DNA from: Cohaesibacter sp.
Lineage (GTDB): Bacteria; Pseudomonadota; Alphaproteobacteria; Rhizobiales; Cohaesibacteraceae
NCBI GenBank assembly: GCA_025800105.1
Contig: JAOXSG010000671.1
Location: forward strand, 1 to 45,838
Length of the DNA stretch: 45,838 nt
Direction: 5' to 3'
The notes under the pieces were generated by a model that was not told where the DNA came from, made no database searches, and saw only the letters and a list, made by a program, of their open reading frames with translations. Shown one piece after another: positions 1-45,838 of this stretch; position 1 is the first letter of the stretch; the number at the start of each line of letters is the position of its first letter. Both the position numbers and the translations under genes were made by a program.

Positions 1-891
1 AGTGTCCAAACCGATTTGCAGCATCTTCTCAGACCCGGACGCACTGTCCTGCCAGATCTGCTCAATGTCCATCACCCCGTAAAAACCGCTGGACAAGTCC
101 AGCCCGGATAGATCAACACTTATATTATCAGCAGCGACAACACCCTTTTGTGGCATGGGTGGCACCGGGTTTGTGCCCACATGCACCATAGCCTCTTTGA
201 CATAGACCACCTTCCCAGACGGGGCTGAATTGTAAAGGCCGACATAGAGCAAAAGTGCGCAGCTATTGCCTTGCACCAGAGGGGCAGAGCTAACGATTTC
301 TATCTTGGTCTCAAGGCTGGCTGACAGGCCCGTGACAAACCAACGGCCCGAACCAAAATTAGAAATGGTCCCCGGCCCGGACAGGATATTGATTTGCCCG
401 TCCACAAAGGCACCTGTATTAAAGTCATATATGCCCAGAGTGAGGCCATCGCCAGAGCCGCCTTTTAAAGTCAGCTCAGCGCGGACCCGCTCGGCCACGC
501 CGGTAAAGGACAGCTTTGAATATTTGTAAGGGCCGCTGGCTGTTTTCTCAATTCGGTAAAAGCCATCATCAAGCGTGACACTATTGCTCAAAGCTTGGGA
601 GCTGATCCGCAAATCAGGATCAATCAGTTGCTCCACTTCCCGCCAGACCAAAAGCCCCTTATCGGTCAGTCTTGGTTGGTTTGGAGCAAACTCTTTAATG
701 CGGCCCACCCCATCAAGCACCCATGCGGTGCTGGGGCGGGAGCAGACAAGCAGCTCTGATAAGCTGGTTTCCTGCCCGCCTAAAGCGGCGCGATTGTTAA
801 CAAAATCAAACTGAAGGAGAGACGTGGAATCGATCCATGAAGAATTGTGACCCCATAGAGTAAATCCTGCATTCAAACGAAAACCAAACAT
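1..891 (-). CDS. Phage tail fibre/collar-like protein, partial (C-terminus beyond window)
   Basis: I translated this frame by hand from the ATG at 891-889; it stays open for 297 codons to the first base of the window, so the end of the gene is missing. The start reads MFGFRLNAGFTLWGHNSSW. The rest alternates aromatic and glycine/serine-rich beta segments, including GGSGDGLTLGIYDF and SGRWFVTGLS, as in carbohydrate-binding or jelly-roll modules of tail fibres. It is the last visible gene of the leftward late operon, after the endolysin, where receptor-binding proteins often sit. The upstream GGTGG is a modest ribosome binding site. I recognise no specific family; fibre or adsorption is inferred from position and composition. 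Confidence 0.6.
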   Translation of the reverse strand, partial: MFGFRLNAGFTLWGHNSSWIDSTSLLQFDFVNNRAALGGQETSLSELLVCSRPSTAWVLDGVGRIKEFAPNQPRLTDKGLLVWREVEQLIDPDLRISSQALSNSVTLDDGFYRIEKTASGPYKYSKLSFTGVAERVRAELTLKGGSGDGLTLGIYDFNTGAFVDGQINILSGPGTISNFGSGRWFVTGLSASLETKIEIVSSAPLVQGNSCALLLYVGLYNSAPSGKVVYVKEAMVHVGTNPVPPMPQKGVVAADNISVDLSGLDLSSGFYGVMDIEQIWQDSASGSEKMLQIGLDT

Positions 892-958
892 CACTTAAAC
901 CACCATACGTAAATATCGTGGGGCAAATGGTCCCACGATATTTGGAGTGGTTGAAAAG

Positions 959-1708
959 TCAGGCCTCGTCTTTGGAGACAACCCCATCGGAATCAACAAT
1001 GGGCAAGTTTTCGAACCCCACATTTCCGCTAATTCTGCGATTATTTGGATAGTGATAGGACATAACACGATCCAAACTAAATGGCTTGATGGTGACTGCA
1101 TTGCCTTGGTTTCCACCAAGCACCATTAAATTGCCAAAGGTATCACGGCCAACTACAAAACCAACATGACCGTAAGGCCCGCTCTTTTTACCGCGATAGA
1201 ACACCACAACCGCCCCGACACAAGGACCGGCTAGCCGTTGCCCCCAATCTTGCCAGTAATAGGATTTTGCTCCCGCCGAACGCGTGGAGCGAATCCCGCA
1301 TTCTTCCAGCACACCACCAACAAAACCTGCACACCAAGGCGTTTCATCGTCAGTGAAGGGCATACGGATCTTTTGCCACCATTCCAGAATTTTCGGATTG
1401 TGCCTGTTTCCGCGATATTCTTTCAAACCCAAATAGGAACGCCCAACCTGCAACCAAATTGGCTCATCCTTATCAGCTTCCTGTTTTTGATAGGTCTTGC
1501 GACCAGCCGTCACAGCATCCACACGACCATCAAACAATGCCGCCTTGGTCAGCGGACCAATATAAGAACGCGCGCGATACCCAATAGACTTCTTGAACTT
1601 GATAATGGCTTGGCGCGATTGAGGCCCCCAAATGCCATCAATTTTGCCATAATAAAATCCTTTGGCTTTTAGCGCCTTCTGAAGCCGTTTCACTTCCTGC
1701 TTTGTCAT
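959..1708 (-). CDS. Endolysin: peptidoglycan-binding domain plus TIGR02594-type cysteine amidase
   Basis: A 249-aa modular lysin. Residues 1-60 form a PG_binding_1 repeat (VKRLQKALKAKGFYYGKIDG, then WGPQSRQAI). Residues 85-205 resemble the TIGR02594/CHAP-like cysteine peptidase family: PWCAGFV carries the likely nucleophile Cys126 and GHVGFVVG the likely His181. Such enzymes cut the peptide or amide bonds of murein at host lysis. There is no signal peptide, so release would need a holin; no holin gene is visible nearby and it may lie beyond the left edge. The gene sits between the DUF2793 protein and the fibre-like gene. A virion-associated hydrolase is an alternative, but the two-domain build favours a lysin. 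Confidence 0.85.
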   Translation of the reverse strand: MTKQEVKRLQKALKAKGFYYGKIDGIWGPQSRQAIIKFKKSIGYRARSYIGPLTKAALFDGRVDAVTAGRKTYQKQEADKDEPIWLQVGRSYLGLKEYRGNRHNPKILEWWQKIRMPFTDDETPWCAGFVGGVLEECGIRSTRSAGAKSYYWQDWGQRLAGPCVGAVVVFYRGKKSGPYGHVGFVVGRDTFGNLMVLGGNQGNAVTIKPFSLDRVMSYHYPNNRRISGNVGFENLPIVDSDGVVSKDEA

Positions 1709-1777
1709 AAAAAACCCCCATGTTGAAAATGTCCAACATGAGGATAGAAGCGATAGGAATCTGGTTGATTTCTTGTA

Positions 1778-2587
1778 CTAGCTTACAACAGTCGCGTCTG
1801 TTGATCGCCTCCAACTTCCACCATCCGAAAATGCCATCACTGCACCACCGGAAGCGTCATAGACATAGACAACAGCCGCTGATCCCACACTTGCAGGATC
1901 AGGAAGACCAGCAACAGAATATTGCTTCAGCTTCAAAGCAGCCCCCAATTCAGTCACACCAGAATCACGATGAATGGTCATTGCCTGATGCCAATTAGAC
2001 CCGTCTGCGCTAACCTTGAATTCGAAGTTATCAGAGCCAGTCAATCCAATTTCAGCACGCCCGGACCAGTTGATTTGAAAAAGAAAGGAACCCGTATCAC
2101 CAGACGCATTCTTATTGACCTTCACTTGATGACCGGCACCCGCATGATTGAAGAGACTGGCCTCAGAGCTAACAGACAACCGGTTGGTATCATCCGCTGT
2201 TGTCTGCACTCCAATATGCGTGGCATTCTGTAAGGCCTTGACCTCACCACCGGCAACAATCCAGCTATCATCCTTCCAGGCATAAAGCTTGTCATCAGCT
2301 TCAACAAAAGCCACCCAACCATTATTGGCCGCAAAGAAAGTCCAAGCCCCATCCTGATAAGCTGCAATCTGATTATCTTTACCAGCCCAAGCACCAGTTG
2401 CACCAGATGCCACAATATACCGATCACCACTTGTCGGATTGGATGGCGCGCTTGTCTGAGTGATGGATTTAACGCAGAGCTGCACCAGGGCATCCAACAT
2501 TCTCAAGGCTTCATTGTGGGTTACGTGTTTCTGATCTTGAGAAGCTGCGATATAGGGCATTTTTAGCAAATCTGTATCAGCCATCAA
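1778..2587 (-). CDS. DUF2793 phage tail-tip protein
   Basis: 269 aa. The N-terminal part (residues 10-115) matches DUF2793: PYIAASQDQKHVTHNEALR, then a stretch with GDRYIVASGATGAW, a WAGKDNQIAAYQDGAW segment and a W-rich end. DUF2793 proteins are found in alphaproteobacterial GTA-like phages beside the host-contact genes. The C-terminal half is a beta-rich module (FEFKVSADGSNWHQAMTI) of the kind seen in fibre head domains. It follows the spike base gene by 12 bases, so it is probably part of the adsorption apparatus. The first residues MMADTD offer two adjacent starts; the difference is trivial. The biochemical function of DUF2793 is unknown to me. Confidence 0.8.
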   Translation of the reverse strand: MMADTDLLKMPYIAASQDQKHVTHNEALRMLDALVQLCVKSITQTSAPSNPTSGDRYIVASGATGAWAGKDNQIAAYQDGAWTFFAANNGWVAFVEADDKLYAWKDDSWIVAGGEVKALQNATHIGVQTTADDTNRLSVSSEASLFNHAGAGHQVKVNKNASGDTGSFLFQINWSGRAEIGLTGSDNFEFKVSADGSNWHQAMTIHRDSGVTELGAALKLKQYSVAGLPDPASVGSAAVVYVYDASGGAVMAFSDGGSWRRSTDATVVS

Positions 2588-2599
2588 TCAAAGCTCCTT

Positions 2600-2857
2600 T
2601 TACCAAACACCAACAATGCCGGTTGCAGTGGTGCCGGTTGCCTTGATTTTCTTAACACGTATCGGCATCCAGCCCATCGCGTTCTCAAAGGTCAACTCTT
2701 TGCCCGACGCCATTTCAACAACCACATCACCTGCACCACCAACCCAAAAAGCACGACAAGTTGTTGTCAAATTCACACTGTCAGAGGGTGTAATTTCTTC
2801 ACCATTCCAACCCGGACTTTCAAGACTGGACCGGTAAAGCTCAAATTCATCAGCCAT
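2600..2857 (-). CDS. Spike base protein, RCAP_Rcc01079-like family
   Basis: 85 aa with a short beta pattern ending in RVKKIKATGTTATGIVGVW. This pattern (ITPSD, a CRAFWVGGAGDVVVEM core, then ATGTTAT) is that of the small spike-base family named after Rhodobacter capsulatus Rcc01079, which forms the attachment point of GTA head spikes or fibres. It sits between the megatron baseplate gene and the DUF2793 gene, consistent with a structural adaptor for host contact. The family call is from memory of its pattern and not from a search. Confidence 0.75.
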   Translation of the reverse strand: MADEFELYRSSLESPGWNGEEITPSDSVNLTTTCRAFWVGGAGDVVVEMASGKELTFENAMGWMPIRVKKIKATGTTATGIVGVW

Positions 2858-2914
2858 AATTTCACCTCACAAAAGATTGAGGCTTTAACTTAGACTCTGT
2901 TTCCATTCGGTGGA

Positions 2915-5900
2915 TTAGTCAGGCACCCAATTGGCACAAAGGGCAGATCCGCGGCCAACCAAAGCTGACATTTGGTAAACCTTGATTTTGTAAGGCACTG
3001 TTTCCCCGCCTAAATCAGAAATCCGCTCAGCCTGACTATAGACTGCACTGGTTTCTGTTACAGCGATGGTACGCTTGACCTCTCCACCAAGGGTCAAAAT
3101 ATCCATCTCATAGCTTTCACGATCTTCCCCAAGCGGCACTTGGTATAGCGCCCAGCTATCACCATCCTGCCTGGTACGCCTTATCCAACTAATCAAATGA
3201 TCCCCATTGCTCTCTATTTTCCATTTGGGATGAACAGGTGAAAAGGGGCGCAAACCCCGACCGCTAAAGGTATGTTGTTGCGTCGTAAAAGAGTCAGAAC
3301 CGATGACCTCACCGGAAGGCCCATAGCGCCAATAATAGGATTTTCTCAAATCACCAAGGCTCATATCCACTTGAGCAACACCCTCTGCCAAATAGACAAT
3401 AGCAGCACCAGCGGCAACAATATCCATTATTGCACTTTCCGTACCAAGCTGACCACGCAGCAACCGGCTTAAGCGATATTGATTTGTTCCAATCAGCTCA
3501 ATCTTTCCCGCCTGAAAGACTTCCCATTGGCCAAAGCTATTCTGAATGGCAAAAGAATTTGCACCGGCAAATAAGTCCAGATCCTCAACCGCGAGCAAAG
3601 ACCCGCTATAAATTTCGATATCCAATTGGTTCCCATGATCAAACACACCAACCGGGCCCACACCAAAACCAGTCAAACTTTCGCCGATTATGGCAGACCC
3701 GGCCACGACTACATTTTCTTGCCAGCCACTTTCATTTTGAGACCGCAGCATAAGTGCCTTCCCCGGCCACGGATCAGCAGCCAACGCCACATAGCCCGCT
3801 TTGGCATCATGACCACTCTTGAGCATCGGCAGATCAAGGAAACGCCCAATCACCTTTGTCACTCTGTTATTACTGACACCATTCGTCAGGCTGTAATCAG
3901 ACCCGGAGATAGCGAATTGTGCGTCAATGAATGCGCTGGCCTTACATTCACGTCCTTCTCCATCATCGATGGAAGTCAAACGCAAATCCCGCGCACCATC
4001 TCCATAATCCAGTTTGATTACATCCCCCGGCATCAATGCCAGTCTTGAAGGCATAAGCGTAAAAGAACCATTCTCCCGTGCCGCCCAAATATCACTTAAG
4101 AGATAATCCGCAATGGACCGGGCCCGCGCTTCATCCAACACTATAGGCAGCTGACTTTCACTAATTCCAGATGATCCAACAAAATGAGCCTGCGCTTCTG
4201 CCGTTGAGGTCTGATAAGCTCGATTGGCATTTATGAATCTCAAGCGCACAGCCTTTGGCAATTCGCTTTCTTGCGCTCTGGTCAGGATTGCCAGTTCGCC
4301 TGTTTCTTCTCCATGACGATCAAGCAAAGCATCCTGATCAATATCAGAAAGCACCGGCAGAGCTTTGCGAGAAATTGCCCGAACCTCACCGGCATTTTCA
4401 ACCAGATCAAACCCGAAAGCCAAAGCCAATGGGGACCAAGCATCACGCAAGGACATCGTGTTATCAATCACATAACCATCACACGCCCCATAAGCCTGAT
4501 CAAAATCATGATCCGTAAACCCGTAATCTTCTGAGATATGGCGCATCAAATCCGGCATATAGACCAGCCCGACGCGAGAAGACAACCAGTGACCATATTG
4601 CCAATTCGCAGCATCAGCCCAAGCATTGCCATCCAAAGGCCAGGAAGGGAATGGCCGCGCATCCCATGACCAAATATGAATGGCGTCAGGATTGACCATA
4701 AAGCCACCATAGACGGTCGATACCGGATTATTTGTCCCATCGGCCCAATAATCAATCACGGCCTGCAAGGCTCTGTGCTGTTGCACATCGTCACGCGCAC
4801 CACTGGAAAAATAAGGCAGTGCACTTTCAGATGATTTAGGATCATAAAAGACATTAGGTTGATTGGCACCAAGATCAAGCGCAGGGCATCCAAGCTCAGT
4901 AAACCATATTGGTTTTGACTGCGCCGCCCATGCCGTTGCACCAGATTGCCGCACACCGGCAGGCCGGTCATGATGGCTATTCAGCCACCAATTTTTGATA
5001 TCTTTCTGACGATAGATCCAGTCTTCACCATGAGCACCATCAAAAATAGCCGTTCGAGACTGCGCCGCCCGTGCAGCGGAATCCGCATAATACCAGTCAT
5101 AATATTCACCGCCTTCAATATTGGCTTGTAAATAGTCCAACTCATAGGGCGTGACATGCCCTTTCTCGCTATCATAATCCAGATGGTCACGCCCTCGCCG
5201 CCAGTCAGACAAGGGAAGATAATTATCAATGCCAATAAAGTCGATATTTGCATCCGACCATAGGGGGTCCATATTGAAAATAACATCACCAGAGCCATCC
5301 CCCGGCCTATGGGAATGATATTCAGACCAGTCAGCCGCATAACCAAGCTTTGTGCCTGCCCCGACAATTGAGCGCACATCAGCGGCCAAGATCTTCAGCC
5401 CGGAAACAAAGGGATATGAGGTCGCACCATCCCGCACTTGCGTCAAAGCCACCATCTCTGAGCCAATACAGAAAGAAGCAACACCCCCAGCAGCCTTGGC
5501 TAAGCTGGCCATATGAAGAATGAAACGCCGATAACTCCATTCATTCGGCCCGCTATAACTGATAGCCTCTCCAGCCACAGAGAAATGACCCGCAGAACAA
5601 GACCCAAGAAACGCACTCACCTGACTAGCAGCCGCAGCACTCTTGTCTGGACTACCCGCCTGCCCCGGTGCTGGATGACAGGTAATACGCCCGCGCCATG
5701 GAAAAGCCGCCTGTCTCACCCTGCCATATGGATCAATCAGGCTATTATCAGACGCAATATCACCCATGATAAAAGGATACAGCATCACGTCATAACCGCG
5801 TGCCTTCAAATCTTGGATAGCATGAATTACCGACTTGTCAGATGGGCTCCCCCCATAAGCAGGTTTGCTTTCACCATCGATCTGGATTTGCGTTACCAGA

Positions 5901-6877
5901 GCCGCAGTATCGCGTGTGAGGCCCGAAACAGACCAATTATAAGGAGCCGTATTCTTGCCCTTTATTTCAACCTTGGGCGCAATCTTACATTCACCCACTC
6001 TTAAATCATCAAAAAACCAACTCACCACCAGACAAACTGATTTAACGTTGGGTATGATGGCTTTCATTTGATCCAGCGACACGTTCCAATCAGAAACCCC
6101 TTGCTTTTGGTGCATATTTTCATAGGTTTCCCCGATCACTTCCCCAGAAGTTGATTTTTGCTGTTTTTTGAGAATGCCTGGTTCATACCCAAACTCAGTA
6201 GATCCTGGTATCAGATTCACACCCGCAATATCCCTTTCCAACTCTCTTACGGGAGAGGGGCGAACAATCTCAAAAGTCAATTGCGGTATTCTGTTACCAA
6301 ATTTTGATAACTCCATCCGTTCGAAAACAATGTAGCTTAACCCGCGATAAGCCGGTACATTTCCAGCTCCTTCAACACTTTCAATCAAGCTATCTGGGAT
6401 TTGATCGTCAGCCCCATGATAAAAGCGGAAAGTATAGGCGGACATGTCAAGTTCCTTGCCATCAGCCCATATACGATTAAGAAACCCAACGGGCCCTTCG
6501 CAAATGCCAATAGCAAAATTGGCATAATAGCTATAGGTGGTTGTCGTGGCCTTTGATCCACCCCCCCCTTTACCGCCAGCACTTTGCGTAGACGTGGTTT
6601 TGACTTCTTCCAACGTAGTGGCCCAGATGATTTCTCCGCCAATCCGCACCCGGCCATAGGCACGCTTGATCGCATTGCCCTCAGTAGAACTGGTCACATC
6701 CAGCGCATCCAGACGCGGCCCTTCAAAATTCTGATCACGCCCCCCGGAAAACAAAGCTGTATCAATCATTTTGCCGCCAACTGTAGCAGCCGTTGTAAGC
6801 AAGGCGGTCCCAATCGCACCAAGCCCCGTACTGGAAGCAAGAGCCGTTGCAGCCGCAGTCAAAACCAGAGTTGCCAT
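2915..6877 (-). CDS. Baseplate multidomain 'megatron' protein (RcGTA g15-like; GTA TIM barrel and phage-tail_3)
   Basis: About 1320 aa, the tip/hub protein of GTA-like siphophage tails, which combines a glycoside-hydrolase-like TIM barrel with tail-hub domains. The N-terminus is an alanine/glycine-rich hydrophobic stretch (MATLVLTAAATALASSTGLG). The TIM-barrel region (roughly residues 420-730) includes FCIGSEMVALTQVRDG, IDFIGIDNYLPL and KPIWFTELGCPALDLGANQ, hallmarks of the GTA_TIM family. The second half carries hub-like domains. I chose the ATG at 6877 because it follows the stop of the peptidase gene by 4 bases; longer readings to 6922 run 41 bases into that gene. It is the last of the g12-g15 set. 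It may degrade surface glycan during DNA delivery, which is inferred from the family. Confidence 0.93.
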   Translation of the reverse strand: MATLVLTAAATALASSTGLGAIGTALLTTAATVGGKMIDTALFSGGRDQNFEGPRLDALDVTSSTEGNAIKRAYGRVRIGGEIIWATTLEEVKTTSTQSAGGKGGGGSKATTTTYSYYANFAIGICEGPVGFLNRIWADGKELDMSAYTFRFYHGADDQIPDSLIESVEGAGNVPAYRGLSYIVFERMELSKFGNRIPQLTFEIVRPSPVRELERDIAGVNLIPGSTEFGYEPGILKKQQKSTSGEVIGETYENMHQKQGVSDWNVSLDQMKAIIPNVKSVCLVVSWFFDDLRVGECKIAPKVEIKGKNTAPYNWSVSGLTRDTAALVTQIQIDGESKPAYGGSPSDKSVIHAIQDLKARGYDVMLYPFIMGDIASDNSLIDPYGRVRQAAFPWRGRITCHPAPGQAGSPDKSAAAASQVSAFLGSCSAGHFSVAGEAISYSGPNEWSYRRFILHMASLAKAAGGVASFCIGSEMVALTQVRDGATSYPFVSGLKILAADVRSIVGAGTKLGYAADWSEYHSHRPGDGSGDVIFNMDPLWSDANIDFIGIDNYLPLSDWRRGRDHLDYDSEKGHVTPYELDYLQANIEGGEYYDWYYADSAARAAQSRTAIFDGAHGEDWIYRQKDIKNWWLNSHHDRPAGVRQSGATAWAAQSKPIWFTELGCPALDLGANQPNVFYDPKSSESALPYFSSGARDDVQQHRALQAVIDYWADGTNNPVSTVYGGFMVNPDAIHIWSWDARPFPSWPLDGNAWADAANWQYGHWLSSRVGLVYMPDLMRHISEDYGFTDHDFDQAYGACDGYVIDNTMSLRDAWSPLALAFGFDLVENAGEVRAISRKALPVLSDIDQDALLDRHGEETGELAILTRAQESELPKAVRLRFINANRAYQTSTAEAQAHFVGSSGISESQLPIVLDEARARSIADYLLSDIWAARENGSFTLMPSRLALMPGDVIKLDYGDGARDLRLTSIDDGEGRECKASAFIDAQFAISGSDYSLTNGVSNNRVTKVIGRFLDLPMLKSGHDAKAGYVALAADPWPGKALMLRSQNESGWQENVVVAGSAIIGESLTGFGVGPVGVFDHGNQLDIEIYSGSLLAVEDLDLFAGANSFAIQNSFGQWEVFQAGKIELIGTNQYRLSRLLRGQLGTESAIMDIVAAGAAIVYLAEGVAQVDMSLGDLRKSYYWRYGPSGEVIGSDSFTTQQHTFSGRGLRPFSPVHPKWKIESNGDHLISWIRRTRQDGDSWALYQVPLGEDRESYEMDILTLGGEVKRTIAVTETSAVYSQAERISDLGGETVPYKIKVYQMSALVGRGSALCANWVPD

Positions 6878-6881
6878 CTCT

Positions 6882-7325
6882 TTAGCCTTTCGGATTTTCA
6901 GGGAAACGAAAAGCAGCAACAATCATGCGCCGCCATTGGTCAGACAAAGTGACCTCAATCACGCCTTTTTTCTCATAGGCATGAATGAAACGATCAGGCC
7001 CGGTTATGATTCCAAGATGCTTGGCACTTTGCGCACCCTTCCAGCGAATGGCAAAAACATCACCCGGCCCCATATCAGCAATCGCAATTTCATCCAGATA
7101 GGTTTGACCGGCTATCAAAAGGCTTTCCGCATTGGCAGTATCTCCCCAATCGGGGCTATAAGCCGGAACCCGTGCCGCCTCAAATCCATAAAGCTCACGC
7201 CAGATCCCGCGCACCAAACCCAAGCAATCGCAACCAACGCCTTTCACGCTGGCTTGATGGTGATAGGGCGTACCAAGCCAACTACGCGCAAATTCAATAA
7301 TGATATCGCCTTCAATATTGGTCAT
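6882..7325 (-). CDS. Phage cell-wall peptidase, NlpC/P60 family (RcGTA g14-like)
   Basis: 147 aa from the ATG at 7325, which overlaps the upstream gene by 14 bases. Residues 12-40 (FARSWLGTPYHHQASV, then GCDCLGL) contain the NlpC/P60 catalytic cysteine in CDCLGL; a histidine follows in the KHLGIITG/FIHAY region. This is the TIGR02219 type found next to DUF2163 and DUF2460 genes in GTA-like tails. In RcGTA the homologue is a baseplate peptidase thought to open murein for DNA entry. An upstream in-frame methionine at 7355 would overlap more and is less likely. Confidence 0.9.
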   Translation of the reverse strand: MTNIEGDIIIEFARSWLGTPYHHQASVKGVGCDCLGLVRGIWRELYGFEAARVPAYSPDWGDTANAESLLIAGQTYLDEIAIADMGPGDVFAIRWKGAQSAKHLGIITGPDRFIHAYEKKGVIEVTLSDQWRRMIVAAFRFPENPKG

Positions 7326-8211
7326 AGCGAATATTCCCGGCTTTATCATCATCATCAGATGATGGGTAAGTTGTCACAAAATCATTGCCCGGCATGTGCG
7401 GAAAGCCCCGGAAATTCACACCATTGCTGAATTTCTTCACACAGGTAGCAAAGCGCTTGTCACAGCCAGCAATCAAATCCAGCCCATCACCAATAGCCAC
7501 CGGCTTCAACAAGGGAGACCACAGCCCAACAGAGACAATCCCGCTGGTGACTTGGTGCGATTGCAGCATGTAGGAAAGACCTGAATTTTCGCCACTGGTA
7601 AAAGTCAGAGTGCCGCGATTAAACCAACCGGCTTCAAAATTTTCAGCGCCATTGACAATCAGCGCCTGACCGCCGCTAAAACCCGCCACAGTCACAGACG
7701 CACGAAAGGCCGGATCGTTAGCATTCACACCACATCGACCATCACCAAACTGCGCATCACAACCAGACTGGAAAACACGACCTTGCGCTTGCTGCAAATC
7801 CGCAGCCAATCCACGCACTTCAGCACCGAAATAGGTTTCCCCACGGCTGATGTCACCAAGCCGCCCCTTGCGCATCAAAAGCCTTTGTTTTGGATCAGAC
7901 CAATTCACCCGCCATATCTCGACACCAGCCCCATCATAAAGGCCCGCAGCAATGTCAATTTCTCTGATCGAGGCTGAAGAAAGAGCCCCGGATACATCCA
8001 GATTATCGACAGAAAGACCTAAGCTGGATTGAATTTCCGATGCTGAAAAACCGCTATCAGCCTCATAACTGATACCATCAAAACCAACAGCAACATCATG
8101 ATCAGTGAAGCCCATGGCAACATTATCACGGCGCGTCAGCTTCCAGCACCAACAAAGAGTGGTTGCCCCGCTATTGAGATGATCTTGCATCCCATCTGGT
8201 AACTGCCTCAT
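7312..8211 (-). CDS. DUF2163 baseplate hub protein (RcGTA g13-like)
   Basis: 299 aa from the ATG at 8211, whose first bases overlap the stop of the DUF2460 gene as ATGA, a sign of coupled translation. The start LCWCWKLTRRDNVAMGFTDH is typical of DUF2163/phage_BR0599 proteins, as are the conserved cysteines near residues 170-180 (FQSGCDAQFGDGRCGVN) and 250-260 (GCDKRF, TCVKKF) and the FPHMPGND ending. These proteins form the baseplate hub with the megatron in RcGTA; several of the cysteines bind an iron-sulfur cluster in the RcGTA structure as I recall it. Order g12-g13-g14-g15 is exactly kept here. Confidence 0.9.
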   Translation of the reverse strand: MRQLPDGMQDHLNSGATTLCWCWKLTRRDNVAMGFTDHDVAVGFDGISYEADSGFSASEIQSSLGLSVDNLDVSGALSSASIREIDIAAGLYDGAGVEIWRVNWSDPKQRLLMRKGRLGDISRGETYFGAEVRGLAADLQQAQGRVFQSGCDAQFGDGRCGVNANDPAFRASVTVAGFSGGQALIVNGAENFEAGWFNRGTLTFTSGENSGLSYMLQSHQVTSGIVSVGLWSPLLKPVAIGDGLDLIAGCDKRFATCVKKFSNGVNFRGFPHMPGNDFVTTYPSSDDDDKAGNIRYDQY

Positions 8212-8837
8212 GACAACAACTCCAAAATTGGAATATTGGGAACTGATATCAACTTGTGATTTTCCCAAATAAAAGGCAGCTTGTCCGTATCAAATCGAAC
8301 TGGAATATAAAATTCAAAACCAGCAGTCACCCTGACACCGGATGCAGGGGCACTGGTCAGTGTCACCAATCCGCTTGAATGATCAACACTGAATGCCATT
8401 TGCGTCAACTCCACCCCATCGACAGCAATTTTGACCGTATCGCTCTTGGGTTTTCTGATTGGACGACGATATGGGGCATGATTGCCATAGCTCTTGGTCA
8501 ACTGAAACACTGTTAGCGACCCATTGCCCGTTCCTATTTCTTGATCAAGAGCACTGGGAGATCCTAAAATTTTGCATGATTTACTGTCCAATGGATCGCA
8601 AAACAGAAATCCCGTCAGGCGTCCGCGCACATCTTCAAAAAAGACGGTGACCTCTTCCGCCTCTTCGATGTCACGAACGCCTGTCCCGACATCCCAGGAC
8701 CGCCGCGAGTTTGCCCATTGCTGGTTGCGCTCTTCCCGGCCAGATCCAGCTTCAACAACTTGTGTCCGCCTCTCAGGACCACCCGTAGCCCCAAAGCCAA
8801 TCTTGAGCGGAAAGACAATATCCAGAAATGCAGTCAT
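8208..8837 (-). CDS. DUF2460 / TIGR02217 distal tail protein (RcGTA g12-like)
   Basis: 209 aa. The beginning (FLDIVFPLKIGFGATGGPER) and the GREERNQQWANSRRSWDVG segment are the family signature, followed by a beta-sandwich with KSYGN and ending near PFIWENHKL. In RcGTA this is the distal tail protein that ends the tube and starts the baseplate. It is 14 bases downstream of the tape measure gene and coupled by ATGA to the next gene, so the four baseplate genes form one translational block. Confidence 0.92.
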   Translation of the reverse strand: MTAFLDIVFPLKIGFGATGGPERRTQVVEAGSGREERNQQWANSRRSWDVGTGVRDIEEAEEVTVFFEDVRGRLTGFLFCDPLDSKSCKILGSPSALDQEIGTGNGSLTVFQLTKSYGNHAPYRRPIRKPKSDTVKIAVDGVELTQMAFSVDHSSGLVTLTSAPASGVRVTAGFEFYIPVRFDTDKLPFIWENHKLISVPNIPILELLS

Positions 8838-8851
8838 AGCCCTTCACTTCC

Positions 8852-10840
8852 TTAAAGATTACGCTGGCCACGCGATACCGCACGCGCCAATTGTGCTGAT
8901 ATCTGACCCTCGGATTTTCTAAAACTCTGTGCATCTGGTGTACTGATATGCACAACAATGGAAGGACCATCACTCCCACCAGATTGCCGACTGGCAGCCA
9001 ACGCCGCCCGCCTTGGCTCAATTCCACCGGCAATGGAAGGATTGAATAAACCGGAACCAACCGCGCCGCCGCTGGCATAGCCACGCAACCCAAGCCGCAT
9101 TGCCTCGACCGCAGCCACACCACCAGCCCGCGCTACGTCCATTTGTGACCAGACAACTTCACCCTTATGGACCACACCCGCAGGCGCATGCTTTGGCCCC
9201 GGCCCTGTATAGCCACCAGAGCTAAAACCGCCGCCACTTCCACCAATAAACGCACTGGCCAACAAGCTGGACAAACCACCAACCGCCCCACCGGACTTGC
9301 CACCTATGGCACCAAACAAACCTGCCAACGGCCCCTGACCAAATAAAGCAGCCTGCATGGCAGCATTGGCAATCTGAAGTGCCATTTGCTTCATGGCGTC
9401 TTCAGCCGATATCGCACCGCTCGCAATATCGGTCAGCATATTGACACCGGATTCCCCGAGATATTGGAAGCTTTGCGCAATTTGCTCATTGCTCAATTGC
9501 ATGGCTTTTTGCGTCTCAACCGCTTCTTGAACGGCTTGGCGCTTGGCCTGAAGACCTGAGACAGCCGCTGCAATCGCCTGCCCCTGCTCACTCTCAAGGC
9601 TCACACCAGCCCGTGCCAACGCATTATAAAGCTCTTGTGCTTCAGAAGTGCGTCCCAATTGTGCCGCCTCTTGCTCAAGCGCCAACATAACATCGCGCAC
9701 TTTGTTCGCTCTTTGCGCTGCCCCGCCGCCTTTCTTGGGTTTGTTTTCAGGATCAGTAACAGGCGTATCAGATAACGAAGGGGGCAGCCCACCGACTTGA
9801 GAAACATTCTGCATCAAAGCAATGATTTTGCTATTCTCATCAATAAGACGCTGTCGATCCTGCTTTGCCTCATCAATCTGCTTTAGAATAAACTCCCGAC
9901 CAGTATTCAATCGCGACGAAGCAAGCTTCTTATCCAACTCAGCTAGTTTTGCATCCAGATTGGAAAGCTCATAGCTATTCTCATTCAAACGCCGCTGTTG
10001 CGCTTTTGCACTCAAAGATTGCACATCTCGGAAATCGTCAATCAGATCAGACAAAAGTGCCGCCACCTCTACAACCGCCCCTTTCAAGTTGGTGCCAACA
10101 ATGCTGGTAAGGGTACTAAACTTCTGATTGATCTCAGCGGCCTTGTCAGAAATGTCTTGCGAGAGAACAAGACCCAGATCCCGCGCTTCTTGTCTGGCTT
10201 GCCGCAAGCCTTCAACACCCCGATCAAGCAACTGCACAAATTGCTCGCCACCAGTCCCGCCGAAAATCTCGTCTGCAACACGGATCTGTGCTGCCTTATC
10301 AAGATGCTGAAGCCGCGCTATGATGGTCTCAAAAAGTCTGTCAGGCTTCTTCAAACCTTCTGCCAGTTGCGCAGCATCAAAACCAAGTCGCGCAAATGCG
10401 TCAGCAGCAGATCCCTTACCGGTTTCAATGAACTCGTCAGCACGAAGCTGCATTTCTTTCAAACCATCAGTCAGCGCATCGACACTCACCCCGCTTTTCT
10501 GTGTCGCATATTGCAATTCCTGAAAGGCTTCAAAGGAAACACCGGCTCGCTTGGCTTCCGCAGCCATTTCGCCAATGCTTGCAGCCGCTTGCTGTGCAGC
10601 AGCCGCAATACCAGCCAAACCACCAGCGATTGACAAACCACCAAGGCTTGCAATGCGTGTGGCAAACTGCGCCGCAACAGATGCAGATTTCTTCATCTGA
10701 AGATTGAATTTGCCCGCACTCTTTGCACTTCTATCAAAGGTTTTAGCTGTATTGCGCTCGATCTTGGCCAAGCTCTTTTCAAACTGCGCCGTCCGCGCTT
10801 CCATTGTCAGAACAAGCTTTTCAAGTTGAGTTTCCCCCAT
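8852..10840 (-). CDS. Phage tail tape measure protein
   Basis: 662 aa. The N-terminus (LEKLVLTMEARTAQFEKSLA, then KIERNTAK) is the usual start of tape measure proteins; residues 280-450 are charged and coiled-coil rich (DAKLAELDKKLA, EEAAQLGRTSEAQELY); a central hydrophobic glycine/alanine stretch (residues 60-90) and a glycine-rich segment near residue 530-560 (IGGSGGGFSSGGYTGPG) follow the family pattern. Its length sets tail length; it is about three times the RcGTA g11 protein as I remember it, so this tail should be considerably longer than the GTA tail. Its start overlaps the end of the frameshifted chaperone by 20 bases. Confidence 0.92.
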   Translation of the reverse strand: MGETQLEKLVLTMEARTAQFEKSLAKIERNTAKTFDRSAKSAGKFNLQMKKSASVAAQFATRIASLGGLSIAGGLAGIAAAAQQAAASIGEMAAEAKRAGVSFEAFQELQYATQKSGVSVDALTDGLKEMQLRADEFIETGKGSAADAFARLGFDAAQLAEGLKKPDRLFETIIARLQHLDKAAQIRVADEIFGGTGGEQFVQLLDRGVEGLRQARQEARDLGLVLSQDISDKAAEINQKFSTLTSIVGTNLKGAVVEVAALLSDLIDDFRDVQSLSAKAQQRRLNENSYELSNLDAKLAELDKKLASSRLNTGREFILKQIDEAKQDRQRLIDENSKIIALMQNVSQVGGLPPSLSDTPVTDPENKPKKGGGAAQRANKVRDVMLALEQEAAQLGRTSEAQELYNALARAGVSLESEQGQAIAAAVSGLQAKRQAVQEAVETQKAMQLSNEQIAQSFQYLGESGVNMLTDIASGAISAEDAMKQMALQIANAAMQAALFGQGPLAGLFGAIGGKSGGAVGGLSSLLASAFIGGSGGGFSSGGYTGPGPKHAPAGVVHKGEVVWSQMDVARAGGVAAVEAMRLGLRGYASGGAVGSGLFNPSIAGGIEPRRAALAASRQSGGSDGPSIVVHISTPDAQSFRKSEGQISAQLARAVSRGQRNL

Positions 10841-11042
10841 GGTAACGCACCTTCAATTCATCATATTGCTGTTTGGTCATGGCTGGCTTTTCAGGTGGCG
10901 AATGCAGATCATTAAAGCCTTGGATGGCGGACATGTAGTCACGCAGGGTTGCCTGATTGAAATCTGAAGGCTTCCAACCAAGCACCGAAAAGGCAATCTG
11001 CTTTATGCGTTGCCAGGGGATTTGATCGTCTCCCCTTGCTGC
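10821..11042 (-). CDS. Second tail assembly chaperone domain, reached by -1 frameshift (Phage_TAC_6/DUF2376-like; RcGTA g10.1-like)
   Basis: This frame encodes 73 residues, AARGDDQIPWQRIKQIAFSV followed by LGWKPSDFNQATLRDYMSAI and ending VRYHGGNST. PWQ...LGWxPxxFxxATLRDxxxA is the pattern of the small second chaperone (rcc01693-like, pfam09550). No ATG, GTG or TTG precedes the conserved part in frame, so it cannot start on its own with a usual codon. It joins to the upstream chaperone gene at a perfect lambda-type slippery site at 11042-11048. The fused product would be about 179 aa: 106 residues of the first protein plus these 73, equivalent to lambda gpGT. The stop at 10821 overlaps the tape measure start. 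Confidence 0.8.
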   Translation of the reverse strand, partial: AARGDDQIPWQRIKQIAFSVLGWKPSDFNQATLRDYMSAIQGFNDLHSPPEKPAMTKQQYDELKVRYHGGNST

Positions 11043-11359
11043 TTTCCCGGCGCCTCTTCCGCCCCCGGCATTCCAGCAGTGACAGCCGCCTGAAGCGCAG
11101 CACTGGCGTCAATTCCATCACGACCAAAAATCAACCTATCCAGCTCGGACTTGTTATCTGAGACACAGAGACATTTAAGCCCCAGATAGGTTGCACGCGG
11201 ATCACTGGAAGAAAGCAAGTGCTGCAAGGAGCGAAGGCCGGTAATCTGCAATTCAGCCATAAAGGCCGCGACATTGGGAAGCGTCGCACGCAGAGAGAAA
11301 ATGACACCACCAAGCGTCACCTCCACTTCACCCGTCATTTCATTGACCGTGTAAGACAT
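11003..11359 (-). CDS. Tail assembly chaperone, GTA g10-like (Phage_TAC_11)
   Basis: 118 aa from the ATG at 11359, which is preceded by AAGGAG at 5 bases spacing; a GTG two codons upstream is less likely. MSYTVNEMTGEVEVTLGG is a small beta start followed by a helical part (LPNVAAFMAELQITGLRSLQ) as in the GTA family of pfam11836. These proteins bind the tape measure during tail assembly. The last 12 codons after the slippery site are read only by non-shifting ribosomes. The gene lies 9 bases after the tail tube gene and immediately before the tape measure, the standard place for G/GT-type chaperones. Confidence 0.88.
   Translation of the reverse strand: MSYTVNEMTGEVEVTLGGVIFSLRATLPNVAAFMAELQITGLRSLQHLLSSSDPRATYLGLKCLCVSDNKSELDRLIFGRDGIDASAALQAAVTAGMPGAEEAPGKQQGETIKSPGNA
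11015..11048 (-). promoter_or_regulatory. Programmed -1 ribosomal frameshift signal (slippery heptamer plus hairpin)
   Basis: On the coding strand the heptamer G GGA AAG lies at 11048-11042 in the reading frame of the first tail chaperone; this is the same heptamer used by lambda genes G and T. Five bases later a 6-bp stem, AGGGGA (11036-11031) with UCCCCU (11020-11015), encloses a 10-base loop, a suitable stimulator. Slipping back one base leads straight into the second chaperone frame, which is open to 10821. Both elements and the missing start codon are directly visible; use in vivo is inferred. Confidence 0.8.
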
Positions 11360-11368
11360 ACCCACTCC

Positions 11369-11791
11369 TTACACTGCCGTGAAGGCGGGAACAGATTCCC
11401 AACCAAATTCAGCAGAGATGGCCAGATCTTCATTGGTAGAGCCAGCGAAGGAAACCTTCACATAACAAGAACCGGTAAAGTGGCCATAAGCCGGGACATG
11501 AACGCGAAAGTTCTTGGTCACACCTTGCCGAGCGGCATCAAAAATCACCTTGGTCAAATTATTGACTTCAGCAATTCCGTTGCCGGAAAAGCTCAGATCA
11601 ATGTTGCCCGCTCGTTTGGTTACCTGCGCTGGCTTTGTCCGGTCCCCATCACATTCAGGAACCACACGGTCAACCAGCTCCGGGCCCATGGAAAAGTCGG
11701 TTGATGTAATGCCGCAAAAATCTTTGTAGGAGCCCGCATTATCAGGGTCTTCAACCTGAATATACAACTCTTGCCCCAGATGCTTTGTCAT
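11369..11791 (-). CDS. Major tail tube protein, TP901-1 family (RcGTA g9-like)
   Basis: 140 aa from the ATG at 11791, two bases after the stop of the DUF3168 gene and with GAGGA upstream. The sequence has the TP901-1/TIGR02126 pattern: an early LYIQVEDPDNAGSYKDFCGI, a central TKRAGNIDLSFSGNGIAEV, and an ending with YVKVSFAGSTNEDLAISAEF. It polymerises into the tail tube. Position between the tail terminator-type gene and the chaperones is as in RcGTA. The size is normal for the family. Confidence 0.92.
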   Translation of the reverse strand: MTKHLGQELYIQVEDPDNAGSYKDFCGITSTDFSMGPELVDRVVPECDGDRTKPAQVTKRAGNIDLSFSGNGIAEVNNLTKVIFDAARQGVTKNFRVHVPAYGHFTGSCYVKVSFAGSTNEDLAISAEFGWESVPAFTAV

Positions 11792-11793
11792 GA

Positions 11794-12216
11794 TCAGCAA
11801 TCCTCTTCATGATTGATACGAAAGCGCATGACACCACGATAAGCCTGCCTGTCAGCGTCGTTGAAAAGTTGGGTATTTTCCCAGACAAAACGCAGGCTGG
11901 TGCCATCTGAAACCCCAACAACATTTGTATGAAATAGATCCTTGATTTGATCTGTTATGGCCTGCGCTTGCTGTTTACCGCCCGCTCTGGTCCAGACCTG
12001 CACAACCTGAAAAAGCAATGACCGCTTTTCACGCCCGACATCATCCTCTTCAACGCGCAAATCATCCAAAACACAGAATGGATAAGATTGCCCGGATGCC
12101 CCTTGTTGACGCGAAGGACTTTCTGGCAGGAAGTCATAAATCTTGCCGCCACACACATTGTCACCCCTAAGAGCGCCAACAATCGCTTCCTGCGCCTTCA
12201 CCGTGTCCAATGCCAT
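11794..12216 (-). CDS. DUF3168 tail completion/terminator protein (RcGTA g8-like)
   Basis: 140 aa. VKAQEAIVGALRGD, then KIYDFLPESP, SYPFCVLDDLRVEEDD and a final MRFRINHE fit DUF3168, the family that caps the tail tube at the head-proximal end. The gene is 4 bases from the gp10-like gene and 2 bases from the tube gene. It is not expected to be an enzyme. An RBS AGGGGTG lies just before the start at 12216. Confidence 0.87.
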   Translation of the reverse strand: MALDTVKAQEAIVGALRGDNVCGGKIYDFLPESPSRQQGASGQSYPFCVLDDLRVEEDDVGREKRSLLFQVVQVWTRAGGKQQAQAITDQIKDLFHTNVVGVSDGTSLRFVWENTQLFNDADRQAYRGVMRFRINHEEDC

Positions 12217-12220
12217 GACA

Positions 12221-12661
12221 TCACCCCTTTATTGCCTTCTTCACAGCCTTATTGAGAGAGCGGGTTGTGCGCCCCTTCAATCGCTTCTTGATAGTTCGAT
12301 AGGCTGGCCACAAATGGGGCTGTGCTGACGTGCCAGGATGGTTTCTTTGAACCTTGCGAGAACGCCCATTCTGGTTGATACGTTCGCCACGCCTGCCCGC
12401 CCTGGTGCCAAATTCGACAAACGGCCAAATCCAAGATGCAAACACTGCCCAGATTGGCACACCTGCCTTGTCTTCAACTTCTTTGGCCTTGATGGTTTCG
12501 GAATAATCGCCACTATCTTTGGGCGCAAAATCCCTTGCCATTGAAGCCATTTCGGTAGCATTGGTCTGAAGGCCCTTGCCCAGATCTTCCACCACAGAAG
12601 GGGCAACTTTGCGCAATTGCTTGAAGGCTTTCTGTTTGCCTGTCAGCTTTGCATTAAACAT
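12221..12661 (-). CDS. HK97 gp10-like head-tail joining protein
   Basis: 146 aa from the ATG at 12661, sharing one base with the upstream stop (TGATG), so translation is probably coupled. The order of segments, KQLRKVAPSVVEDLGKGLQT, then ATEMASMARDFAPKDSGDYS and a basic C-terminus (TIKKRLKGRTTRSLNKAVKK), is typical of HK97_gp10/TIGR01725. Such proteins join neck and tail. RcGTA lacks a clear equivalent at this point between g7 and g8, so this is a small departure from the GTA order. A longer reading to 12706 would cover part of the head closure gene and is unlikely. Confidence 0.85.
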   Translation of the reverse strand: MFNAKLTGKQKAFKQLRKVAPSVVEDLGKGLQTNATEMASMARDFAPKDSGDYSETIKAKEVEDKAGVPIWAVFASWIWPFVEFGTRAGRRGERINQNGRSRKVQRNHPGTSAQPHLWPAYRTIKKRLKGRTTRSLNKAVKKAIKG

Positions 12662-12993
12662 CAGCCCAACGTCCCCCGCGTCACAACCATATGCAGTTCG
12701 CGCCAACGCTGGTCTGGGTTTGTAATGGACTCGATAGAGTAGATTTCTCCATCAATCTGCACACGCCAATCCTCACCAATCAGGCGCGTTTTGGAAAAAC
12801 ACCGAACACGAAGCAATCCGCCAACACTGGCCTCTATACGCCCGTTCTGTTCTGCTTCACTGCCACGATCTGGCCTGAAACCACCCCAAACCTTCAGATC
12901 ATTCCCCCAATTCTCGATCATGCCACCTCCCGCATCCGTTGAATGGGACGGTTCTTGAAAGGTCACGCGCTTATTGAGTTTGCCAGCTTGCAT
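12661..12993 (-). CDS. Phage head closure protein (head-tail adaptor, RcGTA g7-like)
   Basis: 110 aa. MQAGKLNKRVTFQEP, then WGGFRPDRGSE and a final YSIESITNPDQRWRELHMVV match the head-tail adaptor family (SPP1 gp16/TIGR01563 type). It closes the portal after packaging. It starts at 12993, the last base of the stop of the connector gene, so the pair is translationally coupled. Confidence 0.87.
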   Translation of the reverse strand: MQAGKLNKRVTFQEPSHSTDAGGGMIENWGNDLKVWGGFRPDRGSEAEQNGRIEASVGGLLRVRCFSKTRLIGEDWRVQIDGEIYSIESITNPDQRWRELHMVVTRGTLG

Positions 12994-13574
12994 TAGAGGA
13001 TCATCCTTCTATGGGGTTCAATGAGAGCATCAACCGCCATCTGAAGCTTGGACGTGATAGTCCCAACTACAACGGCTTCACGATTTTCAAACCAGTGACC
13101 GATAAGCAGCTTCATGGCCTGCTTAATGGACGCAGGCACCATGTCCGCACTGCCATAACCAGCTTGCCAAGCCACAGTGATTGGCCCTTCTGCCAGATCT
13201 GCCAACGGCCACAAAGCGCTTGATTTTCGAACCAGGCAAGCCCCGATCATGCGGCGCTCTACTCGATAGACCGACGCAGAAACACTTTGCAGCACCCCAT
13301 CAAGATCAAAATACTTGACTGAATCAACAGAAAGAACCGGCCCAAGGATCAAAGGAAAATCCTGCCAGCAATCAAATTCCTGCGCCCAGGTTTGCGGCAT
13401 AAGGCATTTTCCAAGTACACCAGAATAGCCATCCAGATAACTGACAGCCGCTTCAATCAGCGCCGTGATTTCTTGGTCAAAATCATCACCATCAATTCGG
13501 CATTGCGCCTTTGCTTCGTCCATGGACAATGGCAGGACAGATGGTGCAGTCACCTGGAATGGCTCAAACTTCAT
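12993..13574 (-). CDS. Head-tail connector protein (gp6/gp8-like, RcGTA g6-like)
   Basis: 193 aa. The first half (LPLSMDEAKAQCRIDGDDFD, then ALIEAAVSYLDGYSG) is the helical connector motif of phage_chp_gp8/gp6-type adaptors; the middle (WAQEFDCW, then VDSVKYFDLDGVLQ) and the C-terminal helical part (IKQAMKLLIGHWFENREAVV) agree with the RcGTA g6 arrangement. It forms the ring below the portal. It overlaps the previous gene by four bases (ATGA). Confidence 0.88.
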   Translation of the reverse strand: MKFEPFQVTAPSVLPLSMDEAKAQCRIDGDDFDQEITALIEAAVSYLDGYSGVLGKCLMPQTWAQEFDCWQDFPLILGPVLSVDSVKYFDLDGVLQSVSASVYRVERRMIGACLVRKSSALWPLADLAEGPITVAWQAGYGSADMVPASIKQAMKLLIGHWFENREAVVVGTITSKLQMAVDALIEPHRRMIL

Positions 13575-13933
13575 TTTGCGGCCTCACCTTCTGCATGAGC
13601 ATCCGCAACTTCTCCATGCGCACCAACTTTGCTTTCAGGCACAACAGGCGTTTGAGAATCCAGAAGTGATCCTTGCCCCGCTTCAGCAGCTTTCACGTCT
13701 GCGTCTTCTTTGGCCTTGGCATCAGCAGCGGCCTTCGCAGCTTTCGCGTCTGCCTCTTCCTTGGCCTTTTGTTCCGCTTCAGATGGATGCTTAACACCCT
13801 TGCCAAGCTGCAATGCCACTTCAGCGACACGGCCATCAACAATGTCACCCTCTTCAATCACGCTGGCATAAACATCACCGGGCTTGACCATTTCGAATGA
13901 CTCTGTGATTTTCACAAATCCACTATCTTCCAT
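13571..13933 (-). CDS. Hypothetical phage protein with Ala/Lys/Glu-rich low-complexity tail
   Basis: 120 aa. The N-terminal 50 residues (FVKITESFEMVKPGDVYASV) look like a small beta domain. Residues 55-90 are a repetitive A/K/E/D helix (EADAKAAKAAADAKAKEDAD), followed by an acidic, unstructured end. It sits between capsid and connector, where many phages carry a small head gene such as a decoration or scaffold-like protein. I do not recognise a family. Translational coupling to the connector (4-base overlap) supports it being real. Confidence 0.75.
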   Translation of the reverse strand: MEDSGFVKITESFEMVKPGDVYASVIEEGDIVDGRVAEVALQLGKGVKHPSEAEQKAKEEADAKAAKAAADAKAKEDADVKAAEAGQGSLLDSQTPVVPESKVGAHGEVADAHAEGEAAK

Positions 13934-14009
13934 AATGATAACTTTCTATCATTTCCAATGAGAGAAGATTGTGAGGTGAATTCCCCCACCTCACAAGACA
14001 GTCAGATGC

Positions 14010-15311
14010 TTACGCGGCAACCTTCAGAAGCTTGATCGCCTCACTATCGATCACCGCACCACCAACACGCTTTGTCACATAGAAAAGCACATAAGGCTTG
14101 GCTGTGAACGGATCACGCAGAATACGCGTTCCCATGCGATCAACCACATAGTAAGCCGCTTTCCAGTTAGCCAAAGCGATTGGCAGAGCATCAGCGGCCA
14201 TTTTCGGCATATCTTCAGCCGTTACAACCGGACGCCCAAGCAGAAGGTCAGGACGATCAAGCGCCAGACCTGGTTGCCAGATGTAATTGCCATCACTGTC
14301 TTTCAGCTTACGAACTGTCCCAACGGTTGGGCTGGCCATCATCCATTTTGAATTTTGGCGATGGCCTGCTTTCAGTGCATAGAGCATGTCAATCAACACA
14401 TCCGCGCCACCGGTTGCAGAAAAGCCATCAGCTTTACCCGTCACCACATGTTGCAGAGTACCAAATGCACGCGAGGCATCATCAGTTGCCGCCGTGGCAT
14501 AACTCAGGAAACCCTTTGGTTTTTTGCTTCCATCACCGGAAATAAAGGCAACCCCTTCTTGCTTGGCAAACTCAATTTGCACTTCTTCCGCAATCCAGGC
14601 TTCAGCGTCAAAGAACACATCATCAAGCATGGTCTGCGTTGCCGCAGGCATTGCATAGATTTCGCCAATTGGTGGGGCAACTGATTTAAGTTTGGACGCA
14701 TCAGTCTGTGGTCGCGCATCATCTTCATCAACCCAACCGGATGCCGTTCCATGCGCATTCACCAGCTTTTTGTAATCGCTGGTTCCAACCTGCACGATCC
14801 GAGCTTCGGAACGGATGGGCGACACATCAACAAGCTGGCTGGAAATATCCCGATCAATCGCTTCAGGAACAGCATAGCCACCATCCCCATCTGTAGAGAT
14901 ATTGAGCGCCTTTTCCTGAAGGTCACCAAGATCAAGCTCACGACCTTTTTTTAAATAGCCGTTGAAGGCTTTACGATGCTCAATCTGATCCGGCGTTTCT
15001 TCCTGACCATTACCACCGCGTGGACGATTAATCTTGACTGACAGGTCATCAATTGCAGATTTCAGGCTATTGAGGTCTGCAACTGATCCAGATAGGTCTT
15101 TTTCGATCTTGGCCAGCTTTTCTTCCGTCAACGGATCAGAGGCACCGCCTTTTTCAATCTGCTTCAGCCGCTCATCATTGGCAGACTTGAAGTCTTCAAA
15201 ATTGGACCCGACCTGATTAATCAACTTCTTGACTTCTACCAGACTGAGATCGCCACCGTCTTTACGCTCCAAAGGACGGCCATTGGCTGAGTTAGGATTA
15301 AAATGTTGCAT
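14010..15311 (-). CDS. Major capsid protein, HK97 family, with N-terminal delta domain
   Basis: 433 aa from the ATG at 15311 (AGGAAG upstream). Residues 20-110 form a charged coiled coil (LTEEKLAKIEKDLSGSVADL) typical of the delta/scaffold domain removed by the prohead protease. The fold proper starts near residue 150 (STDGDGGYAVPEAIDRDI) and includes PPIGEIYAMPAATQTMLDD and the C-terminal GRPVVTAEDMP, all standard HK97 capsid landmarks. A longer in-frame reading to 15371 runs into the protease gene and adds an unrelated peptide. It follows the protease gene by 10 bases, the usual order. Confidence 0.95.
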   Translation of the reverse strand: MQHFNPNSANGRPLERKDGGDLSLVEVKKLINQVGSNFEDFKSANDERLKQIEKGGASDPLTEEKLAKIEKDLSGSVADLNSLKSAIDDLSVKINRPRGGNGQEETPDQIEHRKAFNGYLKKGRELDLGDLQEKALNISTDGDGGYAVPEAIDRDISSQLVDVSPIRSEARIVQVGTSDYKKLVNAHGTASGWVDEDDARPQTDASKLKSVAPPIGEIYAMPAATQTMLDDVFFDAEAWIAEEVQIEFAKQEGVAFISGDGSKKPKGFLSYATAATDDASRAFGTLQHVVTGKADGFSATGGADVLIDMLYALKAGHRQNSKWMMASPTVGTVRKLKDSDGNYIWQPGLALDRPDLLLGRPVVTAEDMPKMAADALPIALANWKAAYYVVDRMGTRILRDPFTAKPYVLFYVTKRVGGAVIDSEAIKLLKVAA

Positions 15312-15321
15312 GGATTTCTTC

Positions 15322-15957
15322 CTACGCTCCAAACTGTTCTGCCATCCGCTGCAATGCAGATGACAAATCATCGGACTGTTCGCGGGACTCCCTCACCGCT
15401 TTCAGGCCATCGAAACCACCACGCGCAATGGCAGCAGCTTCCTTACGAGAAAAGCCACCTTCATCCCGAAGGAGCCCTTCCAAATCTCTCAAGGATTTGA
15501 CAGCGGTCACGGTTGCCTCAAGGTTGCACGGAAACGTCACCATTGAGATTTCCCAAAGATCCACTTCCATCAACCGCCGCACATTGTTCTTTTCGTCCCA
15601 ATTGGATCTAACCGTGCGATATCCAATCGACAGACCATCAAGCGCTTTGGCCGTCAGCAACCCATAGACTTCTTTCGCCTTGTCAATCACATCAATCAGC
15701 AAGCGACCCTCTACATAAAGCCCCTTGCCGTCTTCTTCGATCTTGTCAAACACACCAATTGGGCAGTGCGCATCATGTTGCCAAAGCATTTTGATCCCTG
15801 AAGACCCTTTTTCTTTTAGGGAATTGACAAACGCGCCCTTCTCGACAACGTCACCATAAAGATCTTCATTCCCGAAGATGGAGCCATAACCCGCAAACTC
15901 CCCTTTCTCAGAGATATCTTTGACGCTCAAAGGCCGGGTCAAAGTCTTGAAAGTCAT
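15322..15957 (-). CDS. HK97-type prohead protease
   Basis: 211 aa. A serine protease of the herpesvirus-assemblin type that trims the capsid delta domain. GEFAGYGSIFGNEDLYGD is the family start; His61 in LWQHD and Ser110 in LDGLSIGYRT are the likely catalytic residues; DLWEISMVTFPCN is the conserved third block. The C-terminal 50 residues are charged and may act as a capsid-binding tail. It is 4 bases downstream of the portal gene. Confidence 0.95.
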   Translation of the reverse strand: MTFKTLTRPLSVKDISEKGEFAGYGSIFGNEDLYGDVVEKGAFVNSLKEKGSSGIKMLWQHDAHCPIGVFDKIEEDGKGLYVEGRLLIDVIDKAKEVYGLLTAKALDGLSIGYRTVRSNWDEKNNVRRLMEVDLWEISMVTFPCNLEATVTAVKSLRDLEGLLRDEGGFSRKEAAAIARGGFDGLKAVRESREQSDDLSSALQRMAEQFGA

Positions 15958-15961
15958 GGGC

Positions 15962-17188
15962 TCAATCCTCTTTGTCTGTTTCTGTCTTTGCAGGCGTCGC
16001 GGTCATCGCAACCGGTTTGGGCAGTTCATCACCGCCTTGAATTGGATTAAGACCCTCATGCCGCCGTACTTCGTTTTGCGTCATCCAGGCAGGAGCCCCA
16101 CCAGAACCAAGAGCGCGGGAGTTATATTCCCCCCGATCCTTGGCAGCCCCGCGAAGCAGCCCGTTGACCACAAATTCACATTCGACATTTTCCCCGAACA
16201 AAACGGATTGTTGAAAAGTCTGTTCAAACCGCTCAAACCAAGGCCCCAAGGAATGGACCACATGGGCGATGAAGAACTGTTCAGCACTGGCATATGTGCT
16301 TGATTTATCTGCCTGCATGAGCATTTGAGGAAAGACACGGAAGAAACGGGCAACTTCTTCAATTTGAAAACGTCGACTTTCAATATGCTGGCTATCAACC
16401 GCTTTCAGAGATGTACTGACATACTTCCAAGCACCATCCAGAATGGCGACACCACCTTCACCATTTGGCCCGTAGCGATCATTCCAACTTGCCCGCAAAC
16501 GCTCCCGCGCTTCAGGCGATAATGCTTTCTCACCCTCGTTAGTCAGAAAGCCAGGAGGCTGGCCACCCTTTGCCTGAAGACGTGACTGCGCATTTTGCAA
16601 AGCCTCGGTCAATCCGAGAGCTTCCCGCGCCAGATTGATCATATTTAGCCCGTTAAAGCCGTTCCAAGAAGGCCCACGAAAATGCACGATCTGATCAGGG
16701 CGAAAGCGCTCGATCACGCCTTTTTTGTCATAGGCGGTATAGGTAAGGCCCCAATCTTCATCCTGCTCCACCTTCACATTCAACAGCGGAATCAGCTCTT
16801 TGACCTGTCCAGTGCCTGCCCCAACATTCTTGAAGCAATAGCCATTGCCAGTAAATACGGTGTGATACATCATGGTTTCACGAAGCTGAAAACTCGTCAT
16901 CCATTCGTTCGGAGAGGATCGCAACAAGTTCCAAGCCCAATGGTCCCGCGCCTCATGCTTGTAACTTTTGCCGTCTACGATCTCTTGCCGATAAACCTTG
17001 AAAGGCACCTGTGCAACACCTTCAGCCAGCACACGCGCAGCACACAATGCAGCCGCAGTTTGCAGCGCTGTCTTTTCGTTGACAGCCACACCAGCCCGCG
17101 AAGATGGACCCGTCAGGATGTGCAACAAGTCGTGGGACGTCATGGCTTGATCAGCCGATTTTCTATTCAGGGAAAATTGCAAAGTCAT
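15962..17188 (-). CDS. Phage portal protein, HK97 family
   Basis: 408 aa. It forms the dodecameric DNA channel of the head. Landmarks are KTALQTAAALCAARVLAEGV near residue 40, YHTVFTGNGYCFKN near 110, and the ESRRFQIEEVARFFRVFP segment near 265, followed by the ASAEQFFIAHVVHSLGPWFE stem region. The gene overlaps the terminase stop by 4 bases (ATGA). The C-terminus (ALGSGGAPAWMTQNEVRRHE) is the expected crown/helix end. Normal family length. Confidence 0.95.
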   Translation of the reverse strand: MTLQFSLNRKSADQAMTSHDLLHILTGPSSRAGVAVNEKTALQTAAALCAARVLAEGVAQVPFKVYRQEIVDGKSYKHEARDHWAWNLLRSSPNEWMTSFQLRETMMYHTVFTGNGYCFKNVGAGTGQVKELIPLLNVKVEQDEDWGLTYTAYDKKGVIERFRPDQIVHFRGPSWNGFNGLNMINLAREALGLTEALQNAQSRLQAKGGQPPGFLTNEGEKALSPEARERLRASWNDRYGPNGEGGVAILDGAWKYVSTSLKAVDSQHIESRRFQIEEVARFFRVFPQMLMQADKSSTYASAEQFFIAHVVHSLGPWFERFEQTFQQSVLFGENVECEFVVNGLLRGAAKDRGEYNSRALGSGGAPAWMTQNEVRRHEGLNPIQGGDELPKPVAMTATPAKTETDKED

Positions 17189-18903
17189 AGGAACATCACA
17201 TCCTCAGTTTCGAGATAGCTTTCCTGCGCCGCCTGATCCTCAGACATGGCAAGACCAAGCGCCATAATCAGCGCAACAGCACCGTCAATCTTCTTCTCTT
17301 CCGATGGTTTGCGCGGAAAAACATTGTCATTGGCGTCAGGTTTGGCGATGACGTTTGAAACCATCCAGGTAAGGACTGGATTGCCGTCATGGTGCAAGCG
17401 CCCATCCTTCAGCAAAGCCGCAACCCATTTCATCGGTTCTGACAAATTGGCCGTTCGCTGTTCAAACTTCACAACATTGATTTCAAGATCGTCCTGAAGC
17501 TCCTGCGCAAACTGTGTTGCACCCCATGGATCATAGGCCACAGCCTCAAATGGAAAGATGTCATGATCATCCTCGAAATCTTCACGAATGGCTTTGAAAT
17601 CAATGATGTTGCCATCAGTTACAGTGAGCGCACCGCTATCTTTCCATTCGTGATAATGCTTCTTTTCAGGATCATCAGCGGTTGCTTCAGGCAGATAGAA
17701 GCGTGGCGCGACCACATAATAATGATGACTCTCATCAACCATCTTGCGCCAAACTTCTAGACGCGCCGTAATATCAAGCTTGCTGGAAAGATCGAGCGCC
17801 CCAAATCTGGCCACATCATCACCGGCAGGCACGTCCAGATCTGCATTCCCCTGCCCCTTCCATTCCTCCATATTGAAATAGGCAGTCTTGGCAGAAATCC
17901 AGATATTGAGGTGCTTGGTTTTAAAACGTGCCTGATTACGCGGTGAGCGAATGGCTTTCGCCAACTCGGACAGCAAAAAGTCACCGCTTACAGAAACACC
18001 ATAATTCGGATTGGCCTTGATCAGATTGGCAGGGTCCGTCCAGTCGTCACCATCATCAATGGTGTAAATGAGCCCAAACAGTTCTTCATCTTCAATAACG
18101 CCTTCCAGAACATTCTTCAGCTCGTCAAAAGCCATGTAGCAAGGACCTGCGATATTATCGCCCGCAGTGGTGATAACCAGCATCATGGGGTGCTCACGCG
18201 CACCCATGCCGGTTTTCATCGTGTCATAGAGCTTGTCCGTCTTGTGTTCGTGATATTCATCGACAATTGCGCAGCTAGGCGACGCACCGTCGCCCGGATC
18301 ACCGACAATAGGCTCAAACACTCCACCCGTTTTGGTCAGCAGCTTTTTGGCAGCAACTTCGACCTTATAGAAAGACAGAAAGCTTGGCGTTTTCTTGGCC
18401 ATCAGCCGGGCTGGTTTGAAAACCTCAAAAGCCTGCTTTTCAGTAGTAGCACCAGAATAGACTTCAGCGCCATATTCACCATCGGCAGTCAGCATGTAAT
18501 TGCCGATTCCCGCCGCCAGTGCTGACTTGCCATTCTTGCGCGGCACCTTCAGACGCGCTTCACGAAACCGCCGTAAGCCCGTTTCCCGCTTGACCCAGCC
18601 AAACAGGCAGGCAACAAAGAAAAGCTGCCAAGGCTCAAGTGCCAGCTTCTTGCCCTGCGCTGCCCACTTGCCTTTGGTATGTGGCATCAGCTCAATGAAA
18701 TTGATTGCCTTCTCAGATTGCGCAGGATTGAAACAATAAAGCCAAGTGTCCCTGATAGATTTTTCCAGATCTCGCACATGACGTTGACAAGCCAACCGCA
18801 CCCAACGACAGGTCGGAATTTTGCCACTGACAATATCGTCAGCATACTGAAGAGCAACAGCTGTTCGCGGAAATTGGTCAGGATCAATCACAAGCTCACT
18901 CAT
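17185..18903 (-). CDS. Terminase large subunit (TerL)
   Basis: 572 aa from the ATG at 18903, three bases past the TerS stop with GGTGG upstream. The N-terminal ATPase has Walker A-like KVPRKNGKSA near residue 120 and Walker B CAIVDEYHEH near 213, with a TTAGDN coupling motif after it. The nuclease half contains FGALDLSSKLDITA (first acidic residue near 350) and VAYDPWGATQFAQEL. This is the Terminase_1 type paired with P27 small subunits. It drives DNA into the prohead and cuts it at the end of packaging. Confidence 0.95.
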   Translation of the reverse strand: MSELVIDPDQFPRTAVALQYADDIVSGKIPTCRWVRLACQRHVRDLEKSIRDTWLYCFNPAQSEKAINFIELMPHTKGKWAAQGKKLALEPWQLFFVACLFGWVKRETGLRRFREARLKVPRKNGKSALAAGIGNYMLTADGEYGAEVYSGATTEKQAFEVFKPARLMAKKTPSFLSFYKVEVAAKKLLTKTGGVFEPIVGDPGDGASPSCAIVDEYHEHKTDKLYDTMKTGMGAREHPMMLVITTAGDNIAGPCYMAFDELKNVLEGVIEDEELFGLIYTIDDGDDWTDPANLIKANPNYGVSVSGDFLLSELAKAIRSPRNQARFKTKHLNIWISAKTAYFNMEEWKGQGNADLDVPAGDDVARFGALDLSSKLDITARLEVWRKMVDESHHYYVVAPRFYLPEATADDPEKKHYHEWKDSGALTVTDGNIIDFKAIREDFEDDHDIFPFEAVAYDPWGATQFAQELQDDLEINVVKFEQRTANLSEPMKWVAALLKDGRLHHDGNPVLTWMVSNVIAKPDANDNVFPRKPSEEKKIDGAVALIMALGLAMSEDQAAQESYLETEDVMFL

Positions 18904-18905
18904 GA

Positions 18906-19367
18906 TCAACCACCCAATTTGGAAAATGGATTTTCGTCAGGGAACAAATCCCCCTGCCCGGCTAGCGCTCTCTCAGCCGCAGGGCTTAAATACAGCTCAG
19001 CAACCAACCCACGCCACTGCCGGAAGGTCTCGTTATATTGGGCAACCTGTGGGCGGGATTTCTCCTGCCGACCATTGCGCCCTTCAACAAAATAGGTTTC
19101 CCCCTCAGCGATCAATTCCCGCCTGATATCCTTCAGGCGCACCACGGCAATACAATATTGCTCAACCACATCGACATAGTGGTTTTTCAAGCGCCCAAGC
19201 GCAGCCAATTGCGGTGCCAGCCGGTCCCATATCTTCGCCTCAGCCTCAGACAAATCATCGGGCTTCAACTGAACAGCCAACCGCGCACACCGCTCATCAT
19301 GCGGCACACCACCCTCGTTTACGAAGGGCACTATTTTATCAGGATCTGGTTTTCTACCTCTAGCCAT
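18906..19367 (-). CDS. Terminase small subunit, P27 family
   Basis: 153 aa. The basic start MARGRKPDPDK and the helical core (LSEAEAKIWDRLAPQLAALG, then YCIAVVRLKDIRRELIAEG) match P27/TIGR01558; the C-terminus LAGQGDLFPDENPFSKLGG is the typical end. It recognises the packaging site and stimulates TerL. No clear ribosome binding site precedes the ATG, which lies in one arm of a small hairpin (19365-19386), so its translation may be restrained. The HEPN gene lies divergently upstream. Confidence 0.9.
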   Translation of the reverse strand: MARGRKPDPDKIVPFVNEGGVPHDERCARLAVQLKPDDLSEAEAKIWDRLAPQLAALGRLKNHYVDVVEQYCIAVVRLKDIRRELIAEGETYFVEGRNGRQEKSRPQVAQYNETFRQWRGLVAELYLSPAAERALAGQGDLFPDENPFSKLGG

Positions 19368-19406
19368 ACCCGCATGATGGGGTATGGTTCAGATTGGTTG
19401 ATAAGT
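19365..19406 (-). promoter_or_regulatory. Hairpin over the terS start codon and upstream ACTTATCAAC motif
   Basis: On the coding strand CATACCC (19386-19380) pairs with GGGTATG (19371-19365) around an 8-base loop; the final ATG of the stem is the terS start codon. Just upstream is ACTTATCAAC (19406-19397), a 10-mer that recurs at 31061-31070 and 31284-31293 in the same orientation, again before a hairpin. The structure is visible; regulation of terS is inferred. Confidence 0.45.
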
Positions 19407-19501
19407 TGCAAGTTTCTATTCGGATAATTGTGGTTGATTTGAAACACCCTTACTTTACCAACCAACACAACCTAAAGATTGAAATTCACTCGAGGTAGAC
19501 C

Positions 19502-20155
19502 ATGCCCTCAAAAGCACTTAAAAAATTTAGTACAAAAATGCTCGTTGACGTCGAACGTCTGATTGAAAGTCATGGAACTCTTAGTCATGGCGGAAAAGGT
19601 AAACATGGGCTTGGCCACATTACTAGAAGCGGAATTTTTCTGCTGTGCGCTTCTTGGGAACTATACATCGAAGAAGTCGCTATCGAGATTGCTGGAGTGC
19701 TTTCTTCTCGCGCTACCAGCCCGCACAAATTGCCTCTTGGAGCGCAGAAAGAACTGTCAAGGATGGTTTCCAATCATAAAAATGATTTGAAGCCACTAGA
19801 ACTAGCAGGTGCAGGATGGGAGCAGGTCTATAACAATCATGTCATTGAAGAAGTACGTCGCTTAAATACTCCCAAATCCGGCCCAATTGACGAAATTTAC
19901 AAAAAGACAATTGGTTGGGAAGATCCTTCTAAAAATTGGTCGTGTGGCACCGATTTCATTAATGGGTTTGTCAAAATACGGGGTGATATCGCCCACAAGG
20001 GTTCTGAGGCGGATTACGTCAAGATTGCTGAGCTCCGCGATAAATATAATGCAGGCATTATCAAGACAGCAATAGAGCATGATAATGCTGCATGTGATTT
20101 CGTTAAAAACAACTCTGAAGGTGATCGTCCATGGCGAAGAAAAAACATTGACTAG
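19502..20155 (+). CDS. HEPN-domain protein (RiboL-PSP-HEPN-like), probable prophage defence cargo
   Basis: 217 aa, on the strand opposite to all late genes. The protein is helical; GIFLLCASWELYIEEVAIEI (residues 44-63) is the first core helix pair and INGFVKIRGDIAHKG (153-167) carries an R-x4-H motif (Arg160, His165), the catalytic signature of HEPN ribonucleases. The LCASWELYIEE segment resembles the RiboL-PSP-HEPN group. HEPN proteins often act in toxin-antitoxin or abortive-infection systems, but no obvious antitoxin partner adjoins it. GAGGT precedes the ATG at 5 bases. It lies exactly between TerS and HNH, where the cos region of this phage type is expected. RNase activity is inferred. 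Confidence 0.75.
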   Translation: MPSKALKKFSTKMLVDVERLIESHGTLSHGGKGKHGLGHITRSGIFLLCASWELYIEEVAIEIAGVLSSRATSPHKLPLGAQKELSRMVSNHKNDLKPLELAGAGWEQVYNNHVIEEVRRLNTPKSGPIDEIYKKTIGWEDPSKNWSCGTDFINGFVKIRGDIAHKGSEADYVKIAELRDKYNAGIIKTAIEHDNAACDFVKNNSEGDRPWRRKNID

Positions 20156-20263
20156 TTTCAACATTTTCTGGGTTTTTTCTTTTTAATTTCAACCAGATAA
20201 AAATCTGTCTCCCCCACCGGTCCCGATGTGGTGGGGGCTGGAGATTTAGGCCCCCTCCCTTTG
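20156..20263. other. Gap with strong GC hairpin; terminator or cos-region candidate
   Basis: CCCCCACC (20211-20218) and GGTGGGGG (20230-20237) form an 8-bp perfect inverted repeat with an 11-base loop. Beside it is the smaller palindrome CAGAT-AAAA-ATCTG (20194-20207). Read leftward, the hairpin is followed after a few bases by a run of U, so it could terminate transcription from the HNH side. In HK97-like phages cos lies between the HNH gene and TerS, which makes this stretch one candidate for cos. Neither role is proven by sequence. Confidence 0.4.
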
Positions 20264-20644
20264 TCAGATCCCGACGAAATCAAACTGATTTTCGATTGGG
20301 TTTTGTACTATGCCCCGCGCTTCCATGCGTTGTTTGTCTTTGTTGTGGTGGGTCTCGCACAGGCTTTGCGTGTTTGAATAGCTGAAGAATAGTTCGCGAT
20401 TGCCTTTGTGTGGCACCACATGGTCAACCACGTTGGCCGCTGTGGTCCTGCCTTCCGCCAGACACATCACGCAGAGCGGATCATTCGCTAAACGCTGCTC
20501 TCTGATCCGCTTCCAGCCAACCAGCTTGTACCAGTTCCGCCATGGATGCCGCTTGCGCCGTTGCTTGTCGTGATCCCGGTTACGCTCAGCCTCGCTCCGC
20601 TTTGGTGCCCAAGTCGCTGCAAATGTTTTCGGCGCTTGTGGCAT
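20264..20644 (-). CDS. HNH endonuclease (packaging-associated)
   Basis: 126 aa from the ATG at 20644, five bases after the upstream stop and with GGAG before it. The basic N-terminus (KRSEAERNRDHDKQRRKRHP) leads to a zinc-HNH module: PLCVMCLAEG gives the first CxxC, NVVDHVVPHKGN the catalytic His, and NTQSLCETHHNKDKQ the second metal site. HNH proteins adjacent to P27-type terminases help cut cos during packaging in HK97-like phages. The neighbourhood here (HNH, then TerS/TerL, interrupted by the HEPN gene) fits that role. Confidence 0.9.
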   Translation of the reverse strand: MPQAPKTFAATWAPKRSEAERNRDHDKQRRKRHPWRNWYKLVGWKRIREQRLANDPLCVMCLAEGRTTAANVVDHVVPHKGNRELFFSYSNTQSLCETHHNKDKQRMEARGIVQNPIENQFDFVGI

Positions 20645-20648
20645 GGGT

Positions 20649-21605
20649 CTAACTCCTCGCTCCTGCTCGGTTGCCCTGCAATCCCTCGGCATGGCAAGGA
20701 GGCCAGCTACTCTCGACGAACCAACCGAACTCGCCAGTTTCTCGATGGCTGTAGTGCGGGAACTGCCTGCCATGACGATGCGCTACCCAAGCTTTCCACT
20801 CATCGCTATCGCGGCGGATAAACACCAATGATCGATTGCTTTGGTTCACTGATTGCTGCGCCTGCCCTTGCCACAGCTTGTCGGCCAGATAGCGCTTGGC
20901 ACTGGTCGGATAGCTTCGTGCTTTCGTGGCTCGTTGGAACCCTACCGCATGCTCGACCGCTAGCGTTCGTTCCTCATCGCTCAACCCATCCCATTCACGC
21001 CAAGCCTTTGCGAAACTATCCGCCTCGTTGAGCTTCCACGTCTGGCAAAATCTCTCCCACTCCTCGTCCACATCGCCTTCCGACGAGCAGGAAAGGAGAT
21101 TTAGAGGTTTTTCTTTAGTTTTCTTTTGATTGTTTTTTCCTTCCTTATAGGGGGCGGCAGCATTTGCCGTTTGTCCGGCAGCTCCTGCCGTTTCTCCGGC
21201 AGCATTTGCCGAACTATCACCGGCAGCATTTGCCAAATCGGCAGCTCCTGCCGCAGCATTTGCCGTTTCAGCGGCAGCTCCTGCCGTTTCTCCGGCAGCA
21301 TTTGCCGCAAATCCTGCCGCTTCTTCACCCATATCAACAGCTTTTTCACCCTTATCAATGAGCAAAATATAGACCTCCTGATACCCATTATAGCGCTCAC
21401 GACGCAGCAGCTTGGCCTCCTCAAGCTTGGCAACCCATGTCCGTAAAGAGCGCTCACTCATCTCGGTATCAGCCAGCAACCGCGCCCGACCGGGAAAGCA
21501 CCTGCCAGAGCCATCAGCACGCCCAGCAAGCGCCAGCAGCAACGCCTTGCCAACAGGTCCGCCACAATTCTGCCTACGCGCCCACTCGCCCACATAATCA
21601 CTCAT
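20649..21605 (-). CDS. Replication initiator-like protein with N-terminal winged helix and repeat-coded Ala-rich linker
   Basis: 318 aa from the ATG at 21605. Residues 1-80 (VGKALLLALAGRADGSGRCF, then RLLADTEMSERSLRTWVAKL) are a helix-turn-helix of the HTH_36/phage replication initiator type. Residues 95-155 are an Ala/Gly/Asn/Thr-rich linker of imperfect 7-residue repeats such as ANAAGETAGAA, encoded by an iteron-like DNA array. The C-terminal part (WKLNEADSFAKAWREWDGLS, then ARSYPTSAKRYLADKLWQG) resembles the C-terminal region of phage replication proteins. Lambda O has the same order: DNA-binding domain, linker with origin, interaction domain. The role in replication initiation is inferred from this build and from the position before the HNH gene. 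Confidence 0.65.
   Translation of the reverse strand: MSDYVGEWARRQNCGGPVGKALLLALAGRADGSGRCFPGRARLLADTEMSERSLRTWVAKLEEAKLLRRERYNGYQEVYILLIDKGEKAVDMGEEAAGFAANAAGETAGAAAETANAAAGAADLANAAGDSSANAAGETAGAAGQTANAAAPYKEGKNNQKKTKEKPLNLLSCSSEGDVDEEWERFCQTWKLNEADSFAKAWREWDGLSDEERTLAVEHAVGFQRATKARSYPTSAKRYLADKLWQGQAQQSVNQSNRSLVFIRRDSDEWKAWVAHRHGRQFPHYSHRETGEFGWFVESSWPPCHAEGLQGNRAGARS
21104..21319. repeat. Iteron-like array with adjacent AT-rich tract inside the initiator gene (candidate phage origin)
   Basis: Two related palindromic 15-mers, CGGCAGCATTTGCCG and CGGCAGCTCCTGCCG, alternate at 21155, 21176, 21197, 21221 (last base changed), 21239, 21251 (first bases changed), 21272 and 21293, with a half unit to 21319. 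Most spacings are 21 bp, two helical turns. Directly left of the array, 21104-21147 is a T-rich/A-rich tract with strong strand asymmetry. Iterons next to an AT-rich segment within the initiator gene is the layout of the lambda origin. Confidence 0.6.
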
Positions 21606-21655
21606 GACACACCTCCTGCCGCACGCAATTGTGCGCATAATAATGCACGCAACCC

Positions 21656-21687
21656 TTGACAAATCGCCCTAAAATACACATTATAAT
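21656..21687 (+). promoter_or_regulatory. Candidate hicAB promoter
   Basis: TTGACA (21656-21661) and TATAAT (21682-21687) are both perfect consensus boxes, but 20 bases apart, longer than ideal. Just left, the stretch GCACGCAATTGTGCGC (21621-21636) is a partial palindrome that could be a HicB operator. Repression by HicB is known for the family and is inferred here. Confidence 0.5.
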
Positions 21688-21724
21688 ACACACAAACAGA
21701 CACTAGGCGATGCAAGGAGCCGTG

Positions 21725-21907
21725 ATGGAAACAAATAGCCGCGAGATTATAAAGCGGCTCAAAGCCGAAGGTTTTGAAGAGGTGTCGATAAAAGGCTCGC
21801 ACCATAAATTGAGGAAAGGCGACAAGATTGTCATCGTCCCTCACCCCAAGAAAGACCTTCCCATCGGCACTGCCCGAAAAATCGCCAAAATGGCTGGATG
21901 GCTTTAG
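21725..21907 (+). CDS. hicA: HicA-family mRNA interferase toxin
   Basis: 60 aa from the ATG at 21725, which has AAGGAG five bases before it; an earlier in-frame ATG at 21710 lacks this. The short dsRBD-like fold is clear: SREIIKRLKAEGFEEVSIKG, then SHHKLRKGDKIVIVPHPKKD and a basic end. The histidine in GSHHK is the usual catalytic residue of HicA RNases, which cut mRNA when released from HicB. The gene is rightward, diverging from the replication gene, and is followed by hicB after 42 bases. It probably stabilises the prophage or serves in defence. Confidence 0.93.
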   Translation: METNSREIIKRLKAEGFEEVSIKGSHHKLRKGDKIVIVPHPKKDLPIGTARKIAKMAGWL

Positions 21908-21949
21908 AGCCATTCGCCACACGCCACCGCACCACAAGGAAGACCCGTC

Positions 21950-22348
21950 ATGAACCACTATATTGCTGTGATCGAGAAAGACCCCGACAGCGCTTATGGA
22001 GTCAGCTTTCCCCAATTGGAAGGCGTCTTCTCTGCTGGCGATACTTTCGAAGAAGCAACCAGAAACGCAAACGAAGCCCTGCAACTCTTCTTTGAAGACA
22101 ACCCATCTGACCGTCCAACACCTTGGACCATGGATCAGGTGCGCAATCTGGAAGATGTGCAAACCGACTTGACCCAAGGCGCTATGCTGGTCGCAATCCC
22201 TTATATCGAGCTGACTGGCCGTACCGTCCGCGCCAATCTTACATTCGATGCAGGCCTTCTGGTCGCAATTGATGAGGAAGCCAAAGCAAGAGGCATTTCC
22301 CGCTCTGCCTTCATTGCCAGCGCCAGCCAAGCCATGCTGAATGCCTAA
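21950..22348 (+). CDS. hicB: HicB-family antitoxin with ribbon-helix-helix domain
   Basis: 132 aa. The N-terminal HicB fold (NHYIAVIEKDPDSAYGVSFP, then QLEGVFSAGDTFEEATRNA) binds the toxin; the C-terminal 40 residues (LTFDAGLLVAIDEEAKARGI, then SRSAFIASASQAML) form a ribbon-helix-helix DNA-binding domain. AAGGA precedes the ATG. Together with hicA it makes a type II toxin-antitoxin pair that should control its own promoter. A rightward terminator follows at 22381. Confidence 0.93.
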   Translation: MNHYIAVIEKDPDSAYGVSFPQLEGVFSAGDTFEEATRNANEALQLFFEDNPSDRPTPWTMDQVRNLEDVQTDLTQGAMLVAIPYIELTGRTVRANLTFDAGLLVAIDEEAKARGISRSAFIASASQAMLNA

Positions 22349-22380
22349 GCATTGACCATGAACCACTGAAGAAGACATGA

Positions 22381-22404
22381 GGCTCGCCCATTGGCGGGCC
22401 TTTT
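22381..22404 (+). terminator. Intrinsic terminator after hicB
   Basis: GGCTCGCC (22381-22388) pairs with GGCGGGCC (22393-22400) through eight pairs including one G-U, with the loop CATT, followed by TTTT. It lies 33 bases after the hicB stop and separates hicAB from the opposing 89-aa gene. Confidence 0.75.
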
Positions 22405-22416
22405 CCATTGCCCCAC

Positions 22417-22686
22417 TCATAACGCCACCTCCTCGCACCGGAGGGTGCGTAGGGTTTTGTGGGCTGTGGCTGTGTGGCTCACTGTTTGGGCGTGATAGTC
22501 GCGTAGGATGTGGAGCAGGTTGTAGAGCGTGCTTGTGGGGCTGTCAGGGCTGTCTGACAGGTTTTCATTAGCAATGGTGCTCATGGCATCCAAAATTGAT
22601 TTCTGAAGGTCCAGAGCTAAATCTATTTCATCAAGGGTAACTGCTAATCGTGTAGACGGATTCCGCCCGTTTGCCGCCAGAGCCAT
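22417..22686 (-). CDS. Small phage protein of unknown function, downstream of a structured leader
   Basis: 89 aa from the ATG at 22686 with a near-perfect AGGAGG (22698-22693) six bases before it. The sequence is NPSTRLAVTLDEIDLALDLQ, then KSILDAMSTIANENLSDSP and a C-terminal helix STLYNLLHILRDYHAQ; it has no membrane segment and resembles nothing I can name. The same frame continues open far upstream to 25227, but that stretch is antisense to two other genes and lacks start signals, so I take only this segment. The ribosome binding site is part of a stem with sequences about 75 bases upstream, so expression is probably RNA-controlled. By analogy with P1 or P4 it could be an antirepressor or immunity-escape gene. 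Confidence 0.7.
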   Translation of the reverse strand: MALAANGRNPSTRLAVTLDEIDLALDLQKSILDAMSTIANENLSDSPDSPTSTLYNLLHILRDYHAQTVSHTATAHKTLRTLRCEEVAL

Positions 22687-22694
22687 GGCGAACC

Positions 22695-22886
22695 TCCTAG
22701 AGACAGGTTTTTGATACCTGACCGCAGAAAGGCTAATTTCGGGCGGCCAGACGGACAGGATTAGCCTTACCGTCTCTAGGAACGGCGCACTTTCGTGCTC
22801 CTGAACGCCTGACCATAAGAAAAAACCACGCACACGAGAGTACGCGGCGCAGCTCAAGCGCCTAGAGATGGAAGGGAGGCTAATCC
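22695..22886 (-). promoter_or_regulatory. Three-segment leader with mutually exclusive pairings over the ribosome binding site
   Basis: Read leftward, segment 1 is GGATTAGCCT (22886-22877) plus TCTCTAGG (22868-22861). Segment 2 is TCCTAGAGAC (22781-22772) plus AAGGCTAATCC (22768-22758). Segment 3 is ATTAGCCTTT (22737-22728) plus GTCTCTAGGA (22704-22695), which includes AGGA of the ribosome binding site. Segment 2 is complementary to both others, as nested two-part stems. Pairing 2:3 (10 + 9 bp) would hide the ribosome binding site; pairing 1:2 (10 + 8 bp) would free it. A further small stem, CAGGT/ACCTG, lies at 22720-22704. Confidence 0.7.
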
Positions 22887-22930
22887 CCGCATGCCTTTGT
22901 GTGACATGCTCATCGGCTAATAGCCGACTA
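22820..22930 (-). ncRNA. Candidate C4/CI-type small antisense RNA
   Basis: The leader from about 22930 folds into successive small stems: CGGCT/AGCCG, GCATG/CATGC, GGG with loop GATTAGCCT and CCC (segment 1 exposed in a loop), GGCGC/GCGCC, and finally CGCGUAC/GUGUGCG with loop UCUC, followed after three bases by U6 (22825-22820), a possible intrinsic terminator. A short structured transcript that exposes two segments complementary to the downstream mRNA resembles phage P1 C4 RNA and the P4 CI/seqA/seqC system. The folds were drawn by eye. A match to a known RNA family has not been tested. Confidence 0.5.
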
Positions 22931-22936
22931 TCCCTA

Positions 22937-22965
22937 CTAATGCGCTGATTTGTGGGAATTGTCAA
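22937..22965 (-). promoter_or_regulatory. Candidate leftward promoter of the structured leader
   Basis: TTGACA on the minus strand (22965-22960) is perfect; 17 bases later lies CATTAG (22942-22937), a weak -10 box. Transcription would begin near 22930 and run through the candidate RNA into the 89-aa gene. Confidence 0.45.
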
Positions 22966-23133
22966 ATGGTGGAAATACGGACTCGACTCATGCGTGTGTT
23001 TTGTTAATCTCAAAACTCCACCTCTGCTACAGGCACTTTGCTTCAAACCAAAGACCTTCAGCAGAAATCTAAGATATTGGCAAACACCATTTCTTGTACC
23101 CGATCTCCTGTAGTTTAAATGTTGCCGTGATTT

Positions 23134-24507
23134 ATGACTTCCATTGCAGAAAGAGACTATAGCTTCATAAAAAACGAAGCTCAGGCAGGTCGAATTAGGC
23201 TTGTCATTATTACTTTCATGTTTGCATTTGCAATACTGGGAGGAAGCTTGATACTTAAAGTATCCGACCTCTTCACCGGAACCATTCTCATAACAATATA
23301 TCTTATAATAATAGTAGGTTTCGCAAGTTACATAGCCAACAAATACGAACAACAAAGAAATATCGACCAGAGAAAAATATGTGACCTCATAGATTGGAGT
23401 CGGGGAAATATTGCCTTTCTCAAAAACTCCACACAGCAAAGTTATATCCGCATCGGTGATGAACACGAGATATTGGAGTGGCTCAACCAAAATGCAGCAT
23501 TTTGGGCCAAAACAAGAGAGGTAAGCAAGGCTCGGATATGGACTACAATCTGTGACTTCCAGCATGAGCTTTTCTATTCTGCTCGCATTATGCTTCTCGA
23601 TCAAAAAACCGACGGATTGCACGAGATCGCCAAACTCAACGAAAGGAATGGAATCCTTCATCTTGAAAGTGCAATAGGTAGATATGTTCAGAACCCAGAA
23701 ACCCCATCTGAACGTATTCTCTACGCCTGCTGTTTTCTCGCCGAGGTTGATTACAACTTTTCGTACACCAGACAAATTGATGACAAAAAAGTCATTTGCA
23801 ATCAGACGCGAATTCGGGAAGACTTGCAGGGGGTTTTTAGAACTACCTTCGACACAGTAAACGAAGAAACCTTCGGGCAAATGGTGCTCAAGGATTTGGT
23901 ATTGGTCGCAATTCAGCAAGCCAGTTCCCTTCAGGAGCAGGTGGATCAGCTGGATATGCTTCGTCGAGACATGACTAGAACTCTGCAAGAAGCAAATTCC
24001 ACTCTCAGCTTGAGACCAGCCGCAAAGCGATGGCGTAACAGCGCCTATTTCAATTTTTTTCTTGCGATAATTGGCCTTTCTCCCTTTGTCCTTATCTGCG
24101 CAAGTTTGATCTTCAATTGGGAAACGATCATAGGCTTCGCACAATACCTTTTCTCTCCTGATAGCAAAGGCTCGCTTCCTATCGATGCCTATCGAAATAC
24201 ACTTAAAGATCTGCCTTGGTCTGCCGTCGTGTTTATCTCCATTCCAGCTATTTTCCTTGCGTGGCTTCTGAAGCACTTTAGCCGAATGTTTGTTCAGGGT
24301 TTCAATCTTGCTAATGATGCCCGCTATCGATCTGCCCTGGCCCAAGTTTATGCCGATGTTGATGCGAAGCATGAACTGACTAACGATCAAAAAAGAATTG
24401 TTTTTGAAGCCATGTTTCGACCTCGTAATGTAGCGCATAACGATGACGGTATACCGTACTCGCCCGTCGAGAACCTGACGGAAGTAGTCAGGGGCAACGG
24501 TAGGTAA
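23134..24507 (+). CDS. Membrane protein of unknown function, DUF6161-like C-terminus
   Basis: 457 aa on the strand opposite to the phage operons. Two transmembrane segments lie near residues 23-45 and 49-69 (LVIITFMFAFAILGGSLIL, ILITIYLIIIVGFASYI). A long soluble region (70-300) follows, with a coiled coil near 265-290 (ASSLQEQVDQLDMLRRDMTR). Two more membrane segments lie near 310-330 and 366-385. The final 70 residues (ANDARYRSALAQVYADVDAK, then DQKRIVFEAMFRPRN) resemble the C-terminus of DUF6161 membrane proteins. The stop is directly followed by the start of the next gene, so the two form one operon. AT content is higher than in the late genes, a sign of separate origin. Phage exclusion is a guess from context. 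No strong ribosome binding site is seen. Confidence 0.7.
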   Translation: MTSIAERDYSFIKNEAQAGRIRLVIITFMFAFAILGGSLILKVSDLFTGTILITIYLIIIVGFASYIANKYEQQRNIDQRKICDLIDWSRGNIAFLKNSTQQSYIRIGDEHEILEWLNQNAAFWAKTREVSKARIWTTICDFQHELFYSARIMLLDQKTDGLHEIAKLNERNGILHLESAIGRYVQNPETPSERILYACCFLAEVDYNFSYTRQIDDKKVICNQTRIREDLQGVFRTTFDTVNEETFGQMVLKDLVLVAIQQASSLQEQVDQLDMLRRDMTRTLQEANSTLSLRPAAKRWRNSAYFNFFLAIIGLSPFVLICASLIFNWETIIGFAQYLFSPDSKGSLPIDAYRNTLKDLPWSAVVFISIPAIFLAWLLKHFSRMFVQGFNLANDARYRSALAQVYADVDAKHELTNDQKRIVFEAMFRPRNVAHNDDGIPYSPVENLTEVVRGNGR

Positions 24508-25209
24508 ATGATCAATCCCTCCCATATCCTCACTTTCAGCTTTGGGGCTGGCGTAACAATTCTGATCATGCTCGGGCTGGGCTATCAGCTCGACGGGGAT
24601 ATGGGCCTTTGCAAGCTCGAAGCCGCAAACAGCGCAGCGGAGACCCCAGCCACCTGCCTGCGCTCTTGGCTCGGTGCCCTTAGCGGCTGGGTAGCTGTCG
24701 TTGGTGCTTTGGGTATAGGTCTGCCAACGCTCAACTGGATGCGTGCGCAAACGCAGCTCCCGACCGTCAAAGCTGAGATTATTGAGCTTGAGAAACTGAT
24801 ACAGAGCCTCAGAGACGCAGACAGTCCTATCGGTGACCTCTATGGTCTTATGGATACTGGAAAATGCAACTGGTCTGATGTGGTCACGCTGGCTAAAAAA
24901 ATTGACAGCAGCCTTAATGTCATTGAGAAGGCTTTTGTTAAAATCCAAACTCTGGGCTTGGAAGGAATTGAGCCAGACATTACTTCTGCAATTAGTATTG
25001 CAAGCGACTTGGCTATGACTTACGGCTTTATGATCCTCCATCATGGAGATAGAGAAGTTAGTGAAGAGATATGGCAAGCTGCGATTGTCGAAAAGTTTGA
25101 AAAAATTAGAAAGTGCCTTGTCCAACACAGAGACGGGTACATCCCAATCCTGACCAATGAATTGGCTAGACTTCGCAAATGGCAATATAGACAAGCAATT
25201 CCTCACTAA
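24508..25209 (+). CDS. Two-TM membrane protein with helical cytoplasmic domain, partner of the upstream gene
   Basis: 233 aa; the ATG follows the upstream stop with no gap. Two hydrophobic segments (ILTFSFGAGVTILIMLGLGY, residues 7-26, and WVAVVGALGIGLPTL, 61-75) bracket a short loop with two cysteines, CKLEAANSAAETPATC. A helical soluble part follows (KAEIIELEKLIQSLRDADSP, then LAKKIDSSLNVIEKAFVKIQ). No family is recognised. The pair is inserted between the antirepressor gene (25224-) and the RNA leader (22.97 kb) and points against both, as an accessory 'moron' cassette does. Superinfection exclusion or abortive infection are possible roles; nothing in the sequence proves them. Confidence 0.7.
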   Translation: MINPSHILTFSFGAGVTILIMLGLGYQLDGDMGLCKLEAANSAAETPATCLRSWLGALSGWVAVVGALGIGLPTLNWMRAQTQLPTVKAEIIELEKLIQSLRDADSPIGDLYGLMDTGKCNWSDVVTLAKKIDSSLNVIEKAFVKIQTLGLEGIEPDITSAISIASDLAMTYGFMILHHGDREVSEEIWQAAIVEKFEKIRKCLVQHRDGYIPILTNELARLRKWQYRQAIPH

Positions 25210-25223
25210 CATCACCGCACCCC

Positions 25224-25934
25224 TCACTCCGCAGCAAACAACCCGCTGGACGTTTCCGCCAGTTTGGTCATGCCTTTTGAGGTGATGCGGACCTGTTCGG
25301 TGATTTTGGATGTACCATCGGCTTTGGTGACTTCTGTAATGCGATGATCCAGCAAGCCTTGGCTGACTTTATCAGCATAGCCAATCCAATGGCTGTTGCC
25401 CGCCCGGCGATAAATCCAGCGCTTTGCTTTTAGCTCGTCAAACAAGTCTTTGGGCCGCTTGCCCAGCGCCTTGGCCGCATCGGTGATACATAGGGTTCCA
25501 TCTGCACGGGAGAGATAATCATAAGAAGCCGCCTTTGGTTTCAGCTCTTCATTTTCGCTTTGCAGCGCCAGCACCTTTTCGACATTATCCAGCAGCAGCG
25601 CTCGCAACACATCGGGATTGTGCAATGCTTTTGCCGGGGCCTGCTCTTCCAGCTCTTGCCACCGGTCAATAATGCGGGCTGTAAATTCCGGCGACAGATT
25701 GGCAACCAGATTGAGGCTTTCTGTCTTATTGAGGCGGAGAATATTTCGGTTCGCGACCCGCCCTTTACCGCTGATATATGGCTCCTCAACTTCAGGAGCC
25801 AATATAATTCCCTTATCTTTCAAACGTCTGGCAACAATCATCACATTGTCATGGCGCTTGCCGCACAGCTCGGCAATCTCGACACTACTCATTGTCATTT
25901 CATTTGAAATATTCACCAAATCAGTCATTGCCAT
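25224..25934 (-). CDS. Phage antirepressor/regulator: Rha-type N-terminus and ANT (KilAC) C-terminus
   Basis: 236 aa. Residues 14-90 (MSSVEIAELCGKRHDNVMIV, then NRNILRLNKTESLNLVANLS) match the Rha regulatory domain (phage_pRha). Residues 125-230 (LKPKAASYDYLSRADGTLCI, then TDAAKALGKRPKDLFDELKA and WIYRRAG) match the phage antirepressor KilAC/ANT domain. Such proteins bind or displace phage repressors. Methionines at 25934 and 25928 both suit the AGGAAAGGAA upstream. It belongs to the leftward early operon behind the CII-like gene. It ends 14 bases from the convergent membrane operon. Confidence 0.92.
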   Translation of the reverse strand: MAMTDLVNISNEMTMSSVEIAELCGKRHDNVMIVARRLKDKGIILAPEVEEPYISGKGRVANRNILRLNKTESLNLVANLSPEFTARIIDRWQELEEQAPAKALHNPDVLRALLLDNVEKVLALQSENEELKPKAASYDYLSRADGTLCITDAAKALGKRPKDLFDELKAKRWIYRRAGNSHWIGYADKVSQGLLDHRITEVTKADGTSKITEQVRITSKGMTKLAETSSGLFAAE

Positions 25935-25973
25935 TTCCTTTCCTAAAATCCTGAAACCAAAAAACAGGCGCCA

Positions 25974-26195
25974 TCACCCTTCCCCCAATGCCTTGTTCAG
26001 CTTGTCGCGAAGCTCTATCGCCTCATGCAGAAACAGGGGGCGCTGGCGGTAATCTTTGGACATGAAGGGACCAGCCACAGAGACAACCGCCGCATTCAAC
26101 CCATGCGCAGGCACATATTCGACATGAATATCGCGCCGCATAGCACCAGCAGAGAGGGAATGGGATCGATAAGGACGATGCTTTGGCTTCAGCAT
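25974..26195 (-). CDS. Small hypothetical protein of the early operon
   Basis: 73 aa from the ATG at 26195, overlapping the upstream gene by 7 bases. Sequence: basic start KPKHRPYRSHSLSAGAMRRD, then a compact domain IHVEYVPAHGLNAAVVSVAG and a helix LFLHEAIELRDKLNKALGEG. A shorter form from the inner methionine (MRRDIHVEY) is possible. I know no family. The tight overlap and operon position support it as a real gene. Confidence 0.6.
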   Translation of the reverse strand: MLKPKHRPYRSHSLSAGAMRRDIHVEYVPAHGLNAAVVSVAGPFMSKDYRQRPLFLHEAIELRDKLNKALGEG

Positions 26196-26473
26196 GGCTC
26201 CTGCCCCTCCACCGTATGCCGCGCCAGCGCATCGACAAAGCACCCGGCATAATCCACCCCATCTCCTTTCCCAAAACCAAAATCAAAAAGCAGACAATCC
26301 CGATTGCCCAAGCCACTGCGCACATGGCTGATCAGCACAATGCGCTCTCCAACGCCAGCAATGCACGGCTCCACCAACCGGCAAAAGAAATCGATTGCAT
26401 CCGCCACACTGCCCGGAACAATCAAAGGCAGGTTTTCGGCCTGTTCAACGTCATAGGAAAAGCTAAAATCCAT
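26189..26473 (-). CDS. Small hypothetical protein of the early operon
   Basis: 94 aa from the ATG at 26473, with GAGGTGA upstream that overlaps the 3' region of the DnaA-like gene. It is acidic at the start (MDFSFSYDVEQAENLPLIVP) with a hydrophobic middle (IAGVGERIVLISHVRSGLG) and ends VDALARHTVEGQEPC. It looks like a small soluble phage protein of unknown function; I see no catalytic motif. Confidence 0.6.
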   Translation of the reverse strand: MDFSFSYDVEQAENLPLIVPGSVADAIDFFCRLVEPCIAGVGERIVLISHVRSGLGNRDCLLFDFGFGKGDGVDYAGCFVDALARHTVEGQEPC

Positions 26474-26482
26474 CACATCACC

Positions 26483-27085
26483 TCACGCAATCACAGCTAT
26501 GCGACGGCGCAGGCCTTCGCCATCTTCGGCAACAGCCCACCAATCCAGAATTGCCCGTTCCAGATTGTCCATTTCCGCTTCAAGGGATGGGCTCATAAGG
26601 CGAAGTGAGTTCACGCTTTGCACAGCATGGCCAACCGTTGCATGATGCCGCCCAAACACCCGACCAACCATGGTGGTTGGACAACCGCCAATCTCAATGG
26701 CCAAATTCTGTACGATGTGCCGCGCACCGGATAGCTCCACCTGATCCCGCCCCGCGCCGAACATCTCGGACGGTTTCAGAAAATAGCGATTGGCCACCGC
26801 ATAGCCCGCAATCACACAATAGGCGAAATGCCGAAACGCCTTGCCTTCCGGCATCGGCACCACTTCCAGCGCGGCAGAGGCATATTCACCAAGCCCATAG
26901 GTGCGGCGAAGCTCCATCTGTCTTTGCGCCCGCAAGGCCAACAGCCCAAAGGGATCTGCCGTGCAGGTCCGCGCCTTTTTGTTGCTCTTGCCAAATGGGC
27001 GGATCACATGCACCCCGTCCACCACTTCAGGCCCAAAGCCAATGGCGTCAAAGGTCAACTGAATGCTGTCAGGCGCACCAGTCAT
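26483..27085 (-). CDS. DnaA domain IV-like DNA-binding protein
   Basis: 200 aa. Residues 120-165 (LSGARHIVQNLAIEIGGCPT, then GRVFGRHHATVGHAVQSV) reproduce the helix-turn-helix and signature of DnaA domain IV, where host DnaA has IGRxFGxRDHTTVxHA. There is no AAA+ ATPase domain, so this is a stand-alone origin-box reader. The N-terminal 110 residues are unlike DnaA; one segment reads FGLLALRAQRQMELRRTYGL. It could bind DnaA-box-like sites for phage replication or regulation. Its start shares ATGA with the CII-like stop, so the two are co-translated. Confidence 0.75.
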   Translation of the reverse strand: MTGAPDSIQLTFDAIGFGPEVVDGVHVIRPFGKSNKKARTCTADPFGLLALRAQRQMELRRTYGLGEYASAALEVVPMPEGKAFRHFAYCVIAGYAVANRYFLKPSEMFGAGRDQVELSGARHIVQNLAIEIGGCPTTMVGRVFGRHHATVGHAVQSVNSLRLMSPSLEAEMDNLERAILDWWAVAEDGEGLRRRIAVIA

Positions 27086-27567
27086 AGCCCACCCTCCTCA
27101 ATCACCTTGATTTCCGCATCCATGGCCACCACAGCACACAGCAAGTCGTCTATCTCTTTGCGAAGATTGGTCTGCTTGGCCTCATCACTGGAAATGCAGC
27201 CATCATCAGCAAGACATTCACCAATGCGTCCGGTCACGTCTGCCATTTCCTTATGGAGTGTGCCAAGTCGCGAAACGATATCGCCAGACGCTTCCACCTT
27301 GGGCAGCTTCACCAGCGTGCAATCATTCGCCCGCGCCATGGCTTGGGTCACAATCGGTCGACCGCAAGATTTTTCAAGATCAATCACCACATCAATGGGC
27401 GCAAATTCAGGATTGCTATTGCGCTGATATCGGCTAAGGGTGGCAAAGCTTACCCGCGTTTCCTCCGCCGCCGCTTCCAACCCAAAGCAAGCCTTGATCA
27501 AAGACCGAACCCCACCCATCAAACGAAGATAGACTTCCCCCTCATGCTTTCGCCCGCATTCGCTCAT
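27082..27567 (-). CDS. CII/CP76-like phage regulatory protein
   Basis: 161 aa. The N-terminal domain (VRSLIKACFGLEAAAEETRV, then SFATLSRYQRNSNPEFAPID and VVIDLEKSCGRPIVTQAMAR) matches phage CII regulators of the CP76 group. The C-terminal half is helical (SRLGTLHKEMADVTGRIGEC) and probably oligomerises. It is the first gene of the leftward early operon, facing the CI-like repressor across a region of palindromic operators. It should choose between lysogeny and lysis, as inferred from the family and position. Confidence 0.85.
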   Translation of the reverse strand: MSECGRKHEGEVYLRLMGGVRSLIKACFGLEAAAEETRVSFATLSRYQRNSNPEFAPIDVVIDLEKSCGRPIVTQAMARANDCTLVKLPKVEASGDIVSRLGTLHKEMADVTGRIGECLADDGCISSDEAKQTNLRKEIDDLLCAVVAMDAEIKVIEEGGL

Positions 27568-27655
27568 GACAAATTATCCTGCATGTTGTCAGTGACAGGA
27601 GCCGTCCGCCATTGAAAGGTAGAAATGAACACAAATCAGACGACTATCTCATATT

Positions 27656-27719
27656 AATAATCTAAAATTATTAGATTTTGTCAATATGACAAATGCGCGA
27701 TAGTCTAAAAAATATAGAT
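27656..27719. promoter_or_regulatory. Immunity control region: operators ATCTA-N7-TAGAT and leftward early promoter
   Basis: Operator 1 (27660-27676) is ATCTA-N7-TAGAT. Operator 2 (27703-27719) is GTCTA-N7-TAGAT, one base off. Between them is the palindrome TTTGTCA-ATA-TGACAAA (27677-27693). A leftward promoter has TTGACA at 27684-27679, followed by an AT-rich -10 region near 27661-27656, so operator 1 covers the spacer between its boxes. A rightward promoter for the repressor may use TATAGA (27713-27718) as -10. Binding by the adjacent repressor is inferred. Confidence 0.7.
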
Positions 27720-27737
27720 CATGCTAATCTATGAATC

Positions 27738-28055
27738 ATGAAACAAAAAGAGATTACAGGACGTTATGCGGATATTGCCCTGCGCTTACGCGCTGCTAGG
27801 GCCTATTTTGATATGTCCCAGAAAGAATTTGCTGAAGCCGCAGACGTGCAGCAAAAGTCCTATAATCAATGGGAAAGCGGGGATTTTCGCGCATCCATTC
27901 AAGGCGCTATAAAGTTGCGTGAAAGATATGGAATATCCTTGGATTTTATATATGTAGGCAACATGGATGCATTACCAACCAAAATGTCTAATGCGCTGAC
28001 ATCCATATTGCGAGAGAGCGCTTCCAATAAATCAAATGACAGAGGTGAAGCTTGA
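27738..28055 (+). CDS. CI-like repressor, XRE/HTH_3 family
   Basis: 105 aa. RLRAARAYFDMSQKEFAEAA, then DVQQKSYNQWESGD is a standard Cro/CI helix-turn-helix, with a short C-terminal part (ISLDFIYVGNMDALP) seen in many alphaproteobacterial phage repressors. There is no Ser-Lys protease domain, so RecA-driven self-cleavage is not expected. No ribosome binding site precedes the ATG; the untranslated leader is probably short. Its last 157 bases overlap a convergent 65-codon gene. It has a same-length relative at 28303. Confidence 0.88.
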   Translation: MKQKEITGRYADIALRLRAARAYFDMSQKEFAEAADVQQKSYNQWESGDFRASIQGAIKLRERYGISLDFIYVGNMDALPTKMSNALTSILRESASNKSNDRGEA

Positions 28056-28096
28056 GCGCCCCTTAGTAATTTTTCAAATCTCTCCTCTTCCGTCAT
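27899..28096 (-). CDS. 65-aa protein antisense to the repressor 3' end (copy A)
   Basis: The ATG at 28096 has AGGAGG (28109-28104) seven bases upstream and a promoter TTGCAA-17-CATAAT (28147-28119) before that. The product is TEEERFEKLLRGAQ, then SFDLLEALSRNMDVSALDIL and a final KDIPYLSRNF. It overlaps the repressor gene by 157 bases tail to tail. Copy B at 28464 has the same length, the same overlap and about 40% identical residues, and the promoter/RBS block is better conserved than the coding part. This suggests a real translation unit or an antisense RNA that controls the repressor. The function is unknown. Confidence 0.6.
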   Translation of the reverse strand: MTEEERFEKLLRGAQASPLSFDLLEALSRNMDVSALDILVGNASMLPTYIKSKDIPYLSRNFIAP

Positions 28097-28163
28097 CACA
28101 CCACCTCCTACAAAAGCAATTATGAGAACAAAGAAGGAACTTTGCAACTGTGAATTTTTACAT
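28081..28163 (-). repeat. Direct repeat copy A: promoter, ribosome binding site and start of the antisense gene
   Basis: This 83-bp block matches 28646-28728 at about 75 of 83 positions (counted by eye). It holds the leftward promoter TTGCAA (28147-28142), a 17-base spacer, CATAAT (28124-28119), the AGGAGG ribosome binding site and the first codons of the 65-aa gene. Confidence 0.85.
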
Positions 28164-28302
28164 CCTAACTTTACCAGTGAATTTCACTACAAAATCTACC
28201 ATAATAAGCAAATAAGAAATTTTCCAATTTTGCGGAACGTGCGAATTTATGCTTCATGAAACACATAACCAGCTCTAACATATCTAATGAAAAGCCTGAA
28301 GT

Positions 28303-28620
28303 TTGAAAAATACCAATCCATCATCAGCAGAACTAGTCACAGAACGCCTGACGTGGATAATCAAAGACTATTTGGATATCAGTCAGAAAGATTTTGGAAA
28401 TAGCACCGGAATCACTCAGCAACAGCTAAGCAATTGGCTTGCAGGCCCACAGAGATTATCCCTTCAAGGAGCCTTGAAGGTGAATGCTGTATACGGAACG
28501 TCGCTGGACTTCTTGTTTCTAGGTCGCGCCGATACATTGCCACACGAAATGCGGACAGCGTGGTTATCAAGACCACGCGTAATGAGCTCTAACACGTCCA
28601 GCGAGAAGTCAGATTCCTGA
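28303..28620 (+). CDS. Second CI/Cro-like XRE repressor (duplicate)
   Basis: 105 aa, exactly the length of the first repressor and about one third identical. The HTH is ERLTWIIKDYLDISQKDFGN, then STGITQQQLSNWLAG; LSLQGALKVNAVYGTSLDFL matches the first copy's LIRERYGISLDFI region. The start is a TTG, since an in-frame stop lies two codons before it; the equal length supports this start. An ATG at 28256 in another frame opens a 16-codon frame that ends on this start (TGA overlaps the TTG), so a small indel or coupling is also possible. It may be a Cro counterpart or a second repressor with other specificity. Confidence 0.75.
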   Translation: MKNTNPSSAELVTERLTWIIKDYLDISQKDFGNSTGITQQQLSNWLAGPQRLSLQGALKVNAVYGTSLDFLFLGRADTLPHEMRTAWLSRPRVMSSNTSSEKSDS

Positions 28621-28661
28621 CAGGCATCAATTAACATATTCAGCCTCTCCTCTTCTGTCAT
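28464..28661 (-). CDS. 65-aa protein antisense to the second repressor 3' end (copy B)
   Basis: The ATG at 28661 is preceded by AGGAGG and a TTGCAA-17-CATAAT promoter (28712-28684). The product is TEEERLNMLIDACQ, then SLDVLELITRGLDNHAV and a final SSDVPYTAFTFKAP. Conserved with copy A are MTEEER, an S-x-D-x-LE core, GN-x-S and the D-x-PY...F-x-AP end. It overlaps its repressor by 157 bases, the same as copy A. The function is unknown; a paired regulatory or antitoxin-like role is possible. Confidence 0.6.
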   Translation of the reverse strand: MTEEERLNMLIDACQESDFSLDVLELITRGLDNHAVRISCGNVSARPRNKKSSDVPYTAFTFKAP

Positions 28662-28728
28662 CACACCGCCTCCTACAAAAGCAATTATGAGAACAAAAAG
28701 TGAACTTTGCAACTCTGGATTTTTGCAT
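28646..28728 (-). repeat. Direct repeat copy B
   Basis: Second copy of the promoter/RBS/start block, 565 bp to the right of copy A. Differences lie mostly in the spacer between the promoter boxes and upstream of the -35 box; the boxes and the ribosome binding site are kept. Confidence 0.85.
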
Positions 28729-28759
28729 ATCCAAAACTTCAAGCAAAAACCAAGAATGC

Positions 28760-28788
28760 TTGACAACCCTCTTACTTCAGTTTTTAAT
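28760..28788 (+). promoter_or_regulatory. Strong rightward promoter for the 28823-30587 operon
   Basis: TTGACA (28760-28765), a 17-base spacer and TTTAAT (28783-28788). The palindrome CTACATGTAG (28790-28799) overlaps the expected start of transcription and may bind the operon's own XRE protein. Confidence 0.65.
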
Positions 28789-28822
28789 CCTACATGTAGA
28801 TTGAAAAAATGAAGTGAGAGCC

Positions 28823-29479
28823 ATGAGCGCGACAGCACAAATTGTCGAAATCATTTCCGACGTTCACGATGAACTCAAAGAACTCGGACTAACACTGGAC
28901 GCTATCCATATCGCTATTCAGAAGGGATATGTCCTCAGATCCTTATGCACAGAAAACAGCCCTAAAACCTCAAAAGGGACAGACAGCTGGAGAGGAACAA
29001 TTGAAGGCTTGAGAGATCAGGTCATTAAAAATAAAGGGGAATGGCGGCGCGCTAACATTGAAAACCTTCCCCTTGTCATCAATGACAAGCGCAAAGTAGC
29101 GATTGGCGTTAAAACTGGCTGCCAATATACAGGCCAGCAAAATAAAACACCAAAGACCAAAAACAGATCAGAAGCCATTCTCCGCCTAGCAGTTATAGAG
29201 AATGGCGGTACAGATGATTTGTTTGGTTACATCCCTGAAAAGCAAACGATAAACGACTTATGCGGGTATGAATTTTGGTTACTACTTATCCATACTACAC
29301 AAACCGCTATCTATGCTGAATTATCTCAGCCATCGTTTTTTTCAAACAGCTCTGAAAGAGTTAATGGATGGTCAAGACGAATCATTTTACCACCATTCCC
29401 ACTTGAAGAGACTGAAGAAGTTACTCCCGAAGAAGTCGGTGACGACTTTGATTTTGAATTGACGAAGAAGAGCGTTTAG
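28823..29479 (+). CDS. Hypothetical protein, first gene of an operon with an XRE-ImmA metalloprotease
   Basis: 218 aa from the ATG at 28823 (a GTG at 28814 is possible). The start QIVEIISDVHDELKELGLTL is helical; the middle (SEAILRLAVIENGGTDDLFG) and the hydrophobic stretch FWLLLIHTTQTAIYAELSQP follow; the end is very acidic (EETEEVTPEEVGDDFDFEL). I recognise no family. It stops five bases before the next gene. The pairing with an ImmA-type protein suggests a substrate, inhibitor or toxin partner. AT-rich codon use sets it off from the late genes. Confidence 0.65.
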   Translation: MSATAQIVEIISDVHDELKELGLTLDAIHIAIQKGYVLRSLCTENSPKTSKGTDSWRGTIEGLRDQVIKNKGEWRRANIENLPLVINDKRKVAIGVKTGCQYTGQQNKTPKTKNRSEAILRLAVIENGGTDDLFGYIPEKQTINDLCGYEFWLLLIHTTQTAIYAELSQPSFFSNSSERVNGWSRRIILPPFPLEETEEVTPEEVGDDFDFELTKKSV

Positions 29480-29483
29480 TGGA

Positions 29484-30587
29484 ATGAGCTTTAATGGACA
29501 GCGGCTGTCTGTGGCCCGCCAACGGCGTGGTCACAATAAACAGAACTTGGCAAAAATGCTGGGCGTGACGCCGCGCACCATTACAGGCTGGGAGAATAAT
29601 GAATATCCACCAGAACCGCAAAATGTGAAAGCTTTATTGGACATTCTAGATTTCCCCGCAGACTTTTTCGCAGAAGATCAGGATCTTCCTGTGCCTGAAA
29701 AGGACGCAGTTAGCTTTCGCTCCATGTCAAGAATGAAAGCCGCCCAGCGCGATGCAACAAGATCTGCTTTCTCCATCGCCCAAATGGTTAACCAGTGGCT
29801 GGAAGCGAATTACCAACCCCCTCCACTCGATATTCCAACAGATCTGCGAGAGCATCCCCCAGAAATAGCAGCAGCAGCACTCCGAGACCACTGGAACCTA
29901 GGAAATCGACCGATCACCAACATGGTCCATCTACTCGAAGCTAAAGGCGTCAGAGTTTTTTCATTATCACAAGCCTGCGTCGAAGTAGATGCTTGCTCGA
30001 ACTGGACTGATAACCAACCCTATATCCTTTTAAACACATTCAAGTCAGCCGAACGCAGTCGCTTTGACGCTGCGCATGAACTTGGCCATCTATGCCTTCA
30101 CAACAACGGCGCCCCAAATGGACGCATTGCTGAAAGTGAGGCCAACACGTTTGCAAGTCATTTTCTAATGCCTACTGCTGCAATACGAGCTGATGCACCA
30201 CGTATAGTAACCCTTAAAGAGCTAATTAAACGCAAGAAGAAATGGAAAGTTTCTGTTGCTGCACTTGCCTATTTTTATTGGAAAACTGGCATTTTATCAG
30301 AGTGGAATTACAAATCTATAGCCATTCAGATCCAGAAAGAAGGATATAGGACCCGAGAACCAGAAGGCTGCGAGAGAGAGCAATCTAGACTATGGGAAAA
30401 ACTTTTCTCGTCCTTGCGAGCTGAAGGAAAAGGAAAAGCTTGGTTAGCCAATGAGCTACATTTGCCTATGTCTGAGATTTCAGAACTGCTATTTGGGCTG
30501 GTCACTGCTTCAGTTGAAACAGAGAAGACAATCAGCAGCCCACCTAAACGCGGTCATTTACGTCTGGTTCATTCCAATTCTGATTGA
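29484..30587 (+). CDS. XRE helix-turn-helix fused to ImmA/IrrE metallopeptidase (COG2856)
   Basis: 367 aa. The N-terminal HTH (LSVARQRRGHNKQNLAKMLG, then VTPRTITGWENNEYP) leads to a zinc peptidase domain with HELGH at residues 198-202 and the downstream SEANTFASHFLMP that supplies the third ligand. Proteins with this order cleave or inactivate repressors, for example in ICEBs1 and several phages, or act in toxin-antitoxin pairs. The C-terminal 100 residues contain a second predicted helical domain. It could be an autonomous regulator of its own operon, of the prophage operators, or of the small gene at 30544, which overlaps its 3' end on the other strand. Confidence 0.9.
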   Translation: MSFNGQRLSVARQRRGHNKQNLAKMLGVTPRTITGWENNEYPPEPQNVKALLDILDFPADFFAEDQDLPVPEKDAVSFRSMSRMKAAQRDATRSAFSIAQMVNQWLEANYQPPPLDIPTDLREHPPEIAAAALRDHWNLGNRPITNMVHLLEAKGVRVFSLSQACVEVDACSNWTDNQPYILLNTFKSAERSRFDAAHELGHLCLHNNGAPNGRIAESEANTFASHFLMPTAAIRADAPRIVTLKELIKRKKKWKVSVAALAYFYWKTGILSEWNYKSIAIQIQKEGYRTREPEGCEREQSRLWEKLFSSLRAEGKGKAWLANELHLPMSEISELLFGLVTASVETEKTISSPPKRGHLRLVHSNSD

Positions 30588-30732
30588 CCACAATTCTCCG
30601 CTTCGCCTCATCCAATTTTATCTTCGCCATTTCAAGAATATACACAAGCATGGGCTCATCCAGAGTCCGTGCTTTTTTAATGGCCTGTCCTAACAGCTCT
30701 TCGAGATCCTTCAAATCTTGCTGTCTAGGCAT
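30544..30732 (-). CDS. Small helical protein, hypothetical
   Basis: 62 aa. PRQQDLKDLEELLGQAIKKA, then RTLDEPMLVYILEMAKIKLD is a two-helix pattern seen in small unannotated alphaproteobacterial proteins. GGAG lies upstream of the ATG. It converges on the XRE-ImmA gene with a 44-base overlap. Two copies of the prophage operator lie about 75-120 bases upstream, so it is probably controlled by the repressor. The function is unknown. Confidence 0.6.
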   Translation of the reverse strand: MPRQQDLKDLEELLGQAIKKARTLDEPMLVYILEMAKIKLDEAKRRIVVNQNWNEPDVNDRV

Positions 30733-30806
30733 GACACCTGCTCCAGAAACAACTCAGCCGTTTTAAACATATCATAAAGCACTATCTTTACATTCATTTA
30801 TTTGAA

Positions 30807-30854
30807 ATCTATTTTTTTTAGATATTTAAAATTGACAATCTATTTTTTTTAGAT
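30807..30854. promoter_or_regulatory. Twin operators ATCTA-N7-TAGAT
   Basis: Two 17-bp sites, 30807-30823 and 30838-30854, both with a T7 spacer, start 31 bp apart (three helical turns). TTGACA (30832-30837) lies directly before the second one, so that this operator would fill the spacer of a rightward promoter. The same symmetric motif occurs in the immunity region at 27660 and, with one change, at 27703. Confidence 0.7.
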
Positions 30855-30878
30855 CATTTTATTATAAAATTTTACTAA

Positions 30879-30959
30879 CTAGAAAATTAGCTCATATAGC
30901 TGCAACGGCATAAACCAGAACAGAATAATGCCGTCAGCAAGAAGCCAGAGATGTTCCAT
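30879..30959 (-). CDS. 26-aa hydrophobic micropeptide with hairpin leader
   Basis: The ATG at 30959 has AAGGAA six bases upstream. The peptide MEHLWLLADGIILFWFMP continues to LQLYELIF; nearly all of it is hydrophobic, so it is probably a membrane peptide. It aligns without gaps with the first 18 residues of the 48-aa peptide at 31181 (shared ME, D9, M17-P18). Both have a GC hairpin and similar bases before the start. It is too short for a firm call; it resembles type I toxins in size and character. Confidence 0.5.
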   Translation of the reverse strand: MEHLWLLADGIILFWFMPLQLYELIF

Positions 30960-30992
30960 GGCTATTTCCTTTAAAGCAGAGGTTATGGGACA

Positions 30993-31025
30993 GAGCGCCG
31001 GGTCGGTGTGACTAACCCGGCGCTC
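30993..31025 (-). promoter_or_regulatory. GC-rich hairpin in the leader of the 26-aa micropeptide
   Basis: GAGCGCCGGGT and ACCCGGCGCTC form an 11-bp perfect stem with an 11-base loop. No U run follows on either strand, so it is probably not a terminator. It lies 33 bases before the micropeptide start. Confidence 0.6.
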
Positions 31026-31034
31026 ACTTCGGCT

Positions 31035-31181
31035 TCAAAGCTGACATGGATTTTGAGTTGGTTGATAAGTCCGGCCAAATCGCATCTTGAGCCCGTTGAA
31101 CAGTCGACGCGCACCAACAAACGCATAAGGCATCCAGATGACAAACACCGGACAATCATTCAATTCCAGAAAACATTCCAT
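31035..31181 (-). CDS. 48-aa micropeptide with hairpin leader
   Basis: The ATG at 31181 has AAAGGAA five bases upstream. The product begins MECFLELNDCPVFVIWMP, continues YAFVGARRLFNGLKMRFGRT, and ends with a polar tail. The first half is hydrophobic and then basic, like a membrane-active peptide. It is a paralogue of the 26-aa peptide by position-matched residues and leader. Part of its coding region carries the ACTTATCAAC motif that precedes the next module. Confidence 0.5.
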   Translation of the reverse strand: MECFLELNDCPVFVIWMPYAFVGARRLFNGLKMRFGRTYQPTQNPCQL

Positions 31182-31211
31182 AACTTTTCCTTTCATTTGA
31201 GTTGTGGGATG

Positions 31212-31249
31212 AAGCACCGGGCCATTCTGGTGGGTCTGGTCCGGTGCTT
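31212..31249 (-). promoter_or_regulatory. Hairpin in the leader of the 48-aa micropeptide
   Basis: AAGCACCGG and CCGGTGCTT form a 9-bp stem around a 20-base loop, 30 bases before the start. The bases after it (CATCCCACAACTC) resemble those after the first hairpin (TGTCCCATAACCTC). ACTTATCAAC (31293-31284) lies upstream, 102 bases before the start, against 101 bases in the other module. Confidence 0.6.
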
Positions 31250-31390
31250 ATCTGGAATCAAGTTTGAGGGTTTTTTCAAATCCGTTGATAAGTTCTCACG
31301 AATCACACTCAGGGCCTTCTGATTTCGTTGATATCTTTTTTATTTGATATTTTTCAACCAGTTAGAAATCCCCATTTTGGGAGATAGGCC

Positions 31391-31534
31391 ATGCATAGAC
31401 ATCGACGAGAGCCCGCACTCAAACAAGCCAAGCTTTATGTCGCATCCCTGCGACACCTCCCAGAAGCTTGCTTGATTGTTGGTGCCACGCTGGCCTGTCT
31501 CCTGCCCCTCCTTCTCTTTTCAGGAGCAATCTAA
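31391..31534 (+). CDS. 47-aa single-pass membrane peptide upstream of the GapR homologue
   Basis: The frame opens at ATG 31391 after GGGAGATAGGCC. The start is basic ([20 protein letters not shown]); residues 27-46 are hydrophobic ([20 protein letters not shown]). The stop TAATG shares a base with the start of the next gene, pointing to translational coupling. No family is recognised. It could be a leader peptide or a small membrane protein. Confidence 0.5.
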
Positions 31535-31836
31535 TGACCAATCCCGGTGGCGTAGCAGCCGATCAATTGCGTGCCTTTGTCGAACGCATCGAACGTCTGG
31601 AAGAAGAGAAGAAGGCCATTACAGACGATATCAAGGACATCTATGCCGAAGCCAAAGGCAATGGCTATGACGTCAAGGTCATGCGGGAGCTGATCCGCAA
31701 ACGCAAACAAGACAGCAACGAACGCCAAGAACAAGAGGCCCTGCTCGATCTCTACATGCACGCACTGGGCATGGCACAGGCCCGCCGCGAAGATCCCAAC
31801 CAGCATAAAATGCAACTTGATGGACAGGCCGCCTAG
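31534..31836 (+). CDS. GapR-family (DUF2312) DNA-binding protein
   Basis: 100 aa. [20 protein letters not shown], then [20 protein letters not shown] and [16 protein letters not shown] match GapR of alphaproteobacteria closely along its length. GapR encircles overtwisted AT-rich DNA and assists topoisomerases. A prophage copy could act on phage replication or replace the host protein. The start at 31534 fits the family start; longer readings run into the previous gene. The C-terminal 15 residues extend past the usual end. Confidence 0.9.
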
Positions 31837-31862
31837 GCCCTCAATCAGCAGGACACAAAACG

Positions 31863-32120
31863 ATGAAAACCGTTTTCCTTCTCATGGCTCAATATGATGG
31901 ACAGGCAGTCATCCCGCTGGAGACTATTTGCGGCGACTTCTTTGGCCTCACCCATCAAAAATTCATGCGCAAACTAAATGACGGACAGATCGATCTACCC
32001 GTCATCCGCATGGAAAACAGCCAAAAATGCAAAAAAGGCGTCCACGTGCAGGATCTGGCCGACTACATAGAAAAACGCCGCAAAGCCGCTCAAAAAGAAC
32101 ATCAGGCATTTTTTGGGTGA
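31863..32120 (+). CDS. PrtN-family (pyocin activator) transcription regulator
   Basis: 85 aa. MKTVFLLMAQYDGQAVIPLE, then FGLTHQKFMRKLNDGQIDLP and VIRMENSQKCKKGVHVQDLA fit the pyocin activator PrtN family. In Pseudomonas PrtN switches on pyocin genes from P boxes after RecA-dependent loss of PrtR. In a prophage it is a candidate activator of late or lysis genes. The stop lies in an 18-bp tandem duplication. Confidence 0.88.
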   Translation: MKTVFLLMAQYDGQAVIPLETICGDFFGLTHQKFMRKLNDGQIDLPVIRMENSQKCKKGVHVQDLADYIEKRRKAAQKEHQAFFG

Positions 32121-32143
32121 TTACTATTTTTTGGGTGATTACT
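32108..32143. repeat. Perfect 18-bp tandem duplication at the end of the prtN-like gene
   Basis: ATTTTTTGGGTGATTACT occurs twice without a gap (32108-32125 and 32126-32143). The first copy includes the prtN-like stop codon (TGA at 32118-32120). It marks the left border of the restriction-modification genes. Confidence 0.9.
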
Positions 32144-32167
32144 TCAGAGCAATAAACAGTTTATAAA

Positions 32168-32214
32168 TCCTGGGATCATATCCCTGGACATCTCCATTAT
32201 CAAAGTACTATAAT
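32168..32214 (+). promoter_or_regulatory. Methyltransferase promoter with overlapping palindrome
   Basis: TGGACA (32185-32190), an 18-base spacer and TATAAT (32209-32214). A 21-bp near-perfect palindrome centred on GGGAT-CAT-ATCCC (32168-32188, one mismatch) covers the -35 box. Each arm contains CCTGG. This may be an autoregulatory operator, or a site whose methylation alters expression. Confidence 0.65.
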
Positions 32215-32248
32215 GGGATTCGCTTCTTATTCAGGTGTAACATAAAAA

Positions 32249-33688
32249 ATGAAATATATAGATTTATTTTCTGGCTGTGGCGGACTGACACTAGGTCTAG
32301 AACAAGCTGGCTTTGAACTTGCTCTAGCAGTCGAGAAGTCAGACATGGCCGCGGAGACTTTCTATCACAATTTCATTGAACGCATCACCGATCAAAATAG
32401 TTGGAAAGCATTTAGCTCATCCGAAAACTCGGTCGAAGAGCAGGCAAAAAGGAAGCTTGTCATCAAAGAACTCAGCGCGGTGCTTGAGTGCAAATCTTTA
32501 CTTAAAGAGCTTCGAGATGCCGATATCGATCTAGTCGCAGGGGGCCCACCATGTCAGGGCTTTTCACTTGCTGGAAGACGCAATCCTCATGATGAAAGAA
32601 ACAAACTTCCCTGGCAGTTTTTGGAATTGGTGGAAGCTGTCTCTCCAAAAGCAGTGATTATTGAAAATGTCTCAGGCATGAGCCAAGACTTCAAAAAACA
32701 TGGCCAAGCCTCACCATTTGAGCAACTAAGAATAGCTCTGGAGGAGACTGGACTTGGATATTCCGTACAACCAGTTCTACTCAATGCTATGCATTTTGGA
32801 GCACCGCAACACCGGCCAAGGGTAATGCTTCTTGGGCTTCGCAAGGATATAGCGGCTGATCTGGGCTATAATTTCCAGTCTCAGACTTGGAAGTCTGATT
32901 TTGATAACATCGAAACCACCGCATTCTCAGAACGACCACAAATAGCACCAAGGGCAACACACTTTGGCGCCGAAATATTGACGGTTGAAGACGCTATCAG
33001 CGACCTTACAAACAAAGGCTATTCTAGAAAAAACTCTATATCTGATTATGCGATTGAAATGCGTTCAGATCGAGATTGGATGTCTGCGAGCATTTCAGAG
33101 AAAACACCAGAGACCGCCAAGCTTCCAAATCATAGCCTGCGCAAACACGCTGACCATATTCAAGCTCGATTTCGGCTCTATCAAATCTTCAGAGATCAGA
33201 GCGTTTCGCAAAAGGTATTGAGCATTCCCAAGCTTGATGACGTTACTGACGATGGCAAGCGAGTGATGCTGAGCGAAGCATTTCAGGATATAAGATTCCC
33301 AGCAAAAGCCCCCGATGGCTATGTCGTTGCCAGAAACATCTTAGAGCTGGTTGAAATTTCCATGACCCTTGGCACAAAGAAGCATAGTCAAAGGCCTCTT
33401 GATTGGAGTAAACCAAGCCCCACAGTTGTGAGCCTGCCTGATGACTACGTTCACCCCCACGAACCACGCACAATGACAGTTCGTGAACTCGCAAGATTTC
33501 AGTCTTTCCCAGATTCCTTCGAGTTCCGCTCAAAGGAAACAACTGGAAGCCACCGTCGAAGATTTGAGGTGCCACAATATACTCAAGTTGGCAATGCCGT
33601 CCCACCTAAGATGGCTCGTGCTGTTGGCAATGCTATCTGGGAAGCACTATCAGCTTGGATAGAACAAAATCAACGTAAAGCGAGCTAG
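32249..33688 (+). CDS. DNA (cytosine-5) methyltransferase of a type II restriction-modification system
   Basis: 479 aa. Motif I is DLFSGCGGLTLGLEQAGF (residues 5-22); motif IV is GGPPCQGFSLAGR with the catalytic Cys102; motif VI is IIENVSG (138-143); motif VIII is PQHRPRVMLLG; motif X is VGNAVPPKMARAVGNAI near the C-terminus. A long region of about 200 residues between VIII and IX is the target recognition domain. The enzyme protects the host DNA against the partner nuclease encoded tail to tail 14 bases away. Its target is not readable from sequence; CCTGG sites in the promoter palindrome make CCWGG worth testing. Confidence 0.95.
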   Translation: MKYIDLFSGCGGLTLGLEQAGFELALAVEKSDMAAETFYHNFIERITDQNSWKAFSSSENSVEEQAKRKLVIKELSAVLECKSLLKELRDADIDLVAGGPPCQGFSLAGRRNPHDERNKLPWQFLELVEAVSPKAVIIENVSGMSQDFKKHGQASPFEQLRIALEETGLGYSVQPVLLNAMHFGAPQHRPRVMLLGLRKDIAADLGYNFQSQTWKSDFDNIETTAFSERPQIAPRATHFGAEILTVEDAISDLTNKGYSRKNSISDYAIEMRSDRDWMSASISEKTPETAKLPNHSLRKHADHIQARFRLYQIFRDQSVSQKVLSIPKLDDVTDDGKRVMLSEAFQDIRFPAKAPDGYVVARNILELVEISMTLGTKKHSQRPLDWSKPSPTVVSLPDDYVHPHEPRTMTVRELARFQSFPDSFEFRSKETTGSHRRRFEVPQYTQVGNAVPPKMARAVGNAIWEALSAWIEQNQRKAS

Positions 33689-33702
33689 GGGCAGACACTC
33701 AA

Positions 33703-34575
33703 CTATTGCCCACCAGCGAACCATCCAATCTTACCATCTATAGCTCGTTTAATCGAATGATCAACTGGGCCAGTAAATACGCTACGAAGATTGTTTTTAA
33801 AGAACTCATGAAGAGCTCTAGCAACACCTGATTGAGTTTCCATACCCCAGTAATTGCCGCCAGACAAATTATATACTCGCTTGACTGACAACGAATTAGC
33901 CTTGGGTCGCTTAGATTCTTTTTGACTAGGCACTGTTACAAATGAATAACTAAAATTTCTCAGGTCTCCAATGCTTACGCCTGCTCTTCCAATTGTCAGA
34001 TTGGAGGCCTTAAAGCCATCAGCTTTATAAACCATGTCCCAAAGCATTGGGATTTGAGCATTGTCGTTCCAGTTAGTTTTGCATTGAACAACATGAACTT
34101 CAATATCTGTAAGAATCGATCTCACAGAATTTGAGAAGCTTTCTACATCGCGATCAACGATGCTGGTAAAATCAAAAGCATCAGGAAAGACCAAAACAAC
34201 AAGATCTGACTCGGTATTGGTTTGAGTATTGCTATAGTTTACTGTCAAAGCATCATTTACGCATTCAGGCACCCATTTCCGCGACTGCTTAATTGCCACT
34301 GCATTAGTACCAGAGAGAACCACATTCAAGTACCAACACACCAAAGCTTCCCAAGATGCCCCTGCACTGGAAACATCCCCTTGACCTCTCCCTGATGCTG
34401 TTGAAGTAAAAACAGAAGACAACTCCGAACCAAGCTTCAATACCTTCAGAGGATCCTGAAAATCATCTGTCAACTTATGCAGTTGTGGCAACCATATAGC
34501 CCAAGCTTTCTCAAATGATTTCATTGCGAACAATTGCTGGTTGGCAATTCGGCGATAGGCTTCAATTGTACTCAC
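33703..34575 (-). CDS. Type II restriction endonuclease candidate, PD-(D/E)XK fold
   Basis: 290 aa from a GTG at 34575 (an ATG at 34524 is the alternative). A conserved-looking SWEALVCWYLN (Glu76) is followed by TNTESDLVVLVFPDAFDF (Asp124) and IEVHVVQCKTNWND (Gln164-x-Lys166), which fits the D-xn-(E/Q)xK nuclease core. The central position of the motif and the adjacent methyltransferase make a restriction enzyme the best reading. I do not recognise the recognition family. Convergent transcription with the methyltransferase gene is common in such systems. Codon use is AT-rich as in the methyltransferase, so the two probably moved together. Confidence 0.8.
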   Translation of the reverse strand: MSTIEAYRRIANQQLFAMKSFEKAWAIWLPQLHKLTDDFQDPLKVLKLGSELSSVFTSTASGRGQGDVSSAGASWEALVCWYLNVVLSGTNAVAIKQSRKWVPECVNDALTVNYSNTQTNTESDLVVLVFPDAFDFTSIVDRDVESFSNSVRSILTDIEVHVVQCKTNWNDNAQIPMLWDMVYKADGFKASNLTIGRAGVSIGDLRNFSYSFVTVPSQKESKRPKANSLSVKRVYNLSGGNYWGMETQSGVARALHEFFKNNLRSVFTGPVDHSIKRAIDGKIGWFAGGQ

Positions 34576-35074
34576 TTGAAAATCCGTAGCATTTTGCGTG
34601 GCATCGTTCGCCGAGAATCAAACTTGGCGCATGAGGAAATTACAATACTATGATTGTATTGGCCACAACCACATCAATTTAAAACTCAAGCAAACAAGTA
34701 CAACATTTAGTACAACAAATAAGCTCTATCACATTCAATTAATTGGAATAAAACAATAAAAATTTTCAGACGACCCCATCCATCATCGGAGCAACGGAGA
34801 ATGTCTTCGCTGTTGATTTTGTCTGTTCGTTCAACGACATAACACCTTACGATAAGAGCGCATTGCAGTTTGGAGTATAAAGTTGGCTGTTTACCTAGCC
34901 TTGGTGCGCTTTAAAAGCAATCAGATAAATCGATTGACGCGAGACATATGCTCTTCTGAGACAGGCTTAACGAGACAAAAAGCGCATTGGCTTTGTCTTG
35001 ATGTGATCATATTTTCGGTTTTATAGTTTCTGATCGTATATTTATGATGTCTATTTTAAGGAGCTTTAGGGGCA
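34576..35074. other. Gene-free stretch containing the probable prophage/host junction
   Basis: About 500 bases with no credible gene. It is AT-rich and changes from phage cargo on the left to rightward host genes on the right. No tRNA, integrase or att-like duplication is visible. Near its right end TAAGGAG and AGGGG precede the hydrolase start, and a promoter-like TTGTCT...TTATAG is present at 34996-35026 with poor spacing. Confidence 0.4.
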
Positions 35075-36067
35075 ATGGCTGTCTCAAAGGTTGGAGATGC
35101 GTGGTCGGGGATGGCGGCGCATATGAATACGATTTTGGGCAATAATGGGCCGCGCAAATGGTGGGTCTCATGCCAGATCCGCGATGTGGAACGCCTTAGC
35201 CATGAGATTATTTTGCCCTGTGAAGATGGCGTGCAATTGCATGGTGTCTATAGCCCCAATCCCAATGATCAGGGCCGCTTGGCGATTTTGATCCATGGCT
35301 GGGAAGGCTGTTTCAGCTCCACTTATCTGATGTCCGCCACCAAGCATTTGTATGAGAATGGCTATTCCGTCTTTCGCCTGCATTTGCGTGACCATGGACC
35401 GACGCATCATTTGAATGAAGAACCCTTTCTGGCTGTGCGGCTGGATGAAGTTGTGCAGGCTTTGGGCAGCCTGCATAAGAGGGTGCCGGACAAACGCTTT
35501 TTTCTGGCGGGTTTTTCCATGGGTGGAAATTTTGTTGTGCGGATTGCGGCACGGGCAAAGAGCCATGGTTATGACCTTCCTCTTGTCAAAGCTCTGGCGC
35601 TATGCCCACCGGTTGATCCTGAGCAAGTCAGCTATTCCATTGCCAACAGCCAGATCTATAATCGTTATTTTGTGCGCAAATGGCATAAATCTCTATCTCG
35701 CAAAATGATGCTCTATCCCTCTTTTCAGCCCCATGCAGATTTGCTGAACCATCGGGATCTGGTATCTTTGCAGGAAGATTTCATTCCACGCTTTTCTGAG
35801 TATGAAACCGCCAGCAGCTATTTTGCCGATTATGGTCTGACCAAAACCACGCTTTCCTCGATGGATGTGCCATGTCATTTGCTGTTCACACGTGATGATC
35901 CGGTCATTCCGGTAGCAGATTGCGCGCTCTTGCCCAAGCTGGAGGGCCTGAGTTACGAGATTGCCCCATCGGGAGGCCATTGCGGTTTTGTCAAGGCTCC
36001 CGGTCTGTCGAGCTGGGCCGATGATTATATCTTACGCTATTTTGAGCAGGATGAATTGCTCTTTTAA
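35075..36067 (+). CDS. Alpha/beta-fold hydrolase (YheT/COG0429-like)
   Basis: 330 aa. LAILIHGWEGCFSSTYLMSA (residues 69-88) has the oxyanion-loop HGWEG motif; FFLAGFSMGGNFVVRIA carries the nucleophile Ser148; LLFTRDDPVIP supplies the acid and SGGHCGFVKAPG the histidine. This group of serine esterases has unclear substrates. It is the first chromosomal gene after the prophage cargo, 40 bases before the deaminase gene, so the two may be co-transcribed. Confidence 0.85.
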   Translation: MAVSKVGDAWSGMAAHMNTILGNNGPRKWWVSCQIRDVERLSHEIILPCEDGVQLHGVYSPNPNDQGRLAILIHGWEGCFSSTYLMSATKHLYENGYSVFRLHLRDHGPTHHLNEEPFLAVRLDEVVQALGSLHKRVPDKRFFLAGFSMGGNFVVRIAARAKSHGYDLPLVKALALCPPVDPEQVSYSIANSQIYNRYFVRKWHKSLSRKMMLYPSFQPHADLLNHRDLVSLQEDFIPRFSEYETASSYFADYGLTKTTLSSMDVPCHLLFTRDDPVIPVADCALLPKLEGLSYEIAPSGGHCGFVKAPGLSSWADDYILRYFEQDELLF

Positions 36068-36107
36068 TTTACGACATGTTAGAGTTGCACCTTAACCCGG
36101 AGAGATT

Positions 36108-37133
36108 ATGAGTGATCTTGCATCAAAGTTGATTGATCATCTGCCAAAAGCAGAATTGCATTTGCATATTGAAGGCACGTTGGAGCCGGACTTAATGTTG
36201 GCACTGGCCAAGCGCAATCAGGTTTCACTGCCCTATAACAGTGTGGATGATGTGCGCAAAGCCTATGACTTTGACTGTTTGCAAGACTTTCTCGACCTTT
36301 ATTATATGGGCATGTCGGTGCTTTTGACCGAGCGTGATTTTTTTGATCTCACTTGGGCCTATCTGGAGCGGGTGCATCAGGATCGTCTGACCCATGTCGA
36401 GCTGTTCTTTGATCCGCAAGCCCATACGGATCGTGGTGTCAGCTTTGAAACCGTTCTGGGCGGCATCACTTCGGCCTTGGAACAGGGCCATAAAGAGCTG
36501 GGTATCAGTTCCAAATTGATTATGTGCTTCTTGCGACATTTGCCAGAGGAAGAAGCTTTTGAGGCACTGGAATGCGCTTGCAATCATAAAGAGCATATTT
36601 TCGGGGTTGGGTTGGATAGCTCTGAAAAAGGCTTTCCGCCGCCTCTCTTTGAGCGGGTTTTTGCCAAGGCCAGAGAAGAAGGCTTTGTTCCGGTGGCGCA
36701 TCTTGGTGAAGAAGGCACGGCTGAGAATGTCAAAGAGGGATTGGATTTGTTAAAAGTGGAGCGCGTGGATCATGGCAATCATGCGCTTGATGACCCTCTT
36801 CTTACCCGTCGTCTGGCAAAAGCCCAAACACCGCTAACCATGTGCCCTATTTCCAACTGGCGCCTGAAAGGCATTCCCACATTGGCCCATAGCCCGGTGA
36901 AAAAAGCCATGGATGCCGGTCTGTTGGTCACCATCAATTCCGACGATCCAAGCTATTTTGGCAGCTATCTGAATGATAATTACCGGGCTGTCTATGAGCA
37001 TCTTCCCGTGGATGAAAAGGATCTGGTGACGCTGGCTCAAAACAGTTTCAAGGCTGCTTTTTTAAGCGATCAGGACAAACAAAAAGCGCTGGATGCCATT
37101 GATGATGTGGTGGATCAATTCCGGCACGATTAG
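36108..37133 (+). CDS. Adenine/adenosine deaminase family enzyme, adenine deaminase type
   Basis: 341 aa. The zinc sites are ELHLHIEGTLEP near residue 17, VAHLGEEG near 198, RVDHGNHA near 221 and INSDDPSYFG near 284. FFDPQAHTDRG and NSDDP with the following YFG point to the adenine deaminase (Aah1-like) branch rather than true adenosine deaminase, which usually has NTDDP. It converts adenine to hypoxanthine and ammonia in purine salvage. CGGAGAG precedes the ATG. Confidence 0.88.
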   Translation: MSDLASKLIDHLPKAELHLHIEGTLEPDLMLALAKRNQVSLPYNSVDDVRKAYDFDCLQDFLDLYYMGMSVLLTERDFFDLTWAYLERVHQDRLTHVELFFDPQAHTDRGVSFETVLGGITSALEQGHKELGISSKLIMCFLRHLPEEEAFEALECACNHKEHIFGVGLDSSEKGFPPPLFERVFAKAREEGFVPVAHLGEEGTAENVKEGLDLLKVERVDHGNHALDDPLLTRRLAKAQTPLTMCPISNWRLKGIPTLAHSPVKKAMDAGLLVTINSDDPSYFGSYLNDNYRAVYEHLPVDEKDLVTLAQNSFKAAFLSDQDKQKALDAIDDVVDQFRHD

Positions 37134-37604
37134 CGATTGTGCTGGTTTAAATGTTTAGGCTCAGGATAAGAAAGTCAGCAGAATCAAGCGCTAATCATTT
37201 GTTTCTTAAAGTTGCTCAAACTGGGCGACTTTAAGGCAGTGTGTCGATTTGCACAGCGCATTTAACCATAGTTTCCCACACAACCTGGACTGAGCAGCGC
37301 TAAAAGCGCACTTGTTGCGCCCTTTCTGTCATGGAGCGCAAAGTCGCAGATTTCTGCGCTTTTCGCGTCGGTTTTTGTCGACATAATTTCTACAGAAATG
37401 CATTCAGTACGTCTTTTTTTGACATTAAATGCACTCAGTACACTTTTTCTTTTCTCTTTCATTTGCATTTGTTATAATGGTGTCAGTTCTATGATGATTT
37501 CACATGTCTTGCCGAACAGATCACCGATATCTGTTGGATGGCTCAGACCATCGCTTCACGTCTGGAAATTATGAAGCTGGCAAGCAAAGATGGAAGGGTT
37601 TGCA
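37134..37604 (+). promoter_or_regulatory. Intergenic region with paired 15-bp repeats and an extended -10 promoter
   Basis: AAATGCATTCAGTAC (37396-37410) and AAATGCACTCAGTAC (37427-37441) differ by one base and start 31 bp apart, on the same face of the helix. TTGACA (37419-37424) lies between them. Further right TG-T-TATAAT (37470-37478) is an extended -10 promoter for the Na/Pi transporter gene. The repeats are a likely regulator binding site; they do not look like a Pho box. Confidence 0.5.
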
Positions 37605-39323
37605 ATGGCAATCCTTGATTTTTTGCTGAATTTGGCAGGCGCTACAATGTTGCTGCTTTTTGCCGTGCGCATGGTGCGTACCGGGATTGAGCGCAGCTAT
37701 GGCGCATCCTTTCAGCGTCTTTTGACACGCCATAAGAAACCAGCGAAAGCTGCGGTGGCCGGATTGGGGCTTGCTGTGATCTTGCAAAGTTCTGCCGCCG
37801 TTGCTTTGTTGGTTTCAGGGTTTGCCTCCAGCTCCCTTGTTGGCTTTAGCTCTGGCTTGGCGGCGGTTTTGGGGGCTGATTTGGGCTCTGCCCTTGTTAT
37901 TCAGATTTTGAGCTTCAAGCTTGATTGGCTTATTCCGCTTTTGCTAGCGGTTGGTGGCTGGCTGTTTGTGAAGGTGGAAGACACGCGCCCCCGGCAAATT
38001 GGTCGCATTCTGATGGGAATTGCCTTCATTCTTTTGTCACTTGAATTGCTGCGCGCAGCGATGATGCCCATTCGTGACAGCGCCTTTTTGCCTGCCATTG
38101 CCGGTTATCTGGCAAAAGATTATCTCACCGCCTTTTTTGTCGGGGCAGCCCTTGCCTTTGTCATGCATTCCAGTGTGGCAACCATTTTGATGTGCGTGAC
38201 CCTTGTCAGTATGGATGCTTTGCCTCTGGCCGCTGGTATATCGCTGGTTTTGGGGGCCAATCTTGGCAGTGCTTTCATTCCTATCTGGTTGAGCCGTGGC
38301 GCAGAGATGGCCGGGCGGCGGATCCTGATCAGCAATCTTTTGCTGCGTGGCAGCTGGGCCTTTGTGGCGCTGGCCTTGATTAATAATTTGCCTATTCTGG
38401 ACGCCCTTCCTGCCATTCATGCCGGACAAATGCTGGTCAATGTGCATTTGGCCTTTAATCTGATTTTGCTGGTCAGTCTTGGCTTTCTCTCATGGCTGGA
38501 GCCTGTCATCATACGGCTCTTTCCAGAGCGCTCGTCTCAAGAGCATGGTCAGGATATTGGCCTTGTTCATTCCGCGCTTGATCAAGCCGTGCTGGGCACG
38601 CCTTCCCTTGCTTTTGCCAGTTTGAAGCGCGAGGTTTTGCGCATGTCGGATCTGGTGGACCGGATGATCCGTCCGGTTATGGATCAGTATGAACAGGGAG
38701 ATCTGGACAAGATAGAAGGGCTTGCAGCATTGGATGAAAGCGTCAATCAAAGCTTGAGCGATATTCGCGCCTATGTTGCCGCTATGCCGCAAGATGATAT
38801 GGGCAAGAAGCACAAGCGGCATATTCATAATCTGATGGATTATGCCATTGCGTTGGAAACCGCTGGCGATATTGTCGCCAAGCGACTGGTACCTCTGGCG
38901 CGTGAGAAGAGCATTGAAAAGCTGGAATTTTCTGATGATGGCTGGGAAGAATTGGTTGGATTACATGAAAAGGTCATGTCCAATATGGGCCTTGCCTCCA
39001 ATGTTCTGATTTCTGGCGATATGGAAAGCGCCCGCTTGCTGGTTGCTGAAAAGAGCGACGTGAAACGTTATGAGCGCAAAAGCCGCAAACAGCATCTCAA
39101 ACGCTTGTCAGAAGGGGCCACCATGTCATTTGACAGCAGTGACATTCATCTGGAGACCTTGCGGGCCTTGCAGGATTTTAACAGCCAGATTTCAACTGTG
39201 GCCTATCCGATCCTTTATCAAAAGGGGCAATTGCTCGAAACGCGACTGATTGAGAGCTTGCAGGAAAATGCCAAACATCTGCAAGACACCGACAGCCCCA
39301 AAAGCGCTCTTGGAAGTGCCTAA
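37605..39323 (+). CDS. Na+/phosphate cotransporter family protein with PhoU-like C-terminus
   Basis: 572 aa from the ATG at 37605, which has GGAAGG seven bases upstream; an ATG at 37590 has no such site. The two inverted halves of the Na_Pi_cotrans fold each carry a glutamine/serine motif: VILQSSAAVALLVSGFASSS (first) and AFVMHSSVATILMCVTLVSM (second). About eight or nine membrane helices fill residues 1-310. The last 220 residues are helical and PhoU-like (IEGLAALDESVNQSLSDIRA). It imports phosphate or balances uptake. Followed by a terminator. Confidence 0.92.
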   Translation: MAILDFLLNLAGATMLLLFAVRMVRTGIERSYGASFQRLLTRHKKPAKAAVAGLGLAVILQSSAAVALLVSGFASSSLVGFSSGLAAVLGADLGSALVIQILSFKLDWLIPLLLAVGGWLFVKVEDTRPRQIGRILMGIAFILLSLELLRAAMMPIRDSAFLPAIAGYLAKDYLTAFFVGAALAFVMHSSVATILMCVTLVSMDALPLAAGISLVLGANLGSAFIPIWLSRGAEMAGRRILISNLLLRGSWAFVALALINNLPILDALPAIHAGQMLVNVHLAFNLILLVSLGFLSWLEPVIIRLFPERSSQEHGQDIGLVHSALDQAVLGTPSLAFASLKREVLRMSDLVDRMIRPVMDQYEQGDLDKIEGLAALDESVNQSLSDIRAYVAAMPQDDMGKKHKRHIHNLMDYAIALETAGDIVAKRLVPLAREKSIEKLEFSDDGWEELVGLHEKVMSNMGLASNVLISGDMESARLLVAEKSDVKRYERKSRKQHLKRLSEGATMSFDSSDIHLETLRALQDFNSQISTVAYPILYQKGQLLETRLIESLQENAKHLQDTDSPKSALGSA

Positions 39324-39354
39324 TGTGATGAAATAGGTAAGAGATTGCAAAAGA

Positions 39355-39389
39355 AAACGGCCCCTCACTTTGATTGTGAGAGGCCGTTT
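39355..39389 (+). terminator. Intrinsic terminator after the Na/Pi cotransporter
   Basis: AAACGGCC-C-CTCAC pairs with GTGAG-A-GGCCGTTT (one mismatch) around TTTGATT, followed by a T-rich CTATTTT. It also lies at the 3' end of the opposing hemH gene and may work both ways. Confidence 0.8.
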
Positions 39390-39426
39390 CTATTTTGGCA
39401 GTCAGGTTATTTTAGGACGTTAACTC

Positions 39427-40455
39427 CTAAATCCAGCCCTGAAGCTCGTTCATGACCAGACTTTCGAGCATATCCATGCCCTCATCGCTGTCATTGAGAC
39501 ATGGCAGGAAAGCAAATTGTTCGCCGCCATGTTCCTTGAAGATATCGCCATTTTCTCCGGCAATCTCTTCCAATGTTTCCAGACAATCGGCAGAAAAGCC
39601 CGGTGTCAAAATGGCCAATTTCTTGACGCCTTCCTTGGCCAGACGCTCCACCGTTTTATCGGTATAGGGCTGGAGCCATTCTTCCGGGCCAAAGCGGGAT
39701 TGGAAGGTGGAGAGCATATACTCCTTGTCCCATCCCATGCTATCGCGCAGCAAACGCGATGTTTTCATGCAATGGCAATGATAGGGATCCCCCATTTCGA
39801 AATAGCGTTTTGGCAGGCCATGATAGGAAGCCATGATCTTTTCTGGCACAAAGTCCAGTTTTGACAGGCTGTTTTTGAGAGAAAGCGACAAGGCTTTGAT
39901 ATAAGCAGGATTGTCATGATATGGCGGCAAGGTGCGCAAGGCCGGTTGCCAGCGCATGGTTTTGAGCACATCAAACACCTTGTCATTGACTGTCGCCGTT
40001 GTCGCCGCTGCATATTGCGGATAAAGCGGCAATACCAGCAAGCGCTCCACCCCCTGCTCTGCCAGCTTTTCAATGCGCGATTTTATAGACGGCTTGCCAT
40101 AGCGCATGGCCCAATCGACAACCACATGGGCCCCAACTTTCTCAAGCCTTTGCGCCAGTTTCGCGCCCTGATCGCGGGTGATGGTGCGCAAGGGCGATTC
40201 ATTCAGCTCCTTGTTCCAGATTTCCTCGTAAGCCTTGCCCGATTTTTGCGGGCGCGTTTGAAGAATGATGCCATTAAGGATCGGCCACCATTTCCATTTT
40301 GGCTCTTCGATGACACGCTGGTCTTCGAGAAATTCTTTCAAATAGCGGCGCATGGACCAATAATCGGTTCCATCTGGCGTGCCCAGATTGACCAACAGGA
40401 TGCCGATCTTGCCATATTTGACAGGCGGGTGATTGTCTGGCCAGAAATCCGTCAT
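39427..40455 (-). CDS. hemH: Ferrochelatase
   Basis: 342 aa from the ATG at 40455, which has AAGGA seven bases upstream; the ATG at 40470 has none. GKIGILLVNLGTPDGTDYWS is the family start; YPQYAAATTATVNDKVF and ASYHGLPKRYFEMGDPYHCH (with the catalytic His) are the diagnostic blocks, and SRFGPEEWLQPYTD and LTPGFSADCLETLEEI complete the family pattern. It inserts ferrous iron into protoporphyrin IX, the last step of heme synthesis, at the inner membrane. No C-terminal [2Fe-2S] cysteine cluster is seen. It is a single gene, convergent with the transporter gene. Confidence 0.96.
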   Translation of the reverse strand: MTDFWPDNHPPVKYGKIGILLVNLGTPDGTDYWSMRRYLKEFLEDQRVIEEPKWKWWPILNGIILQTRPQKSGKAYEEIWNKELNESPLRTITRDQGAKLAQRLEKVGAHVVVDWAMRYGKPSIKSRIEKLAEQGVERLLVLPLYPQYAAATTATVNDKVFDVLKTMRWQPALRTLPPYHDNPAYIKALSLSLKNSLSKLDFVPEKIMASYHGLPKRYFEMGDPYHCHCMKTSRLLRDSMGWDKEYMLSTFQSRFGPEEWLQPYTDKTVERLAKEGVKKLAILTPGFSADCLETLEEIAGENGDIFKEHGGEQFAFLPCLNDSDEGMDMLESLVMNELQGWI

Positions 40456-40714
40456 AAAGTGGTCCTTCATATTGCTTTTGCGTCAGTTTCAATGCCGCTC
40501 TTGTCTTATTCTTTCCATCCAGTGAATGGATTGATCTATACTTCCTCTTGCTCTACGAAGCCAAGAAGAAGACAGATCCCAAAGCCATCAAATTTATGAG
40601 TCTATGTCCTAGTGAACAGATATCAAAATTTATAGAGCATGGTCCTTAACTTGTGTCAAAAGCATCCTATCTCATGCTTGTCTTTCAACGACATGAAAGT
40701 TTGGTAATTCAAAC

Positions 40715-41155
40715 ATGTTTCTCAACGCCGATCTGTTAAGCCTGTTTTTGATCAGCTTCAGCGCCGCAACCCTTCTGCCCGGCGGCTCGGAAGTGGCCCT
40801 TTTGGCACTATCGGCCGATGGCAGACATGGGCCAGCCTTGCTGTTATCTGTGGCAAGTCTCGGCAATATATTAGGCTCTGTTGTCAATTATTGGCTGGGG
40901 CGCGCGGCGCTTGGGTTTCGTCATCATCGTTTATTTCCGGTCTCGCAACACCAATTGGACAAGGCTCAAGGCTGGTTTTCACGCTGGGGACATTGGTCTT
41001 TGCTTTTGGCATGGATGCCAGTGATTGGTGATCCGCTGACGGTCGCTGCCGGTGCCATGCGCTGCTCTTTTCTGACCTTCTGCCTTCTGGTCAGCCTTGG
41101 CAAGATTGTCCGTTATATGGCAATTCTGGGCCTCTTTACCCAGATTTTCTCATAA
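40715..41155 (+). CDS. YqaA/DedA-like inner membrane protein (VTT/SNARE-associated fold)
   Basis: 146 aa with about four hydrophobic helices. LFLISFSAATLLPGGSEVAL is the re-entrant start of the family; GNILGSVVNYWLGRAAL and WMPVIGDPLTVAAGAMRCSF are the typical conserved blocks (the latter with the G-DPLT motif of YqaA). The family acts in lipid or envelope homeostasis; the exact substrate is unknown. It ends at a strong terminator. Confidence 0.87.
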   Translation: MFLNADLLSLFLISFSAATLLPGGSEVALLALSADGRHGPALLLSVASLGNILGSVVNYWLGRAALGFRHHRLFPVSQHQLDKAQGWFSRWGHWSLLLAWMPVIGDPLTVAAGAMRCSFLTFCLLVSLGKIVRYMAILGLFTQIFS

Positions 41156-41161
41156 AATCTC

Positions 41162-41199
41162 AAAACAAAAGGCGGAAGTCTCCCCCCGCCTTTTGTTTT
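41162..41199. terminator. Bidirectional intrinsic terminator
   Basis: A 14-bp perfect stem, AAAACAAAAGGCGG (41162-41175) with CCGCCTTTTGTTTT (41186-41199), separates the yqaA-like gene from the convergent efflux operon; T and A runs flank it on both strands. Confidence 0.9.
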
Positions 41200-41213
41200 A
41201 TAAAATATATGCT

Positions 41214-44200
41214 CTATTGCGCTGTTTCGGTATTCTTGACCTTGAAAAACAGGGCATAGAGCGTTGGCACCACGATCAAAGTTAAAAGGGTAGCAAAGGT
41301 CAGACCAAAAATGATGACCACAGCCAGACTTTTAAAGAAAGGATCCCAAAGCAAGGGCACAACGCCCAGAACCGTTGTCAAAACGCCAAGACTGACTGGT
41401 CGCACCCGACTGACAGAGGCGTCAATCACCGCACTTAAACGTGGTTTACCCTGTTCAATTTCCAGATCCGTCTGATCAATCAGAACAATGGCATTTTTAA
41501 TCAACATGCCTGTCAGGCTGAGAACCGCCAGAATGGCCATAAATTCCATGGCGGTGCCAGTCAGGATCAATCCCCAAATGACGCCAACGCCGATCAAAGG
41601 CACCGTCAGCCAGATAATCAGCGGTTGACGCACAGCATTGAACAGCAAAAAGACCACCAGCACCATGGCACCAAATCCCAACGGCATGGTGGAGGCAAGG
41701 CCTGCATTGGCTTCGGCGCTATCGCCAGATTGACCACCCCATTTCAAATGATAGCCTGTTGGAAGATCAAGTGCCTCGACCTTTGCCTTGATGCGATTGA
41801 ACAAATCAGTGGCATTGTCTGAAGGCGCCGGATCGGCTTGCGCTTTGATGGCCAAAGCGCGGTCCTCGCGCAGCAAACGCGCATTTTCAAATATCGTTTC
41901 AAAGCGCTCAACCACTTGGGTGATTGGCACATATTGGCCGGTTGAGGCATTGAAAATCTGAATGGATTTCAAGCTCTGCGCGCCTTTGCGGTCGGCTTCC
42001 AGGGGGCGAAAGATTATCTGCTTCAAATCCTCAGCATCGCGATAGATACCGATGGCCGTACCGGAAAAATGACCTGCAATGGCTTTGGTGATATCACCTT
42101 GCGTCAGGCCAAGACGGCGCATATTTTCTTCGCGGATGCGGGGCTTGATGACCTTGACCATTTCGCGCCAGTCATCCTTGATGGCAACGGCCCCTGCCTG
42201 CGCATAAATCTGCTTTGTCTGCTCGGCCAATTGCCGCAGAATGACAGGATCCTGTCCTGTAAATTTGGCCTCAATCAGACTGCCGCCACCGGGACCGAGA
42301 TTGAATTTCCAGACCTTGGTAAAGGCCTGCCGGAAATTGCTTTCGATATATTCGCGCACACTGGTCAATAAAGGCTCGATGGCCTCATATCCTTCGACAT
42401 CCACGAGGATCTGGCCATAGGCGGCATCGTCGCTGCCGCCATCATAAACCAGCATGAAACGGGGATGGCCGCCGCCTATCATACGATTGGTGCCGGTCAC
42501 GCCTTGTAATGTGCGGATATGATCGGCAATTTTGGCTGTCTCTGCTTGGGTTTGTTCAATATCCGTGCCTTGGGGCAGATAATAATCGACCACAAATTGC
42601 GCCCGTGTTGAGGCAGGAAAGAAGCCTTGTTTCATAAACGGTGTTGCGGCCAAGGACAGCCCAAACAGACCAAATGCCAGCAGGATGGTGGCAAGGCGGT
42701 GCTTTAATGCCAGTGCCAGCATTTTGCGATAGCCACCCAGCAATATGCCTTCGTTGGTTTCCTGCTCAGTTTCTGTTGCTTTTTCATTTTTCAGCATCAA
42801 TGTGCAGTAATAGGGGGTCAGCCAAATCGCAATCAGCCAGCTAAATAACAGGGCAATGGAAATAGTCCAGAACAAAGACCCGGCATATTCGCCCGTATTG
42901 TCAGGTGAAAAGCCGATGGGAGAGAAAGCCAGAAAGCCGACAATGGTGCCGCCAAGCAAAGGCCATTTTGTTTGATTGACAACAGCAATTGCTGCACTGG
43001 CAGGGCTTTCGCCCTTATGGATACGCACCAAAGTGCCCTCCACCACCACGATTGCATTATCCACCAACATGCCAAGCGCAATGATCAGCGCTCCCAAAGA
43101 AATGCGCTGCATATCGAGGCCATAGAGCTTCATGCCAAACAATGTGCCCGCAACGGTGACGAGCAAGATGCCGCCCATCAGCAGGCCAGAGCGCACGCCC
43201 ATGAAGAGCAGCAAGGTGCCAACCACAATTGCCAGCGCCATCAGCACATTGAGGACAAAATCATCAACCGAGATGCGCACACTCTCGCTTTGCTCTGAAA
43301 TGGGGATGATATCCATGCCCAAGGGGCGCTGATTTTCCAAATCCTTGATGCGCGCCCGCACGGCATCGCCCATTTGCACCACATTGCCGCCAAGAATGTT
43401 GGAAATTGCCAAGCCTATGGCGGGTTTGCCGTCTCTATAGAGGCGCTTTCCGATTGGGTCTTTTATGCCAAGTGTGACTGTTGCGATATCTTTTAACCGG
43501 AATGAGCGTCCCCCTTTGGGGTCTGAAATAACCAATTCTTCCAATGCCTTGAGCGAGGAGACGGCGGCACCTGCGCGAAATTCAATACGCAAATTGCCCG
43601 CTTTGACATTGCCGCCAGAGACGACTAGATTTTGCCCTTCCAGCACTTGGGCAATTTGTCCTGAAGACAGACCAAGCTGAATGAGGCGCGAAGGCTGGTA
43701 ATTGATATAGACCCGCTCTTGTGGCGTGCCGACCAGAATGACTTTTGAGACACCTTTGACCAGCACCAATTCGCGTTGCAAAGTTTTTAGATAGTCGTGA
43801 ATTTCAGACAGAGAATAACCATCCCCCGTAACCGCATAATATTGCGCATAAACGTCGCCATAATCATCATAGACTTGCGGCACCCCAGCATTGGGTGGCA
43901 ATTGGCGCTCTGTATCTGAAATTTTGGCGCGAAGCTGGGTGAATTTTTGCGCCAGAACGTCGCGCGTTTTGGCGCTGGCAATGGTGAATTCTACTGTCAC
44001 TTGCGACAGGCCCGCAGAGGATGTGGATTTTACCTCTTTCACACCGGACAATTGCTGAATGGCCGTTTCAATCACATCGGTGACTTCCTCGGCCACTTCC
44101 TCAGCTGATGCGCCGGAATAAGGCGTGATGACCTGAGCGGAGCGGATGATAAATTCCGGGTCTTCAAAGCGTGGCAATGATGTATAGGCAACGTAACCGG

Positions 44201-44270
44201 CAAGCAAAATGACCAAGGTCAGCAATGCGCTGACAAGCCGTTTCTCAATCGCAAATCTGGCAAGATCCAT
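41214..44270 (-). CDS. RND efflux transporter, permease subunit
   Basis: 1018 aa. FAIEKRLVSALLTLVILLAG is TM1. The N-terminal porter domain (VEFTIASAKTRDVLAQKF) is followed by TM2-TM7, including LIIALGMLVDNAIVVVEG with the proton-relay aspartate in TM4. The second half repeats the pattern: TM8 at AFGLFGLSLAATPF region and GMLIKNAIVLIDQTDLEI in the TM10-like segment. It is an AcrB-fold proton antiporter of the inner membrane. It lies 4 bases after the adaptor gene, so the two are one operon. No outer membrane TolC gene is within the window. Substrates cannot be read from sequence. Confidence 0.93.
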   Translation of the reverse strand: MDLARFAIEKRLVSALLTLVILLAGYVAYTSLPRFEDPEFIIRSAQVITPYSGASAEEVAEEVTDVIETAIQQLSGVKEVKSTSSAGLSQVTVEFTIASAKTRDVLAQKFTQLRAKISDTERQLPPNAGVPQVYDDYGDVYAQYYAVTGDGYSLSEIHDYLKTLQRELVLVKGVSKVILVGTPQERVYINYQPSRLIQLGLSSGQIAQVLEGQNLVVSGGNVKAGNLRIEFRAGAAVSSLKALEELVISDPKGGRSFRLKDIATVTLGIKDPIGKRLYRDGKPAIGLAISNILGGNVVQMGDAVRARIKDLENQRPLGMDIIPISEQSESVRISVDDFVLNVLMALAIVVGTLLLFMGVRSGLLMGGILLVTVAGTLFGMKLYGLDMQRISLGALIIALGMLVDNAIVVVEGTLVRIHKGESPASAAIAVVNQTKWPLLGGTIVGFLAFSPIGFSPDNTGEYAGSLFWTISIALLFSWLIAIWLTPYYCTLMLKNEKATETEQETNEGILLGGYRKMLALALKHRLATILLAFGLFGLSLAATPFMKQGFFPASTRAQFVVDYYLPQGTDIEQTQAETAKIADHIRTLQGVTGTNRMIGGGHPRFMLVYDGGSDDAAYGQILVDVEGYEAIEPLLTSVREYIESNFRQAFTKVWKFNLGPGGGSLIEAKFTGQDPVILRQLAEQTKQIYAQAGAVAIKDDWREMVKVIKPRIREENMRRLGLTQGDITKAIAGHFSGTAIGIYRDAEDLKQIIFRPLEADRKGAQSLKSIQIFNASTGQYVPITQVVERFETIFENARLLREDRALAIKAQADPAPSDNATDLFNRIKAKVEALDLPTGYHLKWGGQSGDSAEANAGLASTMPLGFGAMVLVVFLLFNAVRQPLIIWLTVPLIGVGVIWGLILTGTAMEFMAILAVLSLTGMLIKNAIVLIDQTDLEIEQGKPRLSAVIDASVSRVRPVSLGVLTTVLGVVPLLWDPFFKSLAVVIIFGLTFATLLTLIVVPTLYALFFKVKNTETAQ

Positions 44271-44274
44271 CTGC

Positions 44275-45564
44275 TTAGTCCCCGATTTGCGTTACAGGAG
44301 CGACCGTCTGGCCTGCTTGCAGAGCGGAAATGCCTGCGCTGGCAATCACCTCGCCCAGTTTCAGGCCTTCGCGGATCTCAACCATGGCCTCGGTGATTTC
44401 CCCCGCTGTCACGCTGCGCTTGATGACTTTATTGTCCTTCTGCACGATCCAAACAAAGGCGCTGCCATCAGGCGCGGAGGCAAGAGCGGTGATGGGAATG
44501 GACAAGGTGGTTTTTCCTTGTAATTTTTCCACCACCCAGATGCGCCCTGTCATGCCGGGCAAAATGGTAATGCCTTGCGGCGGTTTCATGCTGACACGCG
44601 CCCGAAATGTTTGGGTTGCGGCATCGGCTTGCGTTGAAAAATCGACCAGCATCACCTCAAATCGCTGATCGGGCAAAGCATCCAGTGTGGCACGCACCTG
44701 TGGTTGCTTTTCGCTGGAAAAGCGGGCAACGTCGCTTGCCGGAATATCGAGCACCAGATCCAGGCGATCAAGCTTTTGCAAAATAGCGACTGGCTCTTTT
44801 GCCTGCACATTGACGAAATTATCCAGCACACGTTTGGCAATCACGCCAGAAAATGGCGCGCGCAAAGTGGCATCAGCCAGATTGTTTTGCGCGGCCTGAA
44901 TTTGTGCTTTCAGGCCTTTGATACCGGCTTCCTGCGCGCTGATTTCCTCAGGGCGAGACCCGGCTTGCCCCTTGATCAATTCCTGACGTCGGCTTTCCAG
45001 CTCGGCATTTGCAACGGTTAGGGCCGTTGTGTCATTGTCCAGTTGCGCTTTGGTGATGACACCTTTTTTGAAAAGGGTTCTGGAGCGCTCAAGCTGTTGT
45101 TCGGCGGCTGTTGTTTTGGCCATGGCCGCGGCTTGTGCGGCTTGCAAAGCGGCAACATCTTCTGGTCTTGCGCCGCTGGTCATGGCTGCCAAATTGGCCT
45201 CTGCCTGATCCAGCTGGCTTTGCAATTGTGCAATCTGGTTTTCCAGATCCCGCGTATCGAGCTTGGCTATGATCTGATCTTTTTCCACCTGCTGGGCCGC
45301 ATGGATGGGCAATTCAATGATTTGCCCGGAAACGCGAAAGGATAAATCGGCCTGTTGTGCCGGAAGCACCGTTGCCGGATAATCACGCCGGATGACGGCG
45401 TCATTGGCGGCTATGGTGAATATTTTGACCGGTCGGATTTGCGCCTGTGCATTTTTGTTCTGGTCCTCGCTTTGATCGCAAGCAGAGAGCAAACCGGTGA
45501 GCAAGAGCATCGTGCCAAGGGATGCTGCCTTTGGCAAAGCCGGAATGGATGAGAACAAGCGCAT
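44275..45564 (-). CDS. RND efflux periplasmic adaptor (HlyD/MFP), lipoprotein
   Basis: 429 aa from the ATG at 45564. The signal peptide SIPALPKAASLGTMLLLTGL ends in a lipobox LLSAC, so the protein is anchored by a lipid at its cysteine. Residues 45-90 and 225-260 form the lipoyl halves (VSGQIIELPIHAAQQVEKDQ, TLRAPFSGVIAKRVLDNFVN), around a long alpha hairpin (QLQSQLDQAEANLAAMTSGA). Beta-barrel and membrane-proximal domains follow (LPGMTGRIWVVEKLQGKTTL). It bridges the RND pump and an outer membrane channel. Confidence 0.93.
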   Translation of the reverse strand: MRLFSSIPALPKAASLGTMLLLTGLLSACDQSEDQNKNAQAQIRPVKIFTIAANDAVIRRDYPATVLPAQQADLSFRVSGQIIELPIHAAQQVEKDQIIAKLDTRDLENQIAQLQSQLDQAEANLAAMTSGARPEDVAALQAAQAAAMAKTTAAEQQLERSRTLFKKGVITKAQLDNDTTALTVANAELESRRQELIKGQAGSRPEEISAQEAGIKGLKAQIQAAQNNLADATLRAPFSGVIAKRVLDNFVNVQAKEPVAILQKLDRLDLVLDIPASDVARFSSEKQPQVRATLDALPDQRFEVMLVDFSTQADAATQTFRARVSMKPPQGITILPGMTGRIWVVEKLQGKTTLSIPITALASAPDGSAFVWIVQKDNKVIKRSVTAGEITEAMVEIREGLKLGEVIASAGISALQAGQTVAPVTQIGD

Positions 45565-45645
45565 GGGCGTTTCTCCAACAGTTTGAAAATACATTTTTAT
45601 TCTTTCTTGGGCCTAGGCTCAGGACTGATTAATTTAGCATATTCT

Positions 45646-45744
45646 GTTTATCTTGAAGTATTCAGATAGAAGAACCAAGAGCAAAATAAGGGTGGTCCCC
45701 TTTTTGCAGCTCTTGGTTCGATAGATGGGTACTTCAAGATAAAC
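45646..45744. repeat. Nested long inverted repeat (about 99 bp)
   Basis: GTTTATCTTGAAGTA (45646-45660) is repeated inverted as TACTTCAAGATAAAC (45730-45744), 15 of 15. Inside it, GAACCAAGAGC (45672-45682) and GCTCTTGGTTC (45709-45719) form a second perfect pair, and the centre has AAGGG/CCCTT. It lies upstream of the efflux operon and downstream of nothing visible. It may be a MITE-like element, a REP-type structure or a transcribed stem. Confidence 0.75.
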
Positions 45745-45838
45745 CCGAAGGGCGAGGCAGTTTTGCGCAATGACTACGTCGTAAAATCTTGAAAATGAAC
45801 CACATTGTCGCGATTTTCCTTCTTGTCCTTACGCAAAA

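Follow-up and report, generated by a model that had tools for sequence, protein, structure and literature searches.

The window (the whole 45,838-nucleotide stretch of Cohaesibacter sp. DNA that was analysed) carries on its minus strand, from 22965 to 22686, a leader that runs up to the start codon of a gene for an 89-amino-acid protein, here called P89 (Table 1). For the promoter, the small hairpins and the U6 terminator that the original prediction had placed in this leader, the sequence shows a promoter-like site with a weak -10, small hairpins and a terminator-like hairpin with T6; the stretch 22931-22823, with its hairpins, folds with -42.4 kcal/mol. The two-part segments that had been proposed to be complementary in two alternative ways are indeed so; the pairings a1:a', b1:b', a':a2 and b':b2 are Watson-Crick at 8/8 positions in each case, and when the flanks were shuffled with the core fixed and the dinucleotides kept, 0/2000 shuffles equalled the a match and 0/2000 equalled the b match. 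We note that a 27-codon open reading frame (22733-22816, minus strand), by eye without a Shine-Dalgarno sequence (SD), begins at the AUGG of the C4 core described below; it may be compared with orf45 of the isrK locus.

P89 had been called uncharacterised, and it has no match in Pfam, PHROGs or PADLOC, so that membership in a family known to these collections is rejected. AlphaFold predicts a two-helix hairpin (mean pLDDT 79.6, pTM 0.60), and a known viral fold is rejected as well, the best Foldseek E-value being 0.42 and none being <= 0.001. Homologs of P89 are found in 8/397 genomes of the order, the window's own included, and all are in the genus Cohaesibacter. In the viral contigs a scan with the single protein found none, and an alignment scan found one relative, at locus L058, whose P89 DNA is identical to the P89 DNA of Cohaesibacter marisflavi; the latter homolog lies on NZ_FOVR01000001.1 (contig C28 of genome G009, which belongs to the window's genus). 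A BLASTP comparison of P89 with the 93-aa first gene of C4 locus L029 gave 20.8 bits and, for that single comparison, an E-value of 0.001, which is suggestive only.

In 7/7 related loci P89 precedes a gene that matches residues about 274-333 of the window's replication-initiator-like gene. The C. marisflavi gene, which has no Pfam match in the 62-aa stretch scanned, is called replication-initiator-like because its neighbouring stretch resembles the window's gene. On the other side of the leader, at least one of the two plus-strand genes has an opposite-strand homolog beside the switch in 6/7 related Cohaesibacter loci, and neither has a PADLOC match. The statement that P89 lies next to the antirepressor region is loosely true: a Rha/KilAC-like gene exists, but it is upstream and beyond these two plus-strand genes. 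No antirepressor comes after P89 in the window.

Table 1. Features of the P89 leader and the surrounding genes
Feature	Position	Strand	Basis or remark
Promoter-like TTGACA-N17-CATTAG	22937..22965	-	sequence; TTGACA 22965-22960, weak -10 CATTAG 22942-22937
Predicted short terminated RNA with a1 and b1 (place of IsrK / seqA)	22820..22930	-	inferred from promoter and T6
Segment a1, ATTAGCCT	22877..22884	-	8/8 complementary to a'
Segment b1, TCTCTAGG	22861..22868	-	8/8 complementary to b'
Terminator-like hairpin(s) and T6 (22825-22820)	22820..22848	-	sequence and folding
C4 antisense RNA core (RF01695)	22739..22820	-	cmscan; AUGG, RNase P-like GG 22814-22813
Segment b', CCTAGAGA, loop of third C4 stem	22773..22780	-	covariance-model alignment and pairing
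Segment a', AGGCTAAT, C4 junction strand	22760..22767	-	covariance-model alignment and pairing
Segment a2, ATTAGCCT	22730..22737	-	8/8 complementary to a'
Segment b2, TCTCTAGG	22696..22703	-	8/8 complementary to b'; overlaps SD AGGAGG 22698-22693
P89 gene (89 aa), first after switch	22417..22686	-	ORF; ATG at 22686
HicA-HicB pair	21710-22348	+	between P89 and replication-initiator-like gene; homologs in same interval in L240, L241, L242
Replication-initiator-like gene	20649..21662	-	Pfam HTH_36, PHROG replication initiation; downstream, same direction as P89, beyond hicA-hicB
Two divergent genes (457 aa, 233 aa)	23134-25209	+	457 aa: sub-threshold DUF6161 match; 233 aa: in no family; both diverge from the promoter-like site of the C4 leader
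Rha/KilAC antirepressor-like gene	25934-25224	-	upstream of switch, beyond the two plus-strand genes

The C4 core and C4 loci in relatives

The original prediction had seen in this leader the logic shared by P4 immunity and the phage P1 C4 RNA, and the Rfam C4 model (RF01695) supports the likeness to C4. Searched by E-value against 22600-23100, the model aligns over its full length (positions 1-87) with 22820-22739 on the minus strand at 44.5 bits, 0.5 bit below its gathering cut-off of 45 bits, with an E-value of 2.3e-7 that comes from this 501-base search; a scan of the whole window with Rfam at the gathering threshold gave 0 matches. The same interval has no match up to E 10 to isrK (RF01394), and membership in that family is rejected by sequence; nor has it any up to E 10 to sRNA-Xcc1 (RF02221), which has 0 matches in the window's genome. 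The full-length C4 alignment gives a three-stem core whose P3 loop contains b' and whose junction contains a'. The a'b' pair is complementary (8/8 and 8/8 pairs) to a site that overlaps the SD of the next gene, a second complementary site, a1b1, is present upstream, and a GG like that of an RNase P start is seen in the core. C4 antisense RNA is processed by RNase P to about 77 nt. The gene controlled by C4 is usually an antirepressor, a feature that we take as non-defining; P89 has no antirepressor match in Pfam or PHROGs, and hicAB and the replication-initiator-like gene come next. By its anatomy the window leader is a C4-type switch that falls just under the Rfam line; it is ordinary in kind, and both its host and the gene that follows it are new.

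In phages P1 and P7 the C4 RNA is described as being cut out by RNase P, at GG, and its b' as covering the ribosome-binding site (PMC5320573), and the P1 gene order is given as c4-icd-ant (PMC8198154). The window leader resembles these in core structure, in its a' and b' segments, in the AUGG start, in the a1b1 upstream and the a2b2 at the SD, and in having a small first gene, P89, in the place of icd. It differs in that this first gene has no database match, that no antirepressor comes after it, and that the run leads towards a replication-initiator-like gene.

C4 matches with E <= 0.001 were found in 8/101 relatives (5 above the cut-off), 16/397 genomes of the order (12 above) and 5/385 genomes of the class (4 above), with the window's own genome counted each time; these multi-genome searches, and those with RF02221 (below), used stricter filters, which lose weak matches. 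The C4 comparison set has 28 loci, own included, of which 27 were used in the 7-nt match tests of b and all 28 in the 7-mer test of a. A TTGAC[ACG] lies <=150 nt upstream of the core in 24/28, own included, a T4 or longer run <=45 nt before it in 26/28, and (A/T)TGG at the core start in 26/28. The complement of b' has an exact match of at least 7 nt upstream in 20/27 loci (cross-locus 6.3%); in 18/27 such a match falls within the last 25 nt ahead of the start codon (cross-locus 5.4%). One b 7-mer is found in all three places in 15/27 loci, own included, represented by 14 different 7-mers (cross-locus 10/702, 1.42%), and one a 7-mer in 20/28, also by 14 different 7-mers (cross-locus 35/756, 4.63%). 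A wide-window rank test gave a weaker result than the anchored one: a locus's own pair ranked within the top 5% of cross pairs 10 times for b upstream, 12 for b downstream, 5 for a upstream and 6 for a downstream (n=28).

There are misfits in this set: L003 and L025 seem decayed, the b match is weak in L005 and L029, and L021, L022, L033 and L035 match partly; L008 and L009 have an identical C4 core. The 8-mer picker used in the shuffle comparison misplaced b in some loci (L008, L022), and the assignment of the first gene after C4 was mechanical, with the wrong short ORF taken for L003 and L027 and the gene context of L009 entered for L008. The letters of the segments are ATTAGCC/TCTCTAGG in the window versus ATTGGCC/TACGAGG in its nearest relatives, a difference that needs a concerted change in three places. 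Segments that vary without keeping complementarity had been named beforehand as evidence against the idea; the relatives mostly keep the three-way pairing with the letters changed. The sequence itself shows a C4 core and exact three-way complementarity in this leader, and the complementarity is kept in most relatives.

Small genes come after C4 in many relatives. Antirepressor-family genes recognised by Pfam stand directly after it in L005 and L006 (KilA-N), L021 (ORF6N), L032 and L036 (AntA) and L033 (P22_AR_N), and the gene in L022 has a sub-threshold Rha match only. Three loci have a small gene and behind it an antirepressor-family gene, recognised from its first 90 residues (Bro-N in L018 and L019, Rha in L029), which is the P1 order c4-icd-ant. 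The genes after C4 in L020, L034 and L035 were judged by eye.

Proposed mechanism and alternatives

In Gifsy-1 some isrK transcripts are reported to terminate, giving a short RNA, and the rest to read through, giving an inactive mRNA that the IsrK short RNA makes translatable in trans (PMC4825925). The IsrK/orf45/anrP arrangement is like the one predicted for the window in having a promoter, a short terminated RNA, a read-through mRNA with complementary parts, a downstream small ORF and alternative folds, and the short RNA predicted to end near 22820 has the same place as the terminated IsrK RNA; the difference is that the complementary part lies within the reach of orf45 in Gifsy-1 but ahead of the start of P89 in the window. 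In two viral contigs an Rfam isrK match ends 19-28 nt before a C4 match (twice in L092 and once in L119), so isrK stands where a1b1 stands. In both of these single contigs isrK, C4 and sRNA-Xcc1 lie in tandem (L092, 2422-3753; L119, 843-1672). The three-part logic of the window switch is also common to P4 CI with its seqA, seqB and seqC.

The leader is very probably a C4-type antisense RNA switch of a Cohaesibacter phage or prophage. Transcription, processing, repression and an effect on downstream genes at this switch are what we infer, in the following form. A leftward transcript would start near 22930, and a part of the transcripts would stop at T6 to give a short RNA with a1 and b1; in those that read through, C4 would be followed by the P89 message. 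Cleavage by RNase P at AUGG would free C4, whose a' would then pair with a2 and whose b' with b2, blocking the SD of P89, the putative first gene of the run towards the replication-initiator-like gene. The same C4 segments would also pair with the short RNA or, in cis, with a1b1, which would remove C4, and the winner of the contest between a1b1 and a2b2 pairing would set the expression of the genes, per immunity type.

Folds of the 332-nt leader have energies of -128.2 kcal/mol with a1b1 paired to C4, -123.0 with native C4 and -114.6 with C4 paired to a2b2, so the alternative pairings exist on paper. The C4:a2b2 pairing has near-zero probability in the 332-nt fold, and the full transcript prefers a1b1:C4; since the uncut transcript holds C4 by a1b1, C4 would have to be processed and act in trans to repress. 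According to the original prediction one pairing hides the AGGAGG. This holds insofar as b2 overlaps AGGAGG and pairs 8/8 with b', but a local hairpin closes the SD even without C4 (it is 1-2% open whether the folded sequence is the full leader, the leader starting at C4 or the leader lacking C4), so the hiding of the SD by C4 would be only part of the story. In a shorter P89 stretch the openness of the SD region is 0.13, versus a median of 0.45 for 27 C4 leaders. In these fold models the P89 leader may be shut by default, and changes of pairing may then open the SD.

An attenuator like that of P4 CI, in which C4 would act mainly on transcription, binding a1b1 and a2b2 of the nascent RNA to promote termination, with the blocking of the SD secondary, is an unlikely explanation of the same arrangement. 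P4 CI is said in the IsrK report to act by transcription termination, and its authors regard P4 seqA as structurally homologous to IsrK and consider that STnc1160 may act in termination (PMC4825925). A terminator-like hairpin does stand shortly after b1 in the window, and the T run recurs there in relatives. However, b2 overlaps the SD and 18/27 C4 loci have the loop match of at least 7 nt in the 25 nt before the start codon, which together point to translation.

It is far less probable still that the leader is a decayed or silent C4 remnant, whose pairing was inherited and is no longer used and in which hicAB separates P89 from the replication gene. The sub-threshold C4 score would suit such a remnant, as would the hicA-hicB pair that runs in the opposite direction between P89 and the replication-initiator-like gene, but this pair sits in the same place in L240-L242 too, and four perfect pairings are found in letters that differ from those of the nearest relatives, which would require the concerted three-place change. 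Chance, or an ordinary leader with fortuitous repeats, has next to no probability. Although short anti-SD-like segments recur, and random cross-locus pairs reach 7 nt in 3-8% of cases, chance repeats are rejected by the shuffles (0/2000), the covariance-model match to C4 and the kept pairing in relatives.

sRNA-Xcc1 leaders before P89 and other phage genes

C4 lies upstream of P89 in 3/8 of the Cohaesibacter genomes that have this gene (the window's own, G009 and G013). The other 5/8 (G003, G006, G011, G015 and G016) have no C4 match in the search of the order genomes, and their leaders match sRNA-Xcc1 (RF02221), L062 to L065 with 59.6-66.0 bits and L066 with 49.6 bits, which is under the cut-off of 53. 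Gene order around these sRNA-Xcc1 loci is similar (a DnaA_C-like gene, the leader, P89, a Rep-like gene and a 169-aa gene that is HNH-like by eye), with one or two opposite-strand genes before the leader in 4/5 of them. The L062-L066 leaders also carry TTGACAAT and a T5 run after the hairpin. In 4/5 of the loci similarity to P89 begins at residue 14, as if the leader and the first codons had been exchanged as a block. The sRNA-Xcc1 RNA is like C4 in its order of stems and in a loop that can pair both with a segment upstream and with the region around the SD of the gene behind it; it differs in its second stem (AAUACAAnACCC..GGGGAAU), and it is a separate Rfam family with no clan shown. With one gene, P89, under two RNA families, sRNA-Xcc1 stands where C4 stands.

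RF02221 matches 57/398 genomes of the phylum sample, 39 of them above the cut-off, and an exact sRNA-Xcc1 signature is present in at least 120 stretches of the viral contigs. The set used for comparison is drawn from these viral stretches, together with fetched genome loci that have the same signature, and it holds 131 usable signature matches with 121 distinct cores, of which 108 are viral, 9 come from the phylum sample and 4 from Cohaesibacter. The covariance model, applied to 45 sampled viral signature loci, reaches the RF02221 cut-off in 40 (8/9, 17/20 and 15/16); the loci below it are L073, L077, L078, L083 and L113. We note a subgroup, L067, L070, L084 and L086, in which a promoter-like TTGACG lies past the core and no a1b1 is clearly recognisable ahead of it; L070 and L086 barely pass the cut-off.

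Complementarity was tested in the 102/121 cores that are followed by an SD and an ORF of at least 40 aa, the 19/121 without being left out. The complement of the P3 loop has an exact match of at least 7 nt upstream in 76/102 (cross-locus 8.0%); in 66/102 such a match falls within the last 25 nt ahead of the start codon (cross-locus 3.3%), and one b 7-mer is found in all three places in 33/102, with 29 different 7-mers (cross-locus 55/10302, 0.53%). Own pairs fall in the top 5% of cross pairs 33 times for b upstream, 33 for b downstream, 18 for a upstream and 11 for a downstream (n=121), in a wide-window rank test that gave a weaker result than the anchored test; the low counts for a indicate that the a segment of sRNA-Xcc1 is weakly specific.

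The genes after sRNA-Xcc1 were scanned with Pfam in 81/93 first genes with distinct N-termini, 12 that were near-duplicate, cut or short being left out. The matches are KilA-N 14, Rha 13, Bro-N 11, ORF6N 9, AntA 8 and P22_AR_N 6, a sum of 61 of the 81 in which double membership is possible, and so these genes are largely of antirepressor families. In Aggregatibacter phage S1249 (L238), for example, a gene annotated as antitermination protein Q is followed by sRNA-Xcc1 (66.6 bits) and ant, and the segments read CACATAA, TTATGTG and CACATAA for b and CTCAAAA, TTTTGAG and CTCAAAA for a. SymE is present in 6/44 RF02221 genomes searched (44 of the 57), and in three genomes a total of six SymE matches follow an RF02221 match on the same strand at a distance of 71-134 nt. 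By script, three of the SymE leaders (L218, L220 and L226) have b matches of at least 6.5/7 on both sides; the b matches of L225, L229 and L231 are unconvincing, and the downstream match of L225 sits over the start codon, not the SD.

Going by the title of Chen et al. 2011 (RNA Biol), sRNA-Xcc1 is reportedly a trans-acting, integron-encoded sRNA. It was found in Xanthomonas, where the targets described are computed ones (PMC2996969). The most widespread Xanthomonas integron cassette is said to hold both sRNA-Xcc1 and symE, the former upstream, and a divergent mechanism is suggested there (PMC12444791); for Xylella, C4, isrK and sRNA-Xcc1 are tabled near each other, with no link drawn in that presentation (PMC12189769). 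In the openly available text of the literature searched, which does not extend to Chen et al. 2011, sRNA-Xcc1 is given no experimentally defined target, was not found with an antirepressor, occurs with "C4 antisense" only in the Xylella paper (PMC12189769) and occurs with prophage only as a table.

The likenesses in sequence suggest that sRNA-Xcc1 belongs to the same functional class as C4. It is quite probably a second large class of C4-type phage antisense RNA, whose loop would pair with an upstream decoy and with the adjacent SD of antirepressor genes, P89-type genes and some SymE genes; C4 and sRNA-Xcc1 leaders would be swapped as whole cassettes before the same gene, making the RNA a swappable immunity module. 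The window element would extend C4 control to Cohaesibacter and to the small P89 gene ahead of a replication-initiator-like gene. The comparison with sRNA-Xcc1 is the bigger gain, for it points, for a widespread RNA family, to a specific target that can be put to the test, namely the SD of the gene that follows, and, if it is true, phage immunity groups would be readable from about 15 bases.
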